This document shows positions 1 to 34,570 of a DNA stretch of 34,570 nucleotides, piece by piece. Each line of letters opens with the position of its first letter. The first letter of the stretch is position 1. Both the position numbers and the translations under genes were made by a program. Source of the stretch: an uncultured Pelagibacteraceae bacterium. GTDB taxonomy: Bacteria > Pseudomonadota > Alphaproteobacteria > Pelagibacterales > Pelagibacteraceae. The notes beneath the pieces are model-generated. The model did not search any database, was not told the origin of the DNA, and was given only the letters and a program-made list of their open reading frames with translations. Location of the stretch: positions 1 to 34,570 of the forward strand of contig CACOMK010000011.1 of the NCBI GenBank assembly GCA_902628305.1, read 5' to 3'.

Positions 1-1947
1 AGTAAATATATTATTCAATCTCAAAAATTTGAATTTGACTTCAATAAAAAAACACTAAAAATATTTAACGCATTAATTCAAGATGATGAGAATAATAATA
101 TTAAGATTGCAGATGGTTTTATTGATACAAAATTAAACATATTAAAAGGTAAAGATATCGTTATTAATTTAAATAACAAAAGTTTAAGCCCAGAAAACGA
201 ACCAAGATTAATTGGAAAAGAATTAAATTATAGAGATAATATTACTGAAATTTCAGATGGTTTTTTTACTACTTGCAAAAAAAGAGATACTTGTCCTCCT
301 TGGGAATTATCAGCGAGTAAAATAACTCATGATAGAGATAAAAAAACCATAGATTATCAAAACGTTTGGTTAAAAATTTATGACTTACCAGTTGTTTATT
401 TTCCAAAATTTTTTCACCCTGATCCAACCGTTAAAAGACAATCTGGTTTTTTAATGCCTTATTTTAAAAATTCTTCAAATAATAACTCATTTTTAAGCGT
501 GCCATATTTTAAGGTTCTTAGTGAAAGTAAGGATTTAACATTTACTCCGCGGATATACTCAAATGATCAGTTTTTAATTCAGAACGAATATCGAGAACAA
601 AATAAAAAAGGTGAAATTATCTCTGATTTCAGTTTTCTTTTTGATGAAGGAAATAATATAGAAAGTCATTTTTTTTATAAAGCTAAAAAAAATATTGATT
701 TAGAAAGTTTCCCAGAAACTAACTTAGAATTAAGAATTGAATCTGCATCTAATGATACTTATCTTAAGGCAAATTCGTTAAATTCGCCGCTGATAAATAA
801 TTACGATCTACTAGAGACATCTTTAAAAATGGATATGCATTCTAATGACTTAAATATTAAATCTGATTTAATTGTTTATCAAAATCTTAATAAGAAAAGT
901 AGTGACAAATATGAGTACATTTTTCCAAAAGTAAAAGTAACAAAAAAAATCCAGAATAAAACAAAACTAAATGGTAATTTTGAATTCAAATCTAATAACT
1001 TTATACATAACTACCAAACTAACATTTATGAGAGAGTAAATACTAATGATTTAATATTTAATTCAGAGCCCAAAATATTTAAAAATGGATTTTATAATAA
1101 TTATGCATTTGTATTAAAAAATTCTAATACAAATTCGGACAAATCTAAATTTCATAAAGAGGGAGAAGATTATTATTTTTCTGGGTTGTTCCAATTTAAC
1201 TCTACTTATCCACTTATAAAAAAAAATAATAAATATACAAAATTAATGAAGCCTAGATTTTCTTTTAAATTTAGTCCAACTCATACCAAAGATATAAGTA
1301 AAAACGAAAATAAAATAAACGTGGATAATATTTTTGACTTAAATAGAATATCCTCTGAGGAAACTTTGGAAGGGGGTGTGTCATTTACATATGGAAACGA
1401 ATTTTCTCTAATAGGAAATGATAATAACGAAATTTTTAGTTTAAAAATAGCCAATAACTTAAGATTAGAAAAAAATGATGATTTAGAAAGAAATAATCAA
1501 ATAGGTGCAAAAACATCTAATTTTTTTGGAGAAATTAATTACACTCCATTAGATTTTTTAAATACTAAGTATAAATTCTCAACATTAAATAATATGAAAG
1601 ATATTAATTATCAAAATTTAATAACTGAAATTGAATTTAAAAATTTTACGACAACTCTTGATTATTTAAAACAAGATAATAATAAAAATTCATACTTTTT
1701 AAATAAAACAACTTATAATTTTAATAACTCAAATAATATATCTTTTTCTTCCAGAGAAAATTTAAATACAGATTTAATTGAATTTTACAACTTGGTTTAC
1801 CAATATAAAAATGACTGCTTAGCAGCAAGTGTTGAGTATAAAAAAGAATATTACAATGATCGTGAGATTAAACCTGAGGAAAGTGTGTTTTTTAAATTAT
1901 CAATTATCCCTTTTGGATCCACAAGTACCCCTAACCTAAAACCATAA
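1..1947 (+). CDS. lptD: LPS-assembly protein LptD (OstA/Imp), 5' end outside window
   Basis: Outer-membrane beta-barrel that, with LptE, inserts lipopolysaccharide into the outer leaflet. The reading frame is open from base 1, so the true start lies upstream and 648 codons are visible; the first in-frame ATG at 454 is internal. Before it the translation carries the family hallmark: a Cys-containing CxxxRDTCPPW segment at about 271-303, then a PVVYFPKFFHPDPTVKRQSG segment at about 391-450 that joins the N-terminal OstA domain to the barrel. The rest alternates Asn/Lys/Ser-rich polar stretches with aromatic residues, as expected of beta-strands, and ends near GSTSTPNLKP. The next three genes are the partners usually found beside lptD in proteobacteria. 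The barrel is low in complexity and diverged, so the family call rests mainly on the junction motif and the neighbours. Confidence 0.93.
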   Translation, partial: SKYIIQSQKFEFDFNKKTLKIFNALIQDDENNNIKIADGFIDTKLNILKGKDIVINLNNKSLSPENEPRLIGKELNYRDNITEISDGFFTTCKKRDTCPPWELSASKITHDRDKKTIDYQNVWLKIYDLPVVYFPKFFHPDPTVKRQSGFLMPYFKNSSNNNSFLSVPYFKVLSESKDLTFTPRIYSNDQFLIQNEYREQNKKGEIISDFSFLFDEGNNIESHFFYKAKKNIDLESFPETNLELRIESASNDTYLKANSLNSPLINNYDLLETSLKMDMHSNDLNIKSDLIVYQNLNKKSSDKYEYIFPKVKVTKKIQNKTKLNGNFEFKSNNFIHNYQTNIYERVNTNDLIFNSEPKIFKNGFYNNYAFVLKNSNTNSDKSKFHKEGEDYYFSGLFQFNSTYPLIKKNNKYTKLMKPRFSFKFSPTHTKDISKNENKINVDNIFDLNRISSEETLEGGVSFTYGNEFSLIGNDNNEIFSLKIANNLRLEKNDDLERNNQIGAKTSNFFGEINYTPLDFLNTKYKFSTLNNMKDINYQNLITEIEFKNFTTTLDYLKQDNNKNSYFLNKTTYNFNNSNNISFSSRENLNTDLIEFYNLVYQYKNDCLAASVEYKKEYYNDREIKPEESVFFKLSIIPFGSTSTPNLKP

Positions 1948-2876
1948 TGACCAAAAAAATATTGCTAATTTTTATAATTCTCTTTCTAGGATCAAAAAAT
2001 ACTTATTCAAATAACAATATTCATATAATTGCAAAAATTAATGATCAAATTGTTACTAACATTGATTTAAATAAAGAAATTTCATATCTTAAAATTTTAA
2101 ATCCAAAATTAAATAATTTAGAAGATAATAAAATTTCTCAAATAGCGAAAAATACGTTAATTAACGAAAAAATTAAAAAAAATGAATTGCTCAAAATATT
2201 CAATTTTGAAGCGGAAATAAAAGTAATTGACGATATTTTAAAAAATTACTTCACAAGTTTGAATTATATGAGTCAGAATGAGTTTAAAAATGAATTATTG
2301 AAAAAAAATACATATACAATTTCACAAGTTAAAGAAAAATTAAAAGTTGAGTTTCTTTGGAATAAAATAATTTTAGATAAATTTAAGGGCCAAGTTAAAA
2401 TTGATAAAGAAAAATTATTAAATAAAATAAAAAATAACAATAATAATTTTAAGAAAGAATATTTATTATCAGAAATTTTTTTTAAAAAGGAAAAAAATAC
2501 AAGTGTTAGCGAACAATTTAAAAAAATTAAGAAAAGTATAAACGATGTTGGTTTTAATAATACAGCAAGTATATATAGCGATAGTCAAAGTGCTAAATTA
2601 GGTGGTAAAATAGGTTGGATACAAGAAGATAGCTTATCTGAAATAATTCTAGAGGAATTAAAAAAAATAAGGACAGGAGAAATTACAAATATAATTAAAT
2701 TAGGTAATAATTTTTTAATTTTAAAGATAGAGCAAATAAAGAAAACTAAAGTCAAAAAAGATGTTGATGAATCATTAAGGAGAATGATTGAATTTGAAAA
2801 AAATAGACAATTAAGTCAATTTTCTAAAATTTATTTTAACAAGATCAAAATTAATTACTCAATTAATGATAAATAA
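1947..2876 (+). CDS. surA: SurA-like periplasmic peptidyl-prolyl isomerase/chaperone
   Basis: Probable periplasmic chaperone that escorts outer-membrane proteins, fitting its place directly after lptD. Residues 1-21 (TKKILLIFIILFLGS, then NTYS) form a signal peptide. A SurA-N-like helical region with the start motif AKINDQIVTNIDL follows. One parvulin (PpiC) domain lies at about 175-265, with SDSQSAKLGGKIGWI and LGNNFLILKIEQ as its recognisable strands. At 309 residues it is shorter than the roughly 430-residue two-parvulin SurA of E. coli, so one isomerase domain is missing. The ATG shares one base with the lptD stop (TAATG), which suggests translational coupling. Sequence identity to characterised SurA is clearly low; the gene order supports the symbol. 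Confidence 0.85.
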   Translation: MTKKILLIFIILFLGSKNTYSNNNIHIIAKINDQIVTNIDLNKEISYLKILNPKLNNLEDNKISQIAKNTLINEKIKKNELLKIFNFEAEIKVIDDILKNYFTSLNYMSQNEFKNELLKKNTYTISQVKEKLKVEFLWNKIILDKFKGQVKIDKEKLLNKIKNNNNNFKKEYLLSEIFFKKEKNTSVSEQFKKIKKSINDVGFNNTASIYSDSQSAKLGGKIGWIQEDSLSEIILEELKKIRTGEITNIIKLGNNFLILKIEQIKKTKVKKDVDESLRRMIEFEKNRQLSQFSKIYFNKIKINYSINDK

Positions 2877-3831
2877 ACCTATTATTGTTGTAGCCGGAGA
2901 ACCAAATAGTATTTTTTTGGAGATTTTTTTTAAAAGTATCTCAACAAAAAAATTTAAAAGCCCTCTAATTTTAATTTGTTCATTAAAATTATTAAAATTA
3001 CAAATGAATAAGCTTAACTTTAAAAGGAAAATTAAGTTAATTAAATTCAAAGAGCTACAAAATAAAAGTTTAGATAATAAGTATATTAATATTATTGATG
3101 TTAAATTTTTTCAAAAAAAAGCTTTTGAAAAAATTTCCAAAAAATCTAATAAATATATAAATCAGTGTTTTAATTTTGCGTTTAAAATAATAAGATTAGG
3201 TATTTCAAATAAATTAATTAATGGTCCAATATCTAAGAAATATTTTTTAGATAATAAATTTTTAGGTATTACAGAGTTTATATCAAATGAATTTTCTTGT
3301 AAAAAAAGCGCTATGTTAATTTATAATAAAAAACTTTCTGTGTGTCCTTTAACAACGCACTTGCCACTTAAAGATGTACCTAAAAAAATAAACAAAAAAA
3401 TAATTGAAGAAAAAATTGTTTTAGTAAATAAATTTTATAGAGAAAAATTAGGAACTAATCCTAAAATAGGTGTTCTTGGATTAAATCCCCATTGTGAGAG
3501 CATTTCAAAATATAATGAAGATGAAAAAATTATAGCTCCCGCAATAAATAAACTAAAAAAATTAAAAATTAAAATTTCAGGACCTTACCCAGCTGACACA
3601 TCTTTTCTAAAAAAAAACAGAAAGAAATTTAATGTTATATTTGGAATGTATCATGACCAAGTATTAACTCCTATTAAAACTTTATTTGAGTATGACGCTA
3701 TAAATATAACTTTGGGCTTACCTTTTTTAAGAATTTCACCTGACCATGGACCCAATGAAAAAATGTTGGGAAAAAATGTTTCAAACCCTATGAGTTTAAT
3801 TAGAGCAATAGAATTTTTGGATAAGAATTGA
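2866..3831 (+). CDS. pdxA: 4-hydroxythreonine-4-phosphate dehydrogenase PdxA
   Basis: NAD-dependent enzyme of the DXP-dependent pyridoxal-phosphate pathway; it oxidises 4-phosphohydroxy-L-threonine to the product that PdxJ condenses. Family features visible are VVAGEPNS at the N-terminus and three metal-binding histidines: His165 in TTHLPLKDV, His209 in GLNPHCES (usually GLNPHAGE) and His263 in YHDQVLTP. The C-terminal block NITLGLPFLRISPDHGP is also present. The 321 residues match the family length of about 330. The start overlaps the surA-like gene by 11 bases. The order surA-pdxA-ksgA is the common proteobacterial one. Pdx products serve PLP enzymes such as the threonine aldolase further along. 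Confidence 0.95.
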   Translation: MINKPIIVVAGEPNSIFLEIFFKSISTKKFKSPLILICSLKLLKLQMNKLNFKRKIKLIKFKELQNKSLDNKYINIIDVKFFQKKAFEKISKKSNKYINQCFNFAFKIIRLGISNKLINGPISKKYFLDNKFLGITEFISNEFSCKKSAMLIYNKKLSVCPLTTHLPLKDVPKKINKKIIEEKIVLVNKFYREKLGTNPKIGVLGLNPHCESISKYNEDEKIIAPAINKLKKLKIKISGPYPADTSFLKKNRKKFNVIFGMYHDQVLTPIKTLFEYDAINITLGLPFLRISPDHGPNEKMLGKNVSNPMSLIRAIEFLDKN

Positions 3832-4613
3832 TTAAAGCTAAAAAAAGCCTAGGTCAGAATTTTTTAATTGATAATAATATTTTAAATAAAATAATTGATA
3901 TTACTGATATCAAAAATAAAACAATTCTCGAGATTGGTCCAGGTACAGGAAATTTAACCTCTCAAATTTTAAAGAAGAAACCAAAAAAATTTATAGTAAT
4001 TGAAAAAGATAATGTTTTAGCAAATAATCTTAAAATAAATTTTAAAGATCAGATTATTGTAATCAATAATGATATTTTGAAAATAGACGAAAATACTCTT
4101 GCAGAAGATAACTTAATAGTTTTTGGAAATTTACCATATAACATATCAACTGAAATTTTAAGTAAATGGATAATTAATTTAAAAGATACTTTTTGGTTTG
4201 ATTGTTTAATATTGATGTTTCAAAAAGAAGTTGCTGATAGAATTCTTGCCAATTTTAATACTTCAAATTATGGAAGATTATCAATTATAAGTAATTGGAA
4301 ACTTAACATTAAAAAAATTTGTGATATAAATCCAAATTCTTTTTTCCCAAGACCTAAAATTGAGAGCACTCTATTATTTTTTTCTCCTAAAAAAAATTAT
4401 ATCAAAATTAAAGATCCAAAATATTTAGAAATAATTACAAGAATATTTTTTAATCAAAGAAGAAAAATGTTAAAAAAACCCTATAATCAACTTTTTAATG
4501 GAAATCAAAAAATCATAAATAAACTAAAGATTAATCTAAATCTTAGGCCGCAAAATTTAAATTTAGACACTTATTACAAATTAGCTTGCGAATATGAAAA
4601 ATTAAGAAATTAG
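3828..4613 (+). CDS. ksgA: 16S rRNA dimethyladenosine transferase KsgA/RsmA
   Basis: Dimethylates two adjacent adenosines in the 3' hairpin of 16S rRNA late in small-subunit assembly. The N-terminus [11 protein letters not shown], the SAM-binding [12 protein letters not shown] (about 34-45), the catalytic NLPYNIS and the C-terminal [13 protein letters not shown] are all typical. The start is TTG at 3828, overlapping the pdxA TGA stop as TTGA; no ATG is available upstream of the conserved KKSLGQ block, so TTG is strongly favoured. The 261 residues are of normal length. The 3' end overlaps the convergent gmk by 12 bases. Confidence 0.96.
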
Positions 4614-5234
4614 TTTTTCAACATAATCTCTTATAAAATTTGGATCATAATCTTTTGATCCATTATTAATTACTGCATCTATCAAATTTGTGATTTTCAA
4701 ATAACATTCGTTTAAATCGTTATTAATAACAACATAATCATAATTTATCCAATGCAATATATCTCTTTCAAATTGATTCATTCTCTCTTCAGCTATCAAT
4801 TTGTCATTAATGTGTCTTTTAGATAATCGTTCAAACAAAACCTCTTTACTGGGTGGGAGTATAAAGAAAGTAATTAATTTATAATCTAATTTTTTATTCT
4901 TTATTTGATCTGCTCCCTGCCAGTCGATATCAAAAAGAACGTTTTTACCTTTGTTAAGATTATCTATAACTGGTGTTCTAGTGGTGCCATAGTAATTATT
5001 AAAAACTTTTGCATATTCTAGAAACTCCTCATTATTAATTAATCGTTTAAATTCAGATTCATTTACGAAAAAATAATCCTCGTTATAATTTTCGTTTGGT
5101 CTTGCTTGTCTAGTGGTGTGAGAAATTGAAATTTCAAAATTATCTCTTTCGGATAATTTTTTTACGAGTGTTGTTTTACCTGCTCCCGATGGAGAAGATA
5201 AAATTATCATTACGCCATCTTTTTCTGAAGGCAT
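4602..5234 (-). CDS. gmk: Guanylate kinase
   Basis: Phosphorylates GMP to GDP with ATP. The P-loop [11 protein letters not shown] is at residues 13-23, followed by [11 protein letters not shown] and the GMP-binding [10 protein letters not shown], then [12 protein letters not shown] and the lid region with FERLSKRH. The 210 residues match the family. It is the last gene of the fabD-fabG-acpP-gmk unit, 8 bases after acpP. The start [14 protein letters not shown] gives a short N-terminal extension; a later start at MIILSS is possible but would sit tight against the P-loop strand. The last codons overlap convergent ksgA. Confidence 0.95.
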
Positions 5235-5242
5235 TAATTTAT

Positions 5243-5482
5243 CTAATTTGCTTTTCCTTCAATAAATTTTATAGCATCGCCGACTGTTAAAATTTTTTCA
5301 GCTTCGCTATCTGAAATTTCAGATCCAAATTCTTCCTCGAAAGCCATAACCAACTCTACTGTGTCTAAACTGTCTGCACCTAAATCATCAGTAAAACTAG
5401 ACTCCTCAGTTACTTTTGCTTCATCTATTCCTAAATGATCTGCTACAATTTTTTTTACTTTGCTTGAAACGTCTTCTGACAT
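5243..5482 (-). CDS. acpP: Acyl carrier protein
   Basis: Small acidic protein that carries acyl chains on a 4'-phosphopantetheine arm during fatty-acid synthesis. The attachment site is Ser38 in [11 protein letters not shown]. The 79 residues, the acidic composition and the [14 protein letters not shown] helix II-III region are diagnostic. It follows fabG after 47 bases and is preceded by a clear Shine-Dalgarno sequence (AAAAGGA), which is uncommon among the genes here and fits a highly expressed protein. Confidence 0.98.
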
Positions 5483-5487
5483 ATTGA

Positions 5488-5494
5488 TCCTTTT
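5488..5494 (-). promoter_or_regulatory. Shine-Dalgarno sequence of acpP
   Basis: On the minus strand the seven bases AAAAGGA end five bases before the acpP ATG. Most genes in this window have only AT-rich sequence at this position, so this strong site stands out and confirms the start chosen for acpP. Confidence 0.7.
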
Positions 5495-5529
5495 GTTATA
5501 AATTCTTAATAGTTTAAAAACTTATTTTG

Positions 5530-6267
5530 TCAAGCCATATACATACCACCATTAACATGAATGGTTTCACCATTAATATAGCTTGATTGTTTAGAGCATA
5601 AAAAAAGCACTGCATTTGCAATATCATCTGGTTCTCCTAGACGTGCAGAAGGAATTTTTGATATAATAGCTTCTTTAAATTTATCATCTAATTTTTCAGT
5701 CATCGCTGTTTTTATAAAACCTGGTGAAATACAATTTATATTAATATTTTTTTTAGCGTATTCTATTGCTAGGCTCTTTGACATCGCTACTATCCCCGCT
5801 TTAGATGCAGTATAATTTGCCTGACCCAAATTACCAGTATGGCCTACGACAGATGTGATATTTATAATTTTACCAGATTTATTTTTAAGCATTTTTTTTA
5901 TTGCAAATTTACTAATTAAAAAAGTTGAAGTTAAATTGATATCAATTACTTTTTGCCATTCTTGCAAACTCATTCTTATTGCTAAGTTGTCTTGGGTAAT
6001 TCCAGCATTATTTACTAAACAATCTAAATTTCCACCTAGTTGTTTAGTTGCATTTTCAATAAATTTCTCAATTTCATTGTTTTGAGAAATATCAAACTGT
6101 AATGTTTTAATATTTGTATAATTTTTTTTCAAATCATTAAGTTTTTCAATTCTAGTACCTGTAGCCAAAATATTTGCACCTACTTGGTTTAGTTTTTCAA
6201 TGATAGAATTTCCAATTCCTCCAGAGGCACCTGTAACAATAATATTTTTACCATTTAAATCTTTCAT
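5530..6267 (-). CDS. fabG: 3-oxoacyl-[acyl-carrier-protein] reductase FabG
   Basis: NADPH-dependent short-chain dehydrogenase that reduces 3-oxoacyl-ACP in each elongation round. Features are the cofactor loop TGASGGIG at 12-19, NNAG at 86-89, and the catalytic residues Ser139 (NITSV), Tyr152 and Lys156 (YTASKAG). The C-terminus INGETIHVNGGMYMA is typical of FabG. The 245 residues match the family. The start overlaps the fabD stop by four bases (ATGA), and acpP follows, so this is a standard fab operon. Context makes FabG far more likely than a generic SDR. Confidence 0.97.
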   Translation of the reverse strand: MKDLNGKNIIVTGASGGIGNSIIEKLNQVGANILATGTRIEKLNDLKKNYTNIKTLQFDISQNNEIEKFIENATKQLGGNLDCLVNNAGITQDNLAIRMSLQEWQKVIDINLTSTFLISKFAIKKMLKNKSGKIINITSVVGHTGNLGQANYTASKAGIVAMSKSLAIEYAKKNININCISPGFIKTAMTEKLDDKFKEAIISKIPSARLGEPDDIANAVLFLCSKQSSYINGETIHVNGGMYMA

Positions 6268-7190
6268 ATTTTTATACTTTCAATATCACTTTGATTATTA
6301 ATTGTATCAATTTTAACATTTCTATTAATTCTTTTTATCAAGCCAGACAAAACTTTACCGGGTCCTATTTCGATAAAATGTTTTACACCACTTTCTATCA
6401 TATAAATTACGCTTTCTCTCCATCTAACTCTACTCTCTATTTGTTTAATTAATAGAGTTTTAAGCTCATCTGGGTTTTTAATTTCAAGAGCAGTTACATT
6501 CGAAACTAGTTTAGTTTGTCCATTTTTAAAATTAATTTTGTTTAACTCTTCTGTCATAATTTTAGTAGCATTATTCATTAAATCACAATGAAAGGGTGCG
6601 CTCACTGGAAGCATAATATTTTTTATAGAATTATCCTTTAAAAGTTGACTTAATTTTTCTAAATCTTTTATCTTACCACTTAAAACTACTTGACCTTCAG
6701 AATTATCATTTGCAATTTGAGCTTTAAATATTTCTTTATTTTCAATCAAAATTTTTTCAATTTTATCAACAGTTGAACCTAATACTGCAACCATTCCTCC
6801 TTGTCCTCTTGGCATAGAGTTTTGCATAGCATCTCCTCTTATTCTTAGTATTTTAAGAGTTTCCGAAAAATCTAGATATCCTGCACATGACAAAGCTGAA
6901 TATTCGCCTAAAGAGTGACCTGCAAAATATTTTGCTTTATTTAAATCTAAGTTAAATTCTTTCTTAACTATATTGAAAATTGAATAACTAATCAGAAATA
7001 TTGCTGGCTGTGTATTTACTGTTAAATCCAAATCTTCTTTAGATCCCTCTAGAATAAGCTTTGAGATTGAAAAATTTAATGTGTCATCGGCCTGTTTAAA
7101 TAAGTTTTTAACTAAATCAAATTTATCAAACAGCTCTTTTCCCATACCTACCATTTGAGATCCCTGACCTGGAAAAACTACTGAAAACAT
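6264..7190 (-). CDS. fabD: Malonyl-CoA:ACP transacylase FabD
   Basis: Transfers malonyl from CoA to ACP, supplying the extender unit for fatty-acid synthesis. Features are FPGQGSQ at 6-12, the nucleophile elbow GHSLG at 91-95 with Ser93, and the catalytic His201 in SAPFHCDLM. Also present are NVTA near 233 and the C-terminal IEIGPGKVLSGLIKRI. The 308 residues are typical. It is the first gene of the minus-strand fab unit. It diverges from rpsF across an 87-base AT-rich gap that must hold both promoters. Confidence 0.97.
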   Translation of the reverse strand: MFSVVFPGQGSQMVGMGKELFDKFDLVKNLFKQADDTLNFSISKLILEGSKEDLDLTVNTQPAIFLISYSIFNIVKKEFNLDLNKAKYFAGHSLGEYSALSCAGYLDFSETLKILRIRGDAMQNSMPRGQGGMVAVLGSTVDKIEKILIENKEIFKAQIANDNSEGQVVLSGKIKDLEKLSQLLKDNSIKNIMLPVSAPFHCDLMNNATKIMTEELNKINFKNGQTKLVSNVTALEIKNPDELKTLLIKQIESRVRWRESVIYMIESGVKHFIEIGPGKVLSGLIKRINRNVKIDTINNQSDIESIKI

Positions 7191-7239
7191 ATAAAAAAAA
7201 CTAATATTTTTGCCTTTTTAACTATTGTAATTGAACTTT

Positions 7240-7245
7240 TATAAT
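7240..7245 (+). promoter_or_regulatory. Candidate -10 box for the rpsF operon
   Basis: A perfect TATAAT lies 32 bases before the rpsF ATG, inside the 87-base divergent gap between fabD and rpsF. No good TTGACA-like -35 box lies 16-18 bases upstream. An alternative pairing is TTGTAA at 7225-7230 with TATATC at 7248-7253. The genome is so AT-rich that such matches occur by chance, so this is only a candidate. Confidence 0.35.
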
Positions 7246-7277
7246 AGTATATCCTCATTTTTTATTAAAGAACTTAA

Positions 7278-7631
7278 ATGAATTTATACGAACATACAAT
7301 TATTGCTAGGCAAGATACTTCACCAAGTGAATTAAAGCAACTAACTGAAAAATATTCTAAAATCGTCGAAAAAAATGATGGAGAAGTAATAAAAACAGAA
7401 AACTGGGGCCTACTAAATTTATCTTATCTAATTAAGAAGAATAAAAAAGGAAGTTACATACATTTTAAAATAAAAGGAAAAGGCAATGTAATTGATGCAT
7501 TAGAAAAAAATGAGGCTATTGATAAAAAATTACTAAGGTTTTTAACTGTTAAAGTAAAAAAATTTGATTTAGAAACAAGCTATTTTGAAAAAAGGGAAAG
7601 TAGCGAAAAAAAGGAAAGTACTAAAAACTAA
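7278..7631 (+). CDS. rpsF: 30S ribosomal protein bS6
   Basis: Small-subunit protein that pairs with bS18 on the platform of the 30S particle. The N-terminus [16 protein letters not shown], the [19 protein letters not shown] core strand pair and [12 protein letters not shown] are characteristic of bS6. The C-terminal tail is Lys/Glu/Ser-rich, as often seen in alphaproteobacteria. It starts the rpsF-rpsR-rplI operon, and its stop overlaps the rpsR start by one base. Confidence 0.97.
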
Positions 7632-7903
7632 TGCCAAAAAGACAAAGTGGAAATAAAAAAGGAAAACAAAGTAACTTTGCAAAATTAAGTATTTTTCAAC
7701 CAAATAAATATAAGTTTAAAAAAACTTGCCCACTTTCAATAAAGGGCGCTCCAGAAGTAGATTATAAAAATATAAAACTTTTAAGAAAATATGTTTCTGA
7801 GAATGGTAAAATTTTACCTTCAAGAATTACAAACGTATCTCAAAAAAAACAAAGGGAACTCTCTCTTTCAATTAAAAGAGCAAGAAACTTAGCTTTAATA
7901 TAA
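7631..7903 (+). CDS. rpsR: 30S ribosomal protein bS18
   Basis: Small-subunit platform protein that binds next to bS6. After a basic N-terminal tail, the conserved core reads [19 protein letters not shown], then [14 protein letters not shown] and the basic KRARNLALI end. The 90 residues are typical. The ATG shares one base with the rpsF stop (TAATG), and rplI starts one base after its stop, so the three genes are evidently translated as one unit. Confidence 0.97.
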
Positions 7904-7904
7904 A

Positions 7905-8363
7905 ATGAAAGTAATTCTATTAGAAAATGTGAAAAGAATTGGATCTATTGGTGAAGTAATAGATGTGAAAAGAGGTTTCGCCAGAAACTTTCTAATTGCT
8001 AACAAAAAGGCCCTATACGCTTCAAAAGAAAACATAAAAGAGGTTCAAAAAATTAAAGCTGAATTATCAAAAAAAGATAACGAAAAAAAAAAAGAAGCTT
8101 CACAAATTGCAGATCAAATTAATGGTAAACAGTATTCTGTCAAAAAACTTACCACAGAAAACAATGAATTATACGGTTCTGTGAAGCCAACAGAGATTTC
8201 TAAACTTATTCAAGAAGAAGACAAAATTAACATAAAACCTTCAATGATACAACCAGTTGAAGAAATAAAAGCTTTAGGAAAATTTAAGGTTAAGATTTCT
8301 TTACACTCAGAAGTTGACGCTCAAATTGCTATCAATGTTTTGTCCGCTGATACAATTCAGTAA
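7905..8363 (+). CDS. rplI: 50S ribosomal protein bL9
   Basis: Large-subunit protein at the base of the L1 stalk, with two globular domains joined by a long helix. The N-terminal domain MKVILLENVKRIGSIGEV with VKRGFARNFLIANKKA is diagnostic. A Lys/Glu-rich connecting helix covers about 43-75. The C-terminal domain includes NNELYGSVKPTEI and ALGKFKVKISLHSEVDA. The 152 residues match the family. It closes the rpsF-rpsR-rplI unit and is followed by a 68-base gap before dnaB. Confidence 0.97.
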   Translation: MKVILLENVKRIGSIGEVIDVKRGFARNFLIANKKALYASKENIKEVQKIKAELSKKDNEKKKEASQIADQINGKQYSVKKLTTENNELYGSVKPTEISKLIQEEDKINIKPSMIQPVEEIKALGKFKVKISLHSEVDAQIAINVLSADTIQ

Positions 8364-8387
8364 TTATACATTCTTTTCCCCAGCATC

Positions 8388-8424
8388 AATTTACAATTTG
8401 ATTTGATAAATTTTCATGTAAATT
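8388..8424. repeat. 8-bp inverted repeat in the rplI-dnaB gap
   Basis: AATTTACA at 8388-8395 is matched by its reverse complement TGTAAATT at 8417-8424, with 21 bases between. It lies 8 bases before the dnaB ATG, in the only sizeable gap of this cluster. It could be a protein-binding dyad or a long-loop hairpin. In sequence this AT-rich an 8-bp match is not rare, so significance is low. Confidence 0.3.
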
Positions 8425-8431
8425 TATTTTC

Positions 8432-9850
8432 ATGGAAAATAATTTAAGTATTGTTAAAGACCAATTTAAAGAATTACCAAACAACATTGAAGCAGAACAA
8501 GCTGTTATTGGATCTATACTTGTTAGTAATGATATTTTTGATGAAATAAATACAATAATCTCTAGCATTAATTTTTATGACCCAATGCATCAAAAAATAT
8601 TTGAAGCAATTGAAAACCTTATCTACAAAGGAATGTTAGCCAACCCAATCACTTTAAAAAATTATTTTGAAGATGAAAAAGATGATCTAAATGTTCCTGA
8701 ATATTTGGTTAAAATTACAAAATTTTCTACATCAGTAAGGCAAGCAATAGAATATTCAAAAATAATTTACGACATGTTTGTAAGAAGGGAATTAATCAAA
8801 ATTTCTGAACAAACTATTGATAGTGCAAAATTAAATGATCTTAATACTAACGGACAATCTATAATCGAAAGTTCTGAAAGATTATTATTCGATTTAGCTG
8901 AGAAAGGTTCTTTCAATTCTTCATTAGTAAAATTTGATGAAGCTATGAAACAAACTATTGAAATGGCCTCGGCTGCTTACAAAAATGAGGAAGGAATTGT
9001 TGGTGTACCAACTGGTTTAAGAGACTTAGATGATAAGCTAGGTGGATTACATCAATCAGATTTAATAATTATTGCAGGCCGTCCATCGATGGGTAAAACT
9101 TCTCTAGCAACAAATATTGCATTCAATGCAGCTCAAAAATTACAAGAAAGTGGTAAGAAATCATCTATAGCTTTTTTTTCACTTGAGATGTCTTCAGAAC
9201 AATTATCCACAAGAATTATTTCTGAACAAGCAAGAATTAGTTCCAACGATATAAGAAGAGGAAGAATTTCAGATGATCAATTTGATAATTTTTTAGAAAC
9301 GTCAAAAAATATTTCTGAATTACCTCTTTATATCGATGAAACACCGGCAATTAGTATCGCAGCACTTAGTAACAGGGCTAGACGAATTAAAAGGTTGTTT
9401 GGTCTTGATATGATAGTTGTAGATTATATACAATTAATGAGAGGAACTACTTTTAATAAAGATGGTAGAGTTCAAGAAATCTCTCAAATTACACAAGGAC
9501 TAAAAGCAATTGCAAAAGAGCTTTCTGTTCCGGTTGTTGCTCTTTCACAATTGTCAAGGCAAGTAGAACAAAGAGACGATCACAAACCTCAGTTAGCAGA
9601 TTTAAGAGAATCTGGATCTATTGAACAAGACGCAGATGTGGTAATGTTTGTATATAGAGAAGGATATTATTTACAGAGGAAAGAACCTCGAGAGGCAACA
9701 GTCGAGCATGCAGAATGGCAAGCAAAAATGAATGAAGTCGCTCATTTAGCTCAAATTATAATCGGAAAACAACGACACGGTCCAATCGGTAATGTAACTC
9801 TTGAATTTGAGGAAAGATTTACAAAATTTAAGGATACTCAATCAAGTTAA
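8432..9850 (+). CDS. dnaB: Replicative DNA helicase DnaB
   Basis: Hexameric 5'-3' helicase that unwinds DNA at the replication fork and contacts primase. The N-terminal domain (about 15-120) opens with LPNNIEAEQAVIGSIL. After the linker comes the RecA-like domain with Walker A GRPSMGKT at 216-223, FFSLEMSSEQL, Walker B LDMIVVDYIQLM and ALSQLSRQVEQR. The C-terminus includes SIEQDADVVMFVYREGYY and IIGKQRHGPIG. The 472 residues are normal and no intein interrupts the Walker regions. The linkage to rpsF-rpsR-rplI is common in bacteria. Confidence 0.98.
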   Translation: MENNLSIVKDQFKELPNNIEAEQAVIGSILVSNDIFDEINTIISSINFYDPMHQKIFEAIENLIYKGMLANPITLKNYFEDEKDDLNVPEYLVKITKFSTSVRQAIEYSKIIYDMFVRRELIKISEQTIDSAKLNDLNTNGQSIIESSERLLFDLAEKGSFNSSLVKFDEAMKQTIEMASAAYKNEEGIVGVPTGLRDLDDKLGGLHQSDLIIIAGRPSMGKTSLATNIAFNAAQKLQESGKKSSIAFFSLEMSSEQLSTRIISEQARISSNDIRRGRISDDQFDNFLETSKNISELPLYIDETPAISIAALSNRARRIKRLFGLDMIVVDYIQLMRGTTFNKDGRVQEISQITQGLKAIAKELSVPVVALSQLSRQVEQRDDHKPQLADLRESGSIEQDADVVMFVYREGYYLQRKEPREATVEHAEWQAKMNEVAHLAQIIIGKQRHGPIGNVTLEFEERFTKFKDTQSS

Positions 9851-9871
9851 ATTCCAATATAAAGAGCTTGA

Positions 9872-12265
9872 ATGATAGCTCATTTATATCAAAACATAAT
9901 ACTCAAAAATCCTAAAGCAATCTTAATATTATTAATTATTGCTATTTTAAGTTTTGGCTATTATTCAAAGGATTTTAAACTAGATGCTTCTTCAGAAACT
10001 CTATTAATTGAAGATGATCCTGACCTAGCATATTTAAAAGAAGTTTCAAAAAGATATGGATCAAAAGAATTCTTAATACTTACATATACGCCAAATGAGG
10101 GAATGGTAACTGACACCTCCATCAATAATTTGTTAAGTTTAAAATATAAAATTCAAAGCTTAAAATGGGTCGATAGTGTTATTACATTATTAGATGTTCC
10201 TCTTTTAAATAATTCAGACACTCCATTACAAGAGAGGCTAGAAAGTTTCAAAACTTTAAAAGATGAAGATGTAGATAGAGATAGAGGTTTTAATGAAATT
10301 TTAGAAAGCCCTGTTTTTAGAAATTTTGTTATTAGTGAGGATGGTAAAACTAGTGGAATTATAGTTAATATTAAAAAAACCCAAAAATTAGACAATATAG
10401 AAAATAAATCAAAAGAAGAAATTGAATTAATCAAAGATCAAATTAAGAGACAAAATCATCAGAATATTTTGGAAATAAGACAAGTCATTCAAAGTTATGG
10501 AGATGTTGGAAAGATATATCTTGGAGGAATACCAATGATTGCTGATGACATGATGACTTTTATTAAAAGTGATATAATTATTTTTGGTTTAGGAGTTTTA
10601 TTATTTATTATAGCAACTTTATGGTTTGTTTTTAGAAACCTTCTGTGGATTATAGTTCCTATAAGTAGTTGCCTTTTTTCTGTAATAATTATGATGGGAT
10701 TGCTTGGATTGCTCGGATGGAAAGTTACGGTTATATCTTCAAATTTTATCGCGCTTATGTTGATTTTAACTATGGCAATGAATATTCATATGAGTACAAG
10801 ATTTCTTCAAATTAAAAAAGATTTTCCATCAAAAAACAATTTTGAAATTATTTCTCTAACTACTTCTAAAATGTATTGGCCAATTCTTTATACGGTTTTA
10901 ACTACGATATTTGCTTTCTTGTCTTTAATTTTTAGTGAAATAAAACCTATTATTGATTTTGGTTGGATGATGACTTTTGGACTAATTACGTCATTTGTGA
11001 TTACGTTTACTTTACTTCCTACCCTTTTAAGCTTTGCACCTACAAACAATATTTCGGTTAAAAAAGAGCAAAAATCAAAAATTACTAATTCACTTGGTTT
11101 AATTTCTATTAATAATAAAAACTCAATATTCCTAATAACTGGATTAGTGGTGATTTTCAGTGTTATCGGGATTAGCAAGCTTGAAGTTGAAAATAGCTTT
11201 ATTAATTATTTTAATAAAAATACAGAAATTTATAAAGGGATGAAACTTATAGATGAGGAGTTAGGTGGAACTACTCCTTTGGAAGTTATTATAAAGTTCC
11301 CAAAAAAAGAAAAAGAAAAAAAATCTGAACAAGATGAAGAATTTGAGGATTGGGGCGAAGAAGAGGAAAATGATGAAAAATATTGGTTTACCAAAGATAA
11401 AATCGATTTAATTTCATCAATTCATAATTATCTAGATAATCTACCTGAAATTGGAAAAGTTTTGTCATTTTCGTCTATTGTCGAAGTTGCTACTCAACTA
11501 AATAATAATAAGCCTTTGGGTACTTTAGAAATGGGGGTGCTTTATTCTAAAATTCCAGAGAGTATAAAGACAGAAATTATTGACCCTTATCTTTCAATTG
11601 AGGATAATGAGGCTCGAATTAGTTTAAGAATAATAGACTCAAAAGAGGATTTGAGAAGAAATGATTTAATAAATAAAATTAATTTTGATCTGAAAGATAA
11701 ATTTGGATTAGATAAAAATGAATATAAATTAGCTGGTGTTTTAATATTATTTAATAATTTGTTACAGAGTTTGTTTAAATCTCAAATATTAACATTAGGG
11801 TTAGTTATGGTTGGAATATTTTCAATGTTCATAATCTTATTTAGAAACATTAAACTTTCTTTAATTGGTGTTGTTCCAAATTTTATTGCTGCTTTTTTCA
11901 TATTAGGAATAATAGGTATATTAGAAATTCCTTTAGACATGATGACCATAACTATCGCAGCTATTACAATAGGAATTGCGGTAGATAATAGTATTCACTA
12001 CATTTATAGATTTAAAGAAGAATTTAAAAAATTAAAAGACTATAATAAAACTTTAAAAACTTGTCATTCTACAGTTGGGGTTGCAATTTTAAATACATCA
12101 ATAACAATTGTTTTTGGATTTTCAATTTTAGTTTTATCAAAATTTATACCCACAATTTACTTTGGAGTATTTACTGCGCTAGCCATGTTATTTGCAATGA
12201 TATCGGTATTAACTTTACTGCCAGCATTAATAGTGGTTACTAAACCTTTTAGTAAAACATCTTAA
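9872..12265 (+). CDS. RND/MMPL-family exporter (patched-like membrane protein)
   Basis: Inner-membrane proton-driven exporter of the RND superfamily; the substrate is unknown. A first membrane helix at about 13-29 is followed by a periplasmic domain (about 30-220), then a cluster of helices at about 228-385 and another helix near 410-430. A second periplasmic domain covers about 435-620, and a final helix cluster about 635-790. The IAAITIGIAVDNSIHYIYRF segment is the typical conserved helix with an Asp in this family. The 797 residues suit an MMPL-like protein rather than a 1000-residue AcrB type. Odd feature: a very acidic, Lys-flanked insertion at about 480-507 within the second periplasmic domain. 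It overlaps cvpA by one base. Related proteins export lipids or hopanoids, but nothing here fixes the substrate. Confidence 0.85.
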   Translation: MIAHLYQNIILKNPKAILILLIIAILSFGYYSKDFKLDASSETLLIEDDPDLAYLKEVSKRYGSKEFLILTYTPNEGMVTDTSINNLLSLKYKIQSLKWVDSVITLLDVPLLNNSDTPLQERLESFKTLKDEDVDRDRGFNEILESPVFRNFVISEDGKTSGIIVNIKKTQKLDNIENKSKEEIELIKDQIKRQNHQNILEIRQVIQSYGDVGKIYLGGIPMIADDMMTFIKSDIIIFGLGVLLFIIATLWFVFRNLLWIIVPISSCLFSVIIMMGLLGLLGWKVTVISSNFIALMLILTMAMNIHMSTRFLQIKKDFPSKNNFEIISLTTSKMYWPILYTVLTTIFAFLSLIFSEIKPIIDFGWMMTFGLITSFVITFTLLPTLLSFAPTNNISVKKEQKSKITNSLGLISINNKNSIFLITGLVVIFSVIGISKLEVENSFINYFNKNTEIYKGMKLIDEELGGTTPLEVIIKFPKKEKEKKSEQDEEFEDWGEEEENDEKYWFTKDKIDLISSIHNYLDNLPEIGKVLSFSSIVEVATQLNNNKPLGTLEMGVLYSKIPESIKTEIIDPYLSIEDNEARISLRIIDSKEDLRRNDLINKINFDLKDKFGLDKNEYKLAGVLILFNNLLQSLFKSQILTLGLVMVGIFSMFIILFRNIKLSLIGVVPNFIAAFFILGIIGILEIPLDMMTITIAAITIGIAVDNSIHYIYRFKEEFKKLKDYNKTLKTCHSTVGVAILNTSITIVFGFSILVLSKFIPTIYFGVFTALAMLFAMISVLTLLPALIVVTKPFSKTS

Positions 12266-12810
12266 TGTTAGAAGTCATTAAAGATTTTTATAAAGAAATA
12301 TCAATTATTGATTTATTTTATTTGATTTTAACAGTTCTGTCTTTGATAAATTGTTACAAAAAAGGTTTCATTTTAAGTATTCTTTCAATGGCTAAATGGT
12401 TGATTGCATACATAATTACATTGATACTGTTTCCAAAAATTAAACCATATGTAAAAGATATAATTGATAATGAGTACGTGCTTGATGTTGGTTTAGGAAT
12501 TGTGATATTTATATTTGTTATCTTCTTTGTTTTATTGGTTAACAAAGGAATCAGTAAAGTTGTTAGATATGCAGGAATCGGGAGCCTAGATACGACATTT
12601 GGATTCTTTTTTGGTTTTATTAGAGCATATATTATTTCAGTTTGTATATTTTCAGCAGTTCACATTATTTATAATTACGATAAATGGCCAATAAATTTTG
12701 ACAAATCATTCATCTTTCCATATTTAGAAAAAGGTAGTAATTATCTATTAAAAGAATTTCCTAATGAAAAAACATATCAAGACTCTAAAGAAAAAATTAA
12801 AGAACTATAA
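12265..12810 (+). CDS. cvpA: CvpA family inner-membrane protein
   Basis: Integral membrane protein named for a role in colicin V production; its molecular function is unresolved. There are four hydrophobic segments at about 16-32, 40-57, 70-92 and 109-132. The family motif region YLILTVLSLINCYKKGFILSI and the glycine-rich segment before FGFFFGFIRAYIISV are visible. The 181 residues are usual. The start overlaps the exporter stop (TAATG). The pair cvpA-purF is a widely conserved gene order. The last 47 bases overlap the purF reading frame. Confidence 0.88.
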   Translation: MLEVIKDFYKEISIIDLFYLILTVLSLINCYKKGFILSILSMAKWLIAYIITLILFPKIKPYVKDIIDNEYVLDVGLGIVIFIFVIFFVLLVNKGISKVVRYAGIGSLDTTFGFFFGFIRAYIISVCIFSAVHIIYNYDKWPINFDKSFIFPYLEKGSNYLLKEFPNEKTYQDSKEKIKEL

Positions 12811-14245
12811 CCCCAGATTAAAAGAGGAATGTGGTGTATTTGGTATTAGTGATACAAAAGATGCTTCAGCTTTAACAGCACTTGGTCTACATGCGCTACA
12901 ACATAGAGGTCAAGAGGGTTGTGGTATAGTAACTTTTGATGGAGAAAAATATTACTCTGAAAAAAGATTTGGCTTAGTGGGTGATAATTTCAATAAAGAA
13001 AAAGTGCTTAATAATCTTAAAGGTAATCATGCTATTGGTCATAACCGATACAGCACAACAGGTAATAACGTATTAAGAAATATTCAGCCTTTTTTTGCTG
13101 ATACAAATGCAGGGGGAATTGGAGTAGCACATAATGGAAATCTTACCAATTCAATATCATTAAGACATAAATTAGTTGAGGATGGAGCTATATTTTATAC
13201 TACTTCAGACACTGAAACGATTGTTCAACTAATTGCTAAATCAAAAAGACCAGAAACAATTGACAAAGTGATTGATGCAATTTTTCAAATTCAAGGTGGA
13301 TATGCTTTAGTAATGCTAACTCAAAACTCATTAATTGGTGTCAGAGATCCTTATGGAATTCGACCTTTAGTTATTGGTAAGCTAGGTAAAAGTTACGTCT
13401 TAGCTTCTGAAACTTGTGCGTTTGATATTATTGGAGCAAAATTTGTGAGAGAAGTTGAAAATGGTGAGATAGTTTTAATTGAAAATAATAAACTTAAAAG
13501 CATTAAACCCTTCCCCACCAAAAAAGTTAGGCCTTGTGTATTTGAATATATTTATTTTTCAAGACCAGACAGTCTAATAGGAGGGAAAACAGCCTATGAA
13601 CATAGAAAAAATATCGGGAGAGAGCTTGCAAAAGAAAATAATACAGATGCAGATATAGTGGTTCCAGTTCCTGATTCTGGCAATGCTGCAGCTATGGGTT
13701 TTGCTCAAGAATTAAAAATGAATTTTGAACATGGATTAATTCGAAACCATTATGTTGGAAGAACTTTTATTGAGCCTAGCCAGAAAATTAGAAGCTTGGG
13801 TGTTAAATTAAAATTGAATGCTAATCAAACAACAATTAAAAATAAAAAAATAATTCTAATTGATGACTCTCTTGTCAGAGGAACAACATCATATAAAATT
13901 GTTAAAATGCTTTATGATGCTGGTGCAAAAGAAGTTCATGTTAAAATTGCTTGTCCAGAAATAAGATATCCAGATTTTTATGGTGTAGATACTCCTACCA
14001 AAAAAGAATTGTTAGCAGCAAATAAAACAAATGATGAAATTTGTGAATATATTGGGGCAAAATCTTTAAGATTTTTGTCAATAGAGGGATTGTACAGAGC
14101 TATAGGTTTTGAAAAAAGAAATGAAACATACCCTCAATTAACAGATCATTATTTTACCGGTGACTATCCTGTTGAATTAGTGGATGAATTAGGAGACAAT
14201 AAGATTACACAACTTTCTTTATTAAGCTCTGTGTCAAATGTTTAA
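12764..14245 (+). CDS. purF: Amidophosphoribosyltransferase PurF
   Basis: First committed step of purine synthesis: PRPP plus glutamine gives phosphoribosylamine. The N-terminal Ntn-hydrolase domain has its nucleophile Cys23 in EECGVFGI, with LHALQHRGQE and GHNRYSTTG following. The C-terminal PRTase domain carries the PRPP loop IILIDDSLVRGTTS. The ATG at 12764 lies inside cvpA and is the only plausible start before Cys23, giving a Lys-rich 22-residue propeptide that would be cleaved before the Cys. The CxxC that contributes two ligands to the iron-sulfur cluster of the Bacillus enzyme near the C-terminus is replaced by DHYFTGDYP, so a cluster is doubtful. Confidence 0.97.
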   Translation: MKKHIKTLKKKLKNYNPRLKEECGVFGISDTKDASALTALGLHALQHRGQEGCGIVTFDGEKYYSEKRFGLVGDNFNKEKVLNNLKGNHAIGHNRYSTTGNNVLRNIQPFFADTNAGGIGVAHNGNLTNSISLRHKLVEDGAIFYTTSDTETIVQLIAKSKRPETIDKVIDAIFQIQGGYALVMLTQNSLIGVRDPYGIRPLVIGKLGKSYVLASETCAFDIIGAKFVREVENGEIVLIENNKLKSIKPFPTKKVRPCVFEYIYFSRPDSLIGGKTAYEHRKNIGRELAKENNTDADIVVPVPDSGNAAAMGFAQELKMNFEHGLIRNHYVGRTFIEPSQKIRSLGVKLKLNANQTTIKNKKIILIDDSLVRGTTSYKIVKMLYDAGAKEVHVKIACPEIRYPDFYGVDTPTKKELLAANKTNDEICEYIGAKSLRFLSIEGLYRAIGFEKRNETYPQLTDHYFTGDYPVELVDELGDNKITQLSLLSSVSNV

Positions 14246-14804
14246 TATGAAAAAAGTTAAATTCACCCAAATGAAAGATGGTAATAAAGAAGATTATCAG
14301 CTTTTAGAAAAATATGAAAAAAAATTTGAAAGAGATACAGCTAAAAGAATTTTAAAATATCTTTCAAAACAAACTACTACTTTGGAGGGCTATAAGATTA
14401 CAAGATTAGAGCATTCATTACAGGCAGCAACCAGAGCATATAAATCTGGAGAAAGTGAGGAAATGGTAGTAGCAACACTTTTGCATGATATTGGAGATGA
14501 CTTAGCTCCAATGAATCATTCCCAATATGCTGCATCCATTATTAGACCTTATGTATCCGAAAAAACTTATTGGATAATTAAACATCATGGTCTTTTCCAA
14601 ACATATTATAGCGCTCACCACTTAGGTGGTGACAGAAATGCAAGAGACCAATTTAAGGATCATGAATACTACCAAGCAACAGTTGATTTTTGTGAAAAAT
14701 ATGATCAATCCTCGTTTGATCCAAATTACAAATCTATGAGTTTAGAGGAATTTTCTCCAATGGTTGAAAGAATATTTGCTAGAGACCCTTATTATTTTGT
14801 TTAA
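14238..14804 (+). CDS. HD-domain protein, possible diiron oxygenase or phosphohydrolase
   Basis: Member of the HD superfamily, which covers metal-dependent phosphohydrolases and the diiron oxygenases PhnZ and TmpB that break C-P bonds. Metal ligand candidates are His59 (RLEHSLQAA), His83-Asp84 (LLHDIGDD), His94 (MNHSQ), His116/117 (IKHHG) and Asp156 (CEKYDQ). The C-terminal SSFDPNYKSMSLEEF segment looks like a conserved subfamily block. The short single-domain form (188 residues) and the LEHSLQ phrase recall PhnZ/TmpB more than large phosphohydrolases, but this is inference. Two starts are possible: ATG at 14238, overlapping purF by 8 bases, or ATG at 14247, one base after the purF stop. No phosphonate gene is nearby to support the C-P hypothesis. 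Confidence 0.8.
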   Translation: MFNMKKVKFTQMKDGNKEDYQLLEKYEKKFERDTAKRILKYLSKQTTTLEGYKITRLEHSLQAATRAYKSGESEEMVVATLLHDIGDDLAPMNHSQYAASIIRPYVSEKTYWIIKHHGLFQTYYSAHHLGGDRNARDQFKDHEYYQATVDFCEKYDQSSFDPNYKSMSLEEFSPMVERIFARDPYYFV

Positions 14805-14816
14805 ATAATTTAATAA

Positions 14817-14836
14817 ATTACTATTTAAGTAGTAAT
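14817..14836 (+). promoter_or_regulatory. 7-bp palindromic hairpin over the glutamate-cysteine ligase start
   Basis: ATTACTA at 14817-14823 pairs perfectly with TAGTAAT at 14830-14836 around a 6-base loop. The downstream arm includes the first two bases of the ATG at 14835. An RNA hairpin here could hide the start codon, or the DNA dyad could be an operator. It fills most of the 30-base gap before the gene. Chance occurrence is plausible in such AT-rich sequence. Confidence 0.3.
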
Positions 14837-16121
14837 GATTCAAACAAAAGAACAAATAATAAATTATTTTAAATCTGGTATCAAAAAGACAGATAACTTT
14901 AAAATTGGAATAGAGCATGAAAAGTTTCTTTTTAATAATAACAAGAGAGTTGATTATTCAAAAGTAAAAGAAATGTTTCAAGCTCTTCAAGAGTTCGGCT
15001 GGAAACCTGTCTTAGAAAAGCAGAATATTATTGGATTAAATAAAGGTGGTAAAAACATCACCCTTGAACCAGGAAACCAGATTGAGCTTTCTGGAGATAA
15101 ATTAAATCATATGCACGAGGCATGTGCTGAGTCACAAGATTATTTATTCGAACTTGAGCAAGTAACAAAAAAACTAGATATTAAAATTGTAAGCTCAGGT
15201 TTTGATCCTTTCTCTAAATTAGAGGAAATTCCCAATAACCCTAAGGAAAGGTATAAACTAATGACAAAAAGTATGCCTTTGGGTGGCGAACTAAGTTTAG
15301 ATATGATGTACAGAACATGTGGAACTCAGCTTAATATTGATTACAATTCTGAGGATGATTTTAAAAAAAAATTTCTAGTAACAAATTCTGTAGTTCCGAT
15401 TACAATAGCCCTATTTGCCAATTCATCTATAGTTGAAAAGAAAAATAGCAAATATTTATCTTATAGATCGAAAGTATGGCAGAGTACATCAAGGGGTGGT
15501 CTTCCAAAATTATTTTTTGAAAATTTAAATTTTGAAAATTATGCTGAATTTGTAATGAAATTTCCAATTCTTTTTATACAACATGAAAATAAATATATCT
15601 CAGGATCTAATTATACATTTAGTGATTTTATGAATGGCAAAATTAACGAAATTGGAAATAGACTACCAACGGAAAATGACTTAACCATACATTTAAGTAC
15701 TATATTCACAGAAAATAGATTAAAAAAATATATAGAATTAAGATCTATGGATACATGTGGATGGGATTGTCTTTGTTCTGGTCCAGCTTTCTTTATTGGA
15801 ATGCTTTACGGCAATTTAGAGGAAGTATACGAATTGATTAAAAAATGGGATAAAAATAAAATTATTAATGCATATCTACAGTCTCCAAAAAAAGGTTTTA
15901 ACACTGAATTTATGGGAAAAGATTTACATTATTGGGCGTCTACTTTACTAGATCTATCTCGAAAAGGTCTTAATAATAGAGATATTTTAAGTAAAAAAGG
16001 GAAAAACGAAACTCTATTTTTAAATCATTTAAGAAAAGTTATTTTTAATAAAGCAACTAACGCAGATTATATGATTGATAAATTTTCAAATAATGAAAAT
16101 TTAGAAGAATTATATGACTAG
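14835..16121 (+). CDS. gshA: Glutamate-cysteine ligase, plant/alphaproteobacterial type
   Basis: First enzyme of glutathione synthesis: ATP-dependent ligation of glutamate and cysteine. The N-terminal FKIGIEHEKFLF (residues 22-33) carries the conserved Glu pair of the GCS2-like fold. NITLEPGNQIELSG supplies the nucleotide/metal-binding strand. DMMYRTCGTQLNIDY, GGLPKLFFEN and YIELRSMDTCGWD are further family blocks. At 428 residues it fits the plant and alphaproteobacterial class rather than the roughly 520-residue E. coli GshA. Immediate overlap with gshB (8 bases) supports the pathway. A small hairpin spans its start codon. Confidence 0.93.
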   Translation: MIQTKEQIINYFKSGIKKTDNFKIGIEHEKFLFNNNKRVDYSKVKEMFQALQEFGWKPVLEKQNIIGLNKGGKNITLEPGNQIELSGDKLNHMHEACAESQDYLFELEQVTKKLDIKIVSSGFDPFSKLEEIPNNPKERYKLMTKSMPLGGELSLDMMYRTCGTQLNIDYNSEDDFKKKFLVTNSVVPITIALFANSSIVEKKNSKYLSYRSKVWQSTSRGGLPKLFFENLNFENYAEFVMKFPILFIQHENKYISGSNYTFSDFMNGKINEIGNRLPTENDLTIHLSTIFTENRLKKYIELRSMDTCGWDCLCSGPAFFIGMLYGNLEEVYELIKKWDKNKIINAYLQSPKKGFNTEFMGKDLHYWASTLLDLSRKGLNNRDILSKKGKNETLFLNHLRKVIFNKATNADYMIDKFSNNENLEELYD

Positions 16122-17040
16122 TAAAATTGTTGCAATACAAGGAAATAATCCTTCAAAATTAAATCCTACAACAGATACCAGTGTTTTTCTAGCAAATGAA
16201 ATACAAAATAAAAAATATAAGATTTTCTATTATGATCCAAAGAATCTTTCGATTTTAAATTCAAAAGTTATTGCTCAAGGTTTTTTTGTTAAATTTAATT
16301 ATAAAAATAAAAAGTTTTTTAAAATATTGAAAAAACAAAAGTTAAATCTTACAAAATGTAAGTTTATTTTAATTCGCCAAGATCCCCCTTTTAATCTTGA
16401 ATATATTTCCACTACTTACATTCTAGATATAATCAAAAGTAAAGTTAAAATAATAAATAATCCAACCTCTATAAGAAATATATCGGAAAAATTATACTCA
16501 GCAAAATATCAAAGATTTATGCCTAGTACGATTTTCACTCAAGATATAAATGAAATTAAACGTTTTATAAAAAAATACAAAAAAATAATACTTAAACCTA
16601 TTCATGGTTTCAGTGGAAATGACATTCATTTACTAACAAAATTTAATCCAAAATTAGTTAATAAATTTATAAAAAAACATGATCATATTATGTGTCAAAA
16701 ATTTATCCCTAAAATAAGTAAAGGAGATAAAAGAGTTTTTATTATTAATGGAAAAATATGTGGTGCAATTTCACGGATTCCAAAAAAAGGTTCTATTTTA
16801 AGTAATATGAGTAAAGGAGCAAAACCAATTAACATTAAATTAACTAGTATTGAAAATAAAATATCAAAACTAATTGCAAAAGATTTAAAAAAAGAAAATA
16901 TTTTTTTTGCAGGAATAGATTTCATAGATCAAAAACTCAATGGAGATATTAATGTAACGTCTCCAACTGGACTTAAAACACTTTTTGATCTATCAGGAAA
17001 AAATTTAGCTAAAACTTTTTGGAAAGAGCTTAAAGCATGA
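16114..17040 (+). CDS. gshB: Glutathione synthetase GshB
   Basis: ATP-grasp enzyme that adds glycine to gamma-glutamylcysteine. Visible features are the N-terminal VAIQGNNPSKLNPTTDTSVF, then LIRQDPPFNLEYISTTYILD, INNPTSIRNISEKL, and the ATP-binding ILKPIHGFSGNDI. The C-terminal GIDFIDQKLNGDINVTSPTG matches the GshB block that usually reads GxDVIGxxLTEINVTSPTG. The 308 residues are close to E. coli GshB (316). The start overlaps the ligase stop by 8 bases. The glycine it uses links this pathway to the glycine-producing enzymes at 21945-25335. Confidence 0.95.
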   Translation: MTSKIVAIQGNNPSKLNPTTDTSVFLANEIQNKKYKIFYYDPKNLSILNSKVIAQGFFVKFNYKNKKFFKILKKQKLNLTKCKFILIRQDPPFNLEYISTTYILDIIKSKVKIINNPTSIRNISEKLYSAKYQRFMPSTIFTQDINEIKRFIKKYKKIILKPIHGFSGNDIHLLTKFNPKLVNKFIKKHDHIMCQKFIPKISKGDKRVFIINGKICGAISRIPKKGSILSNMSKGAKPINIKLTSIENKISKLIAKDLKKENIFFAGIDFIDQKLNGDINVTSPTGLKTLFDLSGKNLAKTFWKELKA

Positions 17041-17912
17041 ACAACTTTACTAACCAGCAAAAGGGGTCTTTAATGGCTTTTATAGGAGTTATGTTTATAA
17101 CTCCAGACTCTTTACTTATAAGATTATCAAATATTGATACTTGGGGAATGCTTTTTTACAGAGGAGCAATACCATTTGTAGTAGTTCTAATCGGGCTTCT
17201 TTTTTTTTATAAAAATAATTTTTTAAAAGCATTGTTAAAAATTGGCTATCCAGGTATTTTTTATGTAATTAGTTTTTCTATTTGTAATATTACTTTTATA
17301 ATCTCAATACAAAATACCAATGTAGCAAATACTTTATTAATGATAGCTCTTGCGCCAATGCTATCAGCAATATTGGGAGCTATTTTTTTAAAAGAAAAAC
17401 CAGATATTAAGACTTGGGTCGCTATAATAATTACCTTTGTTGCTTGTGTTTATATTTTTTATGACTCTTTAAGTCTTGGTAATTTTTATGGTGATTTATT
17501 CGGATTAATAACCTCTTTTGGATTGGCTTGTAACGCAAACATTGCTAGATACGCAAAATCTACAGATTTAGTTCCTGCTGCTGTGATTGGAAAATCTTGC
17601 GTTGCTATATTTGCCTTTTTCTTTGTTAAAGACTTTAATTTAGCGGGAAATGACATTTTTTATGTACCTTTAATGTGTGTAATGTGTGTAGCTATACCAT
17701 TTGTTTTAGTGACAATAGCACCACGATTTATAACAGCAGCTGAAGTTAATTTGTTTTTTCTTTTAGAGACTATTCTTGGACCTATATGGGTATGGATGGT
17801 TATTAAAGAGCAGCCCACTAACGAGACTATCTATGGAGGTGTAATTATCATTATCACCATAGCAATTCACTCTTTACTAGCCATAAAAAAAACACAAACC
17901 AAAACTACTTAG
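17037..17912 (+). CDS. EamA/DMT-family transporter
   Basis: Ten-helix inner-membrane transporter built from two EamA repeats, with substrate unknown. Hydrophobic helices begin near residue 13 and continue at regular spacing to about 283. The first repeat ends at the typical conserved segment with FLKEKPDIKTWVAIII (about 118-133). In the second repeat the matching position reads IKEQPTNETIYGGVIII. The 291 residues are typical. Its ATG overlaps the gshB stop as ATGA, so it is probably co-translated with the glutathione genes. It might move glutathione, a precursor or an unrelated metabolite. It resembles the transporter at 25337-26242 in fold and size only. Confidence 0.88.
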   Translation: MNNFTNQQKGSLMAFIGVMFITPDSLLIRLSNIDTWGMLFYRGAIPFVVVLIGLLFFYKNNFLKALLKIGYPGIFYVISFSICNITFIISIQNTNVANTLLMIALAPMLSAILGAIFLKEKPDIKTWVAIIITFVACVYIFYDSLSLGNFYGDLFGLITSFGLACNANIARYAKSTDLVPAAVIGKSCVAIFAFFFVKDFNLAGNDIFYVPLMCVMCVAIPFVLVTIAPRFITAAEVNLFFLLETILGPIWVWMVIKEQPTNETIYGGVIIIITIAIHSLLAIKKTQTKTT

Positions 17913-17941
17913 CCAACAATTATTAAAATTTATACTTATAA

Positions 17942-19240
17942 ATGCAAAAAGAAGTAAAAAGATCTTGGGCTTTATTCATTGGGATAGGAGTAATGATGAT
18001 TGCTCATGGATTGCAAATGCAATTAATGGGCATAAGAGCAGTTCTGGAGAATTTTAGTGTTTTTACGACAGGTATATTCATGTCTGGATACTTTGTTGGT
18101 TACTTCGTTGGTTCAAAAACCACTCCAAATTTTGTTTCAAAAGTTGGTCATATAAGAGTATTTGCTGCATTTGCATCACTTGCATCTTTAAGTGCTTTAG
18201 TAGCAGTAGTTTATGTTAATCCATTTATGTGGACAATAAGTAGGTTTATAACAGGCATAAGTTTAGTCAGTTGTTATGTTGTTACAGAAAGTTGGTTAAA
18301 TGACAGGGCTACAAATAAAAATAGAGGACAATTATTATCTGCGTATATGATGGTTATCTATTTTGGATTAGCTTTAGGAATGTTGTTACTGAATGTTAGT
18401 AAGCCAGATGATTATGAACCATTTATATTGGTTTCGATATTACTTTCAATTGCTCTTGTTCCTATTCTTTTAACAAAAAGACCTGCTCCTAAATTTAAAA
18501 AAATAGAAACAATAAGTATTAAAGAGCTTTATAAAATTTCTCCTCTTGGAACATTAAGTTCTTTCTTTACTGGCATTATTCATGCAGCATTCTTTTCATT
18601 GATCTCAGTCTACGCAACACTTGCAAAATTTACTTTACTTGAAACATCTATACTATTATTCATTGCGACAATAGCAGGTGTAATCGGCCAGGGACCAATT
18701 GGGTATTTTTCAGATACTTTTGATAGAAGAAAAGTAATAATAATAACAACTTTTGGTAGTTCAATTTTAGCATTTGTTTCAATTCTAACTTCCAATGATC
18801 CTATTCAAAATATTTATTATTTACACGGATTTAGTTTTAAAAAAGTTTTATTTTTTGTTGCTGTAGGACTTTATTCAAGTTTATGTCTTCCTTTATTTTC
18901 ATTAAACCTAGCACATACAAATGATTTTGTTCCAAAATCAAAATTTGTGGCAGCTGGAGGTGGTCTACAATTTATATTTGGTATTGGAGCAATTAGTGGA
19001 CCTATTTTATGTTCTATCTTCATGGAATGGTTTGGTTTAAACGGTTTATTTATTTTTTTAATTTTAGCTCATACAATAATTGGTGGATTTGGTTTATATA
19101 GGATGAGAGTTAGAGAGACTGTTGAAAATCCAGACTCAACTTTTACACCTGTTCCAGCTACAATAACACCAGCTGGATTAGAATTAGATCCTGATACAAA
19201 ACCAATTGAAGAACCAAATCTTCAGCAACAAAATTATTAA
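17942..19240 (+). CDS. Major facilitator superfamily transporter, YcaD-like
   Basis: Twelve-helix secondary transporter, substrate unknown. The first half contains FMSGYFVGYFVGSKTTPNFV, which carries the loop 2-3 region, and the conserved SRFITGISLVSCYVVTESWL of YcaD-like MFS proteins. The central loop falls near KRPAPKFKK (about 181-189). The second half carries GPIGYFSDTFDRRKVIII, the mirrored A-like motif with the acidic/basic pattern. A polar Pro-rich tail of about 35 residues follows the last helix. It is read after the gshA-gshB-EamA unit across 29 bases. Its stop overlaps the convergent cytidylate kinase gene by four bases. Confidence 0.88.
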   Translation: MQKEVKRSWALFIGIGVMMIAHGLQMQLMGIRAVLENFSVFTTGIFMSGYFVGYFVGSKTTPNFVSKVGHIRVFAAFASLASLSALVAVVYVNPFMWTISRFITGISLVSCYVVTESWLNDRATNKNRGQLLSAYMMVIYFGLALGMLLLNVSKPDDYEPFILVSILLSIALVPILLTKRPAPKFKKIETISIKELYKISPLGTLSSFFTGIIHAAFFSLISVYATLAKFTLLETSILLFIATIAGVIGQGPIGYFSDTFDRRKVIIITTFGSSILAFVSILTSNDPIQNIYYLHGFSFKKVLFFVAVGLYSSLCLPLFSLNLAHTNDFVPKSKFVAAGGGLQFIFGIGAISGPILCSIFMEWFGLNGLFIFLILAHTIIGGFGLYRMRVRETVENPDSTFTPVPATITPAGLELDPDTKPIEEPNLQQQNY

Positions 19241-19881
19241 TTTTTATTATTCAATCTGTCTATATAATTAGACATTTTGAATAGAACCTGTTTTTTTGTG
19301 AGCTGATCTGACCTGATTAAAATAGAGTCTTTAACTCTTTTTAGTGGACTGTGTTTTCTGTTTTTATCAGTTAAAGTACGTTTTTCTAGAGACTTTTTCA
19401 CTTCTTTTAATGGTAGCTTCTTTTTAATATCTAGCCATCTTCTGTAACTCGCAACATCTAAACTACATTTAAAATAAAATGCTAAATCATATTTTGGATT
19501 TTTTGATAATATTTTACTGGCGATATCTCTACCCTCAACACATATTCTTTTATTTTTTCTAATTATGGAAATTTGTACTTTGTTTACAATTTCTCTAATT
19601 TTTTTTATTTTTGCTAAATCAGCTACATGATTGCTAATTTGCTCTGAATGTAGATTTTGTGTTGAAATTTTTTTATAAGAAATATTTTTAAATTTATTAT
19701 TTATAAAAGTAATTTGGTCTTTAGGTTTGTGTTTGATTATTAACTTGCTGGCATATCTATATAAAAGCCCTGAATTTATAAGAAATAATTTGTATTTTTT
19801 AGATATCAGTTTTGCAGCTGTACTTTTGCCACTTGCTGATTCTCCGTCACAAGCAATGATTAGTTTTTTTTGTCTAGTCAT
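19237..19881 (-). CDS. cmk: Cytidylate kinase family protein
   Basis: NMP kinase that probably phosphorylates CMP or dCMP. The P-loop reads CDGESASGKST (10-20), slightly unusual because Cmk normally has DGPAxSGKGT or DGPAGSGKST. SGLLYRYAS corresponds to the usual DTGAMYRA. VEGRDIA, RTLTDKNRKHSPL and the final SDQLTKKQV match the CMP-binding and lid regions. The 214 residues are in range. It is downstream of the MOSC gene by 37 bases. In many alphaproteobacteria cmk sits next to rpsA, which is absent here, so this could be a second, diverged copy. The symbol is therefore tentative. Confidence 0.75.
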   Translation of the reverse strand: MTRQKKLIIACDGESASGKSTAAKLISKKYKLFLINSGLLYRYASKLIIKHKPKDQITFINNKFKNISYKKISTQNLHSEQISNHVADLAKIKKIREIVNKVQISIIRKNKRICVEGRDIASKILSKNPKYDLAFYFKCSLDVASYRRWLDIKKKLPLKEVKKSLEKRTLTDKNRKHSPLKRVKDSILIRSDQLTKKQVLFKMSNYIDRLNNKN

Positions 19882-19918
19882 TTTGTCTTATGCATATATA
19901 GAATTTGATATGACTTGT

Positions 19919-20365
19919 CTAATCTAACAAATTAATTTTATCCCCTATACTAATTTTTGAAGACGATAATATTTGACATCTAAGTCCACCTTTTCTCATA
20001 AATTCTTTAAGAATATTTTTTTGATCAAGCATTTCTGTCAAATGTCGACACGGACGACATAATTCAATTCCCTCTAACTCAACATTTCCTACTTTTAATT
20101 TTTTCCCAATTAAGTCGTTTAATTTAATGCCTTTTGTAACTACATTCCGTCTAAAATTGATATAAGGTATATCGAGCCCAAATTTAATATTATATTCATC
20201 AATATTCTCAGACTCAATTAAAGATAATTGATTGTAGGGATCGTTAAAATCATGAAAATGTCGATCACCTATTATTCCTTTATTTGCTAACACCTCAATT
20301 GAATTTACTTCCTTAATAGGTTGATTGTTGTTAGCAGCAATTCCTAATTTAAATACTTCAGCCAT
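19919..20365 (-). CDS. MOSC domain-containing protein
   Basis: The MOSC fold is the C-terminal domain of molybdenum-cofactor sulfurase and also occurs alone; it is thought to carry sulfur or bind Moco. The small 148-residue protein is a single domain. It has the N-terminal NKGIIGDRHF segment with the usual GDR motif, the central FRRNVVTKGIKLNDL, the Cys pair ELCRPCRHL (about 115-123) and GGLRCQILSSSKISIGD. The CxxC region matches the position of the conserved Cys. It may relate to moeA at 26292-27542, but the two are not linked in an operon. It faces the PhyH gene across a 47-base divergent gap. Confidence 0.88.
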   Translation of the reverse strand: MAEVFKLGIAANNNQPIKEVNSIEVLANKGIIGDRHFHDFNDPYNQLSLIESENIDEYNIKFGLDIPYINFRRNVVTKGIKLNDLIGKKLKVGNVELEGIELCRPCRHLTEMLDQKNILKEFMRKGGLRCQILSSSKISIGDKINLLD

Positions 20366-20392
20366 AAATTATTGAAGAAATAGTTGAGCTCA

Positions 20393-20398
20393 TATAAT
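20393..20398 (+). promoter_or_regulatory. Candidate -10 box before the PhyH-family gene
   Basis: A perfect TATAAT lies 14 bases before the ATG at 20413, with TTGAAG at 20372-20377 as a possible -35 box at a short 15-base spacing. If used, transcription would start only a few bases before the start codon, giving a near-leaderless mRNA. The evidence is weak because of base composition. Confidence 0.35.
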
Positions 20399-20412
20399 CT
20401 TTTCAAAATAAT

Positions 20413-21237
20413 ATGTCTTATCTATCATCAAATCAACTTAAACAGTATAGAGATCAAGGTTATATATCCCCTATTGAAGTTTTGTCTAGTACCGAAGCAT
20501 TAGAGGCAAGAAGAGAAATTGAGTTAATTGAAAAAAAATTACCAAATGAAATAGATAAGTCAGGAAGATATAATGTTCATTTAATTTCTCCAAAACTTGA
20601 TTCGATTGTTCATAATTCAAAAATTTTAGATGCGGTAGAAAGTATTATTGGAAAAAACATACTAGTTTGTAGCACTACTTTGTTTATTAAAAACCCTAAT
20701 GAACAAGGTTTTGTAAGCTATCATCAAGATGCAAAATATATAGGATTAGAACCACACAATTGGGTTACAGCGTGGGTGGCATTAACAGACTCGAATGAAA
20801 ATAACGGATGTATGAAAATGTGGCCTAAATCCCATAATAATATTAGAGATCACAATCAAAAATTTAATGAAGGAAATTTACTTACGAGAGGACAAACAGT
20901 AGAGAATGTACCTGAAGATGAAGTTAAATCTATAGAACTAAAAGCTGGTCAAATGTCTTTGCATCATCCAAGAGTAGTACATGGGTCTGGTATTAATAAG
21001 AGTAATGACAGAAGAATAGGATTTGTTATTCAAAGTTACATTGGTACAAACGTAAAACAAACCTTAGGTAAAAATAGTGTTCAAATTGCAAGAGGAGAAG
21101 ATAAATATCGTCATCATAAAGTTATAAATAGAACTACTAATTTAATGAGTGAAGAGAGTATTTTACTTCGAAAAAAAGAAAATGATTATTTGCAAGAAAT
21201 TTTTTATAAAGGTGCAAATCAAAAAGGATCTTATTAA
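20413..21237 (+). CDS. Phytanoyl-CoA dioxygenase (PhyH) family protein
   Basis: Non-haem Fe(II)/2-oxoglutarate-dependent dioxygenase of the family that includes phytanoyl-CoA and ectoine hydroxylases. The metal triad is visible as His104-x-Asp106 (SYHQDAKY) and the distal His190 (RVVHGSG). Arg200/201 follows, to bind 2-oxoglutarate. The presence of Asp106 argues for hydroxylation rather than halogenation. GCMKMWPKSHNN is the typical PhyH strand before the second His. The 274 residues are typical. Its substrate cannot be read from sequence; no ectoine or phosphonate genes are adjacent. Two unassigned small genes follow at 8 and 11 bases and probably share its transcript. Confidence 0.88.
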   Translation: MSYLSSNQLKQYRDQGYISPIEVLSSTEALEARREIELIEKKLPNEIDKSGRYNVHLISPKLDSIVHNSKILDAVESIIGKNILVCSTTLFIKNPNEQGFVSYHQDAKYIGLEPHNWVTAWVALTDSNENNGCMKMWPKSHNNIRDHNQKFNEGNLLTRGQTVENVPEDEVKSIELKAGQMSLHHPRVVHGSGINKSNDRRIGFVIQSYIGTNVKQTLGKNSVQIARGEDKYRHHKVINRTTNLMSEESILLRKKENDYLQEIFYKGANQKGSY

Positions 21238-21245
21238 TTGTAAAT

Positions 21246-21713
21246 ATGGGAGATTTAAATAAAGCACCAAATGATTTTTTTGATAATTGGAATAAGATCC
21301 AATCAATGTTATATAAAAATGTAATTGAACTACTTGTGAAGAAAAGTAGCGAAAAAAAAATATTAGCTTTAATTCAATTTGAATTAGATCAATTTTCAGA
21401 AAATGTTAAAAAAGATTTAGTTATTTCTGAAACAAGTTCTTTCTACCAAGAAATATCTAATCTTTTCAGAGATTATAAATGGTGGTCAACTGCTACAGTG
21501 ACAGATGCTTGTAAATATTATTTAAACTGTGCAAGAAATAATATTTCCTATTTTGAAAACTATGTAGAGGCAGATAGTAATTTGTCCCAAATTCAAAAAA
21601 ATGAGATATTTGCCTTGTATCAATTATGTACTTTATTTGTTTCTTGGAACGCTATTAAAGAAAAAAAAATCAGAGAAATTATAGATATTAGAAAAAGTTT
21701 ATTTTTTAGATAA
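21246..21713 (+). CDS. Protein of unknown function, alpha-helical
   Basis: I do not recognise this 155-residue protein. It lacks a signal peptide or membrane helix and seems largely alpha-helical. It has a Lys/Glu-rich N-terminal half, an aromatic patch DYKWWSTATVTDACKYY near the middle (about 76-92), then a Cys at about 96 and a last hydrophobic stretch FALYQLCTLFVSWNAIKEKK (about 119-138). Codon use resembles that of its neighbours, with no sign of recent transfer. It lies 8 bases after the PhyH gene and 11 before a second small gene, suggesting one transcript. The consistent frame, position and spacing support a real gene. Confidence 0.75.
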   Translation: MGDLNKAPNDFFDNWNKIQSMLYKNVIELLVKKSSEKKILALIQFELDQFSENVKKDLVISETSSFYQEISNLFRDYKWWSTATVTDACKYYLNCARNNISYFENYVEADSNLSQIQKNEIFALYQLCTLFVSWNAIKEKKIREIIDIRKSLFFR

Positions 21714-21724
21714 AATCTTTCATT

Positions 21725-21952
21725 ATGAAAAAAGAAAACGCAAGTAAACTCTGGAAAATTATTCAGGAAGCTGGCGATTATTTGGTGGGTCAATTACCTG
21801 ACCACCCAAATCACCCTAAAGGAAGAAACCCCTATGCTCATGTTGCTATTTGTGTGAAGAGTAAGTTTAACGCAAGTTATAAAGATATTCCTGACGAACA
21901 ATATGATGAAGTAATAAAATATATTGAGTTTTTAAAAGAAAATCCTAGTTAG
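21725..21952 (+). CDS. Small protein of unknown function, resembling a phage antirepressor C-terminal region
   Basis: A 75-residue soluble protein. The phrases NPYAHVAICVKSKFNASYKD and IPDEQYDEVIKYIEFLKE recall the short C-terminal domain of P22-type antirepressors (P22_AR_C/ORF6C-like), in which a helix-turn segment on a 'Y-x-D/E-I/L-P' pattern follows a conserved Asn/His region. This similarity is from memory and unverified. No other phage gene is nearby. A repeated Pro/His/Asn patch, QLPDHPNHPKGRNPY, precedes it. The gene follows the 155-residue protein by 11 bases. Its last 8 bases overlap the convergent threonine aldolase. Confidence 0.7.
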   Translation: MKKENASKLWKIIQEAGDYLVGQLPDHPNHPKGRNPYAHVAICVKSKFNASYKDIPDEQYDEVIKYIEFLKENPS

Positions 21953-22994
21953 CTTTAATTGTATCTAACAATTCATCAACATCACTAGCTTTAGTATTCC
22001 AAGCAGCAACTAATCTTACCGCTTTGCCATCTAATTCCTCCTCATTTATTTTATAACCTTCGGAATTTAGATGCTCTATTTTTTCTCTTGGAAATTTTAC
22101 AAATACTTCATTTGCTTCTGTTGGGTAAGCAATTTCAATATCTTTATACTTGCTTAATCCGTCACTTAACTTTTTTCCCATTGCATTAGCGTGCTTTGCA
22201 TTTCTCAACCAAACATCATTTGAAATGTAAGCATCTAATTGTGCAGAGACAAAACGCATTTTAGATAGTAAATGCCCTGCTCTTTTCATTAAAAAGGCAA
22301 TGTCCCCGACTAATTCTTTCTTAAAAAATATAATTGCTTCAGCTGCAAGACATCCATTTTTAGTTGCTCCAAATGACAATACATCAACCCCAGATTTCCA
22401 TGTCATTTCAGCAGGAGTTACATCTAAGGAGACCAATGCATTAGCAAATCTAGCGCCATCCATATGTAAATTTAAGTTATGTTTATGGGTGATTTCTGAA
22501 ATTTTTTTAATTTCATCTAATTGATAAACTTCACCTGTTTCACAAACCTGAGTAATACTAACTGATGAAGGTTGGGTATGATGAACAATTCCTTTTCCAC
22601 CTATTGATTGATCTAACTCCTCTGAAGTTATTTTTCCCATTACTCCATTTAATGTAACTAACTTTCCTCCTCCTGTATAAAATTCAGGTGCACCACATTC
22701 ATCGGTGTTTATGTGGGACATTTTATGACAATAAATGTTTCCATAAGATGGAGTCATTGTAGATAATGCTAAAGCATTAGCTGCAGTTCCTGAAGCAGTA
22801 GGAAAAACAATTACCTCTTTTTCAAAAATTTCTGAAAACTTATCTTGTAATTCAGTTGATATTGGGTCATTACCATACGGCGTACTATCTCCTTCATTGG
22901 CTTTTAAAATTGCATCTAGTACTTCAGGACAAGCACCAGCAACATTATCAGAAGCGAATTTAACTCGCTCTCTTTTTATTTTAATTTTTGCCAT
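21945..22994 (-). CDS. ltaE: Low-specificity L-threonine aldolase (beta-eliminating lyase family)
   Basis: PLP enzyme of fold type I that cleaves L-threonine or allo-threonine to glycine plus acetaldehyde. Features are SDNVAGACPEVLDAI at the N-terminus, the cofactor-binding TASGTAANALAL (66-77), HMDGARFANA with Asp179 and Arg182, and the PLP lysine Lys212 in SFGATKNG. The 349 residues match the family. It is the last gene of the operon with the amidinotransferase (2 bases upstream) and creatinase. This suggests that glycine release is a shared theme, since SAR11 cultures need glycine or a precursor. A related beta-hydroxy amino acid as true substrate is possible. Confidence 0.92.
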   Translation of the reverse strand: MAKIKIKRERVKFASDNVAGACPEVLDAILKANEGDSTPYGNDPISTELQDKFSEIFEKEVIVFPTASGTAANALALSTMTPSYGNIYCHKMSHINTDECGAPEFYTGGGKLVTLNGVMGKITSEELDQSIGGKGIVHHTQPSSVSITQVCETGEVYQLDEIKKISEITHKHNLNLHMDGARFANALVSLDVTPAEMTWKSGVDVLSFGATKNGCLAAEAIIFFKKELVGDIAFLMKRAGHLLSKMRFVSAQLDAYISNDVWLRNAKHANAMGKKLSDGLSKYKDIEIAYPTEANEVFVKFPREKIEHLNSEGYKINEEELDGKAVRLVAAWNTKASDVDELLDTIKAN

Positions 22995-22996
22995 AA

Positions 22997-24112
22997 TTAT
23001 TGTTTTGGAAAGTAATCTTTAAGTTCACCCTCTCGGTAAACATCCGCAGTACAACAATGTAAACCTCCGCCAAAAGCGTAGGCATCTCTAAGCTCTACAG
23101 GTATAACTTCCATCCCTAATTTATCTAGTTGTTCAGCTTGATAAGTTTCACTTTTTTCAACACACACAGTTTTAGGATCCAAAACCAAAACATTCATTGA
23201 TAGCCAAGTTGATGAATAACATAATGGCGGTGGTTCGTTATGTGCTGGTTGTGCACTGTCTAAGATTTCCCAACCATTGTCTTCAAATAATTTTCTTTGT
23301 TCTTTAGGAAGTCTTCTTTGTGGGTTATTGATAATTAAACCCTCTTTTATCGGGGTAAAAGTTGCATCAATATGAATTGGATAAGGATCACCTGGGAAGT
23401 TAACTGCGTGAACTCTATGATCTTTATAATGTCTTTTAAGCCAATCAATTCCTTTTAAATTTGTTGTAAATCCATGTTGTACAACCAAGTCTTTTCCAAA
23501 TCTTAGTACGTCTGCTGCATCAAACAATGGTTCCTCTTCTGTAGTTACAAAATATTTTTTTTCAGTCCACTCTAATCTTTTTTGAACACCAATTTTGTCT
23601 GATAAATAATCTTTTCTATAATCAGCATCTGTTAATCTTGGTTTTGGAGCAGACTCGTGTCTCATTTTAGGATCTTGATTATAATAATCTTTTAAAAGTG
23701 GTCGGTAACATAAATATTCAAACCAACGACAACGGTAACTCATAGTTGCCTCTAAAATTTCATTACCCACAGTTAACAAGACATCTCTTGGAGGCATGCA
23801 GCCAAACATTGTTTCTGCTTCCCAATCTGGTGTGGATGTTTTTTGGTTAAAATCAATTGGTGTTGGTCGATCAACTTTAATATCTCTTTTTTGAAGCATG
23901 TTTGAAAAGTTATCTAATAATTCATTTGCTTTATCGACAGTATCTTTTGTTCTTGGTCCAAATTGACCTCGCATATCACTATCTTCAGGAACTTTTGCAT
24001 CCAAAGCAGGCTCTGGTGCTGGTATACAAGTGCCATCCGCTCTTCCAACAATTACATGTTTTAATGGATCCCACTCATTCCAACTATTAACAATAGTTTT
24101 ATTCTCACTCAT
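22997..24112 (-). CDS. Glycine amidinotransferase (AGAT/GATM) family enzyme
   Basis: Transfers the amidino group between arginine and an amine such as glycine, giving guanidinoacetate and ornithine; the reaction is reversible. NSWNEWDPLKHVIVGRADG begins the fold. The triad known from human GATM (Asp254, His303, Cys407) is retained as Asp198 in LFDAADV, His247 in IHIDATF and Cys353 in GGGLHCCTADV. SSTWLSMN and NEILEATMSYRCRWFEY are further conserved blocks. The human sequence NPMH before the loop changes to YPIH here, altering the two residues that I recall as lining the acceptor pocket, so the amine acceptor may not be glycine. It sits 5 bases after creatinase and 2 before threonine aldolase. 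No guanidinoacetate methyltransferase is present. Confidence 0.9.
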   Translation of the reverse strand: MSENKTIVNSWNEWDPLKHVIVGRADGTCIPAPEPALDAKVPEDSDMRGQFGPRTKDTVDKANELLDNFSNMLQKRDIKVDRPTPIDFNQKTSTPDWEAETMFGCMPPRDVLLTVGNEILEATMSYRCRWFEYLCYRPLLKDYYNQDPKMRHESAPKPRLTDADYRKDYLSDKIGVQKRLEWTEKKYFVTTEEEPLFDAADVLRFGKDLVVQHGFTTNLKGIDWLKRHYKDHRVHAVNFPGDPYPIHIDATFTPIKEGLIINNPQRRLPKEQRKLFEDNGWEILDSAQPAHNEPPPLCYSSTWLSMNVLVLDPKTVCVEKSETYQAEQLDKLGMEVIPVELRDAYAFGGGLHCCTADVYREGELKDYFPKQ

Positions 24113-24117
24113 AAAGC

Positions 24118-25335
24118 TTAATTTTTTATAATATTATGGTCTGGGCCGAAAGGAAATTTTGTAATATTTTCTGCTCCATCTTTACCAATCACTAAAATAT
24201 CGTGTTCTCGATATCCACCTGCACCAGGATTACCTTCTGGTATCATGATCATTGGCTCCATCGAAACAACCATGTTTTCTACTAACACCGTATCAATATC
24301 TTCCCTTAGTTCTAATCCAGCCTCTCTCCCATAAAAATGTGAGAGCATACCAAATGAATGTCCGTAACCAAAAGTTCGATATTGAAGATAACCAAGTTCA
24401 GCAAAAAGTTCGTTAAGCTCATGACAAATATCAGAACACTTTACGCCTGGTTTAATTAATTCTAATCCACGTTTGTGAACTTTAACGTTTGCCTCCCAAG
24501 CTTTAAGAGATGCATCATCTGCATGATCTAAGAATAAAGTTCGCTCAAGTGCAGTATAATATCCTGAGATCATTGGAAAAGTATTTAAAGATATAATATC
24601 TCCTTTAATTAATTTTCTATTAGTCTTTGGGTTGTGAGCTCCATCTGTATTGATACCAGATTGAAACCATACCCAAGTATCCATGTACTCTGCACCTGGA
24701 TAACTTTTAACTATCTCTCTTTCCATTCTATCTCTTGCTGCTATAGCTACTTCGATCTCTGTATTGCCTTCTCTAATATTTTTAACTATTTCTTCACCAC
24801 CAATGTCTGCAATTCTTGCGCCATTTCTAATGATCTCAATTTCTTCATTTGATTTAATCATTCTAAGTTTCATTAGATCTTTTGAAACATCACTAAACAC
24901 AGAGAAAGTAAAAATAGACCCTATTTTTTCTTGCATATCTAACGTGACATGATCATTTTCTATTCCAATATTTTTTGGAGTTTCATCTCTTCCAATAATT
25001 GAAACAATGGCTCTTAAAAAATTATCTCTTTTCCAATCAGTATAAATAACGTTATCACAATGGGATCTACGCCACGGTTGACTTGCATCAATGTTAGCTG
25101 AAATTGTTGAGATTTTATTTTGAGTGATCACACATCCGTAAGGTCTACCAAAAGAGCAATAAATAAAACCTGTGTAATATGCAACGTTATGCATTGAGGT
25201 TAAGATAATCATATCAAGACCATTTTGATCCATAACTGATCTAAGTTTGCTTACTCGATCAATATATTCTTTATCTGTAAATGGTAATTTTACTTTTTCA
25301 CCATTTTTAAGTTCAAAAAAATCTGGTCGTTCCAT
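24118..25335 (-). CDS. Creatinase (creatine amidinohydrolase), M24 fold
   Basis: Hydrolyses creatine to sarcosine and urea. The protein follows Pseudomonas creatinase almost throughout: CSFGRPYG with Arg64, ISANIDASQPWRR, VIYTDWKRDN, FQSGINTDGAHNP with catalytic His234, ALERTLFLD with Glu264, FGYGHSFG, GREAGLELREDIDTV with Arg337, and VSMEPMIM with Glu360. These correspond to the reported carboxylate and guanidinium contacts (Arg64, His232, Glu262, Arg335, Glu358). It does not show the metal-ligand pattern of M24 aminopeptidases. The 405 residues match the family (403). It lies between an EamA transporter (1 base) and the amidinotransferase (5 bases). Guanidinoacetate could be an alternative substrate, giving glycine plus urea. 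Confidence 0.93.
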   Translation of the reverse strand: MERPDFFELKNGEKVKLPFTDKEYIDRVSKLRSVMDQNGLDMIILTSMHNVAYYTGFIYCSFGRPYGCVITQNKISTISANIDASQPWRRSHCDNVIYTDWKRDNFLRAIVSIIGRDETPKNIGIENDHVTLDMQEKIGSIFTFSVFSDVSKDLMKLRMIKSNEEIEIIRNGARIADIGGEEIVKNIREGNTEIEVAIAARDRMEREIVKSYPGAEYMDTWVWFQSGINTDGAHNPKTNRKLIKGDIISLNTFPMISGYYTALERTLFLDHADDASLKAWEANVKVHKRGLELIKPGVKCSDICHELNELFAELGYLQYRTFGYGHSFGMLSHFYGREAGLELREDIDTVLVENMVVSMEPMIMIPEGNPGAGGYREHDILVIGKDGAENITKFPFGPDHNIIKN

Positions 25336-25336
25336 A

Positions 25337-26242
25337 TTAATTTAATGCTATATATCTTTTATTCCATCTCATTATTAAACTGTAATAAAATATAGATACG
25401 AAAAGAAAAAAGCCACCGATTATAGTATTTGTGGATGGCACTTCGTTAATCCCAAATAATGGCAACCAAACCCAAAAAATGCCACCTACAACTTCAGTTA
25501 AAGATAATAAAGTCAATTCTGCTGCTGGTATCGCTTTAGATCCAATTGAATATAAAATTAAACCAAAACAAACTAGTGTCCCATGCAAAGAAAATAAAGC
25601 TCCATTGTAGCTAGATGAAAAGAAAACTAAGTTGTTTGATAAAATCATAATTGTTGCAAACACAAAACAAAAGAAACCTGCAAAAGCCACAGTTGTGAAT
25701 TTAGGTGTTTCTTTTCTCCATCTTAAAGTTACAGAAAAAACTGAGAAGCCAATTGAAGAAGTTAAACCAAATACAAAACCAATTAATGATTTTTCACCAG
25801 TGTTTCCAAATGCCATAATAATGATACCAACTGTTGCAATTAATATTGATATCCAAACATTGAGAGAAATTTTTTCTCTTAAAAATAAAAATGCCAATAA
25901 TGCTGTAAAAAAAGGCATTGCTGCCAAACAAAGCAAAGTAACTGCAGCACTAGTATTTGTAATTGAATAAATAAACGTAATCATAGCAATCCCCAATCCA
26001 GACCCGCCGATTACTCCAGATAAACCTATTTTATAATAGTTTTTATAAAAACTTTTTCCTTCCTCAAAAAATAAATAAAGATTTAATAGGATGAAAATTG
26101 TTAAACCTCTGCCAAAAATATACTGCCAAGGTGCTAATTGAGGATTATCCATGTATCTAACCACTAATGGGCCAAACGACCATAATAGACCGGCAAAAAG
26201 CACAACAGGAATGGCTATTCTTGGATTTCTTAGCTCTAGCAT
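25337..26242 (-). CDS. EamA/DMT-family transporter of the creatinase operon
   Basis: Ten-helix membrane transporter made of two EamA repeats, 301 residues. The first helix, AIPVVLFAGLLWSFGPLVV, is at about 10-28. The first repeat ends with FLREKISLNVWISILIATVG (about 120-139), the usual family boundary. The second repeat has SKAIPAAELTLLSLTEVVGG and a final helix near 275-292. It is the first gene of the four-gene operon, with its stop one base before the creatinase start. Operon context suggests it moves creatine, sarcosine, guanidinoacetate, urea or an amino acid, but the direction and substrate are unknown; many EamA proteins export. It lies 49 bases after moeA, which may share its transcript. 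Confidence 0.88.
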   Translation of the reverse strand: MLELRNPRIAIPVVLFAGLLWSFGPLVVRYMDNPQLAPWQYIFGRGLTIFILLNLYLFFEEGKSFYKNYYKIGLSGVIGGSGLGIAMITFIYSITNTSAAVTLLCLAAMPFFTALLAFLFLREKISLNVWISILIATVGIIIMAFGNTGEKSLIGFVFGLTSSIGFSVFSVTLRWRKETPKFTTVAFAGFFCFVFATIMILSNNLVFFSSSYNGALFSLHGTLVCFGLILYSIGSKAIPAAELTLLSLTEVVGGIFWVWLPLFGINEVPSTNTIIGGFFLFVSIFYYSLIMRWNKRYIALN

Positions 26243-26291
26243 ATTCAGAAATCTAATTCTAAAAAGATTTTTCTACAACAAAAATACTTTT

Positions 26292-27542
26292 CTAAATTAA
26301 AGTTTGGTTGTGGTGGTTGGGGAAAAAACAATCTACTATCTCCCCTTTTTTAAATTTTGCTTTACCATCTGGCAACAAAACCCAAATATTAGAATTTACA
26401 AAAGATTTAATCCTAAAAGATTCCTGTCCATCTAAAATTTCAACTTCTAATTTTCCATCTTTAGTTGTGCTTAGTTTACTTTTAACAAATCTAGTAAATA
26501 ACTTTTTTTTTATAAAATTATTTTTTAATTTAGCTTTAATCGACATTTCAGGATTTAAACCTAGAATATTCTGTATATAGGGAAAAACAAAAAATCTAAA
26601 ACATGCTGCGGTTGAAATTGGATTTCCAGGTAAACCAAATATTACTTTTGATTTACCTTTAAATTTTGCAAATAATATTGGTTTTCCTGGCCTTATTGAA
26701 ACATTTTTAAATGAGTGGGATAATTTTAATTTATTTATTACTTTTGGAATAAAATCAAACTTACCTTTTGAAACTGCTCCTGAGGTAATTATTATGTTTG
26801 TTTTAGACATTAAAATTTTTAATAGTTTTTTATAAAATTTATCCTCATCGTTATCTCTTAAAATTCCTAAATTTTTAAAATTAAATAAAAAACTATTATT
26901 TAAGCTTTTTAAATAATAATAATTTGAATTTCTTATTTTCCATTTATCAATAAATTTTTTTTCAGAAATTTCATTGCCAGAAGAAAAAAAAACAACATTT
27001 ATTTTTTTTTTTACGTTAATCTTTTCAATACCAAGAGCTTTTAAAGCCTTAATATGACTAGAGTTAATTAAAGTATTTTTCTTAATAACGAGATCTTTAA
27101 ATTTGTAATCAGATCCTTTCAATCTCACATTTTCAAATTTTTTATAGGTTTTTTTAATTAGAATATATCTATTTTTTCTATCTTTAATTAAGGTGCAGTC
27201 TTCGATAGGTATTATTGAATTACTACCATTTGGCATAATGCCTCCAGTCATAATTTCTACAGCCTCGTTTTTTTTTAAAATTTTTCTATATGGTTTTGAT
27301 CCAGCAGAAATAGATCCTACAATTTTAAATTTTTTAGAGTTCTTATGTGAAACATCTTTAGTGTGATTTAATTTAATAGCAAAACCATCTAATGAAGAAT
27401 TATTTTCAGATGGATAATTATTCTTTGCATAAATATTAGACGAGCAGATCCTATTTAAACCACTCATACTTTTAATTATTTCGTTAGAAATTTTTATTTG
27501 TGATTTTTTTAAAATTTTAAGTGCTTCGTTATATGATTTCAT
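26292..27542 (-). CDS. moeA: Molybdopterin molybdenumtransferase MoeA
   Basis: Inserts molybdate into adenylylated molybdopterin to finish the molybdenum cofactor. The N-terminus has SYNEALKILKK and the conserved block NNSSLDGFAIK. The central part has GGIMPNGSNSIIPIED. Then come FFSSGNEI and the MoCF-like domain with TSGAVSKGKFDFIP (usually TTGGxSVGxxD) and VIFGLPGNPIS, with the C-terminal beta-barrel after about 340. The 416 residues match the family. Base composition is strikingly A/T-rich with long Lys/Asn runs. Its presence implies at least one molybdoenzyme elsewhere, since the formate dehydrogenase here is the metal-free type. It diverges from a SufU-like gene across 35 bases. Confidence 0.92.
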   Translation of the reverse strand: MKSYNEALKILKKSQIKISNEIIKSMSGLNRICSSNIYAKNNYPSENNSSLDGFAIKLNHTKDVSHKNSKKFKIVGSISAGSKPYRKILKKNEAVEIMTGGIMPNGSNSIIPIEDCTLIKDRKNRYILIKKTYKKFENVRLKGSDYKFKDLVIKKNTLINSSHIKALKALGIEKINVKKKINVVFFSSGNEISEKKFIDKWKIRNSNYYYLKSLNNSFLFNFKNLGILRDNDEDKFYKKLLKILMSKTNIIITSGAVSKGKFDFIPKVINKLKLSHSFKNVSIRPGKPILFAKFKGKSKVIFGLPGNPISTAACFRFFVFPYIQNILGLNPEMSIKAKLKNNFIKKKLFTRFVKSKLSTTKDGKLEVEILDGQESFRIKSFVNSNIWVLLPDGKAKFKKGEIVDCFFPNHHNQTLI

Positions 27543-27577
27543 TTATAAATATAATATATTTAACATAGAAAATTTTT

Positions 27578-27979
27578 ATGAATTTAGAAATATTAAAAAT
27601 TGCATCAAACACTAAGAATTTTAAAGATATTAAAAAGTATACCCATTATTCTAAATCTAAAAATCCATTATGTGGTGACGAGATACAAATTAAGTTGGTA
27701 ATAAATAATCAAAAAATTACTGATTTTGGTTATCAGGGTAAATCCTGCATTTATTGCCAAGCAACGGCCAGTATTTTATCTAATAAATTAGTAAACTTAA
27801 AAACTACAAAAATTAGAGATTTGTGTGAATATGCAAACACTTATTTTAGCGGAAATAAGAATAATTTAAAGAAAGAATGGAGATTTCTAGATAAATTATT
27901 AAGTCAAAAAAACGCAGCAAGAAAAGAATGTATTCTTTTACCTTTTAATACGTTAGAGAAGATAGTATCAAAAATATAA
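27578..27979 (+). CDS. SufU/IscU-like iron-sulfur scaffold or sulfur-acceptor protein
   Basis: Small NifU-N/IscU-fold protein, 133 residues. It keeps the three metal or sulfur ligands of the family: Cys32 with Asp34 in NPLCGDE, Cys57 in GKSCIYCQATASIL and Cys118 in ARKECILLPF. The Arg-x-x-Cys form of the last site resembles SufU, which accepts sulfur from SufS, more than IscU, which has His-Cys. An extra Cys60 lies beside Cys57. The long loop before Cys118 (about 85-115) is also SufU-like. It is divergent from moeA and one base ahead of an HPP membrane protein, not inside a suf cluster, so its partner cannot be told from this window. Confidence 0.88.
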   Translation: MNLEILKIASNTKNFKDIKKYTHYSKSKNPLCGDEIQIKLVINNQKITDFGYQGKSCIYCQATASILSNKLVNLKTTKIRDLCEYANTYFSGNKNNLKKEWRFLDKLLSQKNAARKECILLPFNTLEKIVSKI

Positions 27980-27980
27980 T

Positions 27981-28439
27981 ATGGGAAATTTAAAACAATC
28001 AATCTTTGGTGGAATATTCTCAATAATTACTATTGGTATTTTAACTTTGCTAACCTACAAAACAGATTTTGGTATATTTCTAATTGCTTCATTTGGTTCA
28101 TCAATGGTATTACTTTTTGGTTATCCAGAAAGTCCGTTTGCTCAACCTAAAAATGTTTTTTTTGGGCATCTTTTAACTGCTATTGTTGGAATGTTTTTCT
28201 TACACTTTATTCCACTACCTTTATTTATCATAATTCCACTGGCTGTTGGTTTTGGGGTTGGTTTAATGATACTATTTAATGTTACCCATCCTCCAGCAGG
28301 AGGAAACCCAATAATTGTTATTATTGGCGGTGTTTCTATTGAATACTTACTAAGTCCAGTCATCTCAGGATCAATAATAATTATAATTTTTGCAATAATT
28401 TTAAATCGTTTAATCCTAAAGAAAAAATATCCAAGTTAA
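27981..28439 (+). CDS. HPP family membrane protein
   Basis: Small integral membrane protein of the HPP family, named for the His-Pro-Pro motif seen here in VTHPPAGGNP (residues 95-104). Four hydrophobic helices lie at about 7-25, 28-44, 57-92 (probably two close segments) and 105-145. The loop GYPESPFAQPKNVFFGHLLT (about 48-67) is the other family hallmark. The 152 residues match short bacterial members. Some plant relatives move nitrite across membranes, but function in bacteria is poorly defined. It starts one base after the SufU-like gene. Confidence 0.88.
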   Translation: MGNLKQSIFGGIFSIITIGILTLLTYKTDFGIFLIASFGSSMVLLFGYPESPFAQPKNVFFGHLLTAIVGMFFLHFIPLPLFIIIPLAVGFGVGLMILFNVTHPPAGGNPIIVIIGGVSIEYLLSPVISGSIIIIIFAIILNRLILKKKYPS

Positions 28440-28448
28440 ATTATTTAT

Positions 28449-28478
28449 TTGCTAGCAACTCAATTAGTGTGTTAGATA
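28449..28478 (+). promoter_or_regulatory. Candidate promoter of the formate dehydrogenase gene
   Basis: TTGCTA at 28449-28454 and TAGATA at 28473-28478, 18 bases apart, each match four of six sigma-70 consensus positions. They lie in the 79-base gap before the formate dehydrogenase. This is one of the larger gaps in the window and is followed by a strong ribosome binding site. No terminator is seen for the upstream HPP gene. Confidence 0.35.
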
Positions 28479-28507
28479 TCTCTGATTTTATTAAAATAGT
28501 TCAATTA

Positions 28508-28513
28508 AAGGAG
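28508..28513 (+). promoter_or_regulatory. Shine-Dalgarno sequence of formate dehydrogenase
   Basis: AAGGAG ends five bases before the ATG at 28519, an ideal spacing. It is among the strongest ribosome binding sites in the window, where most genes have none, and points to high expression of this enzyme. It also fixes the start codon. Confidence 0.75.
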
Positions 28514-28518
28514 TATTA

Positions 28519-29718
28519 ATGAAAATACTATGTGTATTATATGATGATCCTAAAGGTGGTATGCCTGAAACTTATCCACTATCGGATCTTCCAAAACTAG
28601 AAAAGTATCCAGATGGAATGACACTTCCATCTCCAAAGGGACGGGATTTCACACCTGGAGAATTACTTGGTTGTGTTTCTGGTGAATTGGGTCTGAGAAA
28701 ATTTTTAGAGAGTAACGGACATGAATTAATTGTAACAAATAGCAAAGATGGTGATGGATGTGAAGCAGACAAACATATTGTTGATGCAGATATAGTAATC
28801 TCTCAACCGTTTTTTCCATACTATTTAACAAAAGAAAAAATAGAAAAAGCAAAAAATCTTAAAATGGCAATTACCGCAGGTATAGGTTCAGACCATGTTG
28901 ATTTGCAAGCTGCAATGGATCACAAAATTGATGTTGTAGAGGTTACATTCTGTAACTCAAGATCTGTTGCTGAACATATTGTTATGATGATTGTATCTAT
29001 GGTAAGAGATTATCACAATCAACATAGAATTGTTAACGAAGGTGGATGGAATATTGCAGATGCAGTTCAAAGATCATATGACGTAGAAGGTATGCATATT
29101 GGAACAGTAGCAGCTGGTAGAATTGGTCTAGATGCTTTGAGAAAAATGAAACCATTTGATGTACATTTACATTATTTTGATCGACATAGACTTCCTGAAA
29201 GTGTTGAGAAAGAATTAAATCTTACTTTTCATGAATCTGTAGAGTCAATGGTGAAAGTTTGTGATGTTGTAACAATCAACTGTCCACTTCACCCTGAAAC
29301 AGAGAACCTATTTGATGAAGCTATGATCAGTAAAATGAAAAAAGGAGCTTACATAGTTAATACTGCTAGAGGCAAAATTTGTAATCGTGAAGCAATTGCT
29401 AAAGCATTAGAAAGTGGACAGTTAAGTGGATATGCTGGTGATGTATGGTTTCCACAACCAGCACCAAATGACCATATATGGAGAAGCATGCCTCATCATG
29501 GTATGACGCCTCATACATCAGGAACATCTTTATCAGCTCAGGCAAGATATGCTGATGGTGTCAGAGAAATTTTAGAGTGTTTCTTTGAAGGTAGAGAGAT
29601 AAGAAATCAATACTTAATTGTTCAGAATGGACAATTAGCAGGTATGGGTGCTCATTCTTACAGTAAAGGATCTGCTACTAGTGGCTCAGAAGAAGCTGCA
29701 AAATATAAGAAAAAATAA
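28519..29718 (+). CDS. NAD-dependent formate dehydrogenase
   Basis: Metal-free D-2-hydroxyacid dehydrogenase family enzyme that oxidises formate to CO2 and makes NADH. It follows the methylotroph enzyme closely: LCVLYDDP at the N-terminus, SQPFFPYYLT, ITAGIGSDHVDLQ, VTFCNSRSVAEH, the NAD loop GTVAAGRIG (about 197-205), FDRHRLPESVEKEL, VNTARGK with its catalytic Arg, YAGDVWFPQPAPNDH, the catalytic His in TPHTSGT, and a C-terminal GAHSYSKGSAT block. The 399 residues match (about 400). It has a strong ribosome binding site and an intrinsic terminator, so it is probably a single, well-expressed gene. SAR11 cells are known to oxidise C1 compounds. With the FAD oxidoreductase at 32028-33131 it could finish oxidation of methyl groups. 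Confidence 0.97.
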   Translation: MKILCVLYDDPKGGMPETYPLSDLPKLEKYPDGMTLPSPKGRDFTPGELLGCVSGELGLRKFLESNGHELIVTNSKDGDGCEADKHIVDADIVISQPFFPYYLTKEKIEKAKNLKMAITAGIGSDHVDLQAAMDHKIDVVEVTFCNSRSVAEHIVMMIVSMVRDYHNQHRIVNEGGWNIADAVQRSYDVEGMHIGTVAAGRIGLDALRKMKPFDVHLHYFDRHRLPESVEKELNLTFHESVESMVKVCDVVTINCPLHPETENLFDEAMISKMKKGAYIVNTARGKICNREAIAKALESGQLSGYAGDVWFPQPAPNDHIWRSMPHHGMTPHTSGTSLSAQARYADGVREILECFFEGREIRNQYLIVQNGQLAGMGAHSYSKGSATSGSEEAAKYKKK

Positions 29719-29729
29719 ATTTAATTTTA

Positions 29730-29769
29730 AAAAAAAAGCGGTTTATATTTGTATAAATCGCTTTTTTTT
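29730..29769 (+). terminator. Rho-independent terminator after formate dehydrogenase
   Basis: AGCGGTTTATA at 29737-29747 pairs with TATAAATCGCT at 29752-29762 around a TTTG loop; the 11-bp stem includes one G-T wobble. A run of eight T (29762-29769) follows and a run of A precedes it, so it could work in both directions. It is the only clear hairpin-plus-T-run terminator found in this window. The T-run ends directly at the ATG of selO. Confidence 0.85.
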
Positions 29770-31218
29770 ATGAATAAAGTTAACTGGAAATTTGATAATA
29801 CCTATTCAAAACTTTCTAAATCATTTAGAGAGTTAATAAAACCTACACCAGTTCATAATCCAAAAGTATTAATTTTTAATCATAAACTTGCTGAAGATTT
29901 AAATTTAGATTTTTCAAAGTTAAATGATGAAGAACTTTCAAATATTTTTTCTGGAAATGATTTACCAAAAGATACTATAACTTTAGCACAAGCTTATGCA
30001 GGTCATCAATTTGGCCACTTTACTATGTTGGGAGACGGTAGAGCAGTTTTGTTAGGTGAACATTTAGATGCTAAAAAAAATCGTTATGATATTCAACTTA
30101 AAGGCTCTGGAAGAACCTCTTTTTCTAGAGGAGGTGATGGGCGCGCAGCCTTAGGACCAATGCTAAGAGAATATTTAATTAGTGAGGCTGTTCATGCATT
30201 AAAAATTCCAACAACAAGAAGCCTTGCTGTAGTTAAAACTGGTGAAAAAGTTGTAAGAGAAAATCTTTTAGAAGGTGCTATTTTAACTAGAATTGCATCT
30301 AGTCATATTAGAGTAGGTACATTTCAATATATTTCAGCAACACAAAATATTGAAAATTTAAATACATTATTAGAATACACAATTAATAGACATTACCCTG
30401 AATTAAAATCATCTAAATGTAAAGCCTATGATTTATTAAATTTAGTAATAGAAAGACAATGCAGTCTGGTAATAGACTGGATGAGAGTTGGATTTATCCA
30501 TGGTGTAATGAACACTGATAATATGTCAATATCTGGTGAAACTATTGATTATGGTCCTTGTGCCTTCATGGATCATTATGACCCAAAAACTGTATTTAGC
30601 TCTATAGATAAATTTGGCAGATATGCTTTTTCTAATCAGCCAGCAATTACTAAATGGAATTTAGCAAGATTTGCTGAATGCTTAATCCCTCTAATTGATA
30701 AAAATGAAGAGACTGCACTTAAATTAGCAACAGATTTAATAGATAATTTTCAGAATATTTATGAAGATAAATACTTAAATATGATGAGAAATAAGCTTGG
30801 TCTATTTGGTGAAGATATAAATGATAAGAAATTAATTAATAATTTATTTGAATGGATGAAAAAAAATAATGCAGATTATACAAACACTTTTTGTAATTTA
30901 ATGGATATTAATTTTAATGAAGTTTATAAAAATAAAGATTTTGTAGATTGGAAAAATGAATGGAAAAAAAGATCTGAATTAAATAATTCAAAAAAATTTG
31001 AACAATCAAAACTTATGAAAGCAAATAATCCAGTTGTCATCCCTAGAAATCATAAAGTAGAGGAAGCTTTATCTGCAGCAGATAAAGGAAGTTTAGATAA
31101 AATGAAAAAGTTGTTAAACATTTTAAAAAATCCTTATTACAATCAAAATAATATTGAAGAATATCAATCGCCTGCTCTATTAAGCAATGAAAAATATCAA
31201 ACTTTTTGTGGAACATAA
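29770..31218 (+). CDS. selO: Protein adenylyltransferase SelO (YdiU/UPF0061)
   Basis: Pseudokinase-fold enzyme that attaches AMP to proteins and is linked to redox stress. Visible family blocks are LAQAYAGHQFGHFTMLGDGR, LLGEH, LKGSGRTSFSRGGDGRAALG, REYLISEAVHAL, PTTRSLAVVKTGE, IRVGTFQYI, GFIHGVMNTDNMSISGE with the metal-binding Asn/Asp, IDYGPCAFMD and NQPAITKWNLARFAECL. The C-terminus has the conserved Cys three residues from the end (FCGT), where some relatives carry selenocysteine. A longer frame from a TTG at 29749 lies inside the upstream terminator loop, so the ATG at 29770 (482 residues) is preferred. This ATG directly follows the terminator T-run, leaving no room for a ribosome binding site. 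Confidence 0.95.
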   Translation: MNKVNWKFDNTYSKLSKSFRELIKPTPVHNPKVLIFNHKLAEDLNLDFSKLNDEELSNIFSGNDLPKDTITLAQAYAGHQFGHFTMLGDGRAVLLGEHLDAKKNRYDIQLKGSGRTSFSRGGDGRAALGPMLREYLISEAVHALKIPTTRSLAVVKTGEKVVRENLLEGAILTRIASSHIRVGTFQYISATQNIENLNTLLEYTINRHYPELKSSKCKAYDLLNLVIERQCSLVIDWMRVGFIHGVMNTDNMSISGETIDYGPCAFMDHYDPKTVFSSIDKFGRYAFSNQPAITKWNLARFAECLIPLIDKNEETALKLATDLIDNFQNIYEDKYLNMMRNKLGLFGEDINDKKLINNLFEWMKKNNADYTNTFCNLMDINFNEVYKNKDFVDWKNEWKKRSELNNSKKFEQSKLMKANNPVVIPRNHKVEEALSAADKGSLDKMKKLLNILKNPYYNQNNIEEYQSPALLSNEKYQTFCGT

Positions 31219-31224
31219 TTTTAT

Positions 31225-32031
31225 ATGAAAACAAAATACAAAATTTTTTTTGCAAAAGTTTTATATTATTTAATAACATTGTTTATTTCAAAAAATCAAA
31301 TTGTACAAAGAAAAAAGATTAATTGGAGCCTAGACCTTAGAGAGGGCATAGATTTATCAATTTTTTTGTTTGGAAGCTCAGAAAGTAAAATTTTCAATTT
31401 AAAAAAACTTTTGAATTTAAATTCGAGACTTTTTTTTTTAGATATAGGTGCAAATATTGGGTCTGTTAGTTTAACTCTGGCTAAAGTATTTGATAATAGT
31501 AAAGTTTATTCATTTGAACCAACGTATTACGCTTTTAAAAAATTAAAAAAAAATCTCTCTCTTAATAGAGATCTAAAAGATAAAGTAATTTTAAATCAAT
31601 TATTTATATCTAATATAAAAAAACCATCAAAAGTTTGGTCAAGCTGGAAATTAAATAATAAAAAAAATAGACATAAAAATCATAAAGGTAGTCTTAAATC
31701 TATAAAAAAAAATTCATTTATTTCTTTAGATAACTTTATAAAAAGTAAAAAAATAAGAAAGATAGACTTTATTAAGATAGATGTTGATGGCTATGAACTA
31801 GATGTATTAAGAAGTGGTTCAAAGTTTTTCAAGAAATGTAAACCAATAATTTTTATTGAAATTGCTCCATATCTTTATAAAGAATTTGGATATCATTTCT
31901 CAGATTTAATAAAATTTATTAAAAAATATAATTATAATTTTTACGATGAAAATTTACATAAAATAAATGATATAAATATTTTATTAAAAAAAATGAAAAA
32001 TGGTTCTAGTAAAAATTTTTTTTTATATTAG
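31225..32031 (+). CDS. FkbM family methyltransferase
   Basis: SAM-dependent methyltransferase of the FkbM family, which often O-methylates sugars or lipids, with acceptor unknown here. The SAM-binding loop FFLDIGANIGSVSLTLA is at about 70-86, VYSFEP follows at about 96-101, and the second conserved block IDFIKIDVDGYELDVLRSG at about 180-198 is typical of FkbM. A hydrophobic N-terminal stretch at about 8-22 (IFFAKVLYYLITLFI) could anchor the protein. The Lys-rich, A/T-rich coding sequence is more extreme than its neighbours. It lies 6 bases after selO; its stop overlaps the convergent FAD oxidoreductase by four bases. Confidence 0.88.
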   Translation: MKTKYKIFFAKVLYYLITLFISKNQIVQRKKINWSLDLREGIDLSIFLFGSSESKIFNLKKLLNLNSRLFFLDIGANIGSVSLTLAKVFDNSKVYSFEPTYYAFKKLKKNLSLNRDLKDKVILNQLFISNIKKPSKVWSSWKLNNKKNRHKNHKGSLKSIKKNSFISLDNFIKSKKIRKIDFIKIDVDGYELDVLRSGSKFFKKCKPIIFIEIAPYLYKEFGYHFSDLIKFIKKYNYNFYDENLHKINDINILLKKMKNGSSKNFFLY

Positions 32032-33131
32032 AGAACATAGGGTTCTGGTCTAGCAGAATTTCCTAATACTCTCTCGACAGCAAAATCACTTATATCTATT
32101 GTTTGGTAAGATCCTGTTGTAATTAACTCAGTTAATGCTCTACCAATACCTGGTGCTTGCATTAATCCTCGACCTGTAAATCCAGAAGCCATATAAACAT
32201 TTTCATATTTTGGATGTTTGCCAACAACTGCATTGTTATCTAATCTATTGCAATCATAATATCCTGCCCATCCACCGGTTAACTTTAATTCTTCAAACAC
32301 AGGTATCCTCTTGGCTAAAGCTGGCCAAACTAATTCTTCAAAATCATTCCAAGCTGGTTCCAGATCATCTGCATCGAAAATAGAAACAGGTGATCCTGCT
32401 AAATATTCTCCACCCTCCGGTCTCCAATATACTCCCGTTGTTAAGTCTCCACTTAACGGCATCTCTTTTATATATGTTGGGCATTTAACTCTAAAAACGG
32501 TATGCTTTTGTGGAACAACTGGAATATCTTCTAATAATTCCTTTGTCCAACAACCAGCAGCAGAAACAATTGTTTTAGCATTTATTTCAGAAATACTTTT
32601 TACTTCACCTTTAATAAATTCAGCTCCAAGCTCTATTGCTTTACCTTTCAAAGCGCTATGAAACATAAATGGATCAATCCATCCTTCACTTTGATTATCT
32701 GTATACGTTGCTGTCTCAATCCCCTCACTATTAACATAAGGAAAAACTTTTGATAATTCTGATCCTTTAATATTTTTTGTTCCTGCATCACATTCTTTAT
32801 GATTTTCTAGTGCCCTATATTGTTCTTCAGCATGTTCAGGACCAAACATTAAAAGATATCCATTTGTAACCATACTAGCTGTAGGATTAGGATTTTTCTT
32901 TGTTTTTAATAATTCTGGTATTTGGAAAATAAATTCTCTTGCAAATTTTCCTAACAAAATATTTTCTTTTTGGAAAAATTGTCTTCTAAAGCCACCTAGA
33001 GACAATGGAAATGAGGCTGTCTTATAAGAAGGATCTCTCTCAATAACTTTAACTTTTCTACCCTCTTTGGATAAAAAATAAGCTGTTGCCGCCCCAATTA
33101 TTCCACCACCAATTACTACAACATCATCCAT
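32028..33131 (-). CDS. FAD-dependent oxidoreductase, DAO/sarcosine-oxidase superfamily
   Basis: Flavoprotein oxidising an amine or amino acid, possibly an N-methyl amino acid such as sarcosine. The dinucleotide-binding motif VVVIGGGIIGAATAYFL is at about 4-20, followed by the acidic residue in KVIERD. LSLGGFRRQF is typical of DAO-family proteins. TIVSAAGCWTKEL is the second conserved FAD contact, and the C-terminus has MASGFTGRGLMQAPGIG. No GAACGC-like covalent FAD site of monomeric sarcosine oxidase was recognised. The 367 residues match single-subunit oxidases or a heterotetrameric beta subunit. It is read two bases after tspO. The creatinase 7 kb away makes sarcosine, hence the interest, but other substrates are equally possible. 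Confidence 0.87.
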   Translation of the reverse strand: MDDVVVIGGGIIGAATAYFLSKEGRKVKVIERDPSYKTASFPLSLGGFRRQFFQKENILLGKFAREFIFQIPELLKTKKNPNPTASMVTNGYLLMFGPEHAEEQYRALENHKECDAGTKNIKGSELSKVFPYVNSEGIETATYTDNQSEGWIDPFMFHSALKGKAIELGAEFIKGEVKSISEINAKTIVSAAGCWTKELLEDIPVVPQKHTVFRVKCPTYIKEMPLSGDLTTGVYWRPEGGEYLAGSPVSIFDADDLEPAWNDFEELVWPALAKRIPVFEELKLTGGWAGYYDCNRLDNNAVVGKHPKYENVYMASGFTGRGLMQAPGIGRALTELITTGSYQTIDISDFAVERVLGNSARPEPYVL

Positions 33132-33133
33132 AT

Positions 33134-33616
33134 CTAATTTAATATAATCAAGCTTGTATTCAGGATTAGTGCAAAGCTACACCAAAGTAAATATGGAATC
33201 ATTAAATAGGAGCTCAACATCTTGACGCGTTTAAACCTTAAAATAAGATTAATTATCAATGCTATTAGTAAGATTAATACTAAAAGCGCTAAAACCATAT
33301 TATGGAAAACAAAGAAAACTACACTCCAAGTTGTATTAAATATTAAATGAATAAAATAAATATAAACAGTATTCATATCTCTATTTTTTGTATGCCAGTA
33401 AAGCCATATTGCAACTGTCATCAATACATACAAAGTGGTCCAAACAGGTCCGAATATCCAATCTGGTGGATTAAATGTTGGTTTATTTAGTAATGAGTAC
33501 CATGGCTCTTTAAAGGTAATGGTGGCCAAACCTCCAATCAATGAAGCAGAGAATGTAATGGCAAGAAAAAATATAAATGTTAAAAATTTATTTTTAAACA
33601 TGTTAGATATATACAT
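33134..33616 (-). CDS. tspO: TspO/MBR family tryptophan-rich sensory protein
   Basis: Five-helix membrane protein that binds tetrapyrroles and is linked to light and stress responses in alphaproteobacteria. Helices lie at about 11-29, 52-72, 82-102, 107-125 and 135-157. The hallmark block KPTFNPPDWIFGPVWTTLY at about 44-62 is diagnostic, and FNTTWSVVFF gives the helix 3 Trp. The 160 residues match. Two starts are possible: ATG at 33616 or Met6 at 33601, which would begin MFKNKFLTF. It overlaps no gene but lies only 8 bases from the divergent SDR start, and it is upstream of the FAD oxidoreductase, with 2 bases between. Confidence 0.93.
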   Translation of the reverse strand: MYISNMFKNKFLTFIFFLAITFSASLIGGLATITFKEPWYSLLNKPTFNPPDWIFGPVWTTLYVLMTVAIWLYWHTKNRDMNTVYIYFIHLIFNTTWSVVFFVFHNMVLALLVLILLIALIINLILRFKRVKMLSSYLMIPYLLWCSFALILNTSLIILN

Positions 33617-33624
33617 AACAAAAA

Positions 33625-34386
33625 ATGAGTAAAAAAACTATTTGGATTACAGGCGGTAGTACCGGAATTGGCAAAGCTTTAGCAATTAAGTTTGCAAATA
33701 AAGGATGGAATGTTGCCGTATCTGCAAGAAGAGCTGAATTACTAAATGAGCTTTCAAATTCTTATGAGAATATTTCAGGCTTTCCTTTAGATGTAACAAA
33801 CAAAGAAAAGTGCAAAGAAGTATTTAATGAAATTAAAAACAAATATGAAAATATTGATGTTTGTTTTTTTTCAACAGGAACGTGGGACCCCAAAAAAGAA
33901 AAAGATATTGATGTCGAACAAATGGAAGATGTCTTTAAAGTAAACTTTTTTGGAACCGTGAATAGTATTAAAGCAGTTGAACAATACTTTAGAAATAAAA
34001 AAAACGGTATAATTACTATTGTTTCGTCTATTGCAGGATATAGGGGATTACCTAATTCAACTGGATATGGACCATCCAAATCTGCATTAAATAACTTAGC
34101 TGAAAGTTTGTATTTTGATTTTAAAAGGTACAATGTTCGTGTTTGTTTAGTATCACCTGGATTTATTCAAACACCTATGACGGATAAGAATGATTTTAAA
34201 ATGCCGTTTTTAAAGACTCCTGAATATGCAGCAGATAAAATTTATGATGGTTTGGTTAATAAAAATGTTTTTGAGATACATTTCCCAAAATCGTTAACAC
34301 TCATTTTAAAAATATTTAGCTTTTTACCAAGTAAAATTTACTTCGGTCTTATTGGCAAAATGACCAAATACCAAAAAAAAAATTAA
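33625..34386 (+). CDS. Short-chain dehydrogenase/reductase
   Basis: NAD(P)-dependent classical SDR, substrate unknown. The cofactor loop TGGSTGIGKA at 9-18 is followed by SARRAE, which suggests NADPH. FSTGTW takes the place of NNAG. The catalytic residues are Ser in IVSSIAG, and Tyr and Lys in YGPSKSALNN. The SPGFIQTPMTDKN block is typical. The C-terminal roughly 35 residues (LTLILKIFSFLPSKIYFGLI) are hydrophobic, pointing to membrane association, as in SDRs acting on lipids. The 253 residues are normal. It faces tspO with almost no gap and ends 6 bases before a convergent zinc-ribbon fragment. Confidence 0.9.
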   Translation: MSKKTIWITGGSTGIGKALAIKFANKGWNVAVSARRAELLNELSNSYENISGFPLDVTNKEKCKEVFNEIKNKYENIDVCFFSTGTWDPKKEKDIDVEQMEDVFKVNFFGTVNSIKAVEQYFRNKKNGIITIVSSIAGYRGLPNSTGYGPSKSALNNLAESLYFDFKRYNVRVCLVSPGFIQTPMTDKNDFKMPFLKTPEYAADKIYDGLVNKNVFEIHFPKSLTLILKIFSFLPSKIYFGLIGKMTKYQKKN

Positions 34387-34392
34387 TATATT

Positions 34393-34570
34393 CTATGCTT
34401 TTTGTTGAGAGCAGATATCTTTAATAACTGGTATATTTGCACAATCTCCACATTTTGTTTGTTGAACAATACAACCGTTATCAAGAACTTTAACATCTAC
34501 TACTCTATCGCATTTAGAGCAAATAGATGTAATAGTTAATCCACACTTTTTACAACTATAGTTTTGTGTT
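34393..34570 (-). CDS. C-terminal part of a Cys-rich, zinc-ribbon-like protein (start outside window)
   Basis: On the minus strand a frame is open from the window edge to a TAG at 34393-34395, giving 58 codons with no start inside the window. The translation holds CKKCG and CSKC, spaced like a four-Cys zinc ribbon, then a further Cys, CGDC, and a last Cys near the C-terminus. The pattern suggests one or two zinc sites. I cannot name the family. It converges on the SDR gene with 6 bases between the stops. The regular Cys spacing and the close fit to the SDR end argue for a real gene. Confidence 0.65.
   Translation of the reverse strand, partial: TQNYSCKKCGLTITSICSKCDRVVDVKVLDNGCIVQQTKCGDCANIPVIKDICSQQKA

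Follow-up and report, generated by a model that had tools for sequence, protein, structure and literature searches.

A modular transporter-amidinotransferase gene set of SAR11 bacteria, with creatinase and aldolase as add-ons, as a candidate unit for salvage of guanidino compounds

Gene content of the locus

The window, a stretch of 34,570 nucleotides from an uncultured Pelagibacteraceae bacterium whose genome is 69.7% complete, contains four closely packed genes on the minus strand. All four open reading frames are free of internal stop codons, and gaps of only 1, 5 and 2 bases separate transporter, creatinase, amidinotransferase and aldolase, as reported in a first-pass annotation of this DNA. 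The features of the locus are the following:

26292..27542, minus strand: MoeA-like gene (presumed name), 49 bases upstream of EamA2, outside the function
25337..26242, minus strand: EamA/DMT-family transporter (EamA2), first of the packed group and part of the conserved core
24118..25335, minus strand: creatinase (creatine amidinohydrolase), add-on module
22997..24112, minus strand: AGAT-type amidinotransferase, module core
21945..22994, minus strand: PLP aldolase of the threonine/phenylserine aldolase type, add-on module

Only 49 bases separate EamA2 from the MoeA-like gene, which precedes it on the minus strand, so a transcript could exceed the four genes, possibly with this gene at its start. 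The MoeA-like gene adjoins only some of the EamA2-AGAT loci, and its dN/dS of 0.25-0.34 indicates a much weaker constraint than that on the four-gene set, where purifying selection was found on every gene (dN/dS 0.03-0.16, seven loci compared). This selection, together with the recurrence of the gene order in related genomes, indicates that the grouping goes beyond chance. The promoter scan gave 31 sites against a shuffle mean of 29.6, thus no excess, and the sole terminator-like site was on the opposite strand. An Rfam search at gathering threshold, covering the window and eight related loci, detected no riboswitch; the idea that a glycine riboswitch might point to control by glycine was dismissed on this basis. 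A mobile or viral origin was also rejected: scans of viral contigs with single proteins, which detect close relatives only, returned one 16-residue match to the amidinotransferase (L225) and none to the creatinase.

Assignment of the four proteins

The enzyme families proposed initially were confirmed by Pfam matches above cut-off and by the nearest solved creatinase, AGAT and aldolase; none of the four proteins reached the cut-off of any NCBIfam model.

The creatinase matched both Peptidase_M24 and Creatinase_N above cut-off. Its best solved matches were three creatinases (PDB 7yto, 534 bits; 1chm, 532 bits; a third, 490 bits), far ahead of an Xaa-Pro dipeptidase (94 bits) and an ectoine hydrolase (46 bits), with 232/401 identities (~58%) to the Pseudomonas enzyme 1chm. 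Nine residues which we take to have catalytic or substrate roles in that enzyme (F62, R64, H232, Y258, E262, H324, R335, E358 and H376, Pseudomonas numbering) are all identical in the alignment, in line with the earlier statement that the key residues are kept. The window protein also carries 7/7 motifs drawn from the creatinase alignment; in a set of homologues that was not de-duplicated, six of these motifs occur in 50/53 sequences and the seventh in 47/53. By sequence, the gene encodes a canonical creatinase, whose predicted activity is hydrolysis of creatine, with sarcosine and urea as products.

The amidinotransferase matched the Pfam family ADI above cut-off. It scored 294 bits against human AGAT (156/361 identities, ~43%), compared with 222 bits for SxtG, 208 for HsvA and 176 for StrB1. 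An AlphaFold model of middling confidence (mean pLDDT 71) had human AGAT (4jdw) as best structural match with a Z score of 41.0, against 38.8 for SxtG, 38.2 for HsvA and 36.2 for StrB1. Human AGAT (1jdw/4jdw) is the nearest solved relative of the protein by sequence and by fold. The motifs FDAA and HIDA and the cysteine of FGGxxHC are kept in all 183 sequences compared, and the Asp-His-Cys residues align to D254, H303 and C407 of human AGAT, presumably its catalytic triad; the triad read earlier in the window protein was found in all of these sequences. Residues that bind the guanidino and carboxylate groups in human AGAT are kept as well. The SAR11 enzyme differs from human AGAT in belonging to a packed bacterial gene group with a transporter, and in its acceptor flap, which reads DPYPI instead of DPNPM, placing Tyr at N300 and Ile at M302. 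DPYPI was found in 176 of the 183 sequences, and DPFPT or DLIPT in the other seven.

The aldolase matched Beta_elim_lyase in Pfam above cut-off, and its nearest solved relatives, similar over the full length, are PDB 1v72 ('Aldolase', Pseudomonas, 367 bits) and the L-threonine aldolase 7yvr (353 bits). The FGATKNG lysine, which we assume to be the PLP lysine as did the first-pass annotation, aligns identically with these enzymes. The protein remained below the NCBIfam cut-offs for low-specificity threonine aldolase (55.9 bits against 312), its nearest solved relatives being of another subtype, and for the guanitoxin-type aldolase GntG (78.9 bits against 230).

The transporter scored 62.5 bits against Pfam EamA (cut-off 28.2). 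Proteins of this family are often exporters.

Conservation and modularity in SAR11

The amidinotransferase was found in 94 of the 101 genus genomes searched. In total, 89 loci were classified, of which L092 and L093 were removed because they duplicate L017 and L033; the sample is skewed to near relatives of the window (29/89 are its nearest matches), and a contig end cuts a flank in six loci (L029, L030, L049, L061, L084 and L087). Exclusion of 13 loci without a transporter beside the amidinotransferase (eight from other genera, four second copies and one only copy, in G152) left 74 core loci.

The full four-gene order recurred in 16 of 74 other core SAR11 loci. Conservation limited to this strain had been named beforehand as grounds for refutation, and this objection is thereby removed. 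The notion of one four-gene system did not hold: creatinase is missing from 41/74 core loci, and in 27 neither creatinase nor aldolase lies beside the core, which rules out a single fixed operon. Judged from these comparisons, the conserved unit is the transporter with the amidinotransferase, and creatinase and aldolase appear as add-ons that come and go independently. The transporter adjoined the amidinotransferase, or the creatinase-amidinotransferase pair, in 73/73 primary genus loci examined and in one locus of another genus. In a chosen subset of 34 genomes, it was missing at E<=1e-90 from 7/7 genus genomes lacking the amidinotransferase.

Within similarly chosen subsets, creatinase was found in 31 of 80 genomes and aldolase in 10 of 25, in every case (31/31 and 10/10) directly beside the amidinotransferase. 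One of the 31 creatinase genes, that of G182, has an internal stop. The creatinase lies upstream of the amidinotransferase in most SAR11, downstream in L072 and L079, and divergently in L119. On two gene trees, obtained by rapid searches, with weak support at many forks and no separation of gain from loss, about 7-10 state changes each were counted for creatinase (9 and 7) and aldolase (7 and 10). The divergence of creatinase and amidinotransferase ran parallel over 35 SAR11 loci (Mantel r 0.85, 0/2000 permutations), for which shared descent alone would suffice. A linkage between creatinase and aldolase beyond their common neighbour was not retained, as only two independent pairs were supported.

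The amidinotransferase is commoner and more constrained than the creatinase, and 41 core loci do without the latter, so that creatine use alone does not describe the entire module. A plain creatine-use operon with amidinotransferase and aldolase as passengers, although in keeping with the canonical creatinase, the sarcosine oxidase of the genome and creatinase-transporter neighbours in Corynebacterium and Pseudomonas (PMC8864220), is very improbable, all the more as the transporter stays with the amidinotransferase.

Wider genome context

Sarcosine oxidase beta was detected in 8/8 genomes, including that of the window, where it lies above the family cut-off; its presence supports the theme of creatine, guanidinoacetate and glycine already put forward for the locus. 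In a chosen subset of 55 genomes, urease was found in 11/32 creatinase-bearing genomes against 1/23 others (kinship ignored), the search being negative in the remaining 21 of the 32, where urea would be lost. An arginase/agmatinase-family protein is present in 53/55 genomes. These SAR11 genes were considered as possible orthologues of the ureohydrolase that adjoins the amidinotransferase in other Alphaproteobacteria; at only ~35% identity, they were treated as distinct from it.

In other Alphaproteobacteria, creatinase was found in 4/6 genomes with the amidinotransferase against 40/375 without it (two families; kinship ignored). Uptake and breakdown genes (a ureohydrolase with an ABC importer, or an ectoine-use-like cluster) or a creatinase were adjacent or within about 6 kb in 7/26 non-SAR11 amidinotransferase loci, and 16/26 had none of the searched gene sets nearby. 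In one genome, the amidinotransferase adjoins what we take to be SerC and SerA homologues.

Proposed function and alternatives

The four enzyme families, the conserved core pair and the ties of the add-ons to that core are read from sequence; the reaction direction, the acceptor and the transported substrate are what we infer. The tentatively favoured reading, held at somewhat less than even confidence, is that the genes form a modular unit by which guanidino amino acids resembling creatine or guanidinoacetate are salvaged. The transporter would import a guanidino compound, and the amidinotransferase would run in reverse, converting guanidinoacetate and ornithine to glycine and arginine. In this way, a urease-free cell would retain the full set of three nitrogens and be spared some of its arginine synthesis. 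In loci with a creatinase, creatine would be split into urea and sarcosine, the latter then yielding glycine through sarcosine oxidase, and urease may act in those relatives of the strain that have it. The aldolase, where present, would act on threonine, or on a beta-hydroxy amino acid related to it, and set glycine free. All branches would thus end at glycine, which SAR11 needs. Known AGATs follow a ping-pong mechanism and are freely reversible. An equilibrium constant of about 1 is cited for the pig-kidney enzyme in PMC9950171.

Salvage is favoured by the core pair and its modularity, by the complete linkage of both add-ons, by the creatinase pairing in three arrangements, by the co-occurrence in other Alphaproteobacteria, the parallel divergence, the uptake and breakdown neighbours, sarcosine oxidase, the urease bias and the AGAT equilibrium. 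The Tyr/Ile flap, the frequency of exporters among EamA proteins, the 16 non-SAR11 loci without the searched gene sets, the loss of urea expected in the 21 creatinase-bearing genomes with no urease match and the lack of an Rfam riboswitch at gathering threshold count against it; the SerC/SerA neighbours and a glycine-making aldolase would fit glycine consumption equally well.

Because the flap is DPYPI and not DPNPM, glycine/guanidinoacetate is uncertain as substrate, and the two residues unlike human AGAT make a different acceptor a serious rival, if a fairly unlikely one. The substrate would then be some other amine or guanidino compound that the transporter carries, with enzyme specificity set by the Tyr/Ile flap, and the neighbours would process that compound. 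Inosamine phosphate, polyamines or toxin precursors serve as substrates of other enzymes with this fold, the flap reads DMHPM in AmtA and DIFPS in CyrA (PMC4887976), and two amidinotransferases with a T-flap (L123, L124) sit in ectoine-use-like clusters. The flap is not strictly defining for AGAT, however, as CyrA also differs and a CyrA-type enzyme of another cyanobacterium is described as forming guanidinoacetate from glycine (PMC5705970). The better match to human AGAT than to SxtG, HsvA or StrB1 and the creatinase linkage, which fits a creatine-like compound, also speak against another acceptor.

The forward reaction is unlikely. Glycine supplied by the aldolase would react with arginine, the usual AGAT substrate pair, to guanidinoacetate and ornithine, and the former would be exported by the EamA protein, as members of this family often do, or kept as a solute; a creatinase accepting guanidinoacetate would, where present, regenerate glycine, with arginine to ornithine and urea as net reaction. 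The aldolase occurring only at the amidinotransferase locus and the SerC/SerA homologues of one genome would feed glycine into such a scheme. Export of a three-nitrogen compound would however weigh heavily on an oligotroph short of nitrogen, an arginase-like cycle would be superfluous in the 53/55 genomes with an arginase/agmatinase-family protein, and in the 27 loci with neither add-on nothing linked to the core would consume guanidinoacetate.

Relation to known systems and significance

The combination had been thought undescribed. For the SAR11 amidinotransferase, no paper was found in the library searched; the claim is narrowed by the creatinase, which a 2013 Red Sea study listed as core to SAR11 subgroup 1a, inferring creatine use to glycine (PMC3686209). 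The main text of that study contains neither 'sarcosine' nor 'threonine aldolase', and it was not retrieved by the Pelagibacter-amidinotransferase search. In the creatine-use groups of Pseudomonas putida and Corynebacterium, the creatinase adjoins a transporter and sarcosine oxidase is encoded elsewhere in the genome, as here; their transporter is of the MFS type (CreT), in contrast to the SAR11 EamA protein, which remains beside the amidinotransferase in loci lacking creatinase, and 'amidinotransferase' does not appear in the main text of PMC8864220. The SAR11 aldolase, unlike its relatives 1v72 and 7yvr, is tied to an amidinotransferase.

The core with its add-ons may well salvage creatine-like nitrogen compounds. 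More specifically, and rather doubtfully, SAR11 may assimilate guanidino nitrogen without urease: imported guanidinoacetate, or a near relative, would donate its amidino group to ornithine, so that arginine and glycine form in a single reaction, to which creatinase and aldolase would add optional branches supplying more glycine. SAR11 bacteria rank among the most abundant cells of the ocean, and most genomes of the genus keep the amidinotransferase under strong constraint. If the proposal is true, guanidino compounds, an overlooked fraction of dissolved organic nitrogen, would feed SAR11 without urease, which would help to explain the glycine source of a glycine-requiring oligotroph.

Gene group in the window

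The genes under study are closely packed on one strand:

21945-26242, minus strand: four intact genes, with gaps of 1, 5 and 2 bases
26292-27542, minus strand: gene upstream of the four-gene group, presumably MoeA-like

By family and structure matches, the gene transcribed first is that of the EamA transporter EamA2; next come a creatinase, an amidinotransferase of the L-arginine:glycine amidinotransferase (AGAT) type and, last, a PLP aldolase. Judged by relatives among named genomes, the window's own genome is of the Pelagibacter type (SAR11); it is 69.7% complete.

The MoeA-like gene is fast-evolving (dN/dS 0.25-0.34, 57-61% identity) next to a strongly conserved operon, and part of the relatives have no such gene at the position upstream of the operon. 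A NAD-dependent formate dehydrogenase (28519-29718; NCBIfam 667 bits, cut-off 329) and a DAO-type FAD oxidoreductase (32028-33131) are both strongly conserved close to the operon in many relatives. The PhyH-family protein at 20413-21237 gave 'chlorinating enzyme' as top NCBIfam match with 78 bits, below the cut-off of 226, and is thus not a member.

Identity of the enzymes

The creatinase matched solved creatinases with 534 and 532 bits and other M24 proteins with at most 94 bits. Counted on the printed alignment, 232 of 401 residues are identical to 1chm, and all residues regarded as catalytic or substrate-binding are kept in the window protein. The nearest solved relatives of the aldolase are 1v72 and 7yvr; it falls below the NCBIfam cut-offs of low-specificity threonine aldolase and of GntG.

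Human AGAT was the best match of the amidinotransferase (294 bits, 156/361 identities), followed by SxtG (222), HsvA (208) and StrB1 (176). It was also the top fold match (4jdw; Z 41.0, with 353 residues superposed at rmsd 2.5) of the AlphaFold model, which has a mean pLDDT of 71. Each of the 183 amidinotransferase sequences compared has the motifs of the catalytic Asp, His and Cys. The flap closing over the substrates reads DPYPI, whereas a section of PMC4887976 gives DPNPM for human AGAT, DMHPM for AmtA and DIFPS for CyrA. Since the flap is unlike all three, the acceptor cannot be deduced from sequence, and the use of a different acceptor is an open rival explanation.

Distribution of the transporter-amidinotransferase core

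The amidinotransferase was found in 107 of 297 family genomes (93 of 127 among those of good quality) and in 94 of 101 genus genomes, the window's included; the latter figure counts one genome (G152) whose sole copy is of a second type, 76% identical. After removal of two repeats and of 13 loci without a transporter beside the amidinotransferase, 89 classified loci gave 74 core loci: 27 with transporter and amidinotransferase alone, 17 with creatinase added, 14 with aldolase and 16 with both. One of them, L062, belongs to another genus. The same four layouts occurred in an independent set of 58 SAR11 loci from named genomes.

Within the genus, the transporter adjoins the amidinotransferase in all 73 primary loci examined. 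At E<=1e-90 it was detected in 5/5 genomes with amidinotransferase and in none of the seven without. Beyond the genus, both genes are often separated: they lie far apart on the same contig in G002 and G050, and G001 and G020 hold the transporter with no full amidinotransferase match. The transporter state changed once on the amidinotransferase tree, which has many weak forks.

Creatinase and aldolase as add-ons

Creatinase was present in 31 of 80 genomes, directly adjoining the amidinotransferase in every case (the copy of genome G182 has an internal stop), and in none of ten searched genomes lacking the amidinotransferase. Of 25 genomes searched for the aldolase, ten have it, only beside the amidinotransferase. 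Stop codon counted, the distance to the amidinotransferase is 3-17 bases for creatinase (49 loci) and 2-19 bases for aldolase (61 loci). In L072 and L079, loci from other genera of the family, creatinase lies downstream. On the same weakly forked tree, 7-9 state changes were counted for creatinase and 7-10 for aldolase. Across 35 loci the divergence of creatinase is correlated with that of the amidinotransferase (Mantel r 0.85), and dN/dS was 0.03-0.06 for amidinotransferase, 0.05-0.10 for creatinase, 0.05-0.12 for aldolase and 0.06-0.16 for transporter.

Other amidinotransferase copies

A second-type AGAT that shares 75-77% identity with the window's copy lies in other gene groups of five genus genomes, and four Pelagibacteraceae genomes carry a distant amidinotransferase (about 30% identical):

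L086:6498-7607, second-type AGAT
L088:6498-7607, second-type AGAT
L089:6498-7607, second-type AGAT
L090:6498-7607, second-type AGAT
L091:674-1777, second-type AGAT
L129:5995-7167, distant amidinotransferase
L130:5989-7173, distant amidinotransferase
L131:6677-7777, distant amidinotransferase
L132:5989-7173, distant amidinotransferase

The neighbours in L086, L088 and L089 are, judged by sequence, EamA-like, 2OG-dioxygenase-like, HD-domain-like and luciferase-like monooxygenase genes. Fragments of a second amidinotransferase lie near the intact gene at L049:491-931, which holds a stop codon, and L076:9271-9432.

Occurrence beyond SAR11

The class sample comprised 386 genomes, 381 of them outside the family. 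Among the latter, a close amidinotransferase (at least 60% identity) was found in six and creatinase in 44: four had both, two amidinotransferase only, 40 creatinase only and 335 neither. Co-occurrence gave p = 0.002, uncorrected for kinship, and the four double carriers represent two families; the genes are adjacent in only one of the four (L119), in divergent orientation.

Creatinase occurred at one of 26 non-SAR11 loci, and EamA2 or aldolase near the amidinotransferase at none (E<=1e-25). Four loci (L142, L148, L150, L152) have a ureohydrolase nearby, together with an M24 hydrolase, a PotD-like ABC importer or both, the nearest solved relatives of the ureohydrolase being agmatinase, guanidinobutyrase and guanidinopropionase. 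Two (L123:3694-10113, L124:9001-17575) have an ectoine-use-like cluster, named from NCBIfam matches to EutA and EutD/DoeA below cut-off, and a different flap (PFPT, LIPT). Such genes are also packed with the amidinotransferase in L072, L082 and L085, there with an ABC importer. Single loci showed a GcvT-like/MttB-like/FAD oxidoreductase group, SerC and SerA homologues, and, on the opposite strand at a distance of about 0.8 kb, a weak match to ureohydrolase; the neighbour names SerC, SerA, GcvT, MttB and ornithine cyclodeaminase are putative. At 16 loci none of the gene sets looked for was found.

Downstream enzymes and proposed function

Sarcosine oxidase beta scored over cut-off in 8/8 genomes searched, including the window's own. 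Urease did so in 12 of 55 genomes (11/32 with creatinase, 1/23 without), a pattern confounded by kinship because most genomes with urease are closely related to the window. A search of the window's own genome, which is incomplete, found no urease. In seven of the 11 creatinase carriers with urease, the gene lies on the creatinase contig, 46-52 kb away:

G244, G168, G156, G272, G236, G218, G088: urease alpha and creatinase on one contig, near relatives of the window

SAR11 bacteria reportedly need glycine, and creatine is said to occur in seawater. A search on SAR11 or marine creatinase, amidinotransferase, threonine aldolase and guanidinoacetate, with most subscription journals outside its scope, showed no publication on the gene set among the matches listed. 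A portion of PMC3686209 lists a SAR11 creatinase and infers use of creatine for glycine, as a passage of PMC11366302 infers creatine use for AEGEAN169; neither 'creatin' nor 'amidinotransferase' occurs in the main text of PMC3160333. According to parts of PMC8437039, both cultured SAR11 strains studied there encode no urease, and nitrogen-limited growth was inhibited by agmatine, perhaps via urea.

The guanidino group and glycine are the factors common to the gene set. AGATs are regarded as reversible enzymes; for the one from pig kidney, the part of PMC9950171 concerned cites an in vitro equilibrium constant near 1. An amidinotransferase running forward is a further open rival. The favoured reading is that the set may serve the salvage of guanidino compounds. 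The compound would be imported, the amidino group of guanidinoacetate would be passed to ornithine by reverse transfer and, where creatinase is present, creatine would be hydrolysed. Such salvage would account for the retention of the amidinotransferase in genomes without creatinase and urease.
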